Source of the DNA: Chloroflexota bacterium
GTDB taxonomy: Bacteria > Chloroflexota > Anaerolineae > B4-G1 > DUEL01
Assembly: GCA_014874475.1 (NCBI GenBank)
Contig: JADBJJ010000016.1
Span: 1-64,000, forward strand
Reading direction: 5' to 3'
Length of the DNA stretch: 64,000 nt
Shown: positions 1-64,000 of the stretch, in pieces
Layout: the number at the start of each line of letters is the position of its first letter
Numbering within the stretch: the first letter of the stretch is position 1
Notes under the pieces: generated by a model
The model's database searches: none
The model's input: only the letters and a program-made list of their open reading frames with translations
What the model was told of the DNA's origin: nothing
Program-made: the position numbers and the translations under genes

Positions 1-122
1 TCCGACTTGAGCAGGATTTGTGCCCGTCGGATCTTGCGGGCTGGCGCTGTACCGGATGAGACAATCTGTTGGAGTTGTAAGCGTTCCTCTTCGGTCAATT
101 GCACAACGTATTTGCGATTCAT
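1..122 (-). CDS. IS630-family transposase, N-terminal fragment (runs off left edge)
   Basis: Reading the minus strand from ATG at 122 gives about 40 codons without a stop, beginning MNRKYVVQLTEEERLQLQQI and continuing with a KIRRAQILLKSD-like stretch. This is the typical start of the helix-turn-helix (Homeodomain-like/winged helix) part of IS630/Tc1-mariner transposases, which bind the element ends before the DDE domain cuts at TA sites. The DDE domain is outside the window, so intactness cannot be judged. A GGAGGTGA Shine-Dalgarno sits 7-8 bases upstream, inside a hairpin (separate entry). The element's terminal repeat was not identified; the first host gene downstream ends at 319. Confidence 0.75.
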   Translation of the reverse strand, partial: MNRKYVVQLTEEERLQLQQIVSSGTAPARKIRRAQILLKS

Positions 123-126
123 CTCT

Positions 127-160
127 TCACCTCCAATGATGAAAACACCATTGGAGGTGA
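127..160 (-). promoter_or_regulatory. Hairpin sequestering the transposase ribosome-binding site
   Basis: Perfect 12-bp inverted repeat: 127-138 pairs with 149-160 around a 10-base loop. The arm nearest the start codon contains the whole GGAGGTGA Shine-Dalgarno of the transposase, so in the transcript the ribosome-binding site would be base-paired. Such stems are known in other insertion sequences to block translation from read-through transcripts. That this one does so is inferred. Confidence 0.6.
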
Positions 161-199
161 GAAGATGCGAAATCCAGTTATCACACTTGACAGAGTACT

Positions 200-226
200 A
201 GTATAGCCGAACCCGTAGTTTGTCAA
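200..226 (-). promoter_or_regulatory. Candidate sigma70-type promoter for the transposase
   Basis: On the minus strand TTGACA (221-226) is followed after 15 bases by TATACT (200-205), about 78 bases upstream of the transposase start. Both hexamers are near consensus, but the spacer is two bases short. The transcript would contain the complete hairpin. Confidence 0.4.
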
Positions 227-318
227 CGCTCTAAGGTCAGGTTGCGCAAGCCTCATGCGGAGCAGAAAGAATTGATGTCGTGGCGGTAAAGCCGCTGCAA
301 CATATATTTTCACCAGAT

Positions 319-2229
319 TCACTGATGGATGTCCATATGCTGAAGAGGCAGGAAGTCATAAGCCTGCCCCGGCACGGACAGACGGATGCCAGTGGTGCTA
401 TCGTAGATGCCCATCCCGACCTGATAGCGCCCAGGGGGAAGGTCCTCGGGAAGAGTCAGGGAGAAAGTGGTCAGCACCCACTCATCCGTCCGCCAGAGGT
501 TGGCGGTGTAGGGTCCGCAGGCGGGACCGTCGGCCTGCGCCCAGAGCGGGCCGCCTTCGTAGGGGGATGGGTTGCCGTAGAGGTGCACGAAGACGCTGTA
601 GGCCTGGTCCGGCGGCCTCAAGGCCCGCAGGGCCAGGTGGACCGGAACGGTCTCCCCAGCGCGCGCAGCGGACGGGATCGGTTCCAGGAGGCGCATCTCC
701 ACCCGCTCCCCGAAGACAGACCGGACCACCCCTGGGTTCTGCAGAAACTCCAGTTTCGGCACGGCCTGAAGGACGGTGTAGCGCGGAGGGCTGGCGCCCA
801 GGTCTTGGAAGAGGACGGTCGTCTCGGCCCAGCGGGAGAGTTTCTCCTCAAAGTCAGGCTCGTAGAGGGTGACGGAGACATATACGGCCGGCGTCTCCGG
901 AACCACCAGACACAGATGGCTGTCAAATGCGCCGACATGACGGGGGGCCAGGTCGGCGCTGCGGAAAGCGACCACCGGGTGGGAGGGGTAGAATGGTGAA
1001 AAGTAGACGGGGGTATCTTCCGGTACGGAGGTCCGGATAAAGTTTGCCCCCTGGTTCACGTGTTGCTCCATCAGCAGGAAGACGTAGGGGTGGCGAAGCC
1101 AGCGGGCTGTACTCTGAAAAGTCATGATGGCCGTCAGAAGCATGAGGGCCAGAGGGAGCAGGGCCAAAAGCGGGCGCAGCCGGACGCGGCGCAGGGACTG
1201 CTCCACCCCCCATACCCCGGCCCCGACGATCAGCGCGATGGGAATCGTCAAACCGGCCGCGCGCAGGAAATGGGGAGCATCCCGGCTCAGGAGGGAGGGG
1301 AGAAGGGAGACCAGGGCCAGTCCCAGGAGCCACGCCGTCTGCCATCTTCGGCGGACGGCCCACCAAAGGGCGAATAGTCCGACGATGAAAAAGGCCGCCA
1401 ACCCGGTATCTACCACCGGACAGAGGGGGTTATACCGGCCTGGGTCGTCCGCAGGGGAGAACCAGACCCGGGCCCAGGCCCGCACAGGGTCGGCCAGTTC
1501 TGCCAGGCTGGAGACCCGCACTCCCTGAGGCCGCCCCAGGACGTCCTGAGGGTGATGATAGCCGTATGCCAGCATCGGGAGGGCGGCCAGTATACTCACC
1601 AGCAGGGCGATCAGTGCTCCCCGGCGCTGGCTTGTCTTCCCGAACAGCCATCCGATGAGCAGAAGCGTCGCGTAGGAAATCCACAGAAGGGCCGAGAAGT
1701 AGGTGTACCAAAGGGTGCCGATCCAGACTCCGGCCTCTATCCAGAGAGATGTCCGGTCGGTGCGGCGAGCCTGCATCAGGGACGCGAAGGCCAGGGTGCC
1801 GACCAGGGGCCAGAGGATGGCCCGCATCCCTAGGCTGCTCTGGTGGACTGACCATCCGGCGACACAGAAAGCCAGAGTTGCCCAACGGGCCGCCCGGGGT
1901 GTGAGCGTCTCTTTCCCTAGCCGGTACACGGCGGCAGTGGTCAGTATGCCTACAAATCCCGCCGCCAGCCGCAGAGCAAAGGGATGGGCCCCGAAGATGA
2001 CCACGAAGGGAATCAGGATGTAGCACCACAGGCTTTGCCGCCCCAGATTCGCCGGGAGGAAGGGGGTCAGGCGGGGGGATGCTATGAGGGAAAGGGTGTC
2101 CAGACCGTAGTAGGCCTCATCGTAACTGAGCATATCGGAGAGCGGCCCGATATGGCTCCAGCGCAGGAACGCACCCAGCAGCAAGATGGCCACAATGACC
2201 AGATACGGAACAACCAGAGGACGGGTCAT
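319..2229 (-). CDS. GT-C/GT39-type membrane glycosyltransferase-like protein with C-terminal beta domain
   Basis: A 636-residue protein. The N-terminal hydrophobic segment is followed by SYDEAYYG, the Asp/Glu first-loop motif of the ArnT/PMT (GT39) superfamily, which transfers sugars from lipid-linked donors on the outer face of the membrane. Roughly ten more hydrophobic segments extend to about residue 400. The last 200 residues are soluble and probably extracytoplasmic, with a beta-rich module (VFVHLYG ... LPPGRYQVGMGIYD) that reappears in the PASTA kinase at 35300. The gene follows the stop of the gene at 2232-4133 by two bases and is surely cotranscribed. Donor and acceptor are unknown. 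It may be a non-catalytic relative. Confidence 0.8.
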   Translation of the reverse strand: MTRPLVVPYLVIVAILLLGAFLRWSHIGPLSDMLSYDEAYYGLDTLSLIASPRLTPFLPANLGRQSLWCYILIPFVVIFGAHPFALRLAAGFVGILTTAAVYRLGKETLTPRAARWATLAFCVAGWSVHQSSLGMRAILWPLVGTLAFASLMQARRTDRTSLWIEAGVWIGTLWYTYFSALLWISYATLLLIGWLFGKTSQRRGALIALLVSILAALPMLAYGYHHPQDVLGRPQGVRVSSLAELADPVRAWARVWFSPADDPGRYNPLCPVVDTGLAAFFIVGLFALWWAVRRRWQTAWLLGLALVSLLPSLLSRDAPHFLRAAGLTIPIALIVGAGVWGVEQSLRRVRLRPLLALLPLALMLLTAIMTFQSTARWLRHPYVFLLMEQHVNQGANFIRTSVPEDTPVYFSPFYPSHPVVAFRSADLAPRHVGAFDSHLCLVVPETPAVYVSVTLYEPDFEEKLSRWAETTVLFQDLGASPPRYTVLQAVPKLEFLQNPGVVRSVFGERVEMRLLEPIPSAARAGETVPVHLALRALRPPDQAYSVFVHLYGNPSPYEGGPLWAQADGPACGPYTANLWRTDEWVLTTFSLTLPEDLPPGRYQVGMGIYDSTTGIRLSVPGQAYDFLPLQHMDIHQ

Positions 2230-2231
2230 CT

Positions 2232-4133
2232 CTACGGGAGAATGCGGATGTTCTCAAACACCCAACGGTCGGACGGCATGCCCGGTGGCGGGTTGACTAT
2301 GAGAACCCGGCGGTTCTCGTCGCCCTCTATCGCCAGGCTCACCTCCAGGCGGTAGGCTCCAGGAGGGGTAGCCGGATTTATGTTGAGGTCGTAGTGGTCC
2401 TCTACCAGCCGGTCGGTGGGCCAGTTCTGGGGCGGATACCGGTCCAGGAGGTCCGGGTTGCGCTTCATGTTCCCTCCCCAGACGTTGAAGGCCCCGTCTA
2501 TTAGCCGGACCAGAGGGCGGAAGGGGACGCCGTCAAAGGACGCCGTTTGTCGCCAATAGAGGGTCACGTGCAGCCAGTTGCTGGGGGGATGGGAGAGGTT
2601 CTCCCGGGCCGGGAGCGCCGTCGTGTCCACCTGGTAGCCGGCCAGGCAGAGACCGTTGCCGAAGCAAAGGTCTAGAGGCCGGGCTCCTTCCGGAAGCGCC
2701 GAGATGGTTGGCTGCAATTGGTAGCCAATCATCGTAATCTGCCCGGCGTTGGGGTACTGTTCGGTGATGCGGGGAAATAGGGCATCCGCGGCCTCTATCA
2801 GCCGGTTGCCCGGCGCCATTGCCTGGTCGTGGTGGAGGACCAGCCACATCCGGTCGTATTGCTCTGGCAGTCCCTGATAAATGAACTCCGGTTCGTAGGG
2901 GTTGGCCTCATACGGGAAGATGGCCGAATGGCCCTGGTAGTACCGCCGGAAGGCGTGCTCGCAGTAGAAAGCAGAGATGACGACGATGTCATCGGGCCCC
3001 TCATGGGTCTCCACGTAGCGGGCGATGAAGCGCCAGTCCCCCCGCTGGAGGGCAGGATGGGTCAGGTCGCGGGCGATGCCGTTGATCATCAGGAGTCCCA
3101 GGACGGCGGCACCGAGGCCCAATGGTCGCCAGAGACGGGCCATCCGCTCCAGTCCCCAGGCTGCCAGAATCCAGACTGCGGGGGTGATCGCAGAGAGGTA
3201 CTTGGCCGAGTAGACCGGGGCCCGGTAGGAAATCAGGTAAAAGACCAGCACCGGCAGCAGGGCTTGGACGGGTAGAATCCAGGCGTCCCTTCGGCGGAGG
3301 CGGAAGAGGGCCAGGATTCCCCAGGTCAGGAAGACAGCCGGAAGCAAAAGAAGCCAGGGGGTGACTTCCAGGTAAGAAAGCCGGTAGAAGTACTGGCCCA
3401 GCAGGTCCCGGGCGATCTCTTTCAGAGGGACGAAGTACCGCCAGATGTCCTGATGCTCGTAGTGCCGGATGATGTTCCAGGCGACCCGGAGCAGAGAGGT
3501 ATGGGCCAGGGCGAAGAGGGCCATAGTTAACCCGTAGGCCAGCCAGTGTTGTCGCCGTTTCCAGCCCAGGATCCCGCTCATCACCACTTGAGCCAGGGCC
3601 AGAAATCCGCCGAAGAAGTGGCTGTAGAGGGTAAAGGATAGCATGATGGTGTAGAGGACCCAGTGCCACCAGCGTCCCTTTCGGAACGCTTCCAGCAGGG
3701 CCAGCGTGGAGGCGGTTGCTACCCACATATGGAGGGCGTACATTTTGGCTTCCTGGGCGAACCAGAGGGTGAAGGGCGAGAGGGCCGTCAGGCCCAGGGC
3801 CAGCGCCGCCGTGCGCTCCGTCAGCAGACGGCGGGCCAGTTGATAGATTAAGGGCAGAGTGAGGACAGAGAAGAGGACGGAAAGATAGCGGACAGCGAAA
3901 TCAGAGTCCCCCACCAGATGCCGCCACCAGAAGAGCAAGAGGTAGAAGAGAGGGCCGTTGTGCTCCGGACGGACGATGGTGTGGAGGGTCTCGGTGAAAG
4001 TCCCGCGCGTGAAGTAGAGGGCCATCACCTCGTCAATCCACATGCTCTGGAGGGTGAGGGTTGCTGTCCGCAGAGCCCAGGCCACAAAGAGGAGGACCAG
4101 TAGGCCACTCCGAAGGGAAAAGCGTTGAGCCAT
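2232..4133 (-). CDS. GT39-type membrane glycosyltransferase-like protein
   Basis: A 633-residue protein starting MAQRFSLRSG. This start is chosen because its ATG overlaps the upstream gene's stop (TAATG) and a GGGAG lies 11 bases before it; an in-frame ATG 45 bases upstream lies inside the upstream gene. MWIDEVMALYF after the first membrane segment is the typical GT39 acidic loop, and RLLTERTAALALGLTALSPF resembles the DUF2723/PMT_2 core. About ten membrane segments are followed by a C-terminal beta-rich domain of about 200 residues (FGNGLCLAGYQVD, TPPGAYRLEVSL). Likely transfers a sugar from a polyprenyl-phosphate donor to an envelope acceptor; specificity unknown. Confidence 0.82.
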   Translation of the reverse strand: MAQRFSLRSGLLVLLFVAWALRTATLTLQSMWIDEVMALYFTRGTFTETLHTIVRPEHNGPLFYLLLFWWRHLVGDSDFAVRYLSVLFSVLTLPLIYQLARRLLTERTAALALGLTALSPFTLWFAQEAKMYALHMWVATASTLALLEAFRKGRWWHWVLYTIMLSFTLYSHFFGGFLALAQVVMSGILGWKRRQHWLAYGLTMALFALAHTSLLRVAWNIIRHYEHQDIWRYFVPLKEIARDLLGQYFYRLSYLEVTPWLLLLPAVFLTWGILALFRLRRRDAWILPVQALLPVLVFYLISYRAPVYSAKYLSAITPAVWILAAWGLERMARLWRPLGLGAAVLGLLMINGIARDLTHPALQRGDWRFIARYVETHEGPDDIVVISAFYCEHAFRRYYQGHSAIFPYEANPYEPEFIYQGLPEQYDRMWLVLHHDQAMAPGNRLIEAADALFPRITEQYPNAGQITMIGYQLQPTISALPEGARPLDLCFGNGLCLAGYQVDTTALPARENLSHPPSNWLHVTLYWRQTASFDGVPFRPLVRLIDGAFNVWGGNMKRNPDLLDRYPPQNWPTDRLVEDHYDLNINPATPPGAYRLEVSLAIEGDENRRVLIVNPPPGMPSDRWVFENIRILP

Positions 4134-6382
4134 TATCTGTTTCGTCTCCCTATCAGCCACAGGATGATACATCCCCATCCTCCAATTGTAGCCATCCCTG
4201 CACCTATCATCAAACTCCGGGGTCGGAAGTGCATCTCCACCCGGTGGCGTCCCGGGGGCACCAGTACTCCCCGAAAGGCGGCGTTGGTTGGGTAAATGGG
4301 CGCTGGCTGGCCGTCCACCGTTGCCCGCCAGCCGGGGTAGAAGGTATCGGAGAGGACCAGAATGGCCGGAGTGTCCGTCTCTACGAAAAAGATTCCATCG
4401 TTAGGGCTATAGTAGCCCACCTCAATTCTCCCCTGCCCTGTCCCATCCAGTTGAGGCCCATTCAGGACAACGGCGAGCTCCTCCGGACGGAAATTCTCAT
4501 CCAGTACCCGTTCCAGGGCCTCGCCGTAACTTTCCACCACTTCGGTTCGGTAGACCAGCCAGGCGCGCGGGAGGGCCAGGGTGTTGAGGTGAATATCTAC
4601 TGTGGGGTCATCCACAAAGACAGGCCAGATGCCCTCGCCGCCGGGAGGTGCGCCCTTGGGGACGATGAGGTACTTGACGCCCAGCATCCGGTAGGCGGGA
4701 TGGGTTGCCGAGGGGATTCGCCATCGCAGGATGTGGAACTCCCGCAGGTCCATCGCGTTTCCCATGCCCTGGGGGACTTCAAACCCATCCATCTGCAGGA
4801 AAACAGGGGGCCAGAGGCCGCTCGCGGCGGGGTCCACGTCCACCCGGAACCAGCCAGGGTCGGCGCGCAGGAAAGCCAGGGCGGCGGTGTGGGTCATATC
4901 GGGTTTCGGTGTGGGCTCTGTCTCCACCAGAGCGCCGGTCGCCACCAGTTCGGCCAGCAGCAGGAGAAGAAGGCCAGCCCGGCCCCAGGGGCGGCTCCGG
5001 GAGGCCGCCCAGCCCAGGAGGGCAGATGCCCCTGTCAGGAGGGCAGCAAACCGCAGGCCGATTAGCGCGCGGAAGCGGTGAACTCCCTCCGGCACGACGG
5101 ATACCCATATCGGGGCCTGCCACCAGAGCAGGATGCCACTCAGGAGCAGACCAGCGGTCCAGAGAAGGGCGAGTCTCCCACGGCCGGATTTCAGGAATTC
5201 CACCCCCTGGGCGGCCAGGATGGCCAGGACAAAGGAGAGGAGAAAGATGGCCCGCGAGGTTTTCCAGGCTACGGCGAAGAAGGGCAGACGGATCATCAGA
5301 GGATAGACGGGGCCCTGATAACCCAGAGAGATCGCATATGCCAGAATGCCGGTCCCCAGCATAAACCAGGTGCGGCGATGGCGCAGGTTTCCCAGGATGC
5401 CGGGCAGGGTGAGATAGAGGGCTACGACCCCTATATAGCCACTTCCGACACGGTTCCAGGATGGCCAGAATTGGTCCACTCCTCTACCGTGGAAGGCCGG
5501 ACTTAGAAAGTCCACCAACATCGCTGGGGGAAACTCGTACCCCCTTCGGAGTTCCCATGGCACGCTCGCCCGATCGGTGAGGGGAAGCCGCTCTATGCCA
5601 GGCAGTAGAGCATGCGCACTCAGGGCAATGCCCAGCAACCCTCCCAGCAGCAGCCGTCCCATCCGGTGGAGACCCTGCGGCCAGCCGCCTTCAATGATTT
5701 GCCAGATGGCGTACAGTCCGGCGGCCGTGCATACATAGAGGGAGATTTCCCCATGGCCGGATACAAGGAGCAGGGCCACCGGCAGCGCCACCATCGGGAT
5801 ATGGCGCGCGTGGCGAGCGGCCTGGTCTATTCCCAGAAGAATCCAGGGCAGCCAGGCCTTTGCGTCATTGAAGGGAGGGTTGCCCAGAGTGATAATGAAA
5901 GGATCGGAGAACATATACGCCATCGCGCCAGCCAACGCAGAGGAGCGCTTCAATTTCCAGACGGGCGAATGGCGCAGATACAGGTACAAGCCAGTCCCGG
6001 CCAGCCAGAGGGGAAACGCTCCCCGCAACAGGACCATCCAGTGGGGGATGGGGAAGGCCAGAAACAGAGGCCAGTTGAGAGGATTCAGCAGGCCGTACTG
6101 GACATCCGAAAAGATGGGGTCGCCGCCCATCATCCGGTGGTTCCAGAGAGGGAAGACGCCCCGGCGCAACCATTCAGCCACAAAAGACCAGACAGGATAC
6201 CAAGCGCCCCATAGGTCACCGCTTCCCTTTGGAAAGTAATAGCCGGCAGCCCACAGGGGCCAGAAGAAAAGGGTGGCCGCGGCGGTCAGGAAAAGGACCG
6301 CAGGCCCTTCCTGACGCAAGACCGGGCAAATTTTGTTCCGCCCGACCCGTTGATCAGAGCGGAAAAGAGATGCTGATTCCAA
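4133..6382 (-). CDS. YfhO-like multi-pass membrane protein (GT-C fold)
   Basis: About 750 residues. The stretch GDLWGAWYPVWSFV followed by PLWNHRMMGGDPIFSDVQYG is the conserved first-loop signature of the YfhO family, GT-C-fold membrane proteins implicated in glycosylation of lipoteichoic acid or other envelope polymers in Gram-positives. About 12 hydrophobic segments follow, then a soluble C-terminal part with YPGWRATVDGQPA, also family-typical, and a last membrane helix. The start is unclear: no ATG lies upstream of the first membrane segment. A TTG at 6382 after GGCGG is used here, and a TTG at 6412 would overlap the previous gene. The stop overlaps the next start by one base (TAATG). Confidence 0.75.
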   Translation of the reverse strand: MESASLFRSDQRVGRNKICPVLRQEGPAVLFLTAAATLFFWPLWAAGYYFPKGSGDLWGAWYPVWSFVAEWLRRGVFPLWNHRMMGGDPIFSDVQYGLLNPLNWPLFLAFPIPHWMVLLRGAFPLWLAGTGLYLYLRHSPVWKLKRSSALAGAMAYMFSDPFIITLGNPPFNDAKAWLPWILLGIDQAARHARHIPMVALPVALLLVSGHGEISLYVCTAAGLYAIWQIIEGGWPQGLHRMGRLLLGGLLGIALSAHALLPGIERLPLTDRASVPWELRRGYEFPPAMLVDFLSPAFHGRGVDQFWPSWNRVGSGYIGVVALYLTLPGILGNLRHRRTWFMLGTGILAYAISLGYQGPVYPLMIRLPFFAVAWKTSRAIFLLSFVLAILAAQGVEFLKSGRGRLALLWTAGLLLSGILLWWQAPIWVSVVPEGVHRFRALIGLRFAALLTGASALLGWAASRSRPWGRAGLLLLLLAELVATGALVETEPTPKPDMTHTAALAFLRADPGWFRVDVDPAASGLWPPVFLQMDGFEVPQGMGNAMDLREFHILRWRIPSATHPAYRMLGVKYLIVPKGAPPGGEGIWPVFVDDPTVDIHLNTLALPRAWLVYRTEVVESYGEALERVLDENFRPEELAVVLNGPQLDGTGQGRIEVGYYSPNDGIFFVETDTPAILVLSDTFYPGWRATVDGQPAPIYPTNAAFRGVLVPPGRHRVEMHFRPRSLMIGAGMATIGGWGCIILWLIGRRNR

Positions 6383-6386
6383 TGTT

Positions 6387-6584
6387 CTACCGCCTGCCGT
6401 AAATCTGGGCAAAGTACCGTTTGGAGCGGTTGTAGGTGCGCTCTGCCTCCGGCGGGAAGACGCACCCGGGCAGTTCGTCGTGGCTCAGGTGATAAGCGAT
6501 GCACTCACAGCAGAGCCCCTTGCGGGGACAGGGTTCGTACGTGCAGGTGCAGCGAGCCAGATTTCGTTCCTGTTTGCACTCCAT
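6387..6584 (-). CDS. Small Cys-rich protein, DUF6485-like
   Basis: A 65-residue soluble protein starting MECKQERNLARC after an AGAGGTGA ribosome site. An upstream in-frame ATG at 6629 has no such site. Seven cysteines fall in CTCTYEPCPRKGLCCEC and one more in LPGCVF. This spacing resembles the small DUF6485 family of presumed metal-binding proteins, whose function is unknown. It is the first gene of the tightly packed run that continues into the YfhO-like gene, only a few bases away. The family name is from memory of similar sequences. Confidence 0.6.
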   Translation of the reverse strand: MECKQERNLARCTCTYEPCPRKGLCCECIAYHLSHDELPGCVFPPEAERTYNRSKRYFAQIYGRR

Positions 6585-6682
6585 CGGTTCACCTCTTGAT
6601 ACAAGAATGCAGGGCTTGTGAGATTGCAATAAAAAACTGCTGGGCGTTCTGCTCCATGCGATCGAGACGTGGGGCTTGCCCC

Positions 6683-8023
6683 CTACTTCTGGCAGAACTC
6701 CACTACCACCTCATACAGCACCCGGACGCCGAAGGCCAGGCCGTCTACGGGTATCCGTTCGTTGTGGCCGTGGATCATCTGCATAAAGTTCATCTCCGGG
6801 GGCAACTGGACCGGTGTAAAGCCATAGCAGGGGATGCCCGCCCGCGCCAGGTGCTTGGCGTCCGTCCCGCTGGTGACCATCATCGGAACCACGGCCACTG
6901 TCTCCGGGTCGTGCCGCCGCAGCCCCTCCGCCATTGCCGCAAAGAGCGGGGTCCGATAGTCCGTCGCCACCGGCGGCGCGACGATAATGGGCTCAAACTC
7001 AAAGTGGTCCCCCACTACCGACCGTACCTCCGCCAGGAAGGAATCCAGGCTCTGCCCGGGGAGAATCCGCCCGTCCAGTTCCGCCTCCGCCTCCGACGGG
7101 ATGACGTTGGTCTTGCTTCCGGCCTGCAGGACTGTCGGCGAGACGGTGTTGTGCAGGAGCGCGTGGAAGTAATGTGCCTGCCGGGGGTCCCGAATGACCC
7201 AGCGCAGGATGAAGGGGCTCAGCGCCGGATTGAGGACGCCGCGCCATATCGCGCCGCGCAATCCGCCCAGCGCGACGGCCATCCCTTCTACCATCCCGGC
7301 CACTGCATCGGTGGCGTGGAAGGGGAGGGTGGCCCGACCCAGTTTCGCCACAGCCTCCGCCAGTTTGACCACCGCGTTGTCCGCATGGGGGACGGAACCG
7401 TGCCCGGGTGTTCCCCGGGCCCGCATCCGTACCCAGCAAATCCCCTTCTCCGCCACCTGGCAGAGGTAAATCCGCTTCCCACCCAGGCTGATGGGGAAAC
7501 CGCCGAACTCCGTCAGCGCGTATTCGGCCCGGATTTTCTCCAGATGGTGATCCACCAGATACCCGATGCCATAAAGTCCGTCAGCCTCCTCATCGGCGGT
7601 GGCTACAAAGATGACGTCCCGTTTCAGGGGGAGTTTCTGGCGGGCCAGGAGGAGCATCGTCTCCAGTTGCATCGCGGTGGCAAATTTCATGTCCAGCGCG
7701 CCGCGCCCCCAGATATAGCCATCCACCATTTCCCCGCCGAAGGGATCGCGCGCCCACTTTTCCGACTCCACTGGCACCACGTCCAGGTGGGAGAGGAGCA
7801 ACAGCGGCGGCGCTTCTCCACTGCCCCGGTAGCGGGCGATGACATTTCCCCGCCCCGGCGCCGATTCCAGCACCACCGGGTCATATCCCTCGGTGACGAG
7901 GACCTCCGCCAGATACTCTGCGGCCGGCTTTTCATTTCCCGGCGGGTTGACCGTGGGGATGCGGATAAGGGCCTGGAGATGGTGGACGGTTTCGGCAGCG
8001 AGGTCATCCCAGTTGAGGGTCAT
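6683..8023 (-). CDS. M20-family metallopeptidase (peptidase/deacylase)
   Basis: A 446-residue protein starting MTLNWDD, chosen because AGAGGAGG lies seven bases upstream; the frame is open 54 codons further but the extension looks non-coding. The di-zinc M20 motifs are present in order: LLLSHLDVVPVE (first His and Asp), WGRGALDMK (bridging Asp), ATADEEADG (catalytic Glu pair), then a dimerisation region with GTPGHGSVPH and a late SGTDAKHL His. It probably hydrolyses an N-acyl amino acid or dipeptide in the cytoplasm (carboxypeptidase, acetylornithine deacetylase or DapE-like); the substrate cannot be told. It interrupts the series of membrane glycosyltransferases and may be cotranscribed with the 8073-11405 gene, 49 bases upstream. 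Confidence 0.88.
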   Translation of the reverse strand: MTLNWDDLAAETVHHLQALIRIPTVNPPGNEKPAAEYLAEVLVTEGYDPVVLESAPGRGNVIARYRGSGEAPPLLLLSHLDVVPVESEKWARDPFGGEMVDGYIWGRGALDMKFATAMQLETMLLLARQKLPLKRDVIFVATADEEADGLYGIGYLVDHHLEKIRAEYALTEFGGFPISLGGKRIYLCQVAEKGICWVRMRARGTPGHGSVPHADNAVVKLAEAVAKLGRATLPFHATDAVAGMVEGMAVALGGLRGAIWRGVLNPALSPFILRWVIRDPRQAHYFHALLHNTVSPTVLQAGSKTNVIPSEAEAELDGRILPGQSLDSFLAEVRSVVGDHFEFEPIIVAPPVATDYRTPLFAAMAEGLRRHDPETVAVVPMMVTSGTDAKHLARAGIPCYGFTPVQLPPEMNFMQMIHGHNERIPVDGLAFGVRVLYEVVVEFCQK

Positions 8024-8072
8024 TTCAGGCCTCCTCTGCGGCGCTTCGCTGACTTCCTGCCGACTATGAGCA

Positions 8073-11000
8073 TTACGGGCGAAATACGGCGATACGGTGC
8101 GCACCCGCATCAGCGATGTAGAGAGTACCATCAGGGCCCACGGCGATGCCCATTGGCAGGACAAAGGAAGCGGGATCAAAGCCAAATTGGCCGAAACTGT
8201 AGAGGTACTCTCCCTCTGAACTGAAGACCAGCACCCGATAGTGGCCCGGGTCGGTCACGTAAACCAGACCTGCCCGGTCCACCGCCAGGTAGGGCTTCTC
8301 CTCGGCCATCGGGTTATTCCAGCCGGTGATGGGCCACTCCCGGATCGGCTTCCCCAGCGGGTCCAGCACCTGGACCCGGTAGTTCCAGGTGTCGGCGACA
8401 TAGAGGTTCCCCTCTGGGCCAGGAGCGATGCCCACCGGCTCGCTCAACTGGCCGGGCGACGAACCCGGACTTCCCCACATTCGCAGGTAGACCCCGTCGG
8501 CGGTGAAGACCTGAACCCGCTTGTTGCCGGTGTCGGTGACGTAGATGGTGCCATCGGGCGCGACGGCAATGCCGCGCGGGCCGTAGAAGGCCGCCGGCCG
8601 CAGGTCGGCTCCGTAGTTGCTGGAGAAACCCCACTGCACTATGAACTCCCCGTCTGGAGAGAATTTTTGCACCCGATGGGCCCAGAGGTCGGCCACGTAG
8701 ATGGCTCCATCGGGCCCTACGGCGACCCCCCAGGGCTCGCAGAAGGTCCCCGGCGGCGGGGTCTGCTCCGGACAACCGCCGAAATTCCCCCACGCGGTCA
8801 CCCATTGCCCGTCAGCGGTGAACTTTTGGATGCGGTGGTTGCCCGAATCGGCCACATAGATAGAGCCATCGGGCGCGACGGCGATGCCACGCGGCTTCAG
8901 GAACTGGCCCGGACCGCTCCCTTCGGAGCCCCAGGTTCGTACCGGCGAGAGCGCGCGCCACCCGGCGGCATATGGGTCTGGCGCGGCCGTCTCCTCTTCT
9001 TCCGGCGGCTTCGGCCCCAGGGAGTACTCCCAGAGCCGGTCTACCACGTCCTTGCGGATGTAAAGGCGGAAGTTCTGCCGCAGGGGCCATTTCTCCGGGA
9101 CGTGAGTCCTGCCGGTAATCTCGTCGTAAAGGCGATAGTCCATATTGTAGAAAATCCGCCAGAGAGCCAGCCGCTTCTTCCCGTCCGTCAGCCATTCCCA
9201 GAGTTTGGCCGGGGTGAGTCGCCGGTAGTCCTCCATCGGCCACCAGAGGAAGAAGTAGTCAAAGTGGTAGTAATCGTCCCCCACGTACGGCTCCACTACG
9301 CTCCATTGCTCCTGCCCGGCGATGATGACGGTCGCCAGAACCTGGTCGCGGGACGGTTTGTCCGTGTAGTACCGCGCGTTGGGGTAATTGCGCAGGTACC
9401 ATATGAAGGGCCAGGAGCCATCGGGACCGTAGGCGACGTCTATCCGGTATGGCCCTCCGGCGACGCGCAGGGAGAGTTGCTCTATCTGCTCCATTGTCGT
9501 GCGGACGTCTGGCCCCTCGTGGGCGTAGACCAGAAACTCACCGGGGCGGTCAAAGTTGACGAAGTTGAGCCGGTGGGCGATGCGAATCGTCAGCAAAGAG
9601 AGGGCCAGGAAGATGGTCAGCGCGATCAGCAGGAGTCCGTTGCGTCCGCCGACGCGTGCCCAGAAGTACGCAACCGCCCCTCCGACGCAGAGGATGCCGA
9701 CGATTCCGCCGAACAGTCGGCCGAGGTTGAGCAGGTTCTCCAGCGTGTCGGTAGCCAGAGGGCCCCGGATCGCCTGGGCGAACGTCGCCACCGCCGCAAG
9801 CAGCGCAGGCAGAAGCAGAACGACCAGCCAGCCGTGTCGCTTCCGGACTGTCTCCCAGTCCACTTCTTCTATCAGACGGCCAGCCAGCCAGCCCGAAAGC
9901 AGGGCCATGGGGAGGGTGATATGGACGACCAGCCAGGGCATCTTCTCCCCGGCGTAGGAGTAACCGAGCCAGGAGAGAAAAGACCAAACGAGGATGGACA
10001 GGATGACTAATGAGGGAATAGGGAAGGGGCCGATGATGGACATCTGGGGACGGAATACCTTCCGGATAGCGCGAATAGCCAGGAGAATGGTGGTGGCCAG
10101 GAAGCATAGGAAAGGGAGAAAGTCGTATAGGGGAAGGATGACCAGGTAGTAGAACCAGGGTTGACCGCCCCGCTGGACCTCATGCTGCTCCAACCAGTAG
10201 CCCAGAGAGCCGACCCAGCCGGAGGCGATGCCCGCGCCGTTGGTGAAGACAGTGGTGAAGAAGACCAAGAAGATGCCGGTATGAATGGCGGCGGCGACCA
10301 GCCAGCGGCGCTGGTCCCAGAGGAGGCCCAGGGCGACCGCTGCCAGAATCGTCAGCACCAGGATGACGCCGGAGTAGTAGATGGCGGGGGCGGTGTAGTC
10401 CGTGGGGTGCAACTGGGAGAGGTGGAGCCAGAAGGGGACGCTCCCCAGGTTGGGAAAGCGCTCCACCAGTCGGGCGGCCGTCTGTGCCGCGCCGTAGATG
10501 GGTAGCGGGCTCAGGAAGGGGAGGGTCAGCGTGCCGATGACGAAAACCAGGTCCAGAACGCGGAACTCGTTCCGGCGGGGCCAGATGCCGTAGGGAAGCG
10601 CAAAGGCACCGACCAGCAGGGAGAGGACAGCCAGCCCGCCCCCCAGCCTGGTCAGGAGTATAGCGGGGTCCGACTTGCCTCCCGCCAGGCCCACCGTCAG
10701 GAGAAGCAATCCTACCGCCAGCCCGATCAGCGCGCCGATGACGGCAATCTCCGCCCTCCGGGGCTCCCAGGGCCGGCTCATCGCTTGCACTATTAGCAGG
10801 CCGACCAGGAAGAGGCCGAAGATGGCAGTATAAATGAAAGCGACCTCTTTGGTGGCGAACATCAGGGAGAGCGCCGCCGCCAGGATGTAGAGGTAGCGGT
10901 CTCGGCCCTCTTCCAGATAGCGAAAGATTGCCCAGAAGGTCAGGACGGCCCAGAGCGCAGAAGGGATATCGTGTCGGATATAGCGAGAGTAGTAGGTGAT

Positions 11001-11405
11001 GGAGGGAGAGATGAGGAGAAGGAACGACGCGGCCAATGCTCCCCACCGTCCCAGCCAGTGGCGCAGAAGATAGGGAAAGGCTACCAGGACGGTTCCCATG
11101 AGGGCGATGGGTAACCGAGCGGTGAAGTCGCTATCGCCGAAGAGGAAGTAAGAAAGGGCCACCAGGTGGAAATCTAGGGGCCCGTGCATCATCGGGTTAT
11201 GCTGAAAGCCCAGGCCAGCGTAGAGGTCCCAGGAGAACTTGCAGTGGAGGCTCTCGTCGTGGCTCTGGACCCGGTAGCCCAGCATAGCCAGCCGGGAGAC
11301 CAGACAGACCAGGATGAGCAGGAGGTAGAGACCCTGCTCGCGAGTAAGGGGAACTCCCTTCAGAATGGGTTGGTCCAGCCAGGATCGGGTTTCGCCTTGA
11401 GTCAT
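8073..11405 (-). CDS. Agl23-like (TIGR03663) membrane protein fused to a six-blade NHL propeller
   Basis: A 1110-residue protein. Residues 1-560 carry about 13 membrane segments with the GT-C loop SHDESLHCKFSWDLY and a conserved NPMMHGPLDFH, typical of the 'flippase activity-associated protein Agl23' family. Residues 600-800 are soluble. From about residue 820 to the end there are six repeats of the NHL type (PRGIAVAPDGSIYVADSGNH, PWGVAVGPDGAIYVAD and so on), enough for a complete six-bladed propeller, probably outside the membrane. The protein may act in glycosylation of surface proteins or polymers, with the propeller binding ligand or partner. Start ATG at 11405. Confidence 0.82.
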   Translation of the reverse strand: MTQGETRSWLDQPILKGVPLTREQGLYLLLILVCLVSRLAMLGYRVQSHDESLHCKFSWDLYAGLGFQHNPMMHGPLDFHLVALSYFLFGDSDFTARLPIALMGTVLVAFPYLLRHWLGRWGALAASFLLLISPSITYYSRYIRHDIPSALWAVLTFWAIFRYLEEGRDRYLYILAAALSLMFATKEVAFIYTAIFGLFLVGLLIVQAMSRPWEPRRAEIAVIGALIGLAVGLLLLTVGLAGGKSDPAILLTRLGGGLAVLSLLVGAFALPYGIWPRRNEFRVLDLVFVIGTLTLPFLSPLPIYGAAQTAARLVERFPNLGSVPFWLHLSQLHPTDYTAPAIYYSGVILVLTILAAVALGLLWDQRRWLVAAAIHTGIFLVFFTTVFTNGAGIASGWVGSLGYWLEQHEVQRGGQPWFYYLVILPLYDFLPFLCFLATTILLAIRAIRKVFRPQMSIIGPFPIPSLVILSILVWSFLSWLGYSYAGEKMPWLVVHITLPMALLSGWLAGRLIEEVDWETVRKRHGWLVVLLLPALLAAVATFAQAIRGPLATDTLENLLNLGRLFGGIVGILCVGGAVAYFWARVGGRNGLLLIALTIFLALSLLTIRIAHRLNFVNFDRPGEFLVYAHEGPDVRTTMEQIEQLSLRVAGGPYRIDVAYGPDGSWPFIWYLRNYPNARYYTDKPSRDQVLATVIIAGQEQWSVVEPYVGDDYYHFDYFFLWWPMEDYRRLTPAKLWEWLTDGKKRLALWRIFYNMDYRLYDEITGRTHVPEKWPLRQNFRLYIRKDVVDRLWEYSLGPKPPEEEETAAPDPYAAGWRALSPVRTWGSEGSGPGQFLKPRGIAVAPDGSIYVADSGNHRIQKFTADGQWVTAWGNFGGCPEQTPPPGTFCEPWGVAVGPDGAIYVADLWAHRVQKFSPDGEFIVQWGFSSNYGADLRPAAFYGPRGIAVAPDGTIYVTDTGNKRVQVFTADGVYLRMWGSPGSSPGQLSEPVGIAPGPEGNLYVADTWNYRVQVLDPLGKPIREWPITGWNNPMAEEKPYLAVDRAGLVYVTDPGHYRVLVFSSEGEYLYSFGQFGFDPASFVLPMGIAVGPDGTLYIADAGAHRIAVFRP

Positions 11406-11464
11406 AGTCTTACCTTCAGGATTGCGGGTCGCAATTTGTCAAGCAGTAAAGTCTTGCGCTACGT

Positions 11465-13231
11465 CTATCCGTCTTCACCGGAAGCCAGGTCCTCCCGCAC
11501 CCAGAGGACGATCTGTTCGGCCGGGGGGAGCGGGGTGAGGGAAGCCCGGTAGAGCCACCAGCGGATCCACTCCGAGGGGGCCTGGGGGAGGATCCAGGCC
11601 CGGCGGAGGGTGAAGGTGGTGCCGTAATAGCCCTCTGGTACAGAGACCCCGGCGGGGGCGACGATGAGGGCGGGGATTTCTTCCGACGCTGGAGCGTCGG
11701 GCGGAGAAAGTGGAGCCCCTGCGGGGCTCTCTATTGGGCAGAACCGGGATCGCAGGTCGCGCAGGGCCCAGACCACCGCCGGGTCAAGGGCTACCAGCCG
11801 GAGGCGGCACTCCGCTTCGCTCTGGGCTGGCTGGCGAGTAACCATCTGTTCCGTCTCCGCGGCCAGCAGGCGCAGGTCGGGGGCCACCGGGTCGGAGATG
11901 ATTCCTGGTGCACAGGTGGGCTCGCCTGGGCAGACCCGGGCTACCCGCCACCCGGCCGCGAAGGTAACCGCCACCAGAATCACCCCGAACGCCAGCGCAG
12001 CCCGGTGCAGGATAAACAGAAGCGCGCGCCGGCTGGCTTCTTCCGGGGTCTCGTCTTCTTCGGGGACGGAGAGGGTGATACCGAAGAGCAGGATCAGCAA
12101 CACCTGAAGGGCCACCCCGATGCCCACCAAGAACAGGTCGACGGGCTGGGAATAGCGGGAGTACCGGGCCAGCATCAGGATGGAGTGGATCCAGAGAACC
12201 AGGGAGAGAGCGGTGTAGACCCATCCGGAGGTCCTCTGTATGCTCTTCTGCAGCGCGCGGGCCAGTTCCTCCACCGCCAGGCCGCCCAGACCCGCCAGCG
12301 GGACCAGCCACAGGACTGGGGAAGCCGGAGTCGGCATCAGCACTGCGCCGATAGTCCCCACGGCAGCCCAGAAAAGCCACAGGAGTCCCATGCCGTGACG
12401 CCGGGAGAGGGCCAGGGCGGCCCCGGCGATACCGGTCAGCAAAATGAGGGGTTCGGAGAGCACTTGTAGCCCAAAATTGATTCTGTGCTCTGCACCTGGA
12501 GCCAGCCAGCGGAGGAACTGTTCCCCGGTCGCGGCTAGGCCGGCGGGATGCAGACCCAGACCCGCGCCGAGAACAAAGAGGCCCAGCGCGAGGGCCACCA
12601 GGGCGCGTCCCAGCGAAGGACGGAGTATGGGCCAGACCCAGGGCAGTTGCTCCCGCCAGAGCCAGAGCCCCGCCACCAGCGCCAGGGCCAGCCCCGCGAG
12701 CAACCCCCAGACGGTGGGCCCGGCGGTGAGCGCCAGCGCCAGTCCGACCCCACCCAGGGGAATCCAGGCCGATTGCCAGGAGTCCAGGTAGCGGGCAACG
12801 GCGCCCACCAGGAGCATTATCCCCAGCGCGGCTGGGATGGCGCCGTCCAGCGTGCGGGAGAGGGCCAGCAGGGTGGGGGAGAGGGCCAGCAGCAGACCAC
12901 TCCCCAGCGCGCCCCAGCGGCCCAGGTACCGCCGGAGGAGGAGCGGGGTCAGCGTCAGCCCGATCCCACAGATGGCTGGGACCAAGCGGGCCAGCCCGTC
13001 TCCACCGTGGAAAAGGGCGAAGAGAAGGATATTGGTGTGGAACAGGAGCGGTGAAATTATCTGCGCCTCGGGCGGGATTCCACCCTCGTGGGCGGTTTGA
13101 TACGCTGCCAGTGCCTGGACGGCCTCAGCGGAAGACAGGGGGGCGATGCCCAACCCCATCAGCCGCAGGGCGGCTGTTAGCAGCAGAAGGACGACCCAGA
13201 GTAGGCGTTCCAGAGAGTGGTTGGCATTCAT
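11465..13231 (-). CDS. GT-C-like multi-pass membrane protein
   Basis: A 588-residue protein with an N-terminal membrane anchor and LSSAEAVQALAAYQ where GT39 relatives carry their acidic loop. RYLGRWGALGSGLLLALSPT matches the second conserved segment shared with the neighbouring Agl23-like protein. About 12 hydrophobic segments are followed by a short extracytoplasmic tail ending in WVREDLASGEDG. The usual Asp-Glu pair of the first loop is reduced to a single Glu, so catalytic activity is doubtful. It sits between two related proteins on the same strand, 59 and 70 bases from its neighbours, suggesting one envelope glycan operon. Substrate unknown. Confidence 0.72.
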   Translation of the reverse strand: MNANHSLERLLWVVLLLLTAALRLMGLGIAPLSSAEAVQALAAYQTAHEGGIPPEAQIISPLLFHTNILLFALFHGGDGLARLVPAICGIGLTLTPLLLRRYLGRWGALGSGLLLALSPTLLALSRTLDGAIPAALGIMLLVGAVARYLDSWQSAWIPLGGVGLALALTAGPTVWGLLAGLALALVAGLWLWREQLPWVWPILRPSLGRALVALALGLFVLGAGLGLHPAGLAATGEQFLRWLAPGAEHRINFGLQVLSEPLILLTGIAGAALALSRRHGMGLLWLFWAAVGTIGAVLMPTPASPVLWLVPLAGLGGLAVEELARALQKSIQRTSGWVYTALSLVLWIHSILMLARYSRYSQPVDLFLVGIGVALQVLLILLFGITLSVPEEDETPEEASRRALLFILHRAALAFGVILVAVTFAAGWRVARVCPGEPTCAPGIISDPVAPDLRLLAAETEQMVTRQPAQSEAECRLRLVALDPAVVWALRDLRSRFCPIESPAGAPLSPPDAPASEEIPALIVAPAGVSVPEGYYGTTFTLRRAWILPQAPSEWIRWWLYRASLTPLPPAEQIVLWVREDLASGEDG

Positions 13232-13301
13232 AGCGTGTTGTGTTGTCTGTGCTCTGTGTTCAGGGATGACGGAGCAAGGGGTACGGAGTACGGGGTACGA
13301 A

Positions 13302-15761
13302 CTATGGAATCCGGAATATCCTCACTCCCCCTGCGTCATAGACGACCTCGCCGATTTGGGCGAACTTGGCCAGGCCTTCCGGCGGGTAGCGGGATTGCTC
13401 CACCAGGCCGATGTAGACGTATTGTATACCATATTGTTTCAGAAGAGACAAGGCGACGGCAGGGTCGGGGGTGGTGAAGATCGTTGCGATGTCCGGTTCA
13501 CGGCGGGCGGGCTCGTCATAGGTGCCGCGCCACTGATGCTCATGACCGCCCCAGCCCAGCAGGGTCGGCAGGCCGGTGAAGGCGGAGACCCGTCCCTCGT
13601 AAACGTAGGCCCGATAACGGTCGCCCGGGGCTTCCAGGATGACCGGCGTACCGTCCACGTGCTCGTTCAGCCAGTCTATGGCGTCCATTTCGGCCCCGTA
13701 GAGGTTGCGGAGATGGGCTGTGCCGTCCAGGGTGGGAGGGCCACCGTACTCCCGCGCGCGGGTCGGAATGGCCAGCGCCGGGTAGAGCAGTCCCAGGGCA
13801 ATCAGGGCCGCGCTGGCCCACGCGGCCCAGCGACGACCTCCGACCCAGAGGTGGGTCAGCGCGTACGCGGCGGCGATGCCCCACATCGTCCAGGCCTGGA
13901 AGTAGAACTTGAAGACGGTGTTCATCCGGGTGCCGAAATGGTCCCGCAGGTAGAAAAACTCCACCGCCAGGGTCAGCATGGTCCCGGCGACGACGAGGAG
14001 GGAGACAAAGGTCGTGGAGTGCGAGGCGCAGGGGGTCCTCTCCCCATTTTCCGGCCCCCTTCCCTCGTCTGCATGAAGTTCAGCAGCGGGGAGGGGGAAG
14101 CGGCAGAGCCGTCGGGAGAGGGGAGAGGACAACACCAACAGCGCGGTCAGGAAGAGGGCTGTCCAGGGGGAGAGAAACCGCTCCTGCAGCCGCTGGGCGA
14201 TGAGGCGGGGAGCGTCTGGAACGGATTCCAGACCGGGGATAGGCCTGTTGCCTCGCAGCGCGTTCAGGTAGAGCTGGCCCTGCGGGTGGACCAGCACCAC
14301 CAGCAGGAGGAAGAGCAGAAGCCCCATAGTAATCGCCAGAGTCCATAGGGCTGCATTCTCCCAACGGATTTTCCGCTCCCCGGCCTGTCCCACCGTCCAT
14401 ACGACGATGGGAAAGAGCAGGGGGCCGAACATCACCAGGAACTGGGGCAGGCGGGTCGGGTTGAAGAGATTGGGGAGAAGGCCCGATGCCTGGGAGCGAA
14501 GGCCCAGCCAGAAGGGGAGATAGAGCAAGACAGCCAGAAACAGGATTCCGGGAAGTATGGCTGCCTTCCGCCAATTCATCCTGGCCGCGAGGAGAAAAGC
14601 GGCGGCGAAGACAGCGAAATAGACGGGTAGGTCCCAGGTATTCAGAAAGCCCATCCCGCCCAGGCAGAGAGAAGAGATCAGGAGAGGGAGAGGATCAACG
14701 GAAACTCTCTGCATCCTCTGGGTTCTTTGCGGTACGAAGAAAAGGTTCAGGGCCAGGGCAAGGGCAAGCAGGGCAAAGGGGAGGGATAGCAGGTGGGGGT
14801 GCATATCCCCCAGGATAAAGGAGAAGGCCGGAAATTCGTCAATGACTTCCCACTCGGCGGGATTGGCGGGGGTGTGCCATGGGGCGTAGTCGTGGAGGAC
14901 CCGCGAGGCCTGCCACCACCACATAAATCGGTTCGGCATCCAGGAGCCTTCGGCAAAGGGTGGCGGAGCGACGTTGATAGAACGGATGTCCAGCCATTGC
15001 CAGAAGGCCGCCGGGAAGAGTCCCCGGGCGTGCAGGACCTCCAGCGCGCCCTCCAGGTTCCCGACCAGTACGACCATCAGTGGCCCCAGCAGTCCGCCCC
15101 AACGGGCCAGTCGTTCTCCGTCCCGGGCGAGGAGCGCGTAGACCAGCCCGTAGGCCCCGGTGACGGTCAGGGCGAAGAGGGTTGCAATGCCCAGGTTGAA
15201 GGCGATGGTGGAGGTAACTGCTGCTATGTGGATCAGCATGCCCATTATCACGTAGCCGAAATAGTAGTAGGAGATGGCGAAGCCCGAGAGCCAGGGGTCA
15301 TGGGGTGGGAAATAGGGGGCCCGCAGGATGGCGTTGAGAAACGCAATCTCCATCCATTTCTCTCCGCCTGCCGTTTCAATGCGGGGCATATGGGCGCGGA
15401 CGGCGCACCATAGGGCAAAGGCGAGGGCAAAGAGGACTTCCACTATGATTGCATGTCGCAGAGTTGCAGGGGCGGAGGTCGCGGGCGGTGGAGGGGCCGG
15501 GTCATCGGAGGGGGACCGGGCGAAGAGCCACAGAGCAGTACCGACGAGGGCCACCAGGAGCAAGACCGCTCCGACTCCGCCGGGGGTATTGGGGAGCCAG
15601 CCGAAGACGGAGAGAATCCAGAAGAGATATCCCCCGACCATCAGCCCCAGCGGGCGGGCGAAAGCATACCCACGGCCGGGCATCCGGCAGAAGAGGCGAA
15701 GCGTCAACGGCAGCGCAGCGAGACCGAAGAGTTGGAGAACCAGATACCAGCGGAGGACCAT
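13302..15761 (-). CDS. DUF2298 (Chlor_Arch_YYY) membrane protein
   Basis: An 819-residue protein. Segments such as YYYFGYVIMGML, LVVLVGNLEG, FMWWWQASRVLHDY, WEVIDEFPAFSFILGDMHPH and FKFYFQAWTMWG are hallmarks of the DUF2298/TIGR03662 family, large GT-C-like membrane proteins of Chloroflexota and Archaea. About 16 membrane segments are expected, plus a C-terminal domain ending with GVRIFRIP that includes AIDWLNEHVDGTPVI. The family's role is unknown; surface glycosylation is assumed from fold and neighbours. An Arg/Pro-rich loop encoded near 14020-14120 looks like a G/C-skewed intergenic repeat read in frame (see findings). The stop is 70 bases from the next gene. Confidence 0.85.
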   Translation of the reverse strand: MVLRWYLVLQLFGLAALPLTLRLFCRMPGRGYAFARPLGLMVGGYLFWILSVFGWLPNTPGGVGAVLLLVALVGTALWLFARSPSDDPAPPPPATSAPATLRHAIIVEVLFALAFALWCAVRAHMPRIETAGGEKWMEIAFLNAILRAPYFPPHDPWLSGFAISYYYFGYVIMGMLIHIAAVTSTIAFNLGIATLFALTVTGAYGLVYALLARDGERLARWGGLLGPLMVVLVGNLEGALEVLHARGLFPAAFWQWLDIRSINVAPPPFAEGSWMPNRFMWWWQASRVLHDYAPWHTPANPAEWEVIDEFPAFSFILGDMHPHLLSLPFALLALALALNLFFVPQRTQRMQRVSVDPLPLLISSLCLGGMGFLNTWDLPVYFAVFAAAFLLAARMNWRKAAILPGILFLAVLLYLPFWLGLRSQASGLLPNLFNPTRLPQFLVMFGPLLFPIVVWTVGQAGERKIRWENAALWTLAITMGLLLFLLLVVLVHPQGQLYLNALRGNRPIPGLESVPDAPRLIAQRLQERFLSPWTALFLTALLVLSSPLSRRLCRFPLPAAELHADEGRGPENGERTPCASHSTTFVSLLVVAGTMLTLAVEFFYLRDHFGTRMNTVFKFYFQAWTMWGIAAAYALTHLWVGGRRWAAWASAALIALGLLYPALAIPTRAREYGGPPTLDGTAHLRNLYGAEMDAIDWLNEHVDGTPVILEAPGDRYRAYVYEGRVSAFTGLPTLLGWGGHEHQWRGTYDEPARREPDIATIFTTPDPAVALSLLKQYGIQYVYIGLVEQSRYPPEGLAKFAQIGEVVYDAGGVRIFRIP

Positions 15762-15797
15762 AAGAGCAAAGGCACGAAAACACGAAAAAGAGCAGGC

Positions 15798-16308
15798 TCA
15801 CAGGGTGTCTTGGCGGCCAGCCATCAGGATACTCTGCCGCCATTCGGTCGTCCGCAGGCTGTACAGACGGTCTACATGCTCCCGCAGCATGTTGTGAACG
15901 AAACCTGACCGCAGTGGCTTGGGGAAGTACTCGGTCATCGCAAATTCAAAGATGGCGTTGATTTCCGAACTCTCTATGGCATGAGCTTCCTGGTAAGCGT
16001 CCTCCAGTGTGCGGATGCGGGCCAGTGCCCGTTCGGGGGAGAAACGAGCAGCCGCTCGCGCTTGTTCCAGCCAGATGGGATCGGCGGGGGCCTGAAGTTT
16101 TTCGGGGGGGGAGCGAGTCCAAAATTTGTTCCAGCAGTCGGATGTGGGCTGCCTCGTCTGCCCCCAGTTTCCACCACACTTCTGCCGCTTCTGGCTCGTG
16201 GGCGAAGGCTTCCATCAGTCGGAGGTATAGTGTCTGCGCTGCAGTTTCCGCCTGAAGGAGTGAAATGATCAGGTCACTCACCGTTTGGTTGCCCAAGGAG
16301 GACAACAT
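15798..16308 (-). pseudogene. Ferritin-like/rubrerythrin-type protein gene, frameshifted
   Basis: From ATG at 16308 (after GGGAGGTGAT) the frame encodes a helical ferritin-like start with ETAAQTLYLRLMEAF and KLGADEAAHIRLLEQ, carrying the Glu and Glu/His ligand pattern of a diiron or related four-helix protein. At a run of eight C (minus strand, about 16104-16111) the frame is lost and runs on as low-quality Pro/Arg-rich sequence. Removing one base gives a sensible continuation (PPEKLQAPADPIW ... SSEINAIFEFAMTEYF ... LREHVDRLYSL) to TGA at 15798-15800, for 169 residues. It is either a true frameshift, a slippery coding run, or a sequencing error. An iron or oxidative-stress role is possible. 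Confidence 0.75.
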
Positions 16309-16356
16309 AGATCACCTCCCGTAGAATTCGGACCTTATGCAAATACCGCGAGTAAG

Positions 16357-16385
16357 ATTATCGCACATCCTGCTGATTTGCGCAA
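16357..16385 (-). promoter_or_regulatory. Promoter for the ferritin-like gene
   Basis: On the minus strand TTGCGC (16380-16385), a 17-base spacer and GATAAT (16357-16362) precede the ferritin-like ATG by about 50 bases. It also marks the probable 5' end of a long minus-strand transcript into the DUF2298 gene, 36 bases beyond the ferritin-like stop. Confidence 0.5.
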
Positions 16386-16749
16386 GGGGAGAACCGAGAT
16401 GGGGCATAGGTTAGGGCAGGGGAGTCCTTGCCCCTCCCCTGCCGCCTGCAGTGCCGCCCCTTTCTCTCTCCCGAACGAAGTTCAGAAAGGGGATGGGGTC
16501 GGGGTGTGGGATGAGGATACCCCACCTGCCCTGGGCCCCAACCCGCGTCTGAACCCCCCGGAGAAGGATAGAGCGCGGTGGCTGTCAGTGGTCGCAAGGC
16601 ATGGCCCCCTCTGCTCCGGCATGCAGCCCGGGGGAAAGGAAGGAAGAGCAGAGAAAGACCTTTCCGAAATAGTAGGATCAGGGTTGGGAGGACCGACGCT
16701 ACAATCGGTGTGTTGTCGGGCTGGATGTTTTACCCTGTTTCCCTTAAAT
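16386..16749. other. Non-coding stretch, G/C-skewed intergenic repeat
   Basis: No believable gene. The part near 16430-16500 is a C-rich run, a GAAGTTCAG core and a G-rich run, an imperfect palindrome resembling sequence near 14040-14110 and 27550-27610. The rest shows nothing recognisable. Confidence 0.4.
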
Positions 16750-17160
16750 TCACCGTTGAGCCAGTGAGCGAATGTTTTCCTCCATTGAGATGAAGAGGGA
16801 TACCATTTCGCCAAAGGCGTAGAGGGTGACTGCGATGAATCCGCCGTAGAGGAGGACGAACAGGCCCCCGACAATCCCGCTAGCAATGCCGGGCAGTGGT
16901 GTGCCGAGTTCTCGTTCCAAACCTACCGTGGCTGCGCCCCCGACCATCATAGCGATGCAGAAGCCAATGGCTCCCAGGGTGGTGAGCACAGCGACGATCC
17001 CGCCCAGGACCTTGTAGATGGTACTGAGAGCTCGCAGAATGGGGTATTTCTTTTGCACGGCTACGGGCCAGGCCACCGTCTCGGCGGCGAGCGGGGCTCC
17101 GCATCTGGCGCAGAAACGCGCTCCGGGGCGATTGTCGGTTCCACACTCGGGGCAGATCAT
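16750..17160 (-). CDS. Zinc-ribbon membrane protein
   Basis: A 136-residue protein. The N-terminal CPECG ... CARCG is a CxxC-CxxC zinc ribbon of the zinc_ribbon_2 type, followed by two or three membrane helices (about residues 45-75 and 90-120) rich in Gly and Val, and a short tail (EENIRSLAQR). GGAGGTG lies just before the ATG. Such proteins are common and uncharacterised; the ribbon would face the cytoplasm. It lies 36 bases after the CoA-transferase beta gene and may share its transcript. Confidence 0.75.
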   Translation of the reverse strand: MICPECGTDNRPGARFCARCGAPLAAETVAWPVAVQKKYPILRALSTIYKVLGGIVAVLTTLGAIGFCIAMMVGGAATVGLERELGTPLPGIASGIVGGLFVLLYGGFIAVTLYAFGEMVSLFISMEENIRSLAQR

Positions 17161-17196
17161 GGTGCACCTCCATAGTGGGGTAAAACCGCTGCGTAA

Positions 17197-17967
17197 CTAA
17201 ATATAGAATTGTTCCGGGTCCACTTCTTCCCGCAGGATGCGCAATTCCTCGTCGGTAGGGGGCTCGTTCTGGCCCACGTTGGGCGGGATTATCAACTCAA
17301 AGCCGGTGTTCTCTATCACCTGCTCCACCGTGACCCCCGGATTCGTCGCCAGCAGCCGCATCCACTTGGTCTCCTCGTCAAAGTCCAGCAGGGCCAGCGT
17401 GCTGACAACGCGGTACGGGCCGGTGCCCGGCGGGAGCCCTGCTGCCTCGCGCGCGCCCGGACCGGTCAGGTAGCCGGGGGTGGTGATAAAATCCACTTTG
17501 GGGACGAAGCGGAGTTTGTCGTGGCGGATGATGATGATGGTGCGCCAGCAGAGGGAGCCGACGTCGTTGGCGCCGCCGGAGCCGGGGAGGCGGACTTTGG
17601 GCGGATGGTGCTGGGGGCCAATGATGGTGGAGTTGAGGTTGCCGTAGGGGTCTATCTGCGCGCCACCCAGGAAACCGTAGTCAATGAAGCCGCGCGCAGC
17701 CGTCTCCATAGTGTCGCAGATGCCCGAAGCAACCAGGCCCCGGTAGAAGGTGCGGCCCTCGCCGACCGCACGGGGAAGCCGCTTCAGAATGGCGCCGGTC
17801 CCGCCGAATTCAAAGACGGGGATCAGGTTCGGCGCGTGCATCTTCTGGGCCAGACTCGCGGCCAGCATAGGGATGCCCGTACCGATGAACGCCGTCACAC
17901 CGTCCGGAATCTGACGGGCCGCCAGACAAATCATCAGTTCGGTGGGGTTGTAGTTTGGGGCTGCCAT
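17197..17967 (-). CDS. CoA-transferase, beta subunit (glutaconate CoA-transferase B type)
   Basis: A 256-residue protein starting MAAPNYNP. The start is fixed by the TGATG overlap with the alpha-subunit stop; the open frame extends 48 codons upstream but that is the alpha gene. It has the class I CoA-transferase beta pattern: GIPMLAASLAQKMH, FEFGGTGAI (the Glu is a candidate for the catalytic, acyl-CoA-forming residue), GGAQIDPYGNLNSTIIG and GSGGANDVGSL. With the alpha subunit it exchanges CoA between carboxylic acids and acyl-CoA in the cytoplasm. The substrate (glutaconate, 3-oxoacid or steroid ring fragment) cannot be told from the sequence. The C-terminus has ATNPGVTVEQVIENTGFEL, typical of the family. 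Confidence 0.85.
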   Translation of the reverse strand: MAAPNYNPTELMICLAARQIPDGVTAFIGTGIPMLAASLAQKMHAPNLIPVFEFGGTGAILKRLPRAVGEGRTFYRGLVASGICDTMETAARGFIDYGFLGGAQIDPYGNLNSTIIGPQHHPPKVRLPGSGGANDVGSLCWRTIIIIRHDKLRFVPKVDFITTPGYLTGPGAREAAGLPPGTGPYRVVSTLALLDFDEETKWMRLLATNPGVTVEQVIENTGFELIIPPNVGQNEPPTDEELRILREEVDPEQFYI

Positions 17968-18941
17968 CACCGTCCCTCCACTGCTGCCTTCACGCGCTGG
18001 AGCCGCTCCCAGCCGACCAGTTCCAGGTATTCCTGGTGGTTGGCGACGCCGTAGACGTACTGGTTCAGATATGCCTGGGTCCCCTCTTCCGTCTTGGAGG
18101 CCTCCACCCACTCGCGGATAGCCTCCTCGTCCCGTTCGTACATATAGACCATTTCGCCGGGATAGGAGCCGAAGGGGGCATGGACGACCGCGTCCACCAG
18201 GTAGTAGGGGATAGTGGTCCGGTCGGGGTAGCGGCGGATTTCTTCCGTATCCACAATCTCTTCGGCGCTGATGATGAGCCGTTTGGAGGCGCGCGCCAGT
18301 TCAAAGGCAAAACCGCTGATGCCCTCAATCTGGGCGTTGCCGTAGCGGTCGGCCCGGTGGACGTGGATAAGGCCCACATCCAGGATGAGGGCCGGGATCA
18401 GGCAGACCTTCATCCCGGTAAAGGGGCATTCGGCCACTTTGGCCGCGCTGTAGCGGAAGGTGTCGGTGCCCAGCATGGAACGGACCGGGATGAAAGGGAC
18501 GCCCATAGAGGCGGCCTTGAAGCGCCAGGTGATGCCGCCGTTGGACCACTCTACGACTTTCTCCACTCGTCCGCTCTCTACCTCTCGGCGCAGGCAGTGA
18601 GAGGTGCCGTAGACCTCCAGACCGATGTAGGTGATGTCCAGAGTTTTGACCAGGTGAGCGCCCAGCCAGAGGTCCAACTCCAGTACCCCTTGCCCGGCGA
18701 CCCGGAGGTCCTTCTTGCCCTGGCGGACGACCTCCCGCGCCAGGCTCATCGGCGCGCGGACTGTGCCGTAGAGTTCGGTGCCGATGTAGCACCCGTCATA
18801 AACGAACCGGGAGATGGCTTCCTGCTCGGTCATGAGTTTATCCACCAGGCCGTGGGCCTTCTTCTCCCGGTTCCACTGGCGGAACTCGTCCAGGTCTATT
18901 GGCTGAAGCAACTCGCCCATTCCGGATTCCAGGATGCGCAT
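17967..18941 (-). CDS. CoA-transferase, alpha subunit (glutaconate CoA-transferase A type)
   Basis: A 324-residue protein with KLMTEQEAISRFVYDGCYIG at the start, then GVPFIPVRSMLGTD, HVHRADRYGNAQIEG (the CoA-transferase family I signature region) and IISAEEIVD. It pairs with the directly overlapping beta-subunit gene. The lack of any obvious amino-acid or aromatic degradation gene next to it leaves the substrate open. The next gene upstream, the TPR protein, starts at 19612 and ends at 19022, 80 bases away, and may lead the same transcript. Confidence 0.85.
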   Translation of the reverse strand: MRILESGMGELLQPIDLDEFRQWNREKKAHGLVDKLMTEQEAISRFVYDGCYIGTELYGTVRAPMSLAREVVRQGKKDLRVAGQGVLELDLWLGAHLVKTLDITYIGLEVYGTSHCLRREVESGRVEKVVEWSNGGITWRFKAASMGVPFIPVRSMLGTDTFRYSAAKVAECPFTGMKVCLIPALILDVGLIHVHRADRYGNAQIEGISGFAFELARASKRLIISAEEIVDTEEIRRYPDRTTIPYYLVDAVVHAPFGSYPGEMVYMYERDEEAIREWVEASKTEEGTQAYLNQYVYGVANHQEYLELVGWERLQRVKAAVEGR

Positions 18942-19021
18942 AGGGACCTCCCGGATGAAGGCTGGTAGAAGTATCGGGTCTCTTTATCTTCAGAACGGTC
19001 GGGACTTCTGAGCTATGGGGG

Positions 19022-19612
19022 TTATTTCTGGCCGCCTTTCTTTTTCAGTGCCTGCCGGGCTCCGTAGGCATAAATGGAGCTGGGTAGACAATCTATGGCT
19101 TCGTTGAAGCGCTGGATGGCCTCCGCCTCCCGCCCTGTGCGTTGGCAGGCCAGACCCAGGTTGTAGCAGGCGGCTGCCCTGTATTTATCCCCTAATCGTG
19201 CTTCCGGGTTTGTAACGATCGGGCGCAGGATTTGATAGGCCTCTTCTGCCCGCCCCATCTGGATCAGGGCCGCAGCCCGATTGATTCCGGCCACTTGCCG
19301 GCTGTGGAGGTCGGCTCCCAGACGCAGAGCCAGGTCGTAGAAGCGGAGGGCTCGCTCCGGTTGCCCTCGCGCGGCCACGCTGTTCCCCAGGTCTATCATC
19401 AGCCGCACGCGCGTGGTGATCAGGTAGAGCACCAGGAGGAATATGAGCGGATGAAAGGGCAGAACTAACGCCAGGAGGGCGCCCGCGCCGGTGATGAGAA
19501 GCCCCTCCACGATGAAGCGGGTGGAGAGCCCCTGGTGGCGCAGGTAAGAAAGGCCGTTAAAGCCCAGGATGTAGAGAAAACCAACCAGCAGGACCAGCAA
19601 GGATGGGTGCAT
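19022..19612 (-). CDS. Membrane-anchored TPR protein
   Basis: A 196-residue protein: two N-terminal hydrophobic helices (about residues 3-20 and 33-65), then three or four TPR-like helical pairs (GQPERALRFYDLALRLGADL, GRAEEAYQILRPIV, GREAEAIQRFNEAIDCLP) and a basic tail, KKKGGQK. TPRs bind protein partners; here they probably face the cytoplasm. It follows the second ArsA-like gene by 63 bases, with a strong hairpin between, so it may or may not belong to that operon. Confidence 0.72.
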   Translation of the reverse strand: MHPSLLVLLVGFLYILGFNGLSYLRHQGLSTRFIVEGLLITGAGALLALVLPFHPLIFLLVLYLITTRVRLMIDLGNSVAARGQPERALRFYDLALRLGADLHSRQVAGINRAAALIQMGRAEEAYQILRPIVTNPEARLGDKYRAAACYNLGLACQRTGREAEAIQRFNEAIDCLPSSIYAYGARQALKKKGGQK

Positions 19613-19630
19613 ACTCCCCCTTGTAGAAGG

Positions 19631-19663
19631 ATTACGGCGGGCAATCTGACCGCCCGCCGTAAT
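19631..19663 (-). terminator. Strong hairpin after the ArsA-like operon (no T tract)
   Basis: Perfect 12-bp inverted repeat, 19631-19642 with 19652-19663, nine-base loop, GC-rich, starting 13 bases beyond the ArsA-like stop. No T run follows on either strand. It is placed like a terminator or an mRNA 3'-end stabiliser. Confidence 0.5.
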
Positions 19664-19675
19664 AAGTTGCTCATT

Positions 19676-20650
19676 CTATGCGAAGAGGTAGGCGGCGGTG
19701 CGCTCCAGCATCGGCACGCCCTGTACCTCGGTCTCAAAGAGGGGTACTATGGCGCGAACGTTAGGGAAGAGCCGCCGGATTTCCTCCATATACTCCGCCT
19801 GCATAGCGATACGGTTGCGGACGAATTCCGGCGGGTTTTCTCCCGCCGCCTGCGGGTCAATCAGCATATTGACCACGACGCCGCCCACGGGGATGCCGAA
19901 CTCGTCAAACCAGTTGATGAAACGGCGAATGACCGCGATCGGCAGGGCCTCCGGCAGGGTAACGAAGAAGAAGGCTGTCTTCTCCACGTCCGTCAGCAGT
20001 TCCTTCGCGTGGGCCATCCGATCCCGGAAGCGGAGCAGGTATTCCATCAGCGGGTCCTTCTCCTGCTTTTTCTTGCTGTAGGAGAGGAGTTCCCGCAGGG
20101 TCATCGCTTCCTGCCGGCTCTGGACCATCTTGTTGACCCACATAGAGTAGACGCTGGACATCCCCAGCAGACGGCGAGCGTTGGCCGTGGGGGCAGTGTC
20201 AAAGACGTAAACCTCGTACTTGTCCTCAAACATAATGTCAATCATGTTCTCAAACATCGCCGACTCTTCAAAGGCGGGGTTCATCGTGGCGGACTCCACG
20301 AACTCGTCGGTCTTGACCCGGATGTCGGCGTATTTGAGGAACCACTCAATTTTCTCCCGAATCTCCCGCTTGGACCGCTCAATCGTATCTTTGGTGTCAA
20401 TCTCATAGGCCCAGAGGTTGGGAACATTTTCCACAGGGGTGGGTTTGCCGAAGACGTTCTGGCGCAGGAGCCCGCTCAGGGAGTGGACGGGGTTGGTGGA
20501 GGCCAAGAGGGTACGATGGCCCTGCCGGGCGAACCAGAGGGCGGCCGTCCCTGCCATCACCGTTTTGCCCACGCCACCCTTGCCGCCAAAGAAGACGTAT
20601 TTCAGTTTGGGATGCTCCTGGACGAATTGAACCATAGGCTTCTCAATCAT
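19676..20650 (-). CDS. ArsA/Get3-like ATPase, second copy
   Basis: A 324-residue P-loop ATPase of the ArsA/GET3 (SIMIBI) family. It has GKGGVGKT (signature-lysine Walker A) near residue 25, STNPVHSL (switch I) and DTAPTANARRLL (switch II), the last close to the DTAPT of true Get3/ArsA. It lacks the duplicated two-ATPase layout of arsenite pumps and no arsB is nearby, so arsenic export is unlikely. Members of this family dimerise and carry hydrophobic clients or drive ATP-dependent conformational work in the cytoplasm. The ATG overlaps the other copy's stop by four bases (ATGA), so the two subunits are probably made in equal amount. Confidence 0.85.
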   Translation of the reverse strand: MIEKPMVQFVQEHPKLKYVFFGGKGGVGKTVMAGTAALWFARQGHRTLLASTNPVHSLSGLLRQNVFGKPTPVENVPNLWAYEIDTKDTIERSKREIREKIEWFLKYADIRVKTDEFVESATMNPAFEESAMFENMIDIMFEDKYEVYVFDTAPTANARRLLGMSSVYSMWVNKMVQSRQEAMTLRELLSYSKKKQEKDPLMEYLLRFRDRMAHAKELLTDVEKTAFFFVTLPEALPIAVIRRFINWFDEFGIPVGGVVVNMLIDPQAAGENPPEFVRNRIAMQAEYMEEIRRLFPNVRAIVPLFETEVQGVPMLERTAAYLFA

Positions 20651-21648
20651 TTCGGACCTCCGAACATCGCCTCCGCCATCCGCCGGATCATCTCCAGGCC
20701 GGTGATGTCCCGCTCAAACTCCGGGATGTAGGCCAGTACTTGATTGCCGAAGCGCTGGCGAATCCCCTCCAGGTACTTCCGTTGCATCTGTATGCGGTGG
20801 CGCAGGTATTCCGGAATCTGCTGTTGCTCCAGTTCCGTCGGGATCACCCGGTTGACGATGTAGCCGGAAATCGGGACCTGGAATTTGGCAAAGAGCTCGG
20901 CAGCCTTGACTGTATCCAGGATGATCATCTCCTCGGGCACCAGGACGAAGAAGAAGGCGGTTTTCTGCTTGTCGGTCAGGATGCTGGAGGAGGTGTTGAT
21001 GCGGTAGCGGATGTCCTGCAATTCGGCCAGGATTTTATCCTCTTCCAGTTCTTCGTCCCGGCGCATCAGCGCGGCCACCTGGGCGTACTCCTGCATCTCC
21101 TCCCGGAGTTTGGTGATTTTCCCGATCCACTGGTCGTAGACGCTGGCCATGCTCAGGTAGTAGAGCGCGTGGCCCAGGGGGACCAGGTCGTAGATGTAAT
21201 AGTCGTAATCGCCGCTGACGATGATATCCACCACCTGGTCAAAGATGGCGCTCTCCTCCATAGCCGGCTCGGCGGCGGCGGCCTGGATGTAGTCCTCAAT
21301 CTCGTCCGGCACTTTCTCTAGGCCGTACATGTTCAGGATTTTCTGCCGGATTTCGTCCTGGTACTCCCGGATGCGCTGGTCGGCGTCTATCTCCTGGGCG
21401 AAGAGCCCGGGGATAATTTCCACGGCGCCCTTGCCGAAGATGTCCTGCTGGAAAATATCGGAAAGGGAAGCCTGAGGGTCTACAGAGAAGACCAGGACCT
21501 TGTAACCCTGCTGGGCGAGCCAGTACGCGGTGGCGGCGGAGAAAGTGGTTTTGCCCAGTCCGCCCTTGCCGCCAAACATTATGTAGCGGCGCTCCGGATG
21601 CTGTTGGAAGACTTCTGCGAGGGACAAGTTGACCTCCTTAATTAACAA
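20647..21648 (-). CDS. ArsA/Get3-like ATPase, first copy (divergent switch II)
   Basis: A 333-residue ATPase. FGGKGGLGKTTF is the signature-lysine Walker A and SVDPQASLSDIF is switch I. Switch II is DLVPLGHALYYL, where DTAPTGHTLRLL is usual, so the canonical Thr-Ala is lost though the Asp, Pro and Gly-His remain. The copies share layout, including a KQKTAFFFV-type strand, a LPEALPI- or VPEEMII-type segment and PISGYIVNRVI, but are clearly diverged, which suggests a heterodimer. The first ATG is 33 bases downstream of the small GDLLGIP protein's stop. See findings for the proposed system. Confidence 0.85.
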   Translation of the reverse strand: MLIKEVNLSLAEVFQQHPERRYIMFGGKGGLGKTTFSAATAYWLAQQGYKVLVFSVDPQASLSDIFQQDIFGKGAVEIIPGLFAQEIDADQRIREYQDEIRQKILNMYGLEKVPDEIEDYIQAAAAEPAMEESAIFDQVVDIIVSGDYDYYIYDLVPLGHALYYLSMASVYDQWIGKITKLREEMQEYAQVAALMRRDEELEEDKILAELQDIRYRINTSSSILTDKQKTAFFFVLVPEEMIILDTVKAAELFAKFQVPISGYIVNRVIPTELEQQQIPEYLRHRIQMQRKYLEGIRQRFGNQVLAYIPEFERDITGLEMIRRMAEAMFGGPK

Positions 21649-21681
21649 GAAGTGAGTGTCCAGGCGTGCAGGCGATCAGGG

Positions 21682-21954
21682 CTATGCCAAGGCGTCAGTC
21701 AGGTCGCGCTCTCGCAGCATGCGGCGCTTCCAGGTGGCGATCTGCGGAACGACGTAGGGGAGCAGTCGCAGGGAGTAGTAGGGTGGCAGGATGGGGATGC
21801 CCAGCAGGTCGCCCATAGTGACCAGGATGAAGAGGTGCTCCATGCTCCCGCGCGTCTTCAGGGCAAAGCGGGTCATATCGTGCCCGGCCATGCCGTAGAG
21901 GACACTTTTGACGCTATCCAGAAAGTTTTGCCATTTGCTTCTCTGCTCGGACAT
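21682..21954 (-). CDS. Small GDLLGIP-motif protein, paralogue 1
   Basis: A 90-residue protein starting MSEQRSKWQ after GGGGGTG; an ATG at 22023 gives a longer frame without a ribosome site. It has a charged N-terminal half with LYGM, then FILVTMGDLLGIPILPPYY and RLLPYVVP, then WKRRMLRERDL. The hydrophobic stretch of about 28 residues with a central GDLLGIP turn may insert into or lie on a membrane, or be bound by the ATPases. It closely matches the 22147-22464 product, so the two arose by duplication. I cannot assign a family. Its position directly before two ArsA-like ATPases links it to their function. Confidence 0.75.
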   Translation of the reverse strand: MSEQRSKWQNFLDSVKSVLYGMAGHDMTRFALKTRGSMEHLFILVTMGDLLGIPILPPYYSLRLLPYVVPQIATWKRRMLRERDLTDALA

Positions 21955-22146
21955 TTTGGTACACCCCCTAAAAAGTGTTGGAATGATGCAAGTCCGCCAT
22001 ACGGGGACTTCAAGAGCCGCCACACAGACATCATAGCATCGCCGGGACAGGAAATCTTCCCCGTCCTCTTCGGTGATTCCGAAAGCCCTTACATCTGCCA
22101 GACTGATGCTGCAGGGGACGACGGGTGTTCTGCGAAAATTATACTC

Positions 22147-22464
22147 CTATCCAATCTCCTGGTCAAATAACTCGCAAATATCCCGCTCCCGAAGCATACA
22201 GCGGCGCCAGGCTTCAATGCGGGGAACCATATACGGTAGCAGGCGCATCGTGTAGTACGGCGTCAGGATGGGGATGCCCAGCAGGTCGCCGAAGACGATG
22301 AGGGTGAAGGCGCGCTCCACTTCCCCGCGCGCTTTCCGCAGTTCCAGATTCCAGTCGTAGAGGGTCATCCCGTAGAGGATGTCCCGCAGGGTGCAGCCCG
22401 CCGCGCGCAGGCGGCATTCCAATATCTCCAGCAGTTGCCGGTATCTCTCTTCCCGCTGGCTCAT
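22147..22464 (-). CDS. Small GDLLGIP-motif protein, paralogue 2
   Basis: A 105-residue protein starting MSQREERYRQ, set by the ATGA overlap with the thioredoxin-like gene's stop. LYGM is followed by FTLIVFGDLLGIPILTPYY, RLLPYMVP and WRRCMLRERDI, a near-copy of paralogue 1. The N-terminal 35 residues differ, are helical and charged, and contain two Cys. About 190 bases separate it from paralogue 1; no gene is seen in that gap. Function unknown. The conserved C-terminal half is presumably the part recognised by partner proteins. Confidence 0.75.
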   Translation of the reverse strand: MSQREERYRQLLEILECRLRAAGCTLRDILYGMTLYDWNLELRKARGEVERAFTLIVFGDLLGIPILTPYYTMRLLPYMVPRIEAWRRCMLRERDICELFDQEIG

Positions 22465-22829
22465 AGTGAAATTCCTCTGATTTCCCGCAGAGTCTGCTCC
22501 AGCGCGTCCCACTCCCAGCCCACCACTTTGCGGCCTCCCGGCAGAATGAAGGTGGGGTAGTGGCGGACGCCGTACCGCAGGCACTTCCAGAGTCCCTCCA
22601 GGGACTGAGGGTCCACCACCCGCACCTGGAGCGCCGGGCCGAAGCGGAGGGTCAGTTCGTTGATCCACCGCATCAGGCGGTCAAACTCCTCCAGAAAATC
22701 CATCGGGTACTCCTGGACCATCTCCTGGCGGGCAACGTAGCCCACGGTGTCCGCCGAGAGGGCCTCGCAGGCCAGGCACTGGCGGAAAGTCGTCGGGATG
22801 GGCATCAGGACCTGGAGTTGCATCATCAT
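22461..22829 (-). CDS. Thioredoxin-fold protein with CLAC motif
   Basis: A 122-residue protein. FRQCLACEAL places a CxxC (C18, C21) where thioredoxin-like folds have their active site, and YPTFILPGGRKVVGW gives the cis-proline strand and following beta hairpin. The central helical insert (DFLEEFDRLMRWINEL) is longer than in thioredoxin. No signal peptide is present, so it is cytoplasmic. It may be a disulfide reductase or metal-binding protein serving the ArsA-like ATPases, whose relatives include redox-switched or Cys-dependent members. Three ATGs in a row occur at the start; the first is used. It is the first gene of the apparent five-gene operon. Confidence 0.7.
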   Translation of the reverse strand: MMMQLQVLMPIPTTFRQCLACEALSADTVGYVARQEMVQEYPMDFLEEFDRLMRWINELTLRFGPALQVRVVDPQSLEGLWKCLRYGVRHYPTFILPGGRKVVGWEWDALEQTLREIRGISL

Positions 22830-22898
22830 TTTCTCTCTTCAGAGAACACGGAGAACACAGAGGGTTGTGACTCTCTGCGTCCTTTACAGTTTTACGCA

Positions 22899-22927
22899 AG
22901 CAGGGCGGGTGGGGAGCCCGCCCTGCT
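22899..22927 (-). terminator. Hairpin downstream of cstA (no T tract)
   Basis: Perfect 11-bp repeat, 22899-22909 with 22917-22927, seven-base loop, 38 bases after the cstA stop on the minus strand. No T run follows. Confidence 0.45.
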
Positions 22928-22964
22928 CCGATGCGTCCTTCGTTCCTGCTCCAGCGAGCCAGCC

Positions 22965-24707
22965 TTACCGGCGGGCCTTCGCCAGTTCGGCCCGGTAGCG
23001 CAGGATGGCCCTGATACCATCCACCACCAGGATGACGGCCAGCACCACCAGGATCAGGGCGAGGGTACCGATGGTCACCTGGGCGACGACGTCTTGCCAG
23101 TCCTTTGCCTTGGGCAGTGAAATGAAGAAGGAAGAGTATGCCGACCACAGGAGGGCCGCCACGGTGGTGACGAACATAAAGGCGAAGGGCCAGAAGGTCC
23201 ACTGGTAGTTCTTGGCCCTGGACATCAGCCAGAGGGTGATAAGCAGCAGGGCCAGAGAGGCCATCAACTGGTTGGCCGCACCAAAGACGCCCCAAATCTT
23301 GAGGAAGGGCACAAACCAGATGAGGAAGACAGTGAAGAGCAAGGCGATGATGGTGCCGACATGGACGTTGCGGAGAATGGGGAAGCGGTCACCCAGAGCC
23401 TCAGCGCTGGCGACGCGCATGAAGCGGACCACCAGGTGCATGATGGTCAGCGCCATCAGGGTGAGGAAGACGGCGCCGTAGGCCACACCGAAGCCCTGGC
23501 CCAGCGCGGCATCTAGCCCCCAGTTGTTCAGAAAGACGGAGAGACCCTTAGAAAAGACCGCGGCTGCGGCGGCTGGCCCTCCGGCATCCTGATATCCCTG
23601 GAAAGAACCGAAGGCCGTGGTAGCGGCCAGGAAAGCGATGGTGGCGAAGAACATCTCCAGGAACATCGCCCCGCCGCCGACGTAGAGAGCATCCGTCTCC
23701 TTTTCCAACTGGCGGGCAGTGCCGGAGGAGGAGACCAGACTGTGCCAGCCGGAGATGGCGCCGCAGGCAATGGTCACAAAGAGCATCGGCCAGAGCGGGC
23801 CCGCCGCAGCCATAAACCCGGTGAAGGCCGGAAAGTCCCCCATCCCGGGGCGCCCGATCAGCAGCCCGATCACGCCGCCCAGAATGCCGAAGAGGACGAT
23901 CCAGAAGGCGATGTAGTTAATGGGCTGAGCCCAACGCCAGATGGGCAGGACGGCACCCAGATAGCAGAAGATGAGCACCAGCAGGCTGCCGACGAACTCG
24001 GCCTGGTTCACATCCAAGAACAGGGTAGGCGGTTCCGTCTTGCCCTCCTGGTAGCCGTAAATGGCGTTGAAGGCATTCTTTACCGCTGGCAGTGTGCCCA
24101 GCCAGATCCCGACCAGGGCAATAATGACGGTGACGACCGTGGTCAGGATGATGTCCTGCTTCCACTTGTAGGTCATCTGCCCGGCCAGGAGGCCCGCCAG
24201 AATCACAATGATGACCCCCAGAGGTACAGCTGGATTGGTGAGCAGGCTAAAGCCCACCTGGATACCGAAGGCGCCCATAATCATCAGCAGGTAAATGTAG
24301 ATGAAGGCAAGAAGGATATTGCGGGCCCGTGGGGAGATGAGGCGGTAACTGAGGGCGCCGAAGGTCTGCCCCTCTTCCCGAACGCCTATGATGATGCTGG
24401 CGTAATCCTGGACCCAGCCAATAAAGAAAACGCCCAGGATGATCCACAGGAGCGCCGGGAGCCAGCCCCACTGGACGGCGATAATCGGACCCAGAATGGG
24501 GCCGAGGGCGGCGATGGATTTGAACTGGTAGCCGAAGAGGACGTTACGGTTGGCGGGGATGAAGTCTACGCCGTCCATATACATCTTGGCGGGCGTGGCC
24601 TTGGAGGGATCGGGCTGAATCACCCTGCGGTCAATGCTCTTGGCATAAATGCCGTAGCCGACACCAATACCGATAGCGGCGAGAATCAGGACCACGATCG
24701 CGTTCAT
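22965..24707 (-). CDS. cstA: Carbon starvation protein CstA, peptide/pyruvate transporter family
   Basis: A 580-residue integral membrane protein starting MNAIVVLILA after AGGAGGAAAAGG; an upstream ATG at 24737 lacks such a site. It has the CstA hallmarks: AKMYMDGVDFIPANRNVLFG, HFKSIAA-like GYQFKSIAALGPILGPIIAV, GALSYRL, CGAISGWHSLVSSSGTARQ and FGAANQLMASLALLL. It has about 16 membrane helices. Relatives import peptides or pyruvate under carbon limitation. The length is between that of short and long (E. coli, about 700) members. No CstA-type response regulator lies next to it. The upstream region carries a MITE-like element. Confidence 0.92.
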   Translation of the reverse strand: MNAIVVLILAAIGIGVGYGIYAKSIDRRVIQPDPSKATPAKMYMDGVDFIPANRNVLFGYQFKSIAALGPILGPIIAVQWGWLPALLWIILGVFFIGWVQDYASIIIGVREEGQTFGALSYRLISPRARNILLAFIYIYLLMIMGAFGIQVGFSLLTNPAVPLGVIIVILAGLLAGQMTYKWKQDIILTTVVTVIIALVGIWLGTLPAVKNAFNAIYGYQEGKTEPPTLFLDVNQAEFVGSLLVLIFCYLGAVLPIWRWAQPINYIAFWIVLFGILGGVIGLLIGRPGMGDFPAFTGFMAAAGPLWPMLFVTIACGAISGWHSLVSSSGTARQLEKETDALYVGGGAMFLEMFFATIAFLAATTAFGSFQGYQDAGGPAAAAAVFSKGLSVFLNNWGLDAALGQGFGVAYGAVFLTLMALTIMHLVVRFMRVASAEALGDRFPILRNVHVGTIIALLFTVFLIWFVPFLKIWGVFGAANQLMASLALLLITLWLMSRAKNYQWTFWPFAFMFVTTVAALLWSAYSSFFISLPKAKDWQDVVAQVTIGTLALILVVLAVILVVDGIRAILRYRAELAKARR

Positions 24708-25108
24708 CCTTTTCCTCCTGAGAAAATTGGGGAACAATGGTAGATAATAAACGAAAGGCGGACGAACGGTTGAAGAGTACCTGATGCGAAACCCCGAATC
24801 ACCTCCTTCTGGCTGGTATAAGGGGAATTATGGTTAGGACTTACGCAGTTGAAACCTTGACTGCCCGTATGTGCAGACCCTTGATGCTATCAAGCACCAG
24901 ATATGGCGGTTTCACGCGCCAACTGCGTAACTCCTATATGGTAATTTTACCATAAGCGGCCTGAGTTGACAACTTCTTTCCAGCCGATCCGCGCAGCCTT
25001 GAACAGCGCTGCCTGCGCGCGTGGACTTCTGGCTGAGATTCTACTCCTTACTTCCAGCCCTTCCTTCGGGTCTGGAGCAACCAGCGGATTGTACTTCATC
25101 GTTTCTGG
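24708..25108. other. Intergenic region upstream of cstA
   Basis: No gene seen. It holds a 98-bp MITE-like element (separate entry). The cstA side (24710-24830) includes an AGAAGGAGGTGA-like sequence near 24800 with no start codon at the right distance, possibly a remnant. The far side (24935-25108) holds nothing recognisable. Confidence 0.4.
24837..24934. mobile_element. MITE-like element with 15-bp terminal inverted repeats
   Basis: The left end GGACTTACGCAGTTG (24837-24851) and right end (24920-24934) are inverted copies with 14 of 15 matches. TA lies on both outer sides (24835-24836 and 24935-24936), as expected for a TA target duplication. Further pairing (GAAACC/GGTTTC) continues inward. 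At 98 bp it has no coding capacity. GGACTTACGCA-type ends occur in several IS families; the parent transposase is not in the window except possibly the IS630-type fragment at 1-122, whose ends are not visible. Confidence 0.55.
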
Positions 25109-25687
25109 TCAGGATTTCCGCCGGCCCCGGGAAGGAGGCTGGTGACGGCGTGCTCCACCACGGGTTTCTCCTGCTGCCAGATCTGGGCTGGCAATGAAAG
25201 CGTCCAGCACAGTCTTCAAACAAATGAACGCCAGCCCCCGATATTCGTCCCGAAACGATTCCTCTTCGTCCTCTTCGTCTTCTTCCTCTTCTTCCACTTC
25301 CATCAGCGTTTCAATGATGAACTGGAGAACCTCGGGCTCCGGATAATCCGTCAGCATTTTCACAATGGCAGCCTCAAATTCCCCCTCGCCGGCTGAGAGA
25401 AATTGTTCCGCGAACGCAAAGTTGGCTTTGTCTGCTTGCCTTACCCTCTCAATAGGGACGAAGCGCAGACCCTGGGGGCTCTGCTTCATCACCTGCCAGA
25501 CCACCATAGCGATGAAGAGAATGTAACTCATTTCATTCAAATTAAAGGGAGCGCCCCCCAAGGCCAGCAGGTAGGCTGTGATGGCCGGCTGCTCCCGGGA
25601 CATCTGGTCCATATAGTGCTGCGCTTCCTGGGGAGAAATCTGTGCGATGCGCTCCCATGTTTGAATGATGATTTCTGTGGATATCAT
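25109..25687 (-). CDS. Uncharacterised soluble protein with acidic tract
   Basis: A 192-residue protein starting MISTEIIIQTW, with GAGG seven bases upstream. A GTG four codons earlier, right after the upstream stop, is an alternative. Mostly helical, with a hydrophobic segment (YILFIAMVVWQVM) at about residues 55-68, then a run of about 18 Glu/Asp residues near 130-148, then DEYRGLAFICLKTVL and a basic, disordered tail. I do not recognise the family. It directly follows the 25700 gene, so the two are coexpressed. Confidence 0.65.
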   Translation of the reverse strand: MISTEIIIQTWERIAQISPQEAQHYMDQMSREQPAITAYLLALGGAPFNLNEMSYILFIAMVVWQVMKQSPQGLRFVPIERVRQADKANFAFAEQFLSAGEGEFEAAIVKMLTDYPEPEVLQFIIETLMEVEEEEEDEEDEEESFRDEYRGLAFICLKTVLDAFIASPDLAAGETRGGARRHQPPSRGRRKS

Positions 25688-25699
25688 TTTTTTCCTCAC

Positions 25700-26332
25700 T
25701 TATCTGATCTCCAGGACGGCCTGGAGGTCGGCGAAGAGAGCCGCCGAGGGGACCTCCGGTGCCAGACCTGTCAGATTCATCCACAGGGCCACGTGGGGGT
25801 CTTCGCGTTGGAGGACCAGGCGGCGCAGGTGGGGGCCGTAGCGGGTCAACCACGGAGTCAGTTTGGCCAGATGGGAGGGCGGGCTGGAACCCCGATATGC
25901 TACCATCAGACTGTGCGGGCCTTTCTCCCGGTTCCAGGACAGGATGGCAGCGCTGCGGAGTTCGCTCGGCGGCCCCACTTGGATTTCCCTGCTCCCCGAA
26001 GATCGGAGAGTTGCTTTTATTATCATCGCGTCCCGTTTTTTCTGCAAGAGGTCGGCCAGCCAGAGGATGGGGATTTCGCGGTTTTCCAGCAGCAGGGTGA
26101 TTTCCATCCGAAGAAACGGGGGGTGGGCCTGAGGAATCAGGATGCGCGCGCCAGAAGCGGAAGAGCCCAGCCAGCCCCATTGATACTCCTCCCCCACCAC
26201 TTTCAGGCCCCTTTCCAGCCACTGGAAGAGATACCGGCCGCGTTGTCGGTTGTAGATGTAGCCGCCGATATACCACAGGAAGAGAAAGACCGATAGGGCA
26301 ATGATAACGATGGTGCCTGTATTCATCTGCAT
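25700..26332 (-). CDS. Uncharacterised single-pass membrane protein
   Basis: A 210-residue protein: one N-terminal membrane helix (about residues 6-26), then a basic stop-transfer (YNRQRGR) and a soluble cytoplasmic part with mixed strands and helices (GARILIPQAHPPFLRMEITLLLE, ADLLQKKRDAMIIKATL, ALWMNLTGLAPE). No ribosome site is evident, so it may start on a short or leaderless message. Family not recognised. Its stop and the next gene's start nearly touch. Confidence 0.65.
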   Translation of the reverse strand: MQMNTGTIVIIALSVFLFLWYIGGYIYNRQRGRYLFQWLERGLKVVGEEYQWGWLGSSASGARILIPQAHPPFLRMEITLLLENREIPILWLADLLQKKRDAMIIKATLRSSGSREIQVGPPSELRSAAILSWNREKGPHSLMVAYRGSSPPSHLAKLTPWLTRYGPHLRRLVLQREDPHVALWMNLTGLAPEVPSAALFADLQAVLEIR

Positions 26333-26373
26333 ATTTATAACACCTGAGTTTGTGGGAAGATTTGCGAAAGATC

Positions 26374-26401
26374 TTGCATTTTCTGGAAAGCTTTATACAA
26401 T
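26374..26401 (+). promoter_or_regulatory. Promoter for the 26456 gene
   Basis: TTGCAT (26374-26379), a 16-base spacer and TACAAT (26396-26401), 54 bases before the ATG at 26456. It faces away from the 26332 start of the minus-strand pair, so this is a divergent control region. Confidence 0.45.
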
Positions 26402-26455
26402 AAAGGGTGTGGTGATTGCTCATTGTGCCAGGTAAAGCCTACGACAGGAGGATCC

Positions 26456-27070
26456 ATGAAAGAGCGCCTTCAACGATTCTGGCGGGCCTTTTCCAATATC
26501 GCCATTATCTTTTCCTTCACTGTTAACCTCATTCTTGTCCTGGTCCTCATTCTGGCGGTTGGTCCACTCCTGCATCTGAAGACCCACCTGCTGGAACCTC
26601 TCCTGTATGACCTGGACCGGGCATTTCTGGGGTTGGGAGAGACGACTGTCCGCACGACGGTGCCGGTGGATCAATCTATCCCCATCCAATTTGACCTGCC
26701 GCTGGATCAGCCTCTGGCGCTGAATTTTGAACTCCCCATCAATCAGGACACGGTGGTCGTTCTGCTTCGGGATACTTCTATCCCGAACACCACCGTTTAC
26801 CTCAACAATGTCCCGGTGAGGACAACGGTTGTCCTGCCCGCTGGTACCCCGTTGCCGGTTCGCCTGAATATGGTGGTCCCGGTGCAGAAGACCATCCCCG
26901 TCCAGATGACTGTCCCAGTGAGCCAGACGGTACCCATCAAGATGGACATCCCGGTGGCTATTCAGTTGGGGCCCTCCGGGCTGGACCCAGCGGTCCAGCG
27001 GCTGCGGGAGGTCTTTGTGCCGGCGCGAGCGCTGATAGAAAGTCTGCCGGATGGGATTTCCCTCCGGTGA
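26456..27070 (+). CDS. Membrane-anchored protein with periodic proline/beta pattern
   Basis: A 204-residue protein starting MKERLQRFW after an AGGAGGATCC site. One membrane helix spans about residues 15-40. From about residue 60 to 185 short hydrophobic beta-like units repeat every 8-12 residues around [VIL]P[VIL], as in VPVDQSIPIQFDLPL, ELPINQ, VPVQKTIPVQMTVPV and MDIPVAIQL. The repeating pattern suggests a stacked or extended beta structure outside or inside the membrane. The tail is helical (DPAVQRLREVF). Family not recognised. It is a lone plus-strand gene amid minus-strand ones, with its own promoter. Confidence 0.7.
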   Translation: MKERLQRFWRAFSNIAIIFSFTVNLILVLVLILAVGPLLHLKTHLLEPLLYDLDRAFLGLGETTVRTTVPVDQSIPIQFDLPLDQPLALNFELPINQDTVVVLLRDTSIPNTTVYLNNVPVRTTVVLPAGTPLPVRLNMVVPVQKTIPVQMTVPVSQTVPIKMDIPVAIQLGPSGLDPAVQRLREVFVPARALIESLPDGISLR

Positions 27071-27098
27071 CGGAGAGCCTGCCGGTCCCCCTGGTGGT

Positions 27099-27464
27099 TC
27101 AATCCATCTCCAGCACTTCCACCCGCTGCAAGCGGCCGGCCCGGTCTATCTCTACGGCCACCATCAGCAGTTGTCCATCTGCCTCCCAGAGGCCGTGTTC
27201 GGTGATGTACCGTTCGGCAACGGCCTGCATGCGCGCTCGCTTCCTGGCGGTGATGGACTCCTCCGGCGTGCCGAAGGCCTCCCCCCGACGGGTGCGAACC
27301 TCCACGAAGGCCCATACGGACCCGCGCCGGGCGATAATATCCGCCTCTCCGGCCTGGCAGCGCCAGTTCCGTTCCACAATCTCGTAGCCTCGCCGCCGGA
27401 GTTCCTGAACGGCCAGTTCCTCCCCCCAGCGGCCCAGGCGGATGCGCTGACGACCTGATTTCAT
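27099..27464 (-). CDS. YraN/UPF0102 family putative endonuclease
   Basis: A 121-residue protein with the complete UPF0102 signature: GRWGEELAVQELRRRGYEI, NWRC, GEADIIAR and VWAFVEVRTR, matching the PD-(D/E)xK-like fold where Glu, Asp and EVR/K residues form the metal site. Cytoplasmic; assumed to act in DNA processing, though biochemical function is not settled. It is convergent with the 26456 gene (29 bases between stops). Confidence 0.9.
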   Translation of the reverse strand: MKSGRQRIRLGRWGEELAVQELRRRGYEIVERNWRCQAGEADIIARRGSVWAFVEVRTRRGEAFGTPEESITARKRARMQAVAERYITEHGLWEADGQLLMVAVEIDRAGRLQRVEVLEMD

Positions 27465-27623
27465 ATCAGTGATTCTGGCGATGGGACGGGTGCTCTTCCT
27501 GCCCGCCGCCGTTGCAACTTGAACGATGACTCCGGGAATCTACTGCCCCTCAACCTCACTTTCGCATCTTTCTTCCCCCGCTTCGGGGGAGAAAGGGGGC
27601 AAGGGGCAGGATTCTGCGCCTGG

Positions 27624-28769
27624 CTACGAGTGGAGAGGCTTCCGCCGGCGAGCGGCGGCCAATCGCTCATAGTGAGCCACCAGGCGGGCCGTTGTCTGGC
27701 TGGCATCGTATTGCTCGCCGGTGCGGAGGGCCCTCTCTGCCAGGTGCTCTCGCAGTTCCTGGTCGTGCGCCAGCCGGGCCCAGGCCTGTACCATCGCGGC
27801 GGCATCGTCCGGCGGGGTCAGCAGGCCGTTCTCCCCGGAGCAAATGACGGCTCGAATCCACGGCACGTCCAGCCCCAGCACTGGCAATCCAGCCTCCAAC
27901 GCCTCCAGAATCGCCGTAGGCAGAACCTCTATTTTGGATGCGGTGACGCAGAAGTCGGCCAGCGCAACATAGGCTGGCACCTCTGCTGGTGCGACCTGTC
28001 CTGTGAACCGGACCCTTTCGCTCAATCCCAGCCGCTTTGTTGTCTCCTCAAGCGCCTTTCGTTCAGGGCCATCCCCGATGATCAGAAGATAGGCATCGCT
28101 CAGTTCTGGGGCGGAGAGGACTTCCAAGAGAAACCGAATGTTCTTTTCGGCGACGACCCGTCCGACGAACGCGGCCAGCGGCGCCGTGGCGGGGATGCCC
28201 AGTTCAGCCCGGGTCACGTTGCGGTGGGGTGAGCGATTCCGCTCCACACCGTAGGGGATGATTTCCACGGGGGCCTGGACCTTCATTTCTTCCAGCACCT
28301 TCGCGGCCTCCAGCGTCGGCGCAGTCACCAGATCGTAGCGGGGAAGGAGCCACCGCAGGTAGACGCCTAACAGGAAGCGCACAACGGACATCGGGATCCA
28401 CAGGCGGCTGTTGATCAACATGTCATAGCGGCTGTGGAGGGTAAGGACGACGGGGACCCCGAACCGACGACCGTACCGTAGCGCCAGTAGGCCACTCAGA
28501 GCCGGTTGGTTGGCATGCAGAACGTCCATCGTCTGTAACAGGGCAATGGCCCTGCGGGAGTACCGCAAAGTCACTCGGTAGCCGGGATCGGGATGCGGGA
28601 ACCCGAAAGAGCGGACCACTCCTGGCTCGTCCTGCGCGGCTGGAGGTCCACCCGTAAACACGAAGACCTCATGCCCCATGCTCTCCAGGATGCGCTTGTG
28701 CAGGGAGACGAAGCGGATGATGCCGTTTACACCCGGCCAGTAGGCGTCGGTCAGGAGCGCAATGCGCAT
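27624..28769 (-). CDS. GT4-family glycosyltransferase
   Basis: A 381-residue protein starting MRIALLTDAYWPGVNGI, with the start fixed by a TGATG overlap with the upstream gene. It has the N-terminal GT-B motif GVNGIIRFV and the C-terminal E-x7-E region, EVLPTAILEALEAGLPVLG. It resembles DgdA/MgtA- or PimB-like enzymes that transfer a sugar from a nucleotide donor to a lipid at the membrane face. Together with the overlapping GT-C-like gene it forms a two-gene unit. Acceptor unknown. Confidence 0.87.
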   Translation of the reverse strand: MRIALLTDAYWPGVNGIIRFVSLHKRILESMGHEVFVFTGGPPAAQDEPGVVRSFGFPHPDPGYRVTLRYSRRAIALLQTMDVLHANQPALSGLLALRYGRRFGVPVVLTLHSRYDMLINSRLWIPMSVVRFLLGVYLRWLLPRYDLVTAPTLEAAKVLEEMKVQAPVEIIPYGVERNRSPHRNVTRAELGIPATAPLAAFVGRVVAEKNIRFLLEVLSAPELSDAYLLIIGDGPERKALEETTKRLGLSERVRFTGQVAPAEVPAYVALADFCVTASKIEVLPTAILEALEAGLPVLGLDVPWIRAVICSGENGLLTPPDDAAAMVQAWARLAHDQELREHLAERALRTGEQYDASQTTARLVAHYERLAAARRRKPLHS

Positions 28770-30460
28770 CAGGAATCTCCGAGGGGAAGTTGTGACTCCA
28801 CGGGTAGGAGACGATACACTGTGACGGCTGACTGATAGTTCATCGTTGCCAAATACCCCTGTAGCCACCGGTCTGGATGAATTTCAAAGAGGGCCAGTTG
28901 GTATGGAGTGAACAGGGAACTGGTCGTCAGTTCCAGCATCGTACCCAGGTCAAACCACCCATCTTCGGTCGTGCCAGGACGGTCGGGCAGGACCAGGCAG
29001 CGGATGTTCTTCACCAGCAGGTATCTGTCCATCTCACCCCGGTAGAACCAGTCGCTCACTTCCGGGTCCACCAGTCCGTAGAGGTCTATGATGGGCCGCT
29101 CGCTGTAGAAGCGGATGGCGCCGATGTCAAAGGCGGCGCACAGTTCTTCCGGCGGGACGTGGTCTCGCACGAAGCGGGCGGCGGCGATGCGGACGTTCTG
29201 CATATGTTCCAGATTCGCATCGTAGACGGAGTTCCAGTAGATGCCATCGGCGACCAGCAGCAGGAGCAATCCGGCCATCCAGACCCGCTGCAAGCGGGGC
29301 CGGTGGGCGAAGGCCCGGAGTCCAACGGCCAACCCCACCCAGAGGGCGACGTGGTTGATGGCGCCGTAACGGCTGGCGGTTCCTGGGGTGGGCAGGAAGG
29401 CGATGTAGCTGAGGTTGTGGAGGACCAGCCAGAGGAGGAAAACGACCCAGGGGCGCCGATCCGGGTCCTGCAGGAGGCGCGGCCAGCGGCGGACCGCCCA
29501 TGCGCGTCGGGCGGCCCAGAGCAGCGGCACCACCATCCCCACCAGGCCGAAGATGGCCCAGAGGGAGAGGGTGTAGTAGGGCATACCGAAGAAGGCCCCG
29601 ATGGGCAGGCGGGGCGGCGGAAGCGTCATCCCGCCCAGGACAAACTCCACTAAGTAGACAACCCACAGGCTGCTATACGTCAGCGGCGAGAACCGGGTTA
29701 AGACATCCAGAATAGGGTTCTGGGCGGCTACCAGACGGATGCCCATCGTGATGGTCACATGCTTGCTCAGGCCGCTGGTGGGGAGAATGTGGCCGGTGCG
29801 CAGATACAAGTAGAGAAACCAGGGGGCGGCGATCAGTCCGCAGATCAGGCCGGCCCAGACCAGATGACGAGGAATTCGCTTGTGACGGATGATCTCTGCC
29901 AGCCCGATAGCCAGAGCCAGCGCCAGTCCCTCTGGACGGGCCAGAGTCAGAAGGCCCAGGAGGAGCCCCGTCGGAAGCCATTGCCCGGCCCGGTAGGCCA
30001 GCAGGGCCAGCAGCCCCAGAGCCAGGAAGAGAATGGTCTCCATCCCGCTGAGGCTAAACCAGAGCACGGGGCCGGAAAGCACCACCGCCAGGGCGGCGCC
30101 GAATGAGGCGATGACCCCCCAGATAGGGCGCAAGAGTAGGTAGAGAGCCACGCCCACGATGATGAGGGTGCCGATACCCAACCCTTTCGCTACCAGGTGG
30201 AGCGGAATGCCCGCCGCATACCCCCCAGTCAGCAACAGCACCCAGAGAGGGCTGGATGTCCCCACCCCTTTCTCGGTGGGAAAGTTGAATACCAGTTTTC
30301 CGTATTCCGCCAGGTTCTGCGCGTAGACGAAATGGATGTAGGTGTCGTCCATCGGGAACTCGGTCGGCGCAGGCCAGAGGAAGACCAGCGCCACCAGCAG
30401 GACCGATACCCCGATCAGCAGGAACGGAATCCCCTCCAGCAATGAATGAGCGCGATGCAA
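28769..30460 (-). CDS. GT-C-type membrane glycosyltransferase-like protein
   Basis: A 563-residue protein. The likely start is TTG at 30460, six bases after AGGAGG; a GTG at 30484 gives eight more residues. EFPMDDTYIHFVYAQNLAEYG has the Asp-Asp first loop of GT-C enzymes, and FNFPTEKGVGTSSPLW is a conserved second region. About 11 membrane segments are followed by a periplasmic C-terminal part with FDIGAIRFYSERPIIDLYGLVDPEV, which recurs in actinobacterial arabinosyl/mannosyltransferase-like proteins. Coupled (TGATG) to the GT4 gene. It probably uses a polyprenyl donor. Confidence 0.8.
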   Translation of the reverse strand: MHRAHSLLEGIPFLLIGVSVLLVALVFLWPAPTEFPMDDTYIHFVYAQNLAEYGKLVFNFPTEKGVGTSSPLWVLLLTGGYAAGIPLHLVAKGLGIGTLIIVGVALYLLLRPIWGVIASFGAALAVVLSGPVLWFSLSGMETILFLALGLLALLAYRAGQWLPTGLLLGLLTLARPEGLALALAIGLAEIIRHKRIPRHLVWAGLICGLIAAPWFLYLYLRTGHILPTSGLSKHVTITMGIRLVAAQNPILDVLTRFSPLTYSSLWVVYLVEFVLGGMTLPPPRLPIGAFFGMPYYTLSLWAIFGLVGMVVPLLWAARRAWAVRRWPRLLQDPDRRPWVVFLLWLVLHNLSYIAFLPTPGTASRYGAINHVALWVGLAVGLRAFAHRPRLQRVWMAGLLLLLVADGIYWNSVYDANLEHMQNVRIAAARFVRDHVPPEELCAAFDIGAIRFYSERPIIDLYGLVDPEVSDWFYRGEMDRYLLVKNIRCLVLPDRPGTTEDGWFDLGTMLELTTSSLFTPYQLALFEIHPDRWLQGYLATMNYQSAVTVYRLLPVESQLPLGDS

Positions 30461-30538
30461 GAGTTCCCTCCTTCGCTGAACCACGACCCTTGACCAAGAA
30501 CCTCTGTCGTCCGGCGTTGTCGTCCGGGGGGTCAGTTA

Positions 30539-31045
30539 TCAGCGGTCAAAGTAGATGGATTTGCCGGTGGCGGAAAGGGGAATACCCATGACCACATCGG
30601 CGTCTATCAGGCCCATCTGGCGGGCCACTACACCGACCCGATACATCACCCGGTTGTCCACGTTGAGCAGGCTGGCGGTCTTGACCGCCGAACCGATGGC
30701 GATACCCATATCCAGCAAGCGCATCGCGCACTGAGGGCCGCGAAATTCTCCTTCCACCGTGTTGGGCTGGATACAGGTGGGGCTGCCGCAGGCCGCACAG
30801 TTGAGGCCGACCACCCGGGCGTCCTTCAGACCGATGAGCACCACGGCCTCGGAGTTCAGCACATTCTTCCCGTCCCGGTCAAAATTGCGCTTGCCCGTGC
30901 GCTCGCCGTAGGCAATCATCTCCTCACCCAGGCGGCGCAATTCCTCGCCCTCCACAATTTTGAGTGCAAGGAAGTCCTGTCCCACGGCTTTGGGGGCTGT
31001 CCGGGCCGAGATGGCCATCAATTCGGCAACGATATGCAGACTCAT
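30539..31045 (-). CDS. DUF2148 ferredoxin-like domain protein
   Basis: A 168-residue protein with the DUF2148 pattern: ISARTAPKAVGQDFL, LNCAACGSPTC (three clustered Cys), EFRGPQCAMRLLDMGIAIGSAV and DADVVMGIPLS. The cysteines suggest an iron-sulfur or other metal site; the function is unknown, though an enzyme role in anaerobes is often assumed. The ATG at 31045 overlaps the OsmC-like gene's stop (ATGA), so they are made together. Confidence 0.85.
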   Translation of the reverse strand: MSLHIVAELMAISARTAPKAVGQDFLALKIVEGEELRRLGEEMIAYGERTGKRNFDRDGKNVLNSEAVVLIGLKDARVVGLNCAACGSPTCIQPNTVEGEFRGPQCAMRLLDMGIAIGSAVKTASLLNVDNRVMYRVGVVARQMGLIDADVVMGIPLSATGKSIYFDR

Positions 31046-31461
31046 GCGTCCTCCTCAACGGTGTAGTCGTAGGTGATTTCTGCAGCGGCGGAGAGAGTGG
31101 CTCCCACCGAGCAGTACTTGTTTTTGGAGAGTTCAATAGCATCCTGTACAGCCTTTTCGCTCAGGCCGCGCCCGCGCAGGCGGTAGTGGAGGTGAATACG
31201 GGTGTAGGCCCAGGGCGGGTCGGAGTTCTGTTCGCCCGTCACCGTAATCTCCAGACCGGTCAGTTTCTGGCGTTTCTTCTGGAGAATATTGACGATGTCG
31301 TAGGCTGTGCAGCCGCCCAGTGCAACCAGAAGCAACTGGCTGGGGCTCATCCCAATGCCGTTTTCCTCATCAGGAGCGGACATCACCACGGAGTGCTTTG
31401 TGGCGTCCACGCCCACAAACTGGAGTTTATCCAGCCATTTGACGGATACGGTTTTCCCCAT
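31042..31461 (-). CDS. OsmC-family peroxiredoxin-like protein
   Basis: A 139-residue protein starting MGKTVSVKWLDKL (AGGTGA upstream); a longer frame to 31527 lacks a ribosome site. It has MSPSQLLLVALGGCTAYD with the first active Cys and NKYCSVGATLSAAAEI with the second, as in OsmC/Ohr-type thiol peroxidases that reduce organic hydroperoxides. It is closest to the YhfA-like (OsmC) group. Coupled to DUF2148, which hints at a shared redox role. Confidence 0.88.
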   Translation of the reverse strand: MGKTVSVKWLDKLQFVGVDATKHSVVMSAPDEENGIGMSPSQLLLVALGGCTAYDIVNILQKKRQKLTGLEITVTGEQNSDPPWAYTRIHLHYRLRGRGLSEKAVQDAIELSKNKYCSVGATLSAAAEITYDYTVEEDA

Positions 31462-31547
31462 AAAGCGTTCACCTGCCAGGATATTAGGATGGGAACGGGG
31501 GCGATGTTCGGTCGCCATAACCCCCATGCACAGGAAGAAATTCTACC

Positions 31548-32318
31548 CTATCCCAGCAATCGGCGCAACTGCCGCGCCGTCCCCACAGCCTGCCCGCGCC
31601 AGTGGTTATTCATATAGACCAGCGTCAGCGGGGCTTCTGCATCCATCTGGCGGATTTTCGGCACCCACTCTGCCAGTTCCTCGTCCGTGTAGGTGTAGTC
31701 GTATCGCTCCCAGGCCTCTCCGTGTTCCCACCATTTGGCTGCGTTGCGGCCATGGAAGCGGACGTAGGCGATCGGACCGGTGACGACGGCGATCGGTGGG
31801 ATCAACCCCCGCAATCGGGGCTGGTCCACACAGCAGAACCCCAGGTTCAGTGCCTTTAACTCGTCAAAGGTACGGCGGGTGATCCAATCCCGGCGGCGGA
31901 ACTCCACCACTACCGGCAGGTTGCCGAAGCCTTCTCGCAGACGCCGAAGGTAGGCTCGGTTCTCCTCTGTGGCGTGGAAGGCGTAGGGGAACTGGAGGAG
32001 GATAGCGGCAAACTTTTCTGCCTCCCGCAGGGGCGTGAGGGCCTCCACAAACTGGCGAATGAGCGGCTCCGGTTCCTCCCGCTGGTGGGTGATGCCCTGA
32101 AAGGCCTTGACGGAGAACAGGAAGCCGGCAGGGACTTTGTCCCCTATTCGGGCCAGGGTGTGGGGGTCAGGGATGCGGTAGAAGGTGAAATCCAGTTCGC
32201 AGGTAGGGAATTCCTGTGCGTAGAACCGCAGCCACTCCGATTTGGGCAGGTCCGGCGGGTAGACCGGACCGACCCAGTCATCATAACTGAAGCCGCTGGT
32301 GCCAATCAAAACAGTCAC
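31548..32318 (-). CDS. DUF72 family protein
   Basis: A 256-residue TIM-barrel-like protein with the DUF72 signature: GTSGFSYDDWVGPVYP, FYRIPDP, FLFSVKAFQGITH, ILLQFPYAF, VVEFRRRDW, YVRFHGR and YMNNHWRGQAV. Cytoplasmic. The function of DUF72 proteins is unknown. The ATG overlaps the stop of the octopine-dehydrogenase-like gene by four bases. Confidence 0.9.
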   Translation of the reverse strand: MTVLIGTSGFSYDDWVGPVYPPDLPKSEWLRFYAQEFPTCELDFTFYRIPDPHTLARIGDKVPAGFLFSVKAFQGITHQREEPEPLIRQFVEALTPLREAEKFAAILLQFPYAFHATEENRAYLRRLREGFGNLPVVVEFRRRDWITRRTFDELKALNLGFCCVDQPRLRGLIPPIAVVTGPIAYVRFHGRNAAKWWEHGEAWERYDYTYTDEELAEWVPKIRQMDAEAPLTLVYMNNHWRGQAVGTARQLRRLLG

Positions 32319-33421
32319 GAAAATACCCCTTCCATTACGTACCGGGTGACTTCGCTCACGCTCATCCCTTCAATGCCCATCCGCTCCAGGGTGCGGCCGC
32401 GCCGCCAGTAGTCGGTGCGATGAACGATACAGGCCAGACGGATGATGCTTTCCATCCCTCGCACGGAGACGCCGTACCGCGCTCCCAGCGCCGCGATAGG
32501 CACCAGACTCGCGGGTATGTCCTCGGTGATGTAGCGGTGGTTCAGGGTGGAGGGCGCCCGGATGTCGTAGTAGCCAGGCTGGTTATGGATGGCCTCGTAG
32601 AGGTCGGCGCCGGTGGCGTTGTAGGCTATCTTCAGCCACTCCAGCGCTGTCCGGGCGCGGATGCCCAGCGCCGCCGCGACGGTCACCCGCTCCCGATCCA
32701 GCACTTCCAGCACCCGCGCCACCGACGGGGTGACGCCTTCTATGTAGAACTGGAAGTCGCCACCGGTGGACTCTATTCGTCCGGCGTTGAGAAGGGTCAG
32801 CGCGGGATGGAAGATAGCGCCCATATTGTTCAGGCCGGTGTGCAGGACGCTGATGCCGTCAATGAACTGGGGGTAGGCGGGAGCCAGCGCCTCCAGGACG
32901 CGCGGGGTACGGGTGGCGGGCAGCGCAGCGACGGGGACGGCCTCTTTGATGCCGAAGATACGGGCTTGGGCCGGCCCCTCAGACCGGCTGGCATAGATGA
33001 GCGTCTCTGCCTCGGCGATGGTGATGTCGGCCGCACAGCCGGTATCCCGCAGGACTTTGGTGAACTCCAGCGCGCCGCCAGTCCGGCCCGGGTTGAGGAC
33101 GACGATTTGCCCATCCCGCAAGTGAGGAGCAGCCGCCCGGGCGATGTCGGCGTGGGCCGTGGAGGGCACCACGACCATCACGATATCTGCCTCTGCCAGT
33201 GCCTCTGCCATATCCGAGGTGACGTTGGCCAGACGGCCAAAGCCCCGGGGGCCGCTCTCAAAACTCTCCAGTTCAATCCCGCCCCGGGCTTTGATAGCCG
33301 CAATGTTCTCCGATGTCCGGTTGTAAAGGGTGACCGGGAAGCCCATCAGGGCCAGATGGGCGGCCATAGCCTTGCCCCCGTGACCGGCGCCGATTACCGT
33401 GTAGTGGGCTTTGTTTCCCAT
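32315..33421 (-). CDS. NAD/NADP octopine/nopaline dehydrogenase-family protein
   Basis: A 368-residue dehydrogenase. The N-terminal Rossmann fold has VIGAGHGGKAMAAHLALMG (GxGxxG-like), then AEADIVMVVVPSTAH and VVLNPGRTGGAL. The C-terminal domain has LNNMGAIFHPALTLLNAGRIE and HRYITEDIP, the catalytic His and family motifs of opine and octopine dehydrogenases and the related ketopantoate-reductase-like group. It probably reduces an imine or keto acid or oxidises a secondary alcohol or amine. It lies 66 bases after the B12-binding gene, so they may act in one pathway. Confidence 0.87.
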   Translation of the reverse strand: MGNKAHYTVIGAGHGGKAMAAHLALMGFPVTLYNRTSENIAAIKARGGIELESFESGPRGFGRLANVTSDMAEALAEADIVMVVVPSTAHADIARAAAPHLRDGQIVVLNPGRTGGALEFTKVLRDTGCAADITIAEAETLIYASRSEGPAQARIFGIKEAVPVAALPATRTPRVLEALAPAYPQFIDGISVLHTGLNNMGAIFHPALTLLNAGRIESTGGDFQFYIEGVTPSVARVLEVLDRERVTVAAALGIRARTALEWLKIAYNATGADLYEAIHNQPGYYDIRAPSTLNHRYITEDIPASLVPIAALGARYGVSVRGMESIIRLACIVHRTDYWRRGRTLERMGIEGMSVSEVTRYVMEGVFS

Positions 33422-33486
33422 AGTGGCTCCTTTATCGTGTCGGGATGAGATGCCAGCCCTCTCAGAGTGCCTGGCGCGCGCTGTGC

Positions 33487-35124
33487 CTACAAAACCCCCA
33501 GGCGAGCCAGGCGCTCCTGCTCGCTGAGCGGGTGCCCGGTGGCGGGGTCCACCGCCACACAGGCCCCGCGCGGGTCTATCCGGGTGACGACCTGGCCGCG
33601 GGCGTAGGGGTTGTTGCGCAGGTGGGGGGCGTCCAGAATCCCCGTCGTCACCGCGCGGGCCAGCGTGGCCGGGTTGGTCAGCGGGTCAGGGACGGCGGGG
33701 TCTGCCTGCGCGCGGATGGCCTCCAGAGTGACCTGCGCCTCACGGATCAGTTCCTCCTTCCGCGCCTGCACGGCGGGGTCGGCGGTCATATCGGGCTGGC
33801 CCCGCAGCGCGTTCTCTATGGCCCGTTGGGCCAGTCCGCAGGCCTCTATGATGTCGTCGGCGGTGGCGGCGTGGTGGGCCTCGGTGTGGCCGACGACATG
33901 AACGATGTGGGGCTTCAGCGCCATCTGCAGGTAAACCGTCGTCGCCAGGTGCGCGCGTGCGGCGTCCGGGTCCAGCGGATAACTGAGCAAACCTGTCCGG
34001 GTCTGCCGCCAGATGCGGAAATCGGGCCCTGCCAGCGGCGCGATGATTTCCAGAATCGCCAGCATCTTCGCCAGGTCCATCCGGTCGGAGAGCGTCGGCG
34101 GGCTGTTGAGCATCAGTTGGGCGATGTAATCCCGAACGCCGAAAGCGCGGGCGTTATAAGCAGAAAGATAGGCTGAGACGACAAAGACTACATCCGGCGC
34201 GTCCCGCATGCCCCAGTGGTGGGGTTCGTTCAGTTCCACGGGGATGTTCCGCTGGCCGTACCAGGCCATCACCTTCTGGTGCTCCCGGATGGAGCCCTCC
34301 AGGTCCCAGGGGCCGCGCCCGTCCATTCGGTTGAACCAGAAGATGGGGATGGCGCACCAGGCGATGTGAATCGTCTCCACGTACATTTCCGCCAGTCGGA
34401 TGAAGTCGTCGGTGCCGGAGTAGGTGCGCATCAGGGGGTAGTTGCCCCTTCGGCTGGCCTGATAGAGGGCCCGGTAATCGTCGGGCGTGCGGACGGGGAC
34501 GCCGCCCGCGCCTCGGCGGCGGGGGTCCTGCCGTTCGGGATGGAAAAAGTTCTCCTGCGCGTCCTGGTCTATGCCCAGAGAGATGACGTCCAGGACGCCG
34601 GCCTCGGCGATACGGGCGACGCCCTCCAGGGTGGCCTCCATAGTGGGCAGGCCGAAGTGGTGGCGGAGGATGGGGTAGGGAGCCTTCCAGCGGATGCGCT
34701 CCACCGTCGTCTGGGGAAAATCAGCCTCGGTGCGGCTTCCCGCGGGTTGGCCCTTCAGGTAGGCCAGGACCTCCGTCTCCGGTTCGCCGCCGACGAAGAC
34801 CTTCTCAAAGAAGCCCATCGTATGAGCCCGCTCGGCGACGGGGGGCGTGCCGCCGAAGGCGAAGCGGACCCCCGCGCTGTGCAGGTCGTCGGCGGCTTCG
34901 GCGAACTGGGCCAGGAGCCGCTCGCCGGTCTCCGGCGTCAGCCGGTAGGAGACGCCGACCAGGTCGGCTTTTTCGCGGCGGGCAACCTCCAGTACCCGCT
35001 CTATGGGCACGGCCGGGCCCAGGAAGACCGTCCGCCAGCCGGCGGCTTCGGCCAGGCGAAGAAAGTTCATAATTCCAGCGACATGCACACATTCGCCCAG
35101 GGCAGCAGCAACGACGGTCTTCAT
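33487..35124 (-). CDS. B12-binding domain fused to a methylaspartate-mutase/methionine-synthase-like domain
   Basis: A 545-residue protein. Residues 1-125 look like a B12-binding Rossmann domain: AALGECVHVAGIMNFLRLAE fits the D-x-H-x-x-G axial-ligand motif with the His kept but the Asp replaced by Cys, followed by DLVGVSYRL and FGGTPP. The rest (LGIDQDAQENFFHPERQDP, YSGTDDFIRLAEMYVETIH, IPVELNEPHHWGMRDAPDVV, DLAKMLAILE) is TIM-barrel-like, recalling the large subunit of glutamate mutase. It has a perfect TATAAT promoter. The reaction is unknown. GAGGAGAG lies just before the ATG. Confidence 0.72.
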   Translation of the reverse strand: MKTVVAAALGECVHVAGIMNFLRLAEAAGWRTVFLGPAVPIERVLEVARREKADLVGVSYRLTPETGERLLAQFAEAADDLHSAGVRFAFGGTPPVAERAHTMGFFEKVFVGGEPETEVLAYLKGQPAGSRTEADFPQTTVERIRWKAPYPILRHHFGLPTMEATLEGVARIAEAGVLDVISLGIDQDAQENFFHPERQDPRRRGAGGVPVRTPDDYRALYQASRRGNYPLMRTYSGTDDFIRLAEMYVETIHIAWCAIPIFWFNRMDGRGPWDLEGSIREHQKVMAWYGQRNIPVELNEPHHWGMRDAPDVVFVVSAYLSAYNARAFGVRDYIAQLMLNSPPTLSDRMDLAKMLAILEIIAPLAGPDFRIWRQTRTGLLSYPLDPDAARAHLATTVYLQMALKPHIVHVVGHTEAHHAATADDIIEACGLAQRAIENALRGQPDMTADPAVQARKEELIREAQVTLEAIRAQADPAVPDPLTNPATLARAVTTGILDAPHLRNNPYARGQVVTRIDPRGACVAVDPATGHPLSEQERLARLGVL

Positions 35125-35172
35125 CTCTCCTCACTTATGGACGCAAAGGAACGGGCTTCAGGAGCGGTCCTC

Positions 35173-35201
35173 ATTATACATTCTTTTGGTTATCTTGCCA
35201 A
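35173..35201 (-). promoter_or_regulatory. Promoter for the B12-binding operon
   Basis: Minus strand TTGGCA (35196-35201), a 17-base spacer and TATAAT (35173-35178), 49 bases before the ATG at 35124. The consensus -10 makes it one of the clearest promoters in the window. Confidence 0.7.
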
Positions 35202-35208
35202 TGGGGAT

Positions 35209-35236
35209 TTGCCTCTTCTCAGGAGTGGGGTAAAAT
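35209..35236 (+). promoter_or_regulatory. Promoter for the PASTA kinase
   Basis: TTGCCT (35209-35214), a 16-base spacer and TAAAAT (35231-35236), 64 bases before the kinase ATG. Its -35 lies only seven bases from that of the divergent promoter. Confidence 0.5.
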
Positions 35237-35299
35237 AGAATCTGAACAGTTTTGTAGCGACGGTTGAAGACCGTCTTTGCTCATTTCGGCGGAGAGATT

Positions 35300-37264
35300 A
35301 TGGAAGGAACTTTGCTGAACGGACGATACCGGCTGCTGGAACTATTGGGCTCCGGCGGGATGGCGCTGGTCTATAAGGGGGTGGATACTGTGCTCCACCG
35401 CCCTGTGGCGATCAAAATCCTGCGCGAGGCCTATGCAGGCGACCCTGCCTTTCTGGCCCGTTTCCAGCGAGAAGCGCGCTCTGCGGCCCGTCTGGACCAC
35501 CCCAATGTGGTCACCGTCTACGATGTGGGACAGGACGGGAATCTGCACTACATTGTGATGGAGTACGTGGAGGGCGAGGACCTGAAATCGCTCATCCGAC
35601 GGGTGGGGCGGCTCAGCGTGGAGCAGGCGGTGGACATCGCGTATCAGATTGCCGCTGGGGTTGGGCATGCCCACAAAATGAACATCATTCACTGCGACAT
35701 CAAGCCCCAGAACGTCCTGGTGACGCCCGAGGGCATGGTCAAGGTGACCGATTTCGGCATCGCGCGCGCCCTCTCCGAATCTGGTCTCACTGACCCGGAA
35801 GTGGTGTGGGGGAGTCCCACCTACTTCTCCCCTGAGCAGGCCGCCGGGGAGCGTCCGGTACCGGCCTCCGACGTCTACAGCATCGGTGTCGTCCTGTATG
35901 AGATGCTGGCCGGCGTCCCTCCGTTTCGGGCGGAGAAGCCTACCGCCCTGGCTCTGATGCACTTGCGGGAGGAGCCCCAGCCCCTTTCCCTCCACAACCC
36001 CCAGGTCCCGCCGCAACTGGAGTGGATTGTCCGCAAACTGCTGGCCAAGGAGCCGGCAGCCCGCTACCGGACGGCGGAACAACTGGCGGTGGTGCTCCAG
36101 GAGTACCGCACCCGGATGACTCAGGCGACAGGTGTCCATGCCACCTTTTTCCCCTCGCCGCCTCCTCCTTCTATTCCAGGCCAGGCAGCGGTGGCCCCGC
36201 CCTCCTGGCCCTCTGCTCCCCGTTCGCCGGAGCCGACTCCGTCGCCGTCCGTCTTACCGGTGGCGGAGTCTCCGGAAGCGGTCTCCGCCGGCCCCGACTG
36301 GCTGACCTGGTTTCTGGGTGCGGTCGCCCTCATCGCGGTCGTTGGCCTGATTCCGCTCTGGGCGCTGGTCTACCGGGCCTGGGCTCGCTCCGAGCGGGCC
36401 GCTCCGCCGGTGCTGGAGACCCCCACAGCGACCGTAGCACTGATCCCCGTCCCCAACGTCCAGGGACTGCAATGGGAGGAGGCTCGCTCCATCCTGGAGG
36501 CGGCAGGCCTGCGGTTCACGCTGGAGGAGCAGAAGGGCGCGGCGGCGCCAGAGGGGACGGTCATCCGACAGGAGCCACCCGCAGGCCAGCGGGTGCCAGC
36601 CGGGTCGGAGGTGCGGCTGTTCATCGCCGGCCAACGGGGGACGGTGAAGGTCCCCGTGCTGGTGAACGTCCGCTCCGATCAGGCCCGCGCAGCGCTGGAG
36701 CAGGCTGGCCTCCAGGTGACGGAGCAGGTGGTCTGGAGCACGCAGCCCATCAGCACCGTCCTGGCCCAGGAGCCACCCGCCGAGACCGAAATCCCGGTTG
36801 GCGGCGTGATCACTCTCACCGTCAGCGGCGGGACGGCCGTTCCCATTCCCATCGGAGCCAATTTGGGCAACCTGGTCGTCCTGGAGCAGGCGGAGGTCCT
36901 CCAGGCCCGAGTCCGGCCTGGGGAAGTCTTCGCCATCTCCCTGCGCTGGCGTCCCCTGACGACGATCTCCACCCGCTACGTCGTCTTCGTCCACCTCATC
37001 GGCCCGGATGGGCGCCTGATCGCTCAGGAGGACGTGGAGCCACTGCGCGGCACCCGTCCCACCAATACCTGGGTGCCCCAGATGCCTCTCTGGGACCCCC
37101 ACCAGGTCGCCCTGCCGCCGGATGCGCCGCCCGGCACGTACCAGGTGCGGACGGGGATGTACCCTGTGGGCCAGCCCGGAAACCGGCTGCCCGTGCTGGA
37201 CCCGGGCCAGGCCAGCGTGGAGGCCCATAGCATCCTCATCGTCCGGATAGAAGTAGGGCCGTAG
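35300..37264 (+). CDS. PASTA-type membrane Ser/Thr protein kinase with C-terminal beta domain
   Basis: A 654-residue protein from ATG 35300 (GGAGA upstream; the frame is open to 35264). Residues 8-280 are a PknB-like kinase domain: GSGGMALV, VAIK (K39), HCD (H131, C132, D133; the usual Arg is Cys), DFG (D151) and an ending with AARYRTAEQL. A Pro-rich linker leads to one membrane helix near residue 345-370. Outside are two PASTA repeats (VPNVQGLQWEEARSILEAAG; VPVLVNVRSDQARAALEQAG), which in relatives bind peptidoglycan fragments, and then a beta-rich domain matching the C-terminal module of the GT-C protein at 319. It likely couples cell-wall status to phosphorylation. Confidence 0.9.
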   Translation: MEGTLLNGRYRLLELLGSGGMALVYKGVDTVLHRPVAIKILREAYAGDPAFLARFQREARSAARLDHPNVVTVYDVGQDGNLHYIVMEYVEGEDLKSLIRRVGRLSVEQAVDIAYQIAAGVGHAHKMNIIHCDIKPQNVLVTPEGMVKVTDFGIARALSESGLTDPEVVWGSPTYFSPEQAAGERPVPASDVYSIGVVLYEMLAGVPPFRAEKPTALALMHLREEPQPLSLHNPQVPPQLEWIVRKLLAKEPAARYRTAEQLAVVLQEYRTRMTQATGVHATFFPSPPPPSIPGQAAVAPPSWPSAPRSPEPTPSPSVLPVAESPEAVSAGPDWLTWFLGAVALIAVVGLIPLWALVYRAWARSERAAPPVLETPTATVALIPVPNVQGLQWEEARSILEAAGLRFTLEEQKGAAAPEGTVIRQEPPAGQRVPAGSEVRLFIAGQRGTVKVPVLVNVRSDQARAALEQAGLQVTEQVVWSTQPISTVLAQEPPAETEIPVGGVITLTVSGGTAVPIPIGANLGNLVVLEQAEVLQARVRPGEVFAISLRWRPLTTISTRYVVFVHLIGPDGRLIAQEDVEPLRGTRPTNTWVPQMPLWDPHQVALPPDAPPGTYQVRTGMYPVGQPGNRLPVLDPGQASVEAHSILIVRIEVGP

Positions 37265-37361
37265 AGAACCCCGAAGAGACGAGGGGTAAATATAAAAAAC
37301 TAACAAATACCACCTTTGTGTCCTCGCGTACGGATGGTTCCCCAGGGCCTGGAGGTGAAAA

Positions 37362-39080
37362 GTGGATAATCGCCAGATTGCTGCCATTTTCGCCCGTATG
37401 GCCGACATTCTGGACATTCAGGGAGAAAATCCTCACCGGATTATGGCTTACCGGCGCGCGGCTGAGAATATCGCTGCCCTGGGCCGCCCGCTGGAGGAGA
37501 TTTGGCGCGCCGGCGAACTGGGAACCGTCCCCGGCATCGGCAAGACGCTGGCGGAAAAGATTGACGAACTGATGCGGACGGGCCGACTGGAGGCGTACGA
37601 GAAACTGCGCGCCCAGGTGCCGGAGGGGGTGGTGGACATGCTCCAGGTCCCCGATGTCGGCCCTCGCAAGGCGGCTCTCTTCTGGAAGGAACTGGGCATC
37701 ACCTCCATCGCGGAACTGGAGGAAGCGGCCCGGGCCGGCAAATTGCGCACGCTACCGGGCATGGGCGTTCGGTCCGAAGAGAAAGTCCTGGCGGGCATTG
37801 AGGCCCTGAAGCGGCGCAGTGGGCGCATTCCGCTGGGCACGGCCTGGGAACTGGCCCATGCGCTTCTGGACCCCCTGCGGGAACTCCCCGGCGTTGCCCA
37901 GGTGGCCCCTGCGGGAAGCCTCCGCCGCATGCGGGAGACGGTGGGCGACCTGGACCTGCTGGTGGCGGCGGAGGACCCGGAGCCGGTGATGGCCCGCTTC
38001 CGCTCTCTCCCCCAGGTAGCAGAAGTCCTCCTCAGCGGCCCCACCAAGACCTCCATCCGCACCCGCGATGGCTATCAGGCCGACTTGCGGGTGCTCCCCC
38101 CGGCCCGCTGGGGGACAGCCCTCCAGTACTTCACCGGCAGCCAGGCCCACAACATCCGCCTGCGGGGTCTCGCGCAGGACCGGGGCCTCTCCCTCAGCGA
38201 GTACGCCATCAAGCGGGAAGACGGCACAGAAATCCTCTGCGCGACCGAGGAGGAAGTGTACGCGGCCCTCGGCCTCCCCCTCATCCCGCCGGAGTTGCGG
38301 GAGGATCGGGGGGAGATAGAGGTGGCGCTGACTGGCCGTCTTCCCGAACTGCTGGAACTGGCGGACCTGCAGGGGGATTTCCAATTCCACACCATCCTCT
38401 CCGACGGGCGGGGGTCTCTCTGGGACATGGCCCGGGCGGCGCGCGCGGCGGGCCTGAAATACGCCCTGGTCTCCGACCACTCCCGGGGCCTGGGCGTGGC
38501 TCATGGGGCCGGACCCGATGAACTACGCCGCCAACGGGCGGAGATAGAGGAGGTCAACCGGCGCATGGGCGGCGAATTTCGCGTCCTGGCGGGCGTGGAG
38601 GTGGAGGTCCGCGCTGACGGCTCTCTAGACCTCCCTGACGAGGTGCTGGCGGAGTTGGACCTGGTGGTGGCGGCGGTGCACAGCGGCCTGCGCCAGCCCC
38701 GGGAACAGTTCACTGCGCGGGCCATCGCTGCCCTCCGCCATCCCCACGTGGACATCCTGGCCCATCCCAGTGGCCGGCTCCTGGGCCAGCGGGAAGGCGC
38801 CGATATAGACCTGGAGGCCGTCCTGCGGGTTGCTGCCGAGACCGGCAAGGCGGTGGAGATCAACGCTCACCCCTGGCGGCTGGACCTGAATGACATCGGG
38901 ATTCGGCGGGCGATAGAGTTGGGCGTCCTGTTGGCCATCAGTTCGGACGCCCACGACCCAGAGGACTTCGGCCTTCTGCACTTTGGCGTCGCCATGGCCC
39001 GCCGGGGCTGGGCGACCCCGGTCCACGTCCTGAACACCCGAAGCGTGGAAGACGTTCTGGCGTGGGCAAAGAACAGGTAG
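37362..39080 (+). CDS. polX: DNA polymerase X / PHP-family 3'-5' exonuclease
   Basis: A 572-residue protein from GTG 37362 after GGAGGTGAAAA. The N-terminal helix-hairpin-helix part has GTVPGIGKTLAEKID and VPDVGPRKAALFW. The polymerase X palm shows GSLRRMRETVGDLDLLV with the first two catalytic Asp, and YQADLRVL with the third. The C-terminal PHP domain has FQFHTILSDG, LVSDHSRGLGVAHG, VLAGVEVEV, HPHVDILAHPSGR, INAHP and SSDAHDPEDF. The first PHP His is Gln (Q-F-H). It probably fills gaps in base excision repair and trims 3' ends. Confidence 0.92.
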   Translation: MDNRQIAAIFARMADILDIQGENPHRIMAYRRAAENIAALGRPLEEIWRAGELGTVPGIGKTLAEKIDELMRTGRLEAYEKLRAQVPEGVVDMLQVPDVGPRKAALFWKELGITSIAELEEAARAGKLRTLPGMGVRSEEKVLAGIEALKRRSGRIPLGTAWELAHALLDPLRELPGVAQVAPAGSLRRMRETVGDLDLLVAAEDPEPVMARFRSLPQVAEVLLSGPTKTSIRTRDGYQADLRVLPPARWGTALQYFTGSQAHNIRLRGLAQDRGLSLSEYAIKREDGTEILCATEEEVYAALGLPLIPPELREDRGEIEVALTGRLPELLELADLQGDFQFHTILSDGRGSLWDMARAARAAGLKYALVSDHSRGLGVAHGAGPDELRRQRAEIEEVNRRMGGEFRVLAGVEVEVRADGSLDLPDEVLAELDLVVAAVHSGLRQPREQFTARAIAALRHPHVDILAHPSGRLLGQREGADIDLEAVLRVAAETGKAVEINAHPWRLDLNDIGIRRAIELGVLLAISSDAHDPEDFGLLHFGVAMARRGWATPVHVLNTRSVEDVLAWAKNR

Positions 39081-39198
39081 CACGGGCTCTCGGGCCCCGG
39101 ATGAGGCTGATCGCCTGCGCTGCCGGTGATGTTTGCGCAGGGCTCTGTTGTGCTATCTTTTCTGATCTACGAATCCCATCGGAGGTAACGGTTTATCT

Positions 39199-41613
39199 AT
39201 GCAGCAGAGCGTTCCCACTTCCCTCTTCGCGGTCACACCGATGCACCGACGACATCTTCTCGGCATCTTTCTCGCCAGCATGAGCACGCTGGTTCTGGAG
39301 GTGACCATCACCCGGGTCTTCTCCGTCACGATGTGGTACCACTTCGCCTTTCTGGCGGTCTCCATGGCGCTGATGGGGAGCGCTGTGGCCGGAGTGGTGC
39401 TCTACTTCTTCCCTCAACTGGCTTCCCGGGCCGACCGCGTCCTGGGCATCGGCGCGCTGGCCCTGGCTCTCTCCGTCCCGCTCACCTTTATCCTTTATAT
39501 GCAAATCCCCTTCCAGCCCGACCTGAACCGGACGGAGTTGCCGGCGCAGCAGGTTCTCTGGCTGGCGCTGGTGTACCTGGATCTGACGGTGCCCTTCTTC
39601 CTCTCCGGTGCCGTCATCTCGCTGGCCCTTTCGGCCTGGTCGGAGCAGGTGGGTCGGCTCTACTGGGCGGACCTGACCGGTGCTTCTCTGGGCTGTCTGG
39701 CGAGCATCGGCGCGCTGGAGGCGCTGGGCGGCGCTGGAGCGGTACTGACAGCGGGCGCCATCGCCGGCTTGGCTGGTCTGGTGCTGACCTGGCACTCGGG
39801 CCGGGCGCGGGTCGGAGGGATCGTCGTTGCCCTGCTCCTGGTCGCGCTGGTGGTCGGAAATGCCCGCTTCGGCTGGGTAACCATCTCCGTCAGCAAGACG
39901 GGTGGGGAGGAGGCCCCGCGCGCCTACGAAAAGTGGAACGCCTACTCCCGCGTCACCGTCTACGAGGTCAACCGTAACCCGTTCTTCTGGTCGGTGAGCG
40001 ACATCGGCTGGCAGCGGACTATCCAGCAGGGTGGCCTGGGGCACCGTCTCCTGCTGATTGACGCCGCCGCCGGGACCCCCATTCAGGAGTTCACAGGCGA
40101 CCTCTACTGGGTCTCCTTCCTGCGCTACGATCTGACCTCTTTTGTTTACCACCTGGTGGAGAAGCCGGAGACGCTGGTCATCGGGCCGGGGGGCGGGCGG
40201 GACGTGCTGGCGGCGCTGGCCTCTGGCGCCCCCCACGTGACGGCGGTGGAGGTCAACCCGGCGGTGGTAGCGGCGGTGCGCGGCCCGTTTGCCGAATTCG
40301 CCGGTCATCTCTACGACCGCCCCGACGTGACAGTGGTGGTGGAGGACGCGCGGGGTTACATCGCCCGCAGCCCTCACCGCTACGATGTTATCCAGGCCGC
40401 GCTGATTGACACCTGGGCGGCTGGCGCCTCCGGCGCTTTCGCCCTCTCCGAGAACAGCCTCTACACGGTGGAGGCATTCCGGATGTACTACGAACATCTC
40501 ACCGAGCGGGGCATCCTGACCGTTTCCCGCTGGTACATGCCGGGGCGGCCCGCTGAGACGCTTCGGCTGGTCTCTACGGGTATGGCAGGATGGGCCCGCG
40601 CGGGCGTCGCTGAGCCGCAAAACCATATTGCTGTCATCGTCCACTTCGTCGCCAGCAACCCGAAGGAGGGACTGGCGACCGTCCTCTTTAAGCGCACCCC
40701 CTTCATGCCGGAGGAGGTCGCTCTCATCCAGGATCGCGCGCGGGAACTGGGCTTCACCGTCCTCTACGCTCCAGGCCTGCCAGCCACCGAGGAGGTGGGG
40801 GCATTCCTCACGGCGGATGATCCAGGAGCCTGGATCGCCCGTTATCCGCTGGATATCACCCCGGCGACCGATGACCGACCATTCTTCTTCAACCTGGTCC
40901 GGTTTGGGGACCTGTTCTCTCAGGCCCTGCGGGCCAGTGGAGTCTACCAGGTCAGTATAGAGTCGGCGGGGATTCTGCTGGCGGTGCTGGGGATTACGGC
41001 GGTGGTCGGTGTCCTCTTCGTCTTGGTGCCGCTGGGATGGGGCGTGCGGCGGCGAGGGCTGGCGGCCCCTTCGGCCCGGATGCTGACCTACTTCGGCGCG
41101 CTGGGCGTGGGCTTTATGCTGGTGGAAATCCCCATCATCCAGCGCCTGACTGTCTATCTGGGGCGGCCTGTCTACTCTCTGGCTGTGGGCCTCTTTGCCC
41201 TGCTGCTCTTCAGCGGGCTGGGGAGCCTGTGGGCCGGACGGCGCAGGGGGCAACCGCTGTTGCCCTTGCTGGTGGGTCTGGTGGGGCTGGTGGTGCTGAA
41301 CGCGCTGGCCGTACCGTGGGTGCTGGATCGGACGGTCGGGTGGCCGCTGGCGGCCCGTCTGGCGATGGCGGTGGGGATGCTGGCCCCGCTGGCCTTCCTG
41401 ATGGGCATTCCCTTCCCGACGGGGATCCGTCTGGCGGGGGCCCGGCGGCCCGGGGTGATTCCCTGGCTCTGGGGGATCAACGGGGTGATGTCGGTGATGG
41501 GATCGGCGCTCGCCGTCGCGTTCTCCATCCACCTGGGCATCCGGGCCACCCTGTTAATCGCCGCCGGGTGCTACGCGCTGGCTGCCGGGGTGTTCCGGCG
41601 CGGGGAGTTTTGA
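39199..41613 (+). CDS. Membrane-embedded spermidine-synthase-like protein
   Basis: An 804-residue protein. The N-terminal six or so helices (LLGIFLASMSTLVLEVTITRV, FLSGAVISLAL, YWADLTGASLGC) and six C-terminal ones (VEIPIIQRLTVYLGRPVYSL, MGIPFPTGIRL, WGINGVMSVMGS) form a transporter-like bundle. The centre (about residues 300-450) is a SpeE-like Rossmann methyltransferase-type fold: VIGPGGGRDVLAAL, VTAVEVNPAVV, VVEDARGYI and FALSENSLYTVEAF. GGAGGTAA precedes the ATG. The active site lacks a clear aminopropyl-transfer signature, so polyamine synthesis is not assured. Such fused proteins are widespread and uncharacterised. Confidence 0.82.
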   Translation: MQQSVPTSLFAVTPMHRRHLLGIFLASMSTLVLEVTITRVFSVTMWYHFAFLAVSMALMGSAVAGVVLYFFPQLASRADRVLGIGALALALSVPLTFILYMQIPFQPDLNRTELPAQQVLWLALVYLDLTVPFFLSGAVISLALSAWSEQVGRLYWADLTGASLGCLASIGALEALGGAGAVLTAGAIAGLAGLVLTWHSGRARVGGIVVALLLVALVVGNARFGWVTISVSKTGGEEAPRAYEKWNAYSRVTVYEVNRNPFFWSVSDIGWQRTIQQGGLGHRLLLIDAAAGTPIQEFTGDLYWVSFLRYDLTSFVYHLVEKPETLVIGPGGGRDVLAALASGAPHVTAVEVNPAVVAAVRGPFAEFAGHLYDRPDVTVVVEDARGYIARSPHRYDVIQAALIDTWAAGASGAFALSENSLYTVEAFRMYYEHLTERGILTVSRWYMPGRPAETLRLVSTGMAGWARAGVAEPQNHIAVIVHFVASNPKEGLATVLFKRTPFMPEEVALIQDRARELGFTVLYAPGLPATEEVGAFLTADDPGAWIARYPLDITPATDDRPFFFNLVRFGDLFSQALRASGVYQVSIESAGILLAVLGITAVVGVLFVLVPLGWGVRRRGLAAPSARMLTYFGALGVGFMLVEIPIIQRLTVYLGRPVYSLAVGLFALLLFSGLGSLWAGRRRGQPLLPLLVGLVGLVVLNALAVPWVLDRTVGWPLAARLAMAVGMLAPLAFLMGIPFPTGIRLAGARRPGVIPWLWGINGVMSVMGSALAVAFSIHLGIRATLLIAAGCYALAAGVFRRGEF

Positions 41614-41635
41614 CGAAAGGGCGAGGTTTGGGGGA

Positions 41636-42349
41636 CTATTCCTCAAACCCCAGCCTTCGGTCCCGCATACTGAGCCACCGGTGCTGGCCAATGATCAGAT
41701 GGTCCAGCACCTCAATTCCCAGCAACCGTCCGGCTTCTATCAGTTGCCGGGTGACGGCGATATCGTCGGGCGAAGGAGTGGGGTCGCCCGAGGGGTGGTT
41801 GTGGGCGACGACGATGGCGGCACAGTTGCGCCGGATGGCCTCCCGGAACACTTCCCCGATGCGAATCTGCGTCAGCGTCAGGCTCCCCCGATAGAGGGTC
41901 TGGATGCCCAGAACCCGATAGCGGGCGTCCAGGAAGAGGGTGCAGAAGTGCTCCTGCTCTAAGTGGCCGATTTCGGCCGTCAGGAGTGCCGCGGCGTCGT
42001 GGGGGGTGTAGAGGGTGGGGCGCTCTTCCGGCGCGGCCAGCGTCATCCGCCGTCCCAGTTCCAGCGCGGCCTGAAGTTGGGCCGCTTTGGCAAGGCCCAT
42101 TCCCCTCTCGGCCACCAGTTGGGAGAAACTGGCCCGAGCCAGTCCAGCCAGTCCCCCATAGCGGGCCAGCAGGCGCGTCGCCACATCCAGCACGCTTTCC
42201 CCGCCCACGCCGGTGCGCAGGATAATGGCCAGCAACTCAGCGGTGGAGAGGGCTCCCGGCCCCAGCCGGGCCAGCCGCTCCCGGGGCCGCTCTGTCGTCG
42301 GCAACTCTTTTATGGTCGGACGGTAAACGGCTTCTCCTCGTTCGCCCAT
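41636..42349 (-). CDS. radC: RadC family JAB1/MPN-type metalloprotein
   Basis: A 237-residue protein starting [17 protein letters not shown] (GGAG nine bases upstream). A frame 39 codons longer is open but lacks support. The N-terminal UPF0758 helices contain [27 protein letters not shown], and the C-terminal JAB domain has the zinc motif [15 protein letters not shown]. Named RadC, but a DNA repair role is not established and the family's activity is unknown. Convergent with the spermidine-synthase-like gene, 22 bases away. Confidence 0.93.
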
Positions 42350-42483
42350 TGCGCTCCAACCTGTATGTACCATCAGGACGCAGAGACCCGGGGCTGATTT
42401 GATTTTGCCCTGTATCGCGGAGTTTCGGCATCGGTTTCCCCCTTCGGGATCGTCACAGTGGGGCAACTCCGCGGGAAGTGTCC

Positions 42484-43857
42484 CTACGCAATGGCCGCGG
42501 TGGGCAGAGTAAAGGCGACGGTCAGGCCACCGCCGGAGGTCGGTTCGGCCCAGATGTGGCCGCCATGGGCCTCCACAATGTGGCGGGCGATGCTCAGGCC
42601 CAGACCGCTGCCTCCCGTCGCCCGCTGGCGGGAGGCATCCCGCCGCCAGAACCGCTCAAAGAGATGGGGGAGGTCCTCTGAGGGTACGCCCGGGCCGTTG
42701 TCGGCGACAGCGATAACCACTTCCCGACCCCGGTCGGTTACCCGAACCGTGATGCGACCTTTCGGCGGGGTATGCCGGAGCGCGTTGCTCAGCAAATTCC
42801 CCATCACCTGGGTCAGCCGGTCCCGATCGGCCAGGACCAGCGGGAGAGATGCTGGGCGTTCCAGGGTGAGAGAGATGCTGCGTTCCTGGGCAACCGACCG
42901 GTGGGCTTCCAGTATCTCCTCCAGAAAGCTTCCCATATCCAGGGGTGTCCTGTGGAGGGTCAATTCTCCGGCATCGGCCTGGGAGAGCAGGCGGAGGTCT
43001 TCCACCAGTCGGGAGAGGGTGCGGACCTGGGCCAGCGCGGCCAGCAGGTTTTCAGGGTCGGCGGGATAGACCCGGTCCACCATCGCCTCCAGGGTCCCCT
43101 GGAGAACGGTGAGCGGAGTACGCAGTTCGTGGGCCAGGTCGGCGGTCTGATTCCGGCGGGCCTCCTCGGCGCGGGCCAAACTTTCCGCCATTTGGTTGAA
43201 GGCGCGAGCCAGTTGGGCGACCTCATCGGTGCCGCGGACAGGTGCCCGGGCGGAGAGGTCGCCCCGGGCGATCGCTCGGCTGGCGGCGGTAAGTTGCTGC
43301 AGCGGACGGATGATGGAGCGGAAGAGCAACCCTCCCATCATCAGGGCCACCGCGAGGGCGATCAGGGTAGCGGCCAGCAGCGCCGCGCGGACGCTGGACA
43401 AAAATGCCTGTTGCTCCGTATTCAGTGGGTACGGCTGCAGGGTGGTGATATAAGGGAGGATGTAACCGACCACCTCTCCATTCACCAGTACCTGAATTCC
43501 GTTTTGAAGATCACGACGGTTAGCGGTCCCGCGCGGGACCCTGAGGGTATCACCGACAATCCGGCCCGACGCGTCGGCCACTCGGAAGTCCATCATTCTG
43601 GAGGGGGTCATCCCCCGGTGCATCATATAGGCCCGGGGGAGGAGGGCGAGCGCTTCCTGGAGGCCGTCCCAGGAGCCGTAGATGGCGTAGTACTCGGCCA
43701 GCGCCAGCGCGACTCGCTCCCACGGCCCGCCTCGTGCTAGCGTGTAGCGGCGAAATTCCTGCTCCGTCATCCAGCCAACCAGGGCCGCCACCACGCCGAT
43801 GGCGACCAGGACAACGGCCAGAAAGGTCAGCATTCCTTTCCAGAATAGGCTACGCAT
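42484..43857 (-). CDS. Sensor histidine kinase
   Basis: A 457-residue protein: N-terminal membrane helix, an extracytoplasmic sensor region of about 130 residues ([20 protein letters not shown]), second membrane helix at about 158-180, HAMP domain ([21 protein letters not shown]), HisKA with [11 protein letters not shown] (phosphorylated His), then HATPase_c with [30 protein letters not shown] and [12 protein letters not shown]. Complete. It pairs with the response regulator, which it overlaps by eight bases. Signal unknown. Confidence 0.93.
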
Positions 43858-44542
43858 GCTCTATATCGGGGTTCAGCCGATACCCCACTCCCCAGACGGT
43901 CAGAATGAAGCGGGGGTTGGCAGGGTCCGGCTCTATCTTGCGCCGCAGATTTTTGATGTGGGCGTCCACCGTCCGCTCGTACCCCTCAAACGCCACGCCC
44001 TGCACTGCTTCCAGCAGGTCGGAACGACGGAAGACCTGTCCGGGGGCGCGCATCATCGTTTCCAGAAGGCCGAACTCCGTCGGCGTGAGGTCCACCGGTT
44101 TCCCGTAGACGGTGACCGTATGGGTGGCGCGATCCAGGGAAATAGGGCCGAACTGGAGGACGGGGGGCGGTGCGAAGGGTCCCTGGGCGCGGCGCAGGAC
44201 CGCGCGCACCCGCGCCACCAGTTCCCGGGGGCTGAAGGGCTTGGTGATGTAGTCGTCGGCGCCCAGTTCCAGGCCCACAATGCGGTCCGTCTCCTCCACG
44301 CGGGCGGTCAGCATAATGATGGGGACATCTCGCTCGCGCCGGATGCGACGGGTGAACTCCAGCCCGTCCATTTTGGGCATCAGGATGTCCAGGACGATGA
44401 GGTCGGGTTGTTCGTGACGGGCGACGTATAGGGCTTGTTCACCATCGGAGGCGGTGATGACGCGAAATCCGGCGTCCTCCAGATAGGCCCGTACCAGGCG
44501 CAGGATTTGCGGTTCATCGTCTACGACCAGAATCGTTTGCAT
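43850..44542 (-). CDS. OmpR/PhoB-family response regulator
   Basis: A 230-residue protein. The receiver has VVDDE (D8, D9), phospho-acceptor D52 in LIVLDILMPKMDG and K101-type TKPFSPREL. The C-terminal winged helix has LTPTEFGLLETMM and YERTVDAHIKNLRRKIE. Coupled with the histidine kinase, whose start overlaps its end. A weak GGGG site precedes the ATG at 44542. Target genes cannot be told. Confidence 0.94.
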   Translation of the reverse strand: MQTILVVDDEPQILRLVRAYLEDAGFRVITASDGEQALYVARHEQPDLIVLDILMPKMDGLEFTRRIRRERDVPIIMLTARVEETDRIVGLELGADDYITKPFSPRELVARVRAVLRRAQGPFAPPPVLQFGPISLDRATHTVTVYGKPVDLTPTEFGLLETMMRAPGQVFRRSDLLEAVQGVAFEGYERTVDAHIKNLRRKIEPDPANPRFILTVWGVGYRLNPDIEHA

Positions 44543-44658
44543 GCCCCAATTGTCAACCCGAACGGCGGAGATTTTGTGAAGACGATGTGAAGGAATTGTG
44601 AACCTGGAGTAGCGTGCCCCGTATTTCCAACCGTGTCTGATTCATTTGCGGATTGGTG

Positions 44659-45285
44659 TCATCCGGTTCCAAACATCCGGTCGCCCGCGTCTCCCAGGCC
44701 GGGGACGATGTAGCCGGCCTCGTTGAGATGATTGTCCACCGCCGCCAGATATACCGGGACATCCGGGTGGGTCTGGGTGAAGCGGTTCAGGCCTGGCCAG
44801 GCTGCGATGATGCCGACGAATTTGATCCGGCGAGCCCCCCATCGTTTCAAAATGTCCACCGCTGCGACCGCCGACCCACCGGTCGCCAGCATCGGGTCCA
44901 GCACCAGGCAAACGTCCACCGTTGGGCTGACGGGGAGGCGGGAGTAGTACTCCATTGGCTGGAGGGTCCGCTCATCGCGGGAGAGGCCGATGTGCCAGAC
45001 TTCGGCCCCGGGCAGCATCTGCCAGGCTCCCTCCACCATGACCAGGCCCGCGCGCAGAATGGGCACCAGTCCCACTTTCTCCAGCAGACATCGCCCCTCT
45101 GCGCGCCCCAGAGGGGTCTGGATCAGGATCGGCTCGGTCTGCAGGTCGGCTGTCGCTTCGTAGACCAGGAGGATGGAGATTTCCCGCACCAGTTCGCGGA
45201 ATTTTTTGGGGTCGGTGCGCTCGTCTCGCAGGAGCGCCAGTTTGTGCTGGACCAGCGGGTGAGTGGAAAGGAACACCTGCCCCAT
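44659..45285 (-). CDS. upp: Uracil phosphoribosyltransferase
   Basis: A 208-residue protein starting [19 protein letters not shown] (CGGAGG upstream), the usual length for UPRT. It makes UMP from uracil and PRPP in pyrimidine salvage. The PRPP loop region is [14 protein letters not shown], and PVSPTVD and [11 protein letters not shown] complete the family pattern. The reading frame runs open 125 codons further upstream into an rRNA methyltransferase remnant, but the promoter at 45316-45343 and the ribosome site show that translation starts at 45285. Confidence 0.95.
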
Positions 45286-45315
45286 AATGCCTCCGGATGG
45301 GTGAGAGTGGGAATT

Positions 45316-45343
45316 AGTATACCTCATTTGTGCGGATTGACAA
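45316..45343 (-). promoter_or_regulatory. Promoter for upp
   Basis: Minus strand TTGTCA (45338-45343), a 16-base spacer and TATACT (45316-45321), about 30 bases before the upp ATG. It adjoins the decayed end of the methyltransferase relic. Confidence 0.65.
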
Positions 45344-45348
45344 GCCTG

Positions 45349-45600
45349 TTTTCTGCGCGCGGCCAGGCGTTCGGGGGTCTCGTTCAGAACCATCGCATTC
45401 GTGATACCGCACCGGTCCAGATTCTCCGCCAGGGCGCGCACCCGGCGGGGGTGGATTTCGTTGGCGATAAGTACCCTCTGGTTCTGCATCTGCGCGGCCA
45501 GGTGAGTGGTTTTCCCGCCCGACGCGGCGCAGAGGTCCAGGACCCACTCGTCGGGCTGGGGGGAGAGCAGAGAGGCAGCCATCTGGGCTGATCCGGTACT
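45349..45600 (-). pseudogene. Remnant of RsmF/NOL1-NOP2-type rRNA cytosine-C5 methyltransferase
   Basis: The minus strand encodes [57 protein letters not shown] and [15 protein letters not shown], which match the SAM-binding core of RsmF-type methyltransferases (usually PGGKTTHLA, here SGGKTTHLA). Only about 80 codons remain; the N-terminal RNA-binding part and catalytic PCSG motif are missing, and the C-terminal end changes to unrelated sequence. It is a decayed gene fragment whose frame happens to be open into upp. Confidence 0.8.
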
Positions 45601-45667
45601 CCTGGCGGATTTCCGCTTTTTGACAATGAGGGGCGATGTGGGATGTGGGATAAGGGGCAAAAGAAAA

Positions 45668-45695
45668 CGCCAGCGCTGAGGCCACAGCGCTGGCG
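45668..45695 (-). terminator. Intrinsic terminator downstream of tRNA-Asp
   Basis: Perfect 10-bp inverted repeat (45668-45677 with 45686-45695), eight-base loop; on the minus strand it is followed by TTTTCTTTT. It fits termination of the tRNA transcript, about 80 bases past its 3' end. Confidence 0.75.
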
Positions 45696-45776
45696 GGAGA
45701 TCAAATACCGGGGACCTTAACGATGGGCAGTGGATGCTGGATAGCTCTCAGCGCGATCCTTCCGGCATTTTATTTT

Positions 45777-45855
45777 TGGCGGGGCCGACGGGATTTGAAC
45801 CCGCGGTCTCCGGCTTGACAGGCCGGTGTGTTGAACCAGGCTACACCACGGCCCC
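45777..45855 (-). tRNA. tRNA-Asp (anticodon GTC)
   Basis: Full cloverleaf on the minus strand: acceptor GGGGCCG/CGGCCCC, D-arm GTGT/ACAC, anticodon stem CCGGC/GCCGG with loop CTGTCAA (anticodon GTC), T-arm with TTCAAAT, discriminator G, and an encoded CCA at 45777-45779. Reads Asp codons GAC/GAU. Confidence 0.97.
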
Positions 45856-45866
45856 AAACAGGGGTT

Positions 45867-45895
45867 ATCATACTACAATCCGCTTTTTTTGTCAA
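45867..45895 (-). promoter_or_regulatory. Promoter for tRNA-Asp
   Basis: Minus strand TTGACA (45890-45895), a 17-base spacer and TATGAT (45867-45872); the tRNA starts 12 bases past the -10. Near-consensus throughout, as usual for stable RNA. Confidence 0.8.
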
Positions 45896-46000
45896 GCGCA
45901 GGGGGCCGAGGAAAAGGGGTTTCGCAGCAGTGGCCGAAGCCGTTGCTGCAAAACTTCTCTACTCCTCTCCTTTTTCTCGTTGCCCGGCAGGGAGTTCGCC

Positions 46001-46999
46001 TTACCTGGGTGAGGGTCCGATCTGCCAGCGACGGACTCCGTCCTCTACAGCGGAAATTACTTCCCCCTGCAACTCCAGAACCTCCAGATGCCCGATAACC
46101 TCGGAGACCGCCAGAAAGCGATTGACAGGGTCCAGATGGGGGAACAGGGAAAGGGTCAGGTCATAGGTGGTACGTGCACCGTTCTGAAGAAGTTTCGCAA
46201 TCTGGCGGGCACGCTCGTCATGAAACGCCAGTCGCCGGGCGATCAGGTCGCGCACATCGGGGATGAAGGGACCGTGGCCGGGCAGGGCCAGTTCTATCGG
46301 TAATTCCGCTATCCGCTGTAACTGTCTCATATACTCCACCAACCGTCGTGGTCGTTCCCTACCTTCCTGTTCTGGAGGCTCTACAATGGGGTTGGAGGAG
46401 ATGTCCCGCAGGAGATGGTCGCTGGAGATCAACAATTGCCGTTGAGGCTGATAGAGGCAGATTAGCCCCCCGGAGTGACCAGGTGTGTGGAGGACCTGCC
46501 ATTCCTCACCCCCCAGTTGGAGGGTGTCCCCTTCTTTGAGGGTGGCCGTGGGACGAACTGGCGTCATATACCGGCTCATCCCGCGCCGCAGTCGGTCCAC
46601 CTGAACAATTTGGTCCGGCGGCATCCCCGCCTCCTGCATCAGCGCGGCGTAGAAAGCCAGCCACCGTTCCCGCTCGTCGGCATAGTTGGCCAGCAGCGAG
46701 AAGTTTGCCGGATGAGAGAACACCTCCGCGCCCGCTTCTTCCGCCAGTTCCCCTGCCAGGCCGCAGTGGTCGCTATGGGCGTGGGTGAGGATGATGCGCC
46801 TCACATCCGATAGCCGATACCCGCACTCGGTCAGTTTTTCCCGCAATGCCTCTTGTGCTGGCTCAAAGCGCGGCCCCACGTCAATAAGAGTTAGGCCGTC
46901 ATCCCCTCTGGCCAGATAGATGTTGACCGGCCCCACTGGGAAGGGGGTCGGGATGGTGAGAACGTCCAGGTAGTCCGGTAGAGTGATGCCTGGGTGCAT
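46001..46999 (-). CDS. MBL-fold metallo-hydrolase
   Basis: A 332-residue protein with HAHSDHCGLAG (the HxHxDH zinc site), VLHTPGHSGG, SSDHLLRD and ELALPGHGP in the right order for the metallo-beta-lactamase superfamily, and a C-terminal winged-helix-like region (LTLSLFPHLDPVNRFLAVSEVIGHLEVLE) typical of the LACTB2-like branch. Cytoplasmic. It may be a thioesterase, glyoxalase II-like enzyme or ribonuclease; the substrate is unknown. Downstream on the minus strand lies tRNA-Asp. Confidence 0.88.
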   Translation of the reverse strand: MHPGITLPDYLDVLTIPTPFPVGPVNIYLARGDDGLTLIDVGPRFEPAQEALREKLTECGYRLSDVRRIILTHAHSDHCGLAGELAEEAGAEVFSHPANFSLLANYADERERWLAFYAALMQEAGMPPDQIVQVDRLRRGMSRYMTPVRPTATLKEGDTLQLGGEEWQVLHTPGHSGGLICLYQPQRQLLISSDHLLRDISSNPIVEPPEQEGRERPRRLVEYMRQLQRIAELPIELALPGHGPFIPDVRDLIARRLAFHDERARQIAKLLQNGARTTYDLTLSLFPHLDPVNRFLAVSEVIGHLEVLELQGEVISAVEDGVRRWQIGPSPR

Positions 47000-47083
47000 C
47001 TTGGCAGATGGTAGGGAATGGAGGGTGGGGGCGATGGCTGAAGGCTGCCACCCCCAAGCCCATTCCTCTGAAGGTTGGTTTTT

Positions 47084-47902
47084 TTACCAGATTGCTTCCG
47101 GGAAGGTGCAGATCCCGGCGTGGATACCGACCCGTTTATACATCCGGATGCCAGTAAACGGTTCACCCAAAATGCCGTCATAGATGGCCCAACTGCGCCC
47201 CCGTACGCTGGCCTCCATACCTGGTTGTCGGAACGGAGTAGAGCCATCCAGCCGGGCAAAGAGCAGGCCGCCCCGGCCGAACTCCTGGTGAACCCACTCC
47301 ATTCTGCCCTGCCCCATCGTATACGCGAACCCGCATCGCTCAAACAGGATGGCCGCGTGGTAGAAGAGGGGCTGGGCCTGAAAGCGGTCATACCCCAGAC
47401 GAGCGACAAACTCCTCAAAGCGCGGGATGAGCCGTCGGGTCAGGCGGCCTCCCTGCCGCACCTGCCCCGGGGCCAGCCCCGCCTCCATAGCCCGAATCTC
47501 CTCCGGGATGTTGCGCCCGTCCGTCCCGAAATTGGTGGGCCGACCATCTGGCATTCGGTCCACGTTGAACCGCTCTGAGGTTGGGTCAGCGATGGAGAAG
47601 AAGAGGACTTCCAGTTGGTTGTGAGGGGTCTCCGCCAGTTCCAGGTAGAGAACCGGATCGGGGGCGCCCCGCTGGTGGCGCAGGGCGATGGTGACCGAAC
47701 TGGTCCCCGGCTCGCAAATGCATTCCCACAAAGGTCGTCCTTGGGAGTCGGTCAGCGAGAAGGGAATCCCGAACTGGAGCAGGGCCTCCGGCGGGATGAG
47801 CAGTTTGTAAATGGCCTCCTTCTGGGGACGGGGGAGGTTATTAATCTGACGGATGGAGACTATTTGCTGTCCGTCAACGACAAAGGGTTGTGCCCTTATC
47901 AT
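47084..47902 (-). CDS. Conserved uncharacterised protein coupled to smpB
   Basis: A 272-residue soluble protein starting MIRAQPFVVDGQQIV; the ATG overlaps the smpB stop by four bases (ATGA). Features: KEAIYKLLIPPEALLQFGIP, SVTIALRHQRGAPDPVLYLEL, FFSIADPTSERFNVDRMPDG and FEEFVARLGYDRFQAQPLFYHAAILFERCGFAYTMGQGR. I do not recognise the family. Overlap with smpB means it is coexpressed with the ribosome-rescue factor, which is a hint, not a proof, of a role nearby. Confidence 0.7.
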   Translation of the reverse strand: MIRAQPFVVDGQQIVSIRQINNLPRPQKEAIYKLLIPPEALLQFGIPFSLTDSQGRPLWECICEPGTSSVTIALRHQRGAPDPVLYLELAETPHNQLEVLFFSIADPTSERFNVDRMPDGRPTNFGTDGRNIPEEIRAMEAGLAPGQVRQGGRLTRRLIPRFEEFVARLGYDRFQAQPLFYHAAILFERCGFAYTMGQGRMEWVHQEFGRGGLLFARLDGSTPFRQPGMEASVRGRSWAIYDGILGEPFTGIRMYKRVGIHAGICTFPEAIW

Positions 47903-48357
47903 CGGATCCGTCCTTTCCACTCCCGTCGGATTTCCCGCTCCAGGTCTCTTCGGGCGATGGCTTCCCGTTTATCGTACTTGCGCTTGCCCCGAGCCAGCGC
48001 GATTTCCACTTTGGCCCGCCCTTCCTTCAGATACATCCGCAGCGGCACGACGGTGTATCCCCGTTCCCGCATTCGGCCAATAATGCGGTTGATTTCCCGT
48101 CGGTGGAGGAGCAATTTGCGCGGGCGGAGGGGGTCATGGTTGAGCCGGCCGGCTGGTTCGTAGCGCGCAATGTGGACGCTGACCAGCCAGAGTTCGCCGT
48201 CCCGTTCCTGTACGTACCCTTCCTGCAGGCTGACCTGAGAGGCCCGGACGGACTTAATCTCGGTCCCGGTCAACGCGATCCCCGCTTCGTACCGTTCTTC
48301 TATCTGGTACTCGTGGGTAGCTTTCCGGTTGGTCGCTACGACTTTGATGCCGGTCAT
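47899..48357 (-). CDS. smpB: SsrA-binding protein SmpB
   Basis: A 152-residue protein (normal length) with NRKATHEYQIEERYEAGI, LTGTEIKSVRASQVSLQEGY, HIARYEPAG, HDPLRPRKLLLHRREI and GRAKVEIALARGKRKYDKRE. It binds tmRNA and helps release stalled ribosomes. The basic C-terminal tail (EWKGRIR) enters the mRNA channel in known structures. The tmRNA gene (ssrA) is not in this window. Confidence 0.96.
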   Translation of the reverse strand: MTGIKVVATNRKATHEYQIEERYEAGIALTGTEIKSVRASQVSLQEGYVQERDGELWLVSVHIARYEPAGRLNHDPLRPRKLLLHRREINRIIGRMRERGYTVVPLRMYLKEGRAKVEIALARGKRKYDKREAIARRDLEREIRREWKGRIR

Positions 48358-48408
48358 ATCTTTAGGTTGTTTTTCCGGTAACGGCGAGGCCGCTGCCAGA
48401 AAAAGGGT

Positions 48409-49638
48409 TTATTTCCCCGTCAGCAGATACTCCACTGCCCGGTCCAGTTGGGGGTCCTCGTCTGGGCCGACGTCCTCAGGCCAGGGTACTTCAATATCCG
48501 GTGTCAGGCCCTTCCCGCTGATGGCCCGATTGTTGGGCGTGAACCAATGAGCAATGGTCACCCGCAATTCGGAGCCATCGCGGAGCCGATAGGGACGCTG
48601 AACCGAACCTTTGCCCAACGTCGGCTCGCCGATCAGAATCCCCCGTCCCCGGTCCTGGATCGCCCCGGCGACGATTTCCGAAGCGGAGGCGCTCCCGCCA
48701 TCAACCAGAACGACCAGCGGGATTGATTCCGCCGGGCCGCCATCGCGGGAGTGAAAGACCTCCTCCCCTTCTTTCGTGCGCTCTATCATGATGACACCCT
48801 GGTCCAGGAACAGATCGGCCACCTCCAGAGCCTGGTCCAGCCAGCCACCGGGGTTATTCCGCAGGTCCAGAATCAGTCCTTTGGGGTTACGGGCCAATAG
48901 GTCTTTGAGGGTGTTTCTCAACTGTCGGCTAGCGGGGGCGCTGAAATCCGTCAGTTTGATATAGGCGATGTCGCTTTCCAGTATCTTCGCCTCCACCAGC
49001 GGGATTTCAATGCGCGCACGGACAATGGTAATCTCAAAAGTCTCTTCCTCTCCCGGACGCTCAATCAGGAGGGTGACAGGGGTGCCGGCCGGTCCCCGGA
49101 TCAGCGCGATGGCCTCGTAGATGCTGTAGCCGATGATGGACTGACCGTCCACCGCCAGAATCCGGTCGCCACTCCGGAGGCCTGCCTCTTCGGCCGGGGT
49201 GCCGGGGATGATGTCCGCAATCTCCAGTTTCCCGTCCTCTCGCATCTGAACGTAGGCGCCGATTCCCTGAAACTCACCGCTGGCGTCTTCGTTGATAATG
49301 GCGGCAATACGGGGTTCAATGAACGATGTGTACTCATCTCCCAGTGTCTGGAGACTCCCCCGAATTGCGCCATAAACGATAGTCTGGATGTCCGGTATAT
49401 CGCCGTAGTAGGCCTCCTGGACAATGTCCCAAACGTCCCAGAACAGTTGGAATGTTTCCTCATCAGTCTGGGGTGATGTCGGCGTAGAAGTCGGCATCAG
49501 GGGAATCGGTAGCGGAATCGTCCCCTGGTTCACGAGATTGGCGGTGCTAAAGCCGGCCAGAAAGGCCGCTCCAGCCGTACAGGCCAGAACCAGAAGGGCC
49601 ATAACTCCAACCAGCCAGATGGTCTTTCGTCGCCTCAT
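48409..49638 (-). CDS. C-terminal processing peptidase, S41 (CtpA) family
   Basis: A 409-residue protein: an N-terminal membrane anchor (MALLVLACTAGAAFLAGF), then a periplasmic PDZ domain (FQGIGAYV, LEIADIIPGTPAEEAGLRSGDRILAVDG) and the serine-lysine protease core: GLILDLRNNPGG, LVDGGSASASEIVAGAI (nucleophile Ser) and EPTLGKGSVQ (general-base Lys). It likely degrades or processes envelope proteins with hydrophobic C-termini. GAGGTGA precedes the ATG. It follows smpB upstream (52 bases) with no clear shared transcript evidence. Confidence 0.94.
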   Translation of the reverse strand: MRRRKTIWLVGVMALLVLACTAGAAFLAGFSTANLVNQGTIPLPIPLMPTSTPTSPQTDEETFQLFWDVWDIVQEAYYGDIPDIQTIVYGAIRGSLQTLGDEYTSFIEPRIAAIINEDASGEFQGIGAYVQMREDGKLEIADIIPGTPAEEAGLRSGDRILAVDGQSIIGYSIYEAIALIRGPAGTPVTLLIERPGEEETFEITIVRARIEIPLVEAKILESDIAYIKLTDFSAPASRQLRNTLKDLLARNPKGLILDLRNNPGGWLDQALEVADLFLDQGVIMIERTKEGEEVFHSRDGGPAESIPLVVLVDGGSASASEIVAGAIQDRGRGILIGEPTLGKGSVQRPYRLRDGSELRVTIAHWFTPNNRAISGKGLTPDIEVPWPEDVGPDEDPQLDRAVEYLLTGK

Positions 49639-49722
49639 TTGTTTTCACCTCGGATAGATAGGGTCAAGAGAAATATATCACCGAATCCGGATTTTGGGAA
49701 GGGGATATATTGCAGTTTTTGC

Positions 49723-49751
49723 TTGACATCTGTACTGCCTTATGATATGAT
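49723..49751 (+). promoter_or_regulatory. Promoter for the LysM lipoprotein
   Basis: TTGACA (49723-49728), a 17-base spacer and TATGAT (49746-49751), followed by GGAAGGAGG before the ATG at 49797. Near-perfect sigma70 consensus. Confidence 0.8.
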
Positions 49752-49796
49752 AAAAGTGTTTCCACTCGTTCCCGGTTTGCCGGAAGGAGGATTTTC

Positions 49797-50486
49797 ATGA
49801 AGAGTGCCCGATCCTTGCTCTCCCCTCTGTTAGGCCTTTTAGTTGTTCTTTTGCTGCTGGTGGGGTGTTATATGCCCGCTGCCCCTGATGTGACTCCGAC
49901 TCCCTCCCAGCAGGAGGCAGAAGATCTCTGGATGGCGACGTTGGCTGCTCAGGCAGCCCAGACCAATCTGACCCTGACAGCAATGGCGGCGATCCCACCA
50001 GTACCCACAGAGACTCCCACACCGCTCCCATCGCTGCCCACAGAAACGCCCCCGCTGCCCACAGTTGCACCTACTGAAGTCTCTGTAACGCAGCCGACGG
50101 TGGCACCTACTCCTACACCGGTGCTGTCGGCTGGTGAGACAGTGGTGGCTCCTGCTGGTGGTGAAAGGACCCATGTCGTCCGGCCGGGAGAGTGGCTCCT
50201 GCAGATTGCCCGGCAATACGGGGTGGACTGGCGCGATCTGGCTGCCTATAACAACATTGTGAACCCCAACCGCCTCTATCCCGGCCAGGTTTTGCGTATC
50301 CCGGGGACGGGTGGTCAGCCGCCGACCGGGGAGGAAATCCTGTATACCGTCCAGCCGGGGGATAATCTCTTTCGCATTGCCCTCCGATATAACCTGAACT
50401 ATCTCTACCTGGCTTCCTACAACAACATCTCGAACCCCCACCAGATTCGGGTGGGGCAGGTTATTCGGATTCCGGTGACGCCTTAG
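49797..50486 (+). CDS. LysM-domain lipoprotein
   Basis: A 229-residue protein. The signal peptide ends LLLLVGC (lipobox, lipidated Cys near residue 24), then a long Thr/Pro-rich linker with PTETPTP-like repeats, and two LysM domains: HVVRPGEWLLQIARQYGVDWRDLAAYNNI and TVQPGDNLFRIALRYNLNYLYLASYNNI, each ending with a GQVLRIP/GQVIRIP. LysM binds peptidoglycan or chitin-like glycans, so this is a cell-surface protein. A strong promoter and the post-stop hairpin suggest a single-gene transcript. Confidence 0.9.
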   Translation: MKSARSLLSPLLGLLVVLLLLVGCYMPAAPDVTPTPSQQEAEDLWMATLAAQAAQTNLTLTAMAAIPPVPTETPTPLPSLPTETPPLPTVAPTEVSVTQPTVAPTPTPVLSAGETVVAPAGGERTHVVRPGEWLLQIARQYGVDWRDLAAYNNIVNPNRLYPGQVLRIPGTGGQPPTGEEILYTVQPGDNLFRIALRYNLNYLYLASYNNISNPHQIRVGQVIRIPVTP

Positions 50487-50504
50487 AACATAGGCCCGAA
50501 CGTC

Positions 50505-50535
50505 CTCGGGGCGGCGGATTTTCCGTCGCCCCGAG
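50505..50535 (+). terminator. Hairpin after the LysM gene (no T tract)
   Basis: Inverted repeat 50505-50518 with 50522-50535 (14 positions, one G-T pair), three-base loop, 18 bases after the stop. No T run follows. Confidence 0.5.
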
Positions 50536-50653
50536 ACGAAATTCCCATCCCTGCAGAGGAGGTGAGACGGACCCAACAGAAGACATTGCTGGCTTTATTC
50601 CCTGTTTCCGTGTCCAGGCCCGAATCCGTATCCCCAGCAAGGAGGTTAGTACC

Positions 50654-52390
50654 ATGGAGGAGAGCAAACGACCGTGGCTGAAGAGGTATGACCCCGGTGT
50701 CCCACACCACATTGATTACCCCATTGTTCCCCTGTATCATTTTGTTGAGGATGCTGCGCGCCGTTTTCCCGACCACACGGCCGTCATTTTCAAGGGCGGG
50801 AGACTCACCTATCGGCAACTGAACGAGTTGACCGACCGCATGGCAGCGGCGCTGGCGAAGATGGGGGTGAAAAAGGGCGACCGCGTCGCCATATTGATGG
50901 CCAACTGCCCCCAGTTTATCATCGCTTATTTCGGCATCCTGAAGGCGGGCGGTACTGTCGTGGCCTGCAATCCCCTCTACGCGCCGCCGGAACTGGAGCA
51001 CCAGTTGAACGACTGCGGGGCGGAAGTCATCATCGTGATGAGCCGTTTCTACCCTGTGGTCAAAAAGGTTCAGCCGAACACCCGGGTCCGACAGGTCGTT
51101 GTTACCAACATCAAGGAGTATTTCCCGCCAGTCCTCAAACTGCTCTTCACTCTGGCGATGGAAAAGAAGCAGGGCGACCGGGTGACGCTGGCTGCAGGCG
51201 ATCGCTGGTTCCAGGATGTGCTGAAAGCCCACTCTCCCGCCGAACGTCCGAAGGTGACGATCAATCCCCAGGAGGATGTGGCCATCTTCCAGTATACCGG
51301 TGGCACTACTGGTGTACCGAAAGGGGCTATGGCCACTCACTTCAACCTGGTGGCCAACGCGCTCCAGATCAAGTCCTGGCTGCCGGGAGTGCAGGATGCC
51401 GAACTGACTGTCCTGACGGCCCTGCCCCTCTTCCACGTTTACGGGATGGTGGCGGCGATGTGCTTCGCCCTTGCGGCCTGTGCTACCCAGATTGTTATCC
51501 CCAATCCCCGGGATATTAATGACATCCTGGATACCATCAACAAGTATCAGCCCAGCATCTTCCCCGGCGTGCCGACGATGTACAACGCCATCAACAACCA
51601 TCCGAAGGTGCTGGAGGGGAAGGTCAACATCCGCTCTATCCGGGCGTGCATCAGCGGCTCTGCCCCGCTCCTGCGGGAGACGCAGACCCGCTTTGAGCAG
51701 TTGACGGGCGGGAACCTGCGGGAGGGGTTTGGCTTGAGCGAGGCCCCGACTGCTTCTCATTGCAATCCCATGCTGGGCGAGAACCGGGAAGGGAGCATCG
51801 GCCTGCCGCTGCCGGACGTGGATGCCGCCATCGTGGATCTGGATACCGGCACTCGCTTCCTGGGCCCGGGCGAGGAAGGCGAACTGGTCCTGCGCGGCCC
51901 TCAGGTCTTTAAGGGCTACTGGCAGATGCCCACGGAGACGGCCAACGTCCTTCGTACACTCCCCGATGGCCAAGTCTGGCTCTTCACCGGCGACATCGCC
52001 AAGATGGACGAGGATGGCTACTTCTACATTGTAGACCGCAAGAAGGACATGATTATCTGCGGCGGCTACAATGTCTATCCGCGCGAGGTGGAGGAGGTCC
52101 TTAAACAGCACCCCAAGATTTTGGAGGTCGCTGTCGCGGGCGTCCCCGACCCCTACCGGGGAGAGACGGTGAAGGCCTGGGTCGTCCTCAAGCCGGGAGA
52201 GACGGCTACCGAAGAGGAGATTATTGAGTGGTCCAAGGAGCGGCTGGCGAAGTACAAGTACCCCCGCTATGTGGAGTTCCGCTCCGAACTGCCTAAGACC
52301 TTCGTCGGCAAGACGCTGCGGCGGATGCTGGTGGCAGAGGAGCGGGCGAAGGCAGCGGGTCAGGCCCCGCCGCCTCCGCCGGAGGAGTAG
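50654..52390 (+). CDS. Long-chain acyl-CoA synthetase (AMP-binding)
   Basis: A 578-residue protein. The motifs follow the ANL superfamily: YTGGTTGVPKGAMATH (P-loop), LPLFHVYGMV, GFGLSEAPTASHCN, GSIGLPLPDV, WLFTGDIAKMDEDGYFYIVDRKKDMIICGGYNVYPREVEEVL and GKTLRRML (catalytic Lys). It activates fatty acid with ATP to acyl-CoA, cytoplasmic or membrane-associated. Best match by pattern is the FadD type, although medium-chain or aryl substrates remain possible. ATG 50654 follows an AAGGAGG site. Confidence 0.92.
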   Translation: MEESKRPWLKRYDPGVPHHIDYPIVPLYHFVEDAARRFPDHTAVIFKGGRLTYRQLNELTDRMAAALAKMGVKKGDRVAILMANCPQFIIAYFGILKAGGTVVACNPLYAPPELEHQLNDCGAEVIIVMSRFYPVVKKVQPNTRVRQVVVTNIKEYFPPVLKLLFTLAMEKKQGDRVTLAAGDRWFQDVLKAHSPAERPKVTINPQEDVAIFQYTGGTTGVPKGAMATHFNLVANALQIKSWLPGVQDAELTVLTALPLFHVYGMVAAMCFALAACATQIVIPNPRDINDILDTINKYQPSIFPGVPTMYNAINNHPKVLEGKVNIRSIRACISGSAPLLRETQTRFEQLTGGNLREGFGLSEAPTASHCNPMLGENREGSIGLPLPDVDAAIVDLDTGTRFLGPGEEGELVLRGPQVFKGYWQMPTETANVLRTLPDGQVWLFTGDIAKMDEDGYFYIVDRKKDMIICGGYNVYPREVEEVLKQHPKILEVAVAGVPDPYRGETVKAWVVLKPGETATEEEIIEWSKERLAKYKYPRYVEFRSELPKTFVGKTLRRMLVAEERAKAAGQAPPPPPEE

Positions 52391-52405
52391 TCTTTCCGGC
52401 AGTCC

Positions 52406-52436
52406 GGTGGCGGTCACCGTCTCGGTGACCGCCACC
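52406..52436 (+). terminator. Hairpin after the acyl-CoA synthetase (no T tract)
   Basis: Perfect 13-bp inverted repeat (52406-52418 with 52424-52436), five-base loop, 15 bases after the stop. No T run. Confidence 0.55.
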
Positions 52437-52458
52437 AACTATCACCCTTGCGGGATGA

Positions 52459-52737
52459 ATGGTGGGGATTTTTCGTGATCTGGCTTTGATCCTGCTGGCG
52501 CTGGAGGCGGCTTTCGGCGCTTTGGTGGGTGTGGCCCTGGGCGTAGCGGTGAATTACGCTCTCTATCGCTCTCGCTGGTGGCGGGTCGTCCCCCGCTGGT
52601 TCCTGCAGGGGCGCGGAGTTCTGCATCTGGTTCAGAGGGGCACAGAGCAGGCTTGCCGCCGGATTGCGGCGCCCTTCATTGCTGCCTCTTCGGCCCGCGC
52701 CGCGCTCTCCGGGATGCTGGCCCGCCGCAAACGTTGA
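52459..52737 (+). CDS. Small membrane protein
   Basis: A 92-residue protein with one N-terminal helix pair (about residues 8-35, LALILLALEAAFGALVGVALGV) and a basic amphipathic C-terminal half (RSRWWRVVPRW, SARAALSGMLARRKR). GGGA lies before the ATG. Unknown function. It precedes the other small membrane gene and two ABC-2 permeases, possibly as part of that unit. Confidence 0.6.
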   Translation: MVGIFRDLALILLALEAAFGALVGVALGVAVNYALYRSRWWRVVPRWFLQGRGVLHLVQRGTEQACRRIAAPFIAASSARAALSGMLARRKR

Positions 52738-52828
52738 CGCCATGCAGGGATTGGGGGAGGGTGGTGGCTGCAGGCTGCTGTAAAACCCCCTTTTTACCAA
52801 TGCAAATTCGTGGAATCAGGAGGTGGAT

Positions 52829-53050
52829 GTGAATCTACGAACTCGCGTTCTGCTCTTGGGAGGCATCATTGGTGCTCTCCTGGGTGTCGGTGTGGCCTAT
52901 CTCTATCTGCGCTCTGCTCCCATCCAGGTGGACGAATCGGGAAAGGAGCATCTCCCTGCTATCCCCCCCGGCGAAGCCCTCCGAGTCGGCCTGGGCGTTC
53001 TGACAGCCATCCGGCAGATCGTCGGCCTGGGTCATCCCGCCGGAAAATAG
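52829..53050 (+). CDS. Small membrane protein preceding the ABC-2 permeases
   Basis: A 73-residue protein from GTG 52829, five bases after AGGAGG; a GTG at 52823 would lie within that site. One membrane helix (LLLGGIIGALLGVGVAYLYL) is followed by GKEHLPAIPPGEALRVGLGVLTAIRQIVGL, helical and Pro-containing. The family is not recognised. It lies 49 bases before the first permease gene. Confidence 0.65.
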   Translation: MNLRTRVLLLGGIIGALLGVGVAYLYLRSAPIQVDESGKEHLPAIPPGEALRVGLGVLTAIRQIVGLGHPAGK

Positions 53051-53099
53051 CCTGGTTCGCAGATGCCCGGCGCTTTGAACGCGCTGGCGTCCGTCCCTC

Positions 53100-54212
53100 A
53101 TGACTGGGATGTCCCCTCGCCGGACTCTCGCCATCCTCCGTAAAGAATTTCGCCATATCTTCCGGGACCTCCGGCTGTTCTTTCTGGTCAGCCTCTCTCC
53201 GGCGTTCTTGCTGCTCTTGCTGGCACATCTTTTTGTGCTGGATGTCCAGCGGATAGAGATGGCCGTGTGGGACCTGGACCGAAGCGCGCTCTCTCGTCGG
53301 ATGGTTGCTGCCCTGACCGCTGATGGGGAGTTCCAGGTACAGGCGTGGGTCAGTTCGTACTCCGAACTGGAGCAGATGTTGCGAACGGGGCGGGTGGACT
53401 GCGGGTTGGTGCTCCCTGAGGGCTTCGCCCGTCAACTGGAGGCGGGAAGGCCTGCACCCGTAGAGGTAGTAATGGACGGGAGCGACCCCATTGCAGCCAT
53501 TCAGGCCGTCTTCTCCCTGACCCGGCGGGTGATGGCTTTCGCTCCTGGCCCCACCCGCTCTATGCCAGTCCTCGTAGACGTTCGCTCCGAGGTCTGGTAC
53601 AACCCAGTGCTGAAATCGCTGATCAGCATGGTGCCGGGTCTGGTGGCGATTGTCCTCTGCATGCCTGCGCTGGCCCTCGCCCTGGCGCTGACACGGGAGA
53701 AAGAGGTCGGCTCCTTTGAAAGTCTCATCGTCACGCCAGTTCGTGGGGCGGAGTACCTGCTGGGCAAACTGGGGGCTTACCTGGCCTGCGGAATCATCGG
53801 GGTCCTGCCGGTCTGGCTGGTCGCTGTCCTCTACTTCCGCGTCCCTTTCCGGGGCAACTTTTCCCTCTACCTAGCCCTGAGCGCGGTCTATTTCCTGGCC
53901 GAAATGGGTTTCAGCCTCATTATCGCCAACTTCGTCCGCAACCAGCAAACGGCGATGTTGTTGGTGCTGACGGTCTTCTTTGTCCCCAGTTTCTTCATCG
54001 CTGGACTGATTCTGCCGGTGGACACTCACAATGTTCTCTCCATGCTGGTATCCTACGCGTTACCGATGACTCACTTTGTCGCCATCAGCCGGGGAGTATT
54101 TCTGAAGGGCGTGGGGCTGGCCCCTCTCCAGATGCACATCCTGATTCTGCTGGGGATGGGGGTGGGAGGGTTGCTCCTCAGCCTGCTCCTGTTCCGGAAA
54201 CGGTTGGGATAG
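53100..54212 (+). CDS. ABC-2 type transporter permease, first of pair
   Basis: A 370-residue protein (ATG 53100, a second ATG at 53109). The ABC-2/YhhJ-type pattern: an N-terminal helix after a cytoplasmic basic stretch (RKEFRHIFRDLRLFF), a large extracytoplasmic domain (VWDLDRSALSRRMV ... VEVVMDGSDPIAAIQ), and five or so C-terminal helices with REKEVGSFESLIVTPVRGAEYLLGK. It forms the channel of an exporter with the next gene. No ATP-binding subunit or HlyD-like fusion protein lies nearby, which is unusual. Confidence 0.85.
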   Translation: MTGMSPRRTLAILRKEFRHIFRDLRLFFLVSLSPAFLLLLLAHLFVLDVQRIEMAVWDLDRSALSRRMVAALTADGEFQVQAWVSSYSELEQMLRTGRVDCGLVLPEGFARQLEAGRPAPVEVVMDGSDPIAAIQAVFSLTRRVMAFAPGPTRSMPVLVDVRSEVWYNPVLKSLISMVPGLVAIVLCMPALALALALTREKEVGSFESLIVTPVRGAEYLLGKLGAYLACGIIGVLPVWLVAVLYFRVPFRGNFSLYLALSAVYFLAEMGFSLIIANFVRNQQTAMLLVLTVFFVPSFFIAGLILPVDTHNVLSMLVSYALPMTHFVAISRGVFLKGVGLAPLQMHILILLGMGVGGLLLSLLLFRKRLG

Positions 54213-54272
54213 AGGGCTCGGAGGAAGGGGGATTTGAGAGCGGCAACTTTACCCCGCGCAGGGGCATTCGCT

Positions 54273-55388
54273 ATGACCACCCGAATCGGCAATCTGGTCT
54301 GGAAGGAACTGCTGCAACTGGGCCGGGACTGGCTGCTGACGACGTTTCTGTTCCTCCTCCCGATGCTCCAGTTGGTCCTGCTGGCGCGGGCCACCGGACA
54401 AGGGGTCAAGGAGCAGCCTATGGTCGTGCTGGACCTGGACCGTTCCGCGATCAGCCGGGAACTGGTCCTGCGGATGGACAGCCGGGAGGAATTGGCGCTC
54501 TGGCAATTTGTGGAGGACGAGGGCGCGCTGGATGCCGCGCTGGAACAAGGAACAGCCCGGGTGGCTATCATCTTCCCCTCCGGCTTCGCCGCTGACCTCT
54601 CCGATCCGACGCGGACGGCCACCGTGCGGGTGGTGGTGGATGGCTCCAGCGACACCGTTGGGGGCATCGTACAGGATGCTGTGGAGACTGTCTTTGCTGA
54701 CTACACCCGGCAGTATCTGGCGGCAAAGGGCTTCCGTACCGATTCGCCTGTGGACCTGCGCGTGGTTACCTACTACAACCCCACCTACGATGTCCAGCAG
54801 TTCACCATTCCGGCCCAGGTTGGCTTCATCGTGTATCAGATCACCCTGGTTATCTCCTCCCTGGGGCTGGCGCGGGAGCGGGAACTGGGCACCCTGGAAG
54901 CGCTCATCGTCACCCCGCTGAGCCGGACAGAAATTGTCCTGGGAAAAGCCATTCCGGCGTTTCTGATCGGACTGCTTAACTTCCTGTTTCTGGTCGCCCT
55001 TGCCCGCTTCGGCTTCCAGGTGCCCATGCGGGGCTCTTTTCTGCTCCTCCTGGCGCTGACAGTGCCGTTCCTGCTGGCGGAGATTGGCTGGGGGGTTATC
55101 ATCTCCTCCATCTCCCGGACCCAGCAGCAGGCTATCCTGTTTGTGTTCATTATGGCGATGATAGACCTCACCTTCTCCGGCTATCTGGTACCGGTGAAGA
55201 ACCTGTCCCCCGCGCTGGGTCTGATCGCTCGCGCCGTGCCGATGTATCATTACCTGACGGTCATCCGGGCAGTTATGCTGAAGGGCGCAGGGCCGGGTGA
55301 CCTGGGGCTCCATGGGCTGGCCTTGGCCCTTCTGGCAGCGGTCATCCTGCTCGGGGCCGTCCGTCGGGTCAGCCGACGGCTGGACTGA
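54273..55388 (+). CDS. ABC-2 type transporter permease, second of pair
   Basis: About 371 residues from ATG 54273, starting MTTRIGNLVWKELLQL; a TTG at 54234 after GGAAGGGGG gives a 13-residue extension. Same layout as the first permease: VLDLDRSAISRELV, VRVVVDGSSDTVGGI, a central membrane block and RERELGTLEALIVTPLSRTEIVLGK. The close likeness to the first copy points to a heterodimeric exporter. The ATPase is missing from the window's gene neighbourhood. Confidence 0.83.
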   Translation: MTTRIGNLVWKELLQLGRDWLLTTFLFLLPMLQLVLLARATGQGVKEQPMVVLDLDRSAISRELVLRMDSREELALWQFVEDEGALDAALEQGTARVAIIFPSGFAADLSDPTRTATVRVVVDGSSDTVGGIVQDAVETVFADYTRQYLAAKGFRTDSPVDLRVVTYYNPTYDVQQFTIPAQVGFIVYQITLVISSLGLARERELGTLEALIVTPLSRTEIVLGKAIPAFLIGLLNFLFLVALARFGFQVPMRGSFLLLLALTVPFLLAEIGWGVIISSISRTQQQAILFVFIMAMIDLTFSGYLVPVKNLSPALGLIARAVPMYHYLTVIRAVMLKGAGPGDLGLHGLALALLAAVILLGAVRRVSRRLD

Positions 55389-55409
55389 ATGGTGGTTGTG
55401 GGGTATAAT
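55381..55409 (+). promoter_or_regulatory. Candidate promoter for the phasin-like gene
   Basis: TGGACT (55381-55386), a 17-base spacer and TATAAT (55404-55409), overlapping the end of the permease gene. The ATG of the next gene is about 150 bases downstream. Confidence 0.45.
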
Positions 55410-55417
55410 GAAACAGG

Positions 55418-55498
55418 AACGCGGATGGACGCAGATTTTTCAAAGCACAGGGCGGAAATGAAAGATTTTTCCGCGTGTTCCGCGCTCGTCCGCGTCCC
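55418..55498. repeat. Imperfect palindromic intergenic repeat
   Basis: A left arm (55418-55441) with CGCGGATGGACGC is inverted in a right arm (55464-55498), with the AGATTTTTC motif near both. About 16 of 20 arm bases pair. It resembles genome-wide intergenic repeats; no other copy is seen in the window. Confidence 0.4.
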
Positions 55499-55559
55499 TT
55501 ATTCATCAGTTGAAGCCGGATACAGGGATTCAGGCGCGCGTAAATTCGGGAGGTGGAAG

Positions 55560-55898
55560 ATGGCAACCCGATGGCTGGAACGGACCCTGCTCTTTGGCCT
55601 GGGACTGCTCACCGTCACTCGCGAAAAGGTCGTCCAGTTCGTGGACAAACTGGTGGAGGAGGGCGAGGTCCGCGCTGAGGAGGCCCCCAAAGTGGTGGAG
55701 CGACTGGTCGCCCGGGGGGAGGAGGAGCGGGATGCTCTGCGCAAGTTGATCCGGGACGAGATGGCCCGATGGGCTCCGCCCTCCCGCCAGGACGTGGAGG
55801 ACCTGAAGCGGAAGGTAGACGAACTCGCTGCGCGGGTGGATGAACTCTCCCGATCCCGGGGGCGAAGAGTCGCACCAGAATCCCCTGCACAGGATTAA
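55560..55898 (+). CDS. Phasin-family/PhaF-like coiled-coil protein
   Basis: A 112-residue protein starting MATRWLERTLLF (GGGAGGTGGAAG upstream); the frame is open 57 codons further back but unlikely to be translated. LLTVTREKVVQFVDKLVEEGEV, RDALRKLIRDEMARW and a heptad coiled coil (VEDLKRKVDELAARVDELS) match the PhaF/PhaI-type regulators of polyhydroxyalkanoate granules. No pha synthase is nearby, so a more general scaffold role is possible. Confidence 0.72.
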   Translation: MATRWLERTLLFGLGLLTVTREKVVQFVDKLVEEGEVRAEEAPKVVERLVARGEEERDALRKLIRDEMARWAPPSRQDVEDLKRKVDELAARVDELSRSRGRRVAPESPAQD

Positions 55899-55902
55899 AC
55901 CT

Positions 55903-56775
55903 GTGCTGGAGAAATTCTCATCCCTGCCCATATTCTGGCGGCGAAGGTCGCGAAGGATCGGCCTGGCGCTCAGCGGTGGCGGCGTGCGCGGGCTGGCCCA
56001 TATTGGTGTGCTAAAGGTGCTGACGGAGGCCAGCATCCCCATTCACGCCATCGCCGGGACCAGCGCCGGAGGCCTCATTGGCGCTCTCTACGCAGCCGGA
56101 ATCTCCCCGCAGCAGATGGAGGAGGAAGCGCTGCGGATGGCTTCCCCCCGTCGCTTGCTTCCCTTCATTAATCGGGCCCTCCCCTTTCACGGCATTCTCT
56201 CTGCCCAGAAAGTGGCCGAATACCTGGAGTCCTTTTTGGACGACCTCACCTTTGACCAGTTGCGCATTCCCCTGGCGGTCGTCGCTGTGGACCTGAATAG
56301 TGGGCAGAAGGTGGTGCTGAACGAAGGCCGCGTGGTGGATGCTGTCCGGGCGACAACGGCCCTTCCGGGACTCTTCAGCCCGGTCCAGCGGGAGGGGCAA
56401 CTTCTGGTAGACGGGGGACTTCTGGATAACCTCCCTGCGGATGTGGTACGCCGGATGGGCGTGGAGCGGGCGGTCGCGGTGGATATCTCAACCGATGAGA
56501 CTTCTCTGGCCTCCTTGGTGGAGGAACTGAAGCGCCGCCCCTTCGTTCCAGACAGTCTGGCGGAGATGGCGGACGTCCTCTGGCGTTCGCTGGCGGTGAT
56601 GATGCGGGATGTGAACCGGCGGAGCCTGGAAGAGGCCCGCCCGGACTTGCTGATCCGCCCTGCTATCCCTGCGGGTGTCACCGTCCTCTCCGGGCTGACC
56701 CGGGCGGCGGAGGTCATTGCGGCGGGAGAGGAAGCCGCCCGCGCTGCTCTCCCCCGGGTGAAGGAACTGCTGTAG
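55903..56775 (+). CDS. Patatin-like phospholipase
   Basis: A 290-residue protein. It has the patatin Ser-Asp pattern: ALSGGGVRGLAHIGVL (oxyanion loop), AGTSAGG (nucleophile Ser in GxSxG) and VDGGLLDNLP (catalytic Asp), followed by AVAVDIS. It probably hydrolyses acyl groups from phospholipids on the cytoplasmic side. The start is uncertain: GTG 55903 with AGGA upstream is used, and ATG 55840 is in frame but overlaps the phasin-like gene by 59 bases. Confidence 0.88.
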   Translation: MLEKFSSLPIFWRRRSRRIGLALSGGGVRGLAHIGVLKVLTEASIPIHAIAGTSAGGLIGALYAAGISPQQMEEEALRMASPRRLLPFINRALPFHGILSAQKVAEYLESFLDDLTFDQLRIPLAVVAVDLNSGQKVVLNEGRVVDAVRATTALPGLFSPVQREGQLLVDGGLLDNLPADVVRRMGVERAVAVDISTDETSLASLVEELKRRPFVPDSLAEMADVLWRSLAVMMRDVNRRSLEEARPDLLIRPAIPAGVTVLSGLTRAAEVIAAGEEAARAALPRVKELL

Positions 56776-56822
56776 GAGAACAGCGGGCAATTGTCTACGG
56801 TTGTCCCCAGCGGTGAGTTGAG

Positions 56823-58490
56823 ATGTCCATCCTGCCGATTCGGGGCGTGCGCCACCTGCGGCGCTTCCAGCAGATCACCCAGGTCCTGGTCCGGCACGGC
56901 TTTGGGGAACTGGTGGACCTGTTGGGAGCGACACCCGTTTTCCCCCTGGTCCGCATCCTGCGCCGGCAGCCGGCCCTCGGCCCGCCTCAACGGCTGCGGA
57001 TGGCGCTGGAGGAACTGGGCCCCACCTTTGTCAAACTGGGACAGGTGCTGAGTACCCGTCCCGACCTTCTCCCGCCTGCCTACATCGCCGAACTATCTAA
57101 ACTCCAAGACGCGGTCCCTCCGGCGCCCTGGGAGTCCGTGCGCGCCCAACTGGAGGCCGAATTGGGCGCGCCGGTGGAGGAGATTTTCGCCACCCTGGAC
57201 CCCGAACCCCTTGCTGCCGCATCGCTGGCCCAGGTCCACGCGGCCACTTTCCCCGATGGGTCGGAGGTCGTCGTCAAAATCCAGCGCCCCAATATAGAGA
57301 CGACGGTCAACGTGGACCTGGACATTCTGGCGGATGTGGCGCGCCTTCTGCAGACGCGTACTCCCCTGGGAGAACTCTACGACCTGCCGGGCATCGTGGA
57401 AGAGTTCGCCGCCACCCTGCGAGCGGAACTGGATTTCTACCGGGAAGGGCACAATGCCGACCGGTTCCGGGCCAATTTCGCCGAAGAGCCATACCTGTAC
57501 ATCCCGAAGGTGTACTGGGACTACACCACCCGCCGGGTGCTGGTCCTGGAGCGGATTCGGGGTATCAAGATAGACGATATCGCTGCGCTGGACGCGGCCG
57601 GATATGACCGGCGCCGAATTGGCGTCCACGCGGCCCGGATGGTCATCAAAGAGGTTCTGGAGGACGGTTTCTTTCACGCCGACCCTCATCCGGGCAATTT
57701 CTTCGTCATGCCCGGAGAGGTCATCGGGGCGATGGATTTCGGGATGGTGGGCTACCTCAGCCGCCGCACGCGCACGGACCTGATTCGCCTCTATGTGGCT
57801 GCCGTCCAACTGGACGAGGAGGCAGTGGTGGACCAGTTGGTCCGCATGGGGGTAGTGAGTGAATTGGTGGACCGGATTGGCCTGCAGCACGACATCGGGC
57901 GCCTGTTGCGCAAGTACGCGGGTCTGCCGCTGAAGGCCATTCGGGCGCGGGATGTGGTGGAGGAGGCAATACCCATCGCCTTCCGCCACCACCTGCGTCT
58001 CCCTTCTGAACTCTGGCTCCTGGGCAAGACGCTGGCGATGATGGAGGGGGTGGGGCTGAAACTGGTGCCGGACTTTGATATGTTCACCTTCTCCCGGCCC
58101 TACGTGCGGCGGTTTATGCGGGAGATGGCTTCCCCGCGCACCTGGATGCCCTCGCTGGTCCGTGGGGTGGGAGACCTGGCAGAGTTGCTGAATATGCTCC
58201 CTCGGGTCGGCGTCCAGTTGCTGGCCCGGGCGGAGCGGGGAGAGTTAGAGATCAGCCTGCGGCATCAGGAATTGGGGCGGGCGCTGGTCTATCTGGACCG
58301 GCTGGTGAACCGGCTGGCTCTCAGCATTCTGCTGGCGGCGCTGATTGTGGGGCTGGCGCTGCTGATACCGGCTTTTCATCTGGCCGAGCGGGGCGGCCTG
58401 ATCACAGCGCTGGTCATCCTCGGTTTCGCTCTGGCCAGTCTGCTGGGGCTGGGGTTGGTCGTCTCTATCCTCCGCTCTGGGCGGAGATAA
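56823..58490 (+). CDS. ABC1/UbiB-type atypical kinase
   Basis: A 555-residue protein with the UbiB landmarks: ELGPTFVKLGQVLSTRPDLLP (KxGQ region), EELDF-like AELDFYREGHNADRF, VYWDYTTRRVLVLERIRGIKI, FFHADPHPGNFF and AMDFGMVG, and two C-terminal membrane helices (residues about 505-550). In relatives it helps lipophilic cofactor (ubiquinone or other isoprenoid) biosynthesis and shows ATPase activity. ATG 56823; GTGAG upstream. It is the last gene of the plus-strand run. Confidence 0.92.
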   Translation: MSILPIRGVRHLRRFQQITQVLVRHGFGELVDLLGATPVFPLVRILRRQPALGPPQRLRMALEELGPTFVKLGQVLSTRPDLLPPAYIAELSKLQDAVPPAPWESVRAQLEAELGAPVEEIFATLDPEPLAAASLAQVHAATFPDGSEVVVKIQRPNIETTVNVDLDILADVARLLQTRTPLGELYDLPGIVEEFAATLRAELDFYREGHNADRFRANFAEEPYLYIPKVYWDYTTRRVLVLERIRGIKIDDIAALDAAGYDRRRIGVHAARMVIKEVLEDGFFHADPHPGNFFVMPGEVIGAMDFGMVGYLSRRTRTDLIRLYVAAVQLDEEAVVDQLVRMGVVSELVDRIGLQHDIGRLLRKYAGLPLKAIRARDVVEEAIPIAFRHHLRLPSELWLLGKTLAMMEGVGLKLVPDFDMFTFSRPYVRRFMREMASPRTWMPSLVRGVGDLAELLNMLPRVGVQLLARAERGELEISLRHQELGRALVYLDRLVNRLALSILLAALIVGLALLIPAFHLAERGGLITALVILGFALASLLGLGLVVSILRSGRR

Positions 58491-58498
58491 GGGGATGA

Positions 58499-58535
58499 GA
58501 TTTGCGGCGGCGACCTCTGGCCACCGCCGCAAATC
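58499..58535 (+). terminator. Hairpin between convergent genes (no T tract)
   Basis: Perfect 12-bp repeat (58499-58510 with 58524-58535) with a 13-base loop able to extend it; eight bases after the UbiB stop. No T run. Confidence 0.5.
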
Positions 58536-58635
58536 GGAGTTCAGACGGAGTGCGATAGGATAAAGGGGCGTCCCTCTTCTCACCCGCCCCTCTGCTCCGG
58601 AGCGAGGTGCCTCGCTCTGTGGCTGACCGCGAGCA

Positions 58636-59961
58636 TCACAATTGCTCTTCAACTCCAATCGGCATCATCACCAGCCCGCTGATGACCTTGGGGTAGAAGT
58701 CGGTGGACTTCTGGGGCATCTTTTCCCCTGCCGCTGTGCAGGCGCGCACCTGCTCCATCCGCGTCGGGTTCATCCCGATCAGGAATTGCGCTTTCCCCTC
58801 GTCCACTGCCTGGTAGCCTGGATTGGGGTCCCGCAGGTAGTCCAGGTTCTCTTTCCGCTCTACGGCCCCTTTATCAATCCCCAGCACCCGCTCAATGAAG
58901 AGTTCATGCAGGACGCTGACGTCCAGAAGCCGCCAGTCGGGAGCGCGGTCGGGGAGAATGCGCTCCAGGACGGCGGGATCGCGCAGCGTCAGCACTGTGT
59001 GCGCGCCGTCGTAGAAGCCGAAACGGGGATGAAGGGGCTCCGCCTCCCGCAGCGCCTGCTCCATCGCGGCCCGGTCGGCCACAGGGGTCACGTCAAAGTA
59101 CTCCTTCGCCCGCTCCAGCGCTTCCTTCGCACTCATCCGCCCGTAGGAGTGGACCAGCCGGTGGGTGGGGAGGATGACCAGTCCTGGGTCGCTCATACTG
59201 ACCAGGGTGACCAGAGTGAAGTTGAAGGCGGCGCTGGCCGGGGCGTCCGGATACTGGCGGCGCATCTCCTCCCGGTAGTTCAGCATCGTCTCATAGCGGT
59301 GGTGGCCATCGGCGATGATGAGATTCCGTTTGGGGGCCATCTCCTCCATCACCGCACCGATAATAGCGGGGTCGTCCACTGCCCAGAACCGCTGCTCCAC
59401 TGCTGTCTCAATGACCATCTCCCGGGCCACGATGGGGGGATGGGTGTCCAGGTACGGCTGCAGGATGCTGTTAACCCGATTGCTCTCGTCTGGGTAGAGG
59501 ACAAAAATGTGCTCCCAGGCGAACGCTGTAGCGCGGGTCAGGTTGAGACGGTCCACCTTGGGGCCGCTGAGAGTGCGCTCGTGGGGGAGAATGGTCCCTT
59601 CCTCAAAGGGGGTCAGTTGGAGGGCGGCGGCCAGGCCCCGGCGGGTGCGGCTTTGCCCGTCGGGCGTGGTGAAGGATTGCTCCAGGACGTAGAGGGAAGG
59701 GCGCTCATCTCGCAACAGAATCCCCTCTGCCAGCCAGGTTTGGCCATAGCAGCGGGCGCGGGTGTAGACGTTATCTGTCTCGGAGTCTTGGGGGGTGCGT
59801 TTCCCCAGGATGATGCGGACAAAGTTGTAGGGGCTCAGTTGGTAGTACCGGGCCTGCTCCGCGTCGTGGATCCGGTCGTAGGGCTGGGTGATGACGTGGG
59901 AGAGGTCGCCGATTCGTTCCAGGTTATAACGAATTCCGCGAAACGATCGGATGATGGCCAT
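58636..59961 (-). CDS. DUF1015 family protein
   Basis: A 441-residue protein starting MAIIRSFRGIRYN after AGGAGGAAACG. It has the DUF1015 marks QPYDRIHDAEQARYYQLSPYNFVRIILGK, LIIADGHHRYETMLNYREEM, ILPTHRLVHSY and QFLIGMNPTRMEQVRACTAAGEKMPQKSTDFYPKVISG. Conserved His, Arg and Lys suggest an enzyme; activity unknown. It lies 21 bases after the SCP2 gene and shares its promoter. Confidence 0.93.
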   Translation of the reverse strand: MAIIRSFRGIRYNLERIGDLSHVITQPYDRIHDAEQARYYQLSPYNFVRIILGKRTPQDSETDNVYTRARCYGQTWLAEGILLRDERPSLYVLEQSFTTPDGQSRTRRGLAAALQLTPFEEGTILPHERTLSGPKVDRLNLTRATAFAWEHIFVLYPDESNRVNSILQPYLDTHPPIVAREMVIETAVEQRFWAVDDPAIIGAVMEEMAPKRNLIIADGHHRYETMLNYREEMRRQYPDAPASAAFNFTLVTLVSMSDPGLVILPTHRLVHSYGRMSAKEALERAKEYFDVTPVADRAAMEQALREAEPLHPRFGFYDGAHTVLTLRDPAVLERILPDRAPDWRLLDVSVLHELFIERVLGIDKGAVERKENLDYLRDPNPGYQAVDEGKAQFLIGMNPTRMEQVRACTAAGEKMPQKSTDFYPKVISGLVMMPIGVEEQL

Positions 59962-59982
59962 CGTTTCCTCCTAAAGGGACGT

Positions 59983-60390
59983 CTATCCCCAGTCGGTGGG
60001 CACCAACGCGCAGCAGGAGACGATCTCTTGGGCTGCTTTGGGGTAGCGCATCACTTTCATCATATTCCCCTGAAGTTTCAGTTTGCGAGTCATCATCCCC
60101 TGGATAGGGTCCAGTTTCCCCTCAATGACCTGTCGCCAAGTGGAGAAGGGGGCACGGATGATGAACTCCGCCGGGCGCTCCGTCTCGCTGTCGATCATCG
60201 CGGCGTCGGTGCTCTTGCCGTGGTAGAGGCCCAGGAACAGGTAGGCGGTGTTGGGGTATGCCTCGTCTGGCTCCACCACGAAGACAAAGTCTCCCTCCCA
60301 GTCCTTCGCCGCTTTCTCATAGGCCTCGCTGGCGTTCAGTTGGCGGGCCAGTTCCTTAATCCATTCGTCCGATGGGAATTTGAAGGCCAT
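59983..60390 (-). CDS. SCP2 sterol-binding-type protein
   Basis: A 135-residue soluble protein starting MAFKFPSDEWIKELARQLNA (AGGAGGAAGAA upstream). FIIRAPFSTWRQVIEGKLDPIQGMMTRKLKLQGNMMKVMRY is the core of the SCP2 fold, which holds lipids or acyl-CoA in a hydrophobic cavity. Probably a cytoplasmic lipid carrier. Forms an operon with the DUF1015 gene. Confidence 0.88.
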   Translation of the reverse strand: MAFKFPSDEWIKELARQLNASEAYEKAAKDWEGDFVFVVEPDEAYPNTAYLFLGLYHGKSTDAAMIDSETERPAEFIIRAPFSTWRQVIEGKLDPIQGMMTRKLKLQGNMMKVMRYPKAAQEIVSCCALVPTDWG

Positions 60391-60437
60391 AGTTCTTCCT
60401 CCTGGATGGCAGTGGGGTGATAAACGGGTTTGATTGG

Positions 60438-60466
60438 ATTATGCCACAGGATTGTAGGGTTGTCAA
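60438..60466 (-). promoter_or_regulatory. Promoter for the SCP2-DUF1015 operon
   Basis: Minus strand TTGACA (60461-60466), a 17-base spacer and CATAAT (60438-60443), 48 bases before the SCP2 ATG. Confidence 0.75.
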
Positions 60467-60540
60467 AAGGTTCCGAAGAGGGCAGGATGGAGGCAGCAAG
60501 CGGCGAGGCCGCTGACCGCCAAGTCTCTCTCCTCCCCAGA

Positions 60541-61278
60541 TCAGGTTTTTCCTCTGGAAAGGATGACCCGGATGGCGTACAGCGGGAGCACCCGCTGCCG
60601 TCGCCAGCGCCAGGGCTGACGGATCAGCCGATACAGCCACTCCAGCCCAACCCTGCGTATCCAGCGGGGCGCGCGAGGGACGATGCCCGCGATGTAATCA
60701 AAGGAGCCCCCCACTCCGACTCCTACCTTCGCCCCAGTCCGGGCCAGGTTGCGGGCCAGCCACAGGTCCTGCGCCGGAGCGCCGTAGGCCACCAGAAGGA
60801 CGTCCGTACCGGCTCCCCGTACTCGCTGGATAATCTCCTGTTCTTCCTCCCGTCGGGGGCTACCGGCGTAGGTTCCGGCAACGGTCAGGCCGGGGTAGCG
60901 GGCCGCCAGGATGGAGGCCGCGCGGTCCGCGACGCCGGGGGCCGCGCCGAGGAAAAAGAGCCGCCACCCATCCCGGGCTGCGCGGGCAGCCAGCGTCTCC
61001 ACCAGATCGACACCAGCCACCCGTTCCCGCAAGGGACGGCCCAGATAGCGGGCTGCCAGAGTGATGCCGACCCCGTCGGGCAGGCAGAGGTCCGCCCGCT
61101 CCAGCACGGCCCGGAAGGCCGGGTCCCGCTGCGCCGCCATCACAAATTCCGGGTTGACGGTTGCCATCTGGTGGACGCCGCCCTCTCGGACCCACGCGGC
61201 GGCCTGTTCCACGGCCTCCTCCAGGGTGACATCGTGAATCGGGATGCCCAGGATGCGGAGGGCTGGGGAAATCGGCAT
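60541..61278 (-). CDS. WecG/TagA/CpsF-family glycosyltransferase (GT26)
   Basis: A 245-residue protein starting MPISPALRILGIPIHDVTLEEAV, set by a TGATG overlap with the GT4 stop. Signatures: TVNPEFVMAAQRDP, ADLCLPDGVGI, LFFLGAAPGVADRAASIL and GVGGSFDYIAGIVPRAPRWIRRVGLEWLYRLIRQPWRW. It transfers N-acetylmannosamine(-uronate)-type sugars to undecaprenyl-linked acceptors in relatives such as TagA; the substrate here is unknown. It works at the cytoplasmic membrane face. Confidence 0.93.
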   Translation of the reverse strand: MPISPALRILGIPIHDVTLEEAVEQAAAWVREGGVHQMATVNPEFVMAAQRDPAFRAVLERADLCLPDGVGITLAARYLGRPLRERVAGVDLVETLAARAARDGWRLFFLGAAPGVADRAASILAARYPGLTVAGTYAGSPRREEEQEIIQRVRGAGTDVLLVAYGAPAQDLWLARNLARTGAKVGVGVGGSFDYIAGIVPRAPRWIRRVGLEWLYRLIRQPWRWRRQRVLPLYAIRVILSRGKT

Positions 61279-62402
61279 CAGTTCTCCTCCAGCAGTCGTT
61301 CCATCACCTCCCGGACGGTACGGGCGCACCGCTCCCAGGAGAATCGGCGCACGTTGACAAAGCCCCGCTCCACCAATTCCTGGCGCAGGTCCGGGTTGCT
61401 CTCCAGCCGGGCCATAGCGTCGGCCAGCGCAGCGACGTCTTCAGGATGGACCTGGAGGGCTCCATCCCCGGCGACCTCCGGCAGGCTGGACGTGCTGGAG
61501 CAGATGACGGGGCACCCGCAGGCCTGAGCCTCCAGGATCGGCAGACCGAACCCTTCATATAGGGAGGGGAAGACGAAGGCCAGCGCGCCGCTGAGCAGCG
61601 GCGCCCGGTCTTCTGGACGGACGTATCCGGGGCAGAGGACGCGCCCTTCCAGCCCCAGACGGCGGATCAGGGCGAAGAGGTCATCCGCCAGCCAGCCCCG
61701 CTGGCCCGCCAGGACCAGGGTCGCCCGCGTGGAAAGTTGTGAGAAGGCCAGCACCAGGCGGGCAAGATTCTTGCGGGGTTGCAGCGTCCCCAGGTACAGA
61801 AAGTACTCCCCGGGGATACCGTAGCGGTCCCGGACGGCGGCCAGAATCGCCGGATCGCGCACCGGGGCTAGGGACTCATCATAGCCGGGATAGGCGACGG
61901 TCACCTTCGCCGGAGAGATGCCGTAGATGCGGGCCAGGTCGGCCTGCGTGGCCTCCGAGTCGGCCAGGACGTGGGTGGCGGCCCGGGCGTTCCAGCGAGT
62001 GGAAAGGTCCAGGTAGACCCGCTGAAATCGGGTGTGGGCTCGGGGGAAGTATCGGTAGCCCAGGTCGTGGATCGTCACCAGACTGCGGCGGGGGTGGACG
62101 GGCGGCAGGACGTGCGCGGGGACAAACAGCAAATCGGGCGGACGGCGGGCCATCTCCCAGGATAGCCGGATATGTGTCCACAGGCGCGGGAAGGGAATCA
62201 CGCGGAGATCGGCCTGGAGGAACAGTTGCTCCGGCGGTGCATGGCGAAAATAGAGGCAAACGCGCCAGGGAGGGCTTGTAGAGAGCAAAGCCCGGATCAG
62301 GTGGAGCGAGTACGTTTCCGTCCCTGTTGGCCGGGGAGAGACAGCGCGGCTGGCGTCTATCCCGACGACCGGCACCCGGCTATTTTGCCTTCTGTTTTCC
62401 AC
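61278..62402 (-). CDS. GT4-family glycosyltransferase
   Basis: A 374-residue GT-B enzyme: GIDASRAVSPRPTGTETYSLHLIRAL, LVTIHDLGYRYFP, YFLYLGTLQPRKNLARLV, VFPSLYEGFGLPILEAQACGCPVICS. The E-x7-E motif is present. Start uncertain: GTG 62402 overlaps the membrane protein by 23 bases; a GTG at 62372 is possible. Coupled with the WecG-type gene, so the two may add successive sugars to a lipid-linked glycan. Confidence 0.88.
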   Translation of the reverse strand: MENRRQNSRVPVVGIDASRAVSPRPTGTETYSLHLIRALLSTSPPWRVCLYFRHAPPEQLFLQADLRVIPFPRLWTHIRLSWEMARRPPDLLFVPAHVLPPVHPRRSLVTIHDLGYRYFPRAHTRFQRVYLDLSTRWNARAATHVLADSEATQADLARIYGISPAKVTVAYPGYDESLAPVRDPAILAAVRDRYGIPGEYFLYLGTLQPRKNLARLVLAFSQLSTRATLVLAGQRGWLADDLFALIRRLGLEGRVLCPGYVRPEDRAPLLSGALAFVFPSLYEGFGLPILEAQACGCPVICSSTSSLPEVAGDGALQVHPEDVAALADAMARLESNPDLRQELVERGFVNVRRFSWERCARTVREVMERLLEEN

Positions 62403-62904
62403 CCAACGTGCCCCGGAGGAGCAGAATCAGGCCGGCGATAATGAGCAATGCTGGCCATAAGCGGCCAATCTCCTGCAGGGTGTTGGGTCCGAAGAGATGA
62501 AGGTTGACGGCGATGTACACCCCACCGAAGATGAGGCCCACAATGGCCAGAAAGAGGACTCCCCAATCTCGGAATCCTTCGGCGATCCACATAGCCAGGA
62601 ATGAGATTCCGGCGATGACGATAAAGGCGGGCCACCAGATTCGCAGGATAGCGTAGTTCTGGTCGGTGAGGGTTACAAGGAGAAGCAGGAGGCCACTCAG
62701 CGTCAGGGTGACTCCCCAGAAGACCCGGGTAGACTCTCGCTGAGGGGTCCGGATGTACGCAGTTAGGAGTGTGATCCCGCCTGCTATTATGGCGATCGGC
62801 CACAGGCGGTCCAGGCCAGGGAGTTGAGGGTAGAAGGCTCCCAGCAAGGAGTACATCCCGATCAGGATCAGGATCAGGCCCAGAAGCACGGTTCCCTTAC
62901 GCAT
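62380..62904 (-). CDS. LiaF-type/DUF5668-like membrane protein
   Basis: A 174-residue protein with about six membrane helices in three similar blocks, each with a Trp-Pro pair (RLWPIAIIAGGITLL, WWPAFIVIAGISFL, RLWPALLIIAGLILLLRG). The repeated WP...I.AG pattern is typical of the LiaF/DUF5668 transmembrane region. It ends in a basic tail (GGKQKAK). No soluble domain. Role unknown; the GT4 gene starts inside its end. Confidence 0.8.
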   Translation of the reverse strand: MRKGTVLLGLILILIGMYSLLGAFYPQLPGLDRLWPIAIIAGGITLLTAYIRTPQRESTRVFWGVTLTLSGLLLLLVTLTDQNYAILRIWWPAFIVIAGISFLAMWIAEGFRDWGVLFLAIVGLIFGGVYIAVNLHLFGPNTLQEIGRLWPALLIIAGLILLLRGTLGGKQKAK

Positions 62905-62951
62905 TTTCGCTCCCGATGTGGAGAGGGAAGATAGATGGGGCTTCTTTTACA

Positions 62952-63179
62952 GCGGCAGCCAGAGGTTACATCCAGGTCTCTGCCTGGCGCTCAACCGCCA
63001 GGCTCCCTCTAGGAAGTCCCTCAGGGCTAAAACTCCTCGCTCACCGGCTTATACTGCTCCTCCAGGCACTCCGAAGAGCCCGGAGAGTCTTGTTTTGAGC
63101 CCGGGCGTTTGCATCCGAGCCCTGAGAACTGCCATTACAGCATTCTGGAAGATTGCCTGGTGTAGCCAGAGGCTGCCGC
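62952..63179. ncRNA. Candidate structured RNA (strand not determined)
   Basis: About 228 bases without a gene that fold into a closed structure: an outer 9-bp stem (62952-62960 with 63171-63179), an 8-bp hairpin (62982-62989 with 62996-63003), a central 9-bp perfect stem (63020-63028 with 63118-63126) and a 5-bp hairpin inside (63069-63073 with 63081-63085). The size, rod shape and central opening recall 6S RNA, but I cannot match its sequence. Pairing is the same on either strand. No clear promoter is seen; a short GGGCG/CGCCC stem with a T-rich tail near 63185-63215 could end a plus-strand transcript. It fills the only gene-free stretch (about 330 bases) at this end. Confidence 0.4.
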
Positions 63180-63232
63180 CGCAACGGGCGATCCGCCCCG
63201 CAAATTTTCTCAATTTCTGGCAGGAAGGATGG

Positions 63233-63685
63233 TCAGGTTGTGCTGGCCTGTTCTAGGGCCTGGATTTTGTGCACCCGGTCGGTATGGCGTCCGCCGGCAA
63301 AGCGGCTTTGCAGAAATGCTTGCACAATATCCAGCGCCAGGCCAGCCCCCAGCACCCGTCCGCCCAGGCAGAGGATGTTCGCATCGTTGTGCTCCCGGGC
63401 CATCCGGGCCATATACCCGTTAGTGGCGACGGCGGCCCGGATTCCTTTCACCTTGTTGGCTGTGATGCTCATCCCGATGCCCGTTCCACAGATCAGGATA
63501 CCCAGGTCGGCCTGCCTAGTTGCCACCGCGCGAGATACTCTCACAGCGTAATCGGGATAGTCTACCGATTCATCGCTTTGAGTCCCCATATCCTCAACGG
63601 GGTAGCCGGATGCCTGGAGGAAGCGAACGATCTCTTCCTTCAGAGCAAAACCAGCATGGTCGGCGCCGATCGCGATTCGTTCCAT
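63233..63685 (-). CDS. rpiB: Ribose-5-phosphate isomerase B
   Basis: A 150-residue protein with IAIGADHAGFALKEEI (D9, H10), SVDYPDYAV, GILICGTGIGMSITANKVKGIRAA (C66 region) and REHNDANILCLGGR (family Asn). It interconverts ribose 5-phosphate and ribulose 5-phosphate in the pentose phosphate pathway. Allose-6-phosphate isomerase activity is possible for relatives. It follows the 31-residue ribosomal-type protein by 21 bases and shares its promoter. Confidence 0.95.
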   Translation of the reverse strand: MERIAIGADHAGFALKEEIVRFLQASGYPVEDMGTQSDESVDYPDYAVRVSRAVATRQADLGILICGTGIGMSITANKVKGIRAAVATNGYMARMAREHNDANILCLGGRVLGAGLALDIVQAFLQSRFAGGRHTDRVHKIQALEQASTT

Positions 63686-63706
63686 CCTTCCCCTACTTGT
63701 TTCCTG

Positions 63707-63802
63707 TTATTTCTCTCTTCGCTGCCAGCGAGTCTTCTTCAACAGTTTGCGGTGCTTGTGCTTGGCCATCTTCTTCTTGCGCCACTTGCGGTCTGACGGC
63801 AT
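63707..63802 (-). CDS. Small basic ribosomal-type protein (AURKAIP1/COX24, bS22-like)
   Basis: A 31-residue protein from ATG 63802, preceded by AGGAGGTGAGCC. It reads MPSDRKWRKKKMAKHKHRKL then LKKTRWQRREK, rich in Lys/Arg/His. The core KMAKHKHRKLLKKTR matches the COX24/AURKAIP1 domain found in very small bacterial small-subunit ribosomal proteins (bS22 of actinobacteria). It is too short for usual gene calling. A strong promoter lies upstream. Confidence 0.82.
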   Translation of the reverse strand: MPSDRKWRKKKMAKHKHRKLLKKTRWQRREK

Positions 63803-63883
63803 AGAAGGCTCACCTCCTTTCTAAAGTGGAAGGCAACAATTTTAGGGCCTGAAAGTATGACGAGATTTCTCCTGACGGGCAAA

Positions 63884-63912
63884 AGTATAACACCAATTCG
63901 CTGTTTTTGCAA
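63884..63912 (-). promoter_or_regulatory. Promoter for the bS22-like/rpiB operon
   Basis: Minus strand TTGCAA (63907-63912), a 17-base spacer and TATACT (63884-63889). The leader to the ATG is about 75 bases. Further upstream, near 63920, a small GC stem followed by TTTGTTG on the minus strand may end the previous transcript. Confidence 0.75.
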
Positions 63913-64000
63913 AGCGCAACAAAGCGGCGTCAGAGCCGCCACGATCCGGGCCTGCAAGGCTCCGAGCGGATAGGACGAGCCAACCGGCCAGCGTTCTCCC

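Follow-up and report, generated by a model that had tools for sequence, protein, structure and literature searches.

Tandem CstX-family proteins encoded with CstA and two ArsA-type ATPases that carry complementary motif changes in Chloroflexota

Between a transporter gene and the genes for two ATPases, the window (the whole 64,000-nucleotide stretch of Chloroflexota DNA analyzed here) encodes two small proteins, small A and small B, whose resemblance is concentrated in one hydrophobic stretch. Does that stretch anchor the proteins in the membrane, or is it a surface by which they dock onto their neighbors? The small proteins belong to an accessory family already proposed for CstA working with ArsA, and in that sense they are ordinary in kind; how they act is a proposal, which we set out below. 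What is mainly new here is the pair of ATPases, whose active-site motifs are damaged in complementary ways.

Table 1. Features of the cassette in the window and orphan copies of the small gene elsewhere in Chloroflexota
Feature	Position	Strand	Remark
Small A (CstX-like, 90 aa)	21682..21954	-	Evolves slowly; immediately upstream of arsA-1
Small B (CstX-like, 105 aa)	22147..22464	-	4-base overlap with the end of the thioredoxin-fold gene
ArsA-1, single-domain ArsA/Get3 ATPase	20647..21648	-	
ArsA-2, single-domain ArsA/Get3 ATPase	19676..20650	-	
Thioredoxin-fold protein, 122 aa	22461..22829	-	CLAC (CxxC)
CstA, carbon-starvation/pyruvate-peptide transporter homologue	22965..24737	-	PF02554
Putative sigma-70-like promoter, TTGACC-17-TATAAT	22138..22166	-	Consensus match and conservation only
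Orphan third copy	L041:8003-8275		Neither cstA nor ArsA pair on fetched stretch
Orphan third copy	L042:9173-9400		Neither cstA nor ArsA pair on fetched stretch
Orphan third copy	L045:9688-9987		Neither cstA nor ArsA pair on fetched stretch
Orphan third copy	L048:7871-8137		Neither cstA nor ArsA pair on fetched stretch
Orphan third copy	L050:7716-7946		Neither cstA nor ArsA pair on fetched stretch
Orphan third copy	L052:5420-5650		Neither cstA nor ArsA pair on fetched stretch

Two tandem paralogues of the CstX family

The cassette is transcribed in the order cstA, thioredoxin-fold gene, small B, small A, arsA-1, arsA-2 (Table 1). The mechanical open reading frames of small A and small B are longer, with starts at 22023 and 22668, and homologues point to 21954 and 22464 as the starts. 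Small B and small A lie 192 bases apart in the window and about 40 apart in the homologous locus L004. Some 1.6 kb separates them in L002 (7316-8922), where an ORF within the gap (7684-8547) looks phospholipase D-like by eye. Beyond arsA-2, positions 17197-19612 of the window encode a TPR membrane protein and a two-subunit CoA-transferase, an order kept in L001 and L003 and not phylum-wide.

Small A and small B are tandem paralogues: a single pairwise comparison (E 7e-30) finds 43% of 98 aligned columns identical. The motifs that a preliminary description of this DNA had picked out, LYGM, GDLLGIPIL, PYY, RLLPY, VP, and RERD, are all present in both proteins, and the alignment bears out its statement that the N-terminal parts differ. 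The hydrophobic stretch is, as it had also claimed, the best conserved part: across 75 homologues its mean column entropy is the lowest at 0.90 bit, compared with 1.69 bit between YGM and the hydrophobic part, 1.54 bit in the C-terminal part, and 2.73 bit at the N-terminus. That description left out the genes for CstA and the thioredoxin-fold protein, which form part of this cassette.

A profile search, the check that this description had proposed, pointed to a family. Pfam returned no significant match for small A or small B, and NCBIfam NF041419, "cory-CC-star," matched both (E 5e-8 and 7e-10) at 32.7 and 38.7 bits, short of the curated 80-bit cutoff. In Cytobacillus spongiae, a protein annotated as "cory-CC-star protein" is encoded between CstA and a single ArsA; it aligns with the window proteins along the hydrophobic segment and ends in RCC. 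Small A ends in DALA and small B in QEIG, so both are without the C-terminal CC, a trait of NF041419 suggested by its name and by its Cytobacillus member. On the combined grounds of operon, size, and NF041419, we assign the two proteins to the CstX (cory-CC-star) family.

Castillo and Saier described CstX in 2010 as proteins of about 90 aa with one transmembrane segment, encoded and co-evolving with CstA and single-domain ArsA, and proposed that CstX couples CstA transport with ArsA ATP hydrolysis; in a few organisms they already recorded CstX paralogues in pairs and two ArsA genes side by side (PMC2963123). Our literature search returned only that paper for CstX with ArsA and nothing on cory-CC-star, and our searches turned up no CstX function or structure. 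No plasmid match was found with small A and no relative in viral contigs with a mixed alignment; among solved structures, small B had only chance-level matches and CstA none.

A tree of the small proteins, built on 96 columns and with long branches, falls into two groups (99/99 each). One unites the copies adjoining arsA-1 with the usual upstream copy, and the other joins the window's small B with third or orphan copies. This suggests that the upstream copy in the window differs from the ordinary one, its grouping with the orphans being provisional.

Linkage to CstA and ArsA across the phylum

Counting a small protein at E up to 1e-4, we found one in 37 of 301 Chloroflexota genomes, CstA in 38, and both in 35 (Fisher p=8e-40). 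In 31 of these 35, cstA and a small gene are at most 6 kb apart. The two genomes out of 37 that have a small protein and no CstA match are incomplete assemblies. The ArsA pair is present in 36 of the 37, and the sole exception, G137, has a contig that ends inside arsA-1. Near divergent CstA proteins in two genomes (G089 and G170; 31 to 32% identical to the window CstA), there is no small protein, ArsA, or thioredoxin-fold gene.

Copy numbers are less regular: two small proteins occur in 23 genomes, three in 10, and one in 2, as against two ArsA, and a strict 1:1 ratio of CstX to ArsA is unsupported by these counts. The third copy found in some lineages lies after arsA-2 or stands as an orphan among unrelated genes. 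CstX was stated in 2010 never to occur without cstA (PMC2963123), a statement that the orphans contradict at the operon level. Together with the below-cutoff NF041419 scores and the missing C-terminal CC, the unmatched copy numbers and the orphan copies count against an explanation of the small proteins as CstX accessories.

Orphans with neither cstA nor arsA nearby, and the borderline hydrophobicity of the segment, would also fit a function independent of both partners. The small proteins would then be soluble helical regulators, with the segment as a buried self-dimer core and the link to cstA and arsA owed only to co-regulation in starvation. We regard this as very unlikely, given that the small proteins almost always occur together with CstA and the ArsA pair across the phylum, in orphan-carrying genomes too.

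Split loci indicate closer linkage of the small genes with ArsA than with CstA, and of the thioredoxin-fold gene with CstA. In G208 and G276, the small-small-arsA1-arsA2 block lies apart from cstA and the thioredoxin-fold gene; in G192, by contrast, cstA is on another contig and the small genes have kept the thioredoxin-fold gene with them. Across the phylum, the small genes remain with the ArsA pair, including at loci that have no cstA beside them, and this supports a link to the ATPases. The preliminary description had suggested that the hydrophobic half might be a recognition element for those ATPases: the gene link holds phylum-wide and a CstX-ArsA-CstA link has been in print as a proposal since 2010, so this part of the idea is supported by linkage, and physical contact is what we infer from it.

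These split loci also bear on a role confined to CstA, in which the small proteins would be functional analogues of YbdD that serve CstA activity or stability, with ArsA acting separately. YbdD, the small CstA partner of Escherichia coli, is required for pyruvate uptake (PMC5847655). In favor of the analogue reading, the YbdD profile PF04328 reaches its cutoff in 0 of the 301 Chloroflexota genomes, and both the Cytobacillus member and YbdD end in CC. However, in split loci the small genes stay with arsA rather than with cstA, and hhalign against 11 YbdD sequences detects no homology (E 0.16, probability 0.4%). The visual resemblance of GMPDYD and FFRER to GMTLYD and MLRER is thus unsupported as homology, and we consider the analogue reading unlikely.

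Upstream of small A, and reaching into the 3' end of small B, lies a putative promoter that would allow small A, arsA-1, and arsA-2 to be transcribed apart from cstA, a possibility that the split loci fit. The promoter-like site is also present in L001 to L004 and absent in L006. Our scan found 3 sites where 2.4 were expected, so support comes from the strength and conservation of this one site, the -35 part of which sits in coding sequence that is conserved anyway.

The thioredoxin-fold gene is conserved beside cstA in many Chloroflexota. A model of its product (pLDDT 80) finds thioredoxins as its best solved matches; these are weak (E about 0.005, TM-score about 0.4 to 0.5), with no match below E 0.001, and the protein has no family match. 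A 95-aa hypothetical protein of Cytobacillus (L064:3591-3878) is, by eye only, a possible counterpart lacking CxxC.

The hydrophobic segment and the ArsA pair

Hydropathy places the conserved segment among soluble sequences. The best Kyte-Doolittle windows reach 1.59 in small A, 1.58 in small B, and 1.28 in the Cytobacillus protein, and the corresponding insertion scores, computed as a flat sum of biological-scale insertion values, are +7.1, +6.3, and +8.0 kcal/mol. By the same measure, 14 of the 15 best non-overlapping windows of CstA score -4.4 to +3.6 kcal/mol (the 15th, +7.1), and the soluble ArsA proteins reach about +8 to +9 in their best windows. With Asp, Arg, and several Pro in it as well, the stretch is unlikely to be a classical membrane anchor, and we rejected a single membrane anchor as the simplest reading on hydropathy and insertion scores. 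The membrane-inserting hairpin raised in the preliminary description likewise finds no support as an ordinary membrane segment (Kyte-Doolittle at most 1.59, insertion +6 to +7); the segment may form a re-entrant or partner-bound hairpin. An AlphaFold model of small A from 13 sequences is poor (pLDDT 57).

The neighboring genes do encode ATPases, as had been described: ArsA-1 and ArsA-2 belong to the ArsA/Get3 family (PF02374, E 5e-71 and 2e-64), score 236.5 and 205.3 bits against TIGR00345, above its curated 135-bit cutoff, and have archaeal Get3 as their closest solved relatives. The P-loop is intact in each, and their switch motifs carry complementary changes. Switch I of ArsA-1 reads VDPQASLSD and keeps its Asp; that of ArsA-2 reads TNPVHSLSG, with Asn for Asp. 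The Asp is found in 30/30 Chloroflexota ArsA-1 rows, and the Asn (TNPV or LNPV) in 20/20 ArsA-2 rows. Switch II is altered in ArsA-1, DLVPLGHALYYL (DLVPLGHA versus canonical DTAPTGHT), and in ArsA-2 reads DTAPTANARRL (DTAPTANA versus DTAPTGHT). Both forms recur in every row with switch II correctly located, in a survey less complete than that of switch I, in which the pattern met another stretch or nothing in some rows. The single ArsA of Cytobacillus is canonical in both switches. From these complementary changes, we infer an asymmetric ArsA-1/ArsA-2 heterodimer, which the motifs suggest, and the conserved Asp-to-Asn change predicts one hydrolyzing site per heterodimer.

A Get3-like pair invites the thought that the small proteins are its clients: tail-anchored-like, with the ATPases carrying the segment to the membrane, where the small proteins would join CstA. 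The segment lies about 20 to 25 residues from the C-terminus, Get3 holds tail-anchored-type segments in a hydrophobic groove (PMC2778870), archaeal Get3 is the best solved match of both ArsA proteins, and the small genes adjoin the arsA genes. Yet the segment has Asp, Arg, and several Pro and scores like soluble sequence; archaeal Get3 is somewhat more hydrophobic in the helix region that follows switch II (mean Kyte-Doolittle -0.63/-0.57 versus -0.94/-0.86 in the window ATPases); and a targeting factor with one client would be unusual. We give this explanation little probability.

We think it probable, instead, that the CstX paralogues serve as accessory subunits to a secondary transporter of the CstA type, which ArsA/Get3-like ATPases assist by way of a docking segment. 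That CstA can need a small partner has a precedent in YbdD of E. coli (PMC5847655). The GDLLGIPILxPYYxxRLLPY segment, instead of anchoring freely in the membrane, would be an element for packing and docking, would bind the ArsA-1/ArsA-2 heterodimer, and would reach CstA, a presumed pyruvate-peptide transporter, either through that heterodimer or directly; ATP binding and hydrolysis on ArsA would gate, assemble, or energize CstA. A more specific version, which we offer tentatively, is an ATP-gated CstA in which an obligate, complementarily degenerate ArsA-1/ArsA-2 heterodimer holds both CstX paralogues. ArsA-2 would bind ATP and hardly hydrolyze it, in the manner of the Get3 D57N variant, and ArsA-1 would provide the switch I Asp. 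If true, a secondary transporter would be controlled by a Get3-fold heterodimer via a hydrophobic adaptor.

The proposal, bioinformatic in origin, that ArsA-type ATPases have a role alongside CstA dates from 2010. As a compact arrangement that hardly varies, the Chloroflexota cassette is a system in which to test it, and within it the asymmetric ArsA pair most deserves a test at the bench. More generally, a stretch of a small protein that looks membrane-bound may be a docking element instead.

Comparison with known systems

YbdD/YjiX (PF04328) resembles the small proteins in its size, in adjoining cstA, and in the dependence of CstA function on it in E. coli; it differs in having no hydrophobic segment and no detectable sequence homology to them, and the E. 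coli region that we viewed has no ArsA partner. Set against NF041419, the window proteins score below the cutoff and end without CC, but they share a homologous core (positions 13-71 of 80), and the Cytobacillus member has the same CstA and ArsA neighbors. Compared with CstX as described in 2010, their segment has poor scores for a membrane helix and the orphan copies lie away from cstA, whereas the neighborhood of cstA and single-domain arsA and the length (about 90 aa, versus 90 and 105 aa here) agree. The ATPases differ from Get3/TRC40 and ArsA in the absence of the switch I Asp from ArsA-2, in the altered switch II of ArsA-1, and in having no CxxC dimer clasp: both window sequences are free of cysteine and hence lack the CxxC that archaeal Get3 shows in the alignment. 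They are nonetheless clear members of that family, and the switch I of ArsA-2 carries the same Asp-to-Asn change as Get3 D57N, which impairs hydrolysis and not nucleotide binding (PMC6633398).

Follow-up and report, generated by a model that had tools for sequence, protein, structure and literature searches.

The locus and its fold

Between rpiB and a membrane protein gene, the genome of a Thermoflexus-like bacterium carries 228 gene-free bases (62952..63179) that fold like a structured RNA. Does this spacer hold an RNA gene, or did its stems arise in another way? We examined it within a 64,000-nucleotide stretch of contig JADBJJ010000016.1, called the window below. The neighbors were as described in a first-pass annotation of the sequence: by Pfam, rpiB (ribose-5-phosphate isomerase B; 63233..63685, PF02502) lies upstream and a LiaF-like membrane protein gene (62380..62904, PF18917 and PF22570) downstream in the same sense, both on the minus strand. 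The region's lack of coding sense was likewise borne out, as the 112-aa plus-strand ORF that spans it had no Pfam match; a coding remnant was thereby ruled out.

The three perfect stems that had been reported are all present: 62952-62960/63171-63179 (9 bp), 62982-62989/62996-63003 (8 bp), and 63020-63028/63118-63126 (9 bp). They had been described as nested, which is correct for the outer stem, since it encloses both others, but not for the 8-bp hairpin and the inner 9-bp stem, which lie side by side. On neither strand did any of 200 dinucleotide shuffles fold as well as the 228-base region (z = -5.7 on plus, -4.4 on minus). For the 198-bp insert defined below, taken alone, z was -3.6 (plus) and -2.8 (minus), with 1/200 shuffles equally good on each strand; the excess of the full region is thus due in part to its outer arms.

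The first-pass annotation favored 6S RNA or a new RNA. The resemblance to 6S RNA (RF00013) is superficial, a long rod with an open middle. Covariance-model searches with Rfam, 6S included, gave no match at gathering level at the locus: the only match at gathering score in the window was a tRNA elsewhere, and relaxing the search of the region to E ≤ 10 returned low-scoring matches, none of them 6S. Twenty loci with the relatives' copies yielded 12 weak Rfam matches, 0/12 at gathering score. The genome's own 6S RNA was found at another locus (L267, G000:C27:211650-211827, 77 bits), and 6S RNA was found in 7/7 genomes of the genus. On these grounds 6S and the other Rfam families were ruled out. 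A sigma-70-like promoter was not found in 62800-63320. We also rejected a terminator role, the scan giving 2 weak sites against 0.5 expected.

An insertion splits a host hairpin

A feature absent from the first-pass annotation proved informative: a perfect 9-bp direct repeat, AGCCAGAGG, lies exactly at both junctions (62957..62965 and 63164..63172) of a 198-bp segment (62966..63163, minus strand in the rpiB sense). Removing this insert together with one repeat leaves a perfect 9-bp hairpin, GCGGCAGCC-TCT-GGCTGCCGC, whose arms now lie apart at 62952..62960 and 63171..63179. Next to the putative target-site duplication, the ends of the insert form an imperfect repeat of about 10 bp (TACA-CCAGG versus TACATCCAGG).

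The corresponding spacer was then compared among relatives. In the congeners G001, G003, and G004 both flanks could be aligned, but the spacer lacks the 198 bp and has an uninterrupted GCGGC-type hairpin at the place instead (the G001 contig is apparently that of record L009, Thermoflexus sp. RSWP15). In G005 and G006 the spacer between rpiB and the LiaF-like gene is short, unalignable, and free of the insert, and hardly any gap separates the two genes in G007 and G012. G002 was left out of this comparison, its locus ending at a contig end.

A 9-nt direct repeat alone is common, being found in 250/2000 shuffles and in 47/209 window tiles. We therefore asked of 9-nt repeat pairs spaced 100-400 nt apart that their removal restore a hairpin of at least 9 bp. 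In the window 1/299 pairs did so, namely the AGCCAGAGG pair, versus 2/2255 pairs in 79 other loci. Because such hairpin-restoring pairs are rare, unlike bare 9-nt repeats, we conclude that the outer 9-bp stem is a host hairpin split by an insertion.

The insert is related to a dispersed hairpin array

By blastn the insert was single-copy in its own genome, with short matches only. No near-identical copy was found in 60 relatives (again short matches only), and among 396 genomes of the class three had a match, namely the insert itself and two matches of 34-38 bp. Plasmids and phages likewise gave short matches only, and simple motif searches of the window and its own genome found no further copies. 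A recent multi-copy repeat recognizable by DNA similarity was thus ruled out.

One of the short matches, on contig C40 of G004, led to a dispersed composite of hairpins. Positions 42-186 of the insert aligned to the G004:C40 copy with a score of 84, where 1000 shuffles averaged 27.5 and peaked at 50; the best alignment (score 114) joined positions 26-197 to a copy at G005:C207. With the G004 copy as query, relatives were found in 10/13 family genomes, and the G005 copy gave the same count. Genome G004 also has many copies of a related array whose outer stems differ (e.g. L089, L148, L155, L160; 45 blastn matches in that genome).

From 11 aligned G005 copies (alignment A1), without the window sequence, we built a covariance model, R1, of 144 positions and 35 pairs; two of the 13 copies listed for it had been dropped, L209 for an odd 5' part and L213, from the window's own genome, deliberately. 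In the window R1 matched 62981-63122 on the minus strand over all 144 positions with 60 bits and E 4.8e-12 (2.3e-10 in the genome-wide search), E-values that are rough because the calibration was short. The runner-up in the window reached 13.1 bits, and the best score in 466,474 control bases was 11.2 bits; these bases came from 79 rpiB loci, of which the record titles place nearly all in other phyla. The insert's membership in the family is one of profile-level similarity.

Matches to R1 at E ≤ 0.01 occurred in 11/13 family genomes, numbering, with both strands of the same place counted, 14 in the window's own genome and up to 55 in G004. At E ≤ 1e-6 and with stricter filters, at least 15 of 199 class genomes had matches. 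The best other copy in the own genome lies at G000:C5:152534-152677, in a spacer of about 280-300 bp that measures about 50-65 bp in G003 and G004, taken as gaps between matching flanks. By this comparison the own-genome site is occupied, whereas the orthologous spacer of both congeners lacks the copy. A target duplication was not visible at it. Just past the window's right end there is a further partial copy of the module (L217, G000:C26:64014-64045), which lies near a small basic protein gene upstream of rpiB.

A 5' and a 3' hairpin (H1 and H4) frame the long inverted repeat (H2/H3) at the center of the module. In the window copy (62981..63122, minus strand), H4 occupies 62982..63003 and its perfect 8-bp stem is the one reported in the first-pass annotation, while the inner 9-bp stem joins an arm within the H3 part (CTCAGGGCT, 63020..63028) to one at the H1 edge (AGCCCTGAG, 63118..63126). 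The window copy retains 24 of the 35 model pairs, with 2 more gapped, and on this count is partly decayed.

Covariation of the family stems

Covariation was assessed in a MAFFT alignment of 35 short-form copies (A3). Long forms, L165, L172, the own-genome copies L228-L230 and L232, the window copy, opposite-strand matches, and duplicates were left out. In these copies, which are related to one another and were found with a structure model, the stems contained 81 cells changed on both sides, whereas shuffles gave 33.5 and slid controls no more than 15. The local-hairpin version gave 61 double-change cells versus 22.9. The central arms covary across the loop. In the local hairpins overall, G-U changes (33) and A-C changes (26) were balanced; H1 and H4 leaned to G-U (23 versus 9 A-C) and H2/H3 to A-C (17 versus 10 G-U). 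As the stem changes have no overall strand preference, a strand-specific RNA function is not supported by these alignments.

This strong covariation, together with the spread of copies across genera, speaks for the best surviving alternative: that selection acted on the family at the RNA level, perhaps in mRNA tails or through recognition by a protein, while transposition dispersed it, the present copy still working on the transcript from rpiB to the LiaF-like gene. We nevertheless judge it improbable. About a third of the model pairs are gone from the window copy, and copies gave scores on either strand. G-U and A-C changes are balanced in total, although H1 and H4 lean to G-U and H2/H3 to A-C. 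A role in mRNA tails fits poorly, because 9/21 classifiable intergenic copies lie between divergent genes, a weak test given its naive ORF-based gene calling, which placed 21/47 copies 'in ORF', the window's false ORF included.

Ends, target duplications, and transposases

Among 46 copies with usable flanks, 8 had end repeats unmatched by any of 200 shuffles, the result for the window copy including the host hairpin. The sequences of these repeats differ, as in GGTAGTCTCCCT..GTGTTG and ATACCAA..GTTTGTT. In G011, G009, and G008 the module lies inside elements with similar terminal repeats of the GGTRGTCTCCCT...GTGTTG type (L239, L146, L142, L175). Since terminal repeats differ among the carrying elements, one module rides in different ends. 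When 20 other copies were scanned for direct repeats, none had a convincing target duplication. No transposase could be linked to the element; Y1_Tnp (PF01797) had 0 matches in the own genome and matches in 5/13 family genomes.

Dispersed hairpin arrays are also what a REP or BIME-type repeat mobilized by a RAYT (Y1) transposase would produce. Such repeats are dispersed extragenic palindromes occurring in arrays and reported in Chloroflexi (PMC3733652, PMC12306157), with GTAG-tagged REPs among those of this phylum (PMC3733652). The module differs in size, at about 105-145 bp against the 20-40 bp of REPs. The insert has a putative target duplication, unlike REPs, and by eye no GTAG tag was seen at the stems of the A3 consensus. 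No RAYT-type gene was found in the own genome and only 5/13 family genomes have a Y1_Tnp match; we rejected a RAYT-driven REP for want of Y1_Tnp in the own genome, and consider a repeat of this type very unlikely.

Interpretation

We interpret the stretch as a partly decayed copy of a non-autonomous, hairpin-rich, MITE-like palindromic mobile DNA repeat, with a probability of about 0.83. Small hairpin-rich mobile repeats are common in bacteria. By transposition the element would have entered a small hairpin in the spacer of rpiB and the LiaF-like gene, duplicating 9 bp of its target. The host hairpin would have been cut internally, so that its arms now enclose the 198-bp insert and mimic the outer stem of a long rod. 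The middle of the insert is a diverged, partly decayed copy of the H1-H2/H3-H4 module. Movement was probably by staggered-cut transposition, with a transposase that an IS may have supplied in trans. Once in place, the element would share a transcript with rpiB and the genes downstream, folding within this mRNA; its local effect is likely small.

Several properties expected of a MITE are found. The insert is short and non-coding (198 bp, the spanning ORF having no Pfam match). It has an apparent target-site duplication, in which the restored hairpin accompanies a 9-bp repeat at both junctions of a kind that, when bare, also occurs in 250/2000 shuffles. Relatives are dispersed (14 matches in the own genome, both strands counted, and 11/13 family genomes). 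Against this reading, the end repeats of the insert are short and imperfect, those of other copies differ or are lacking, and no clear target duplication was seen at these. Nor did the own genome or 60 relatives contain a near-identical copy of the insert. The decay of the module (24/35 pairs) sits oddly with perfect direct repeats and perfect host arms, and we also count against it that the family stems covary, as those of simple junk would not.

A close parallel is QMITE2 of Coxiella burnetii, one of the known bacterial MITEs that have 7-9 bp duplications and structured transcripts (PMC10969869). QMITE2 is likewise non-coding, about 200 bp long, intergenic, flanked by 7-9 bp direct repeats, and predicted to give a structured transcript. 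Its terminal inverted repeats measure 23-29 bp (PMC10969869); the insert differs from it in its imperfect end repeats of about 10 bp and in that near-identical copies were not found.

The remaining alternatives fare worse than the preceding ones. That a long ancestral element was deleted in the relatives, not gained here, is highly improbable: direct repeats can mediate a precise deletion, yet the loss would be needed in every relative examined, leaving an intact hairpin in G001, G003, and G004, and a gain in a single lineage is simpler. Least credible of all is the RNA-gene reading that follows the leading proposal of the first-pass annotation: 6S or some other small RNA, made from a promoter of its own and acting as a free molecule. 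Two results support it, a rod-like fold better than 200/200 shuffles and compensatory changes at the family level. Against it stand the lack of an Rfam match, the occurrence of the true 6S at another locus of this genome and in 7/7 of the genus, the lack of a sigma-70-like promoter in 62800-63320, the absence of the insert from the site in relatives, the dispersed copies, and the lack of an overall strand preference among the pair changes (33 G-U, 26 A-C).

That annotation had itself offered a decayed palindromic element as its second choice, and it is this choice that prevails, given dispersed relatives in the genome and family, absence from the congeners' orthologous site, and the direct-repeat duplication. 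It had further held that many dispersed copies would speak against an RNA, and such copies exist; a lack of compensatory changes in relatives, which it named as another such sign, was not observed, as the dispersed family does show them.

On this reading a false RNA-gene candidate is eliminated, and a single event, the splitting of a hairpin by an insertion, accounts for the odd enclosing stems. We place the family among dispersed palindromic MITE-like repeats. It seems to be undescribed: the module had no Rfam match, and no description was found in the literature searched, including passages of PMC12306157, PMC3733652, PMC10969869, and PMC10907252. Being missing from Rfam, it could mislead RNA and terminator predictions in related genomes. 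The covarying stems raise the question of whether the folded form is selected or copied along by transposition. A doubtful but conceivable answer is that the module represents an undescribed mobile element, found in Thermoflexia and other lines of the class, whose structure is under selection, with compensatory change keeping the stems while the module rides in differing ends; this would suggest that the folded form, as single-stranded DNA or RNA, is recognized by a mobilizing or host protein.
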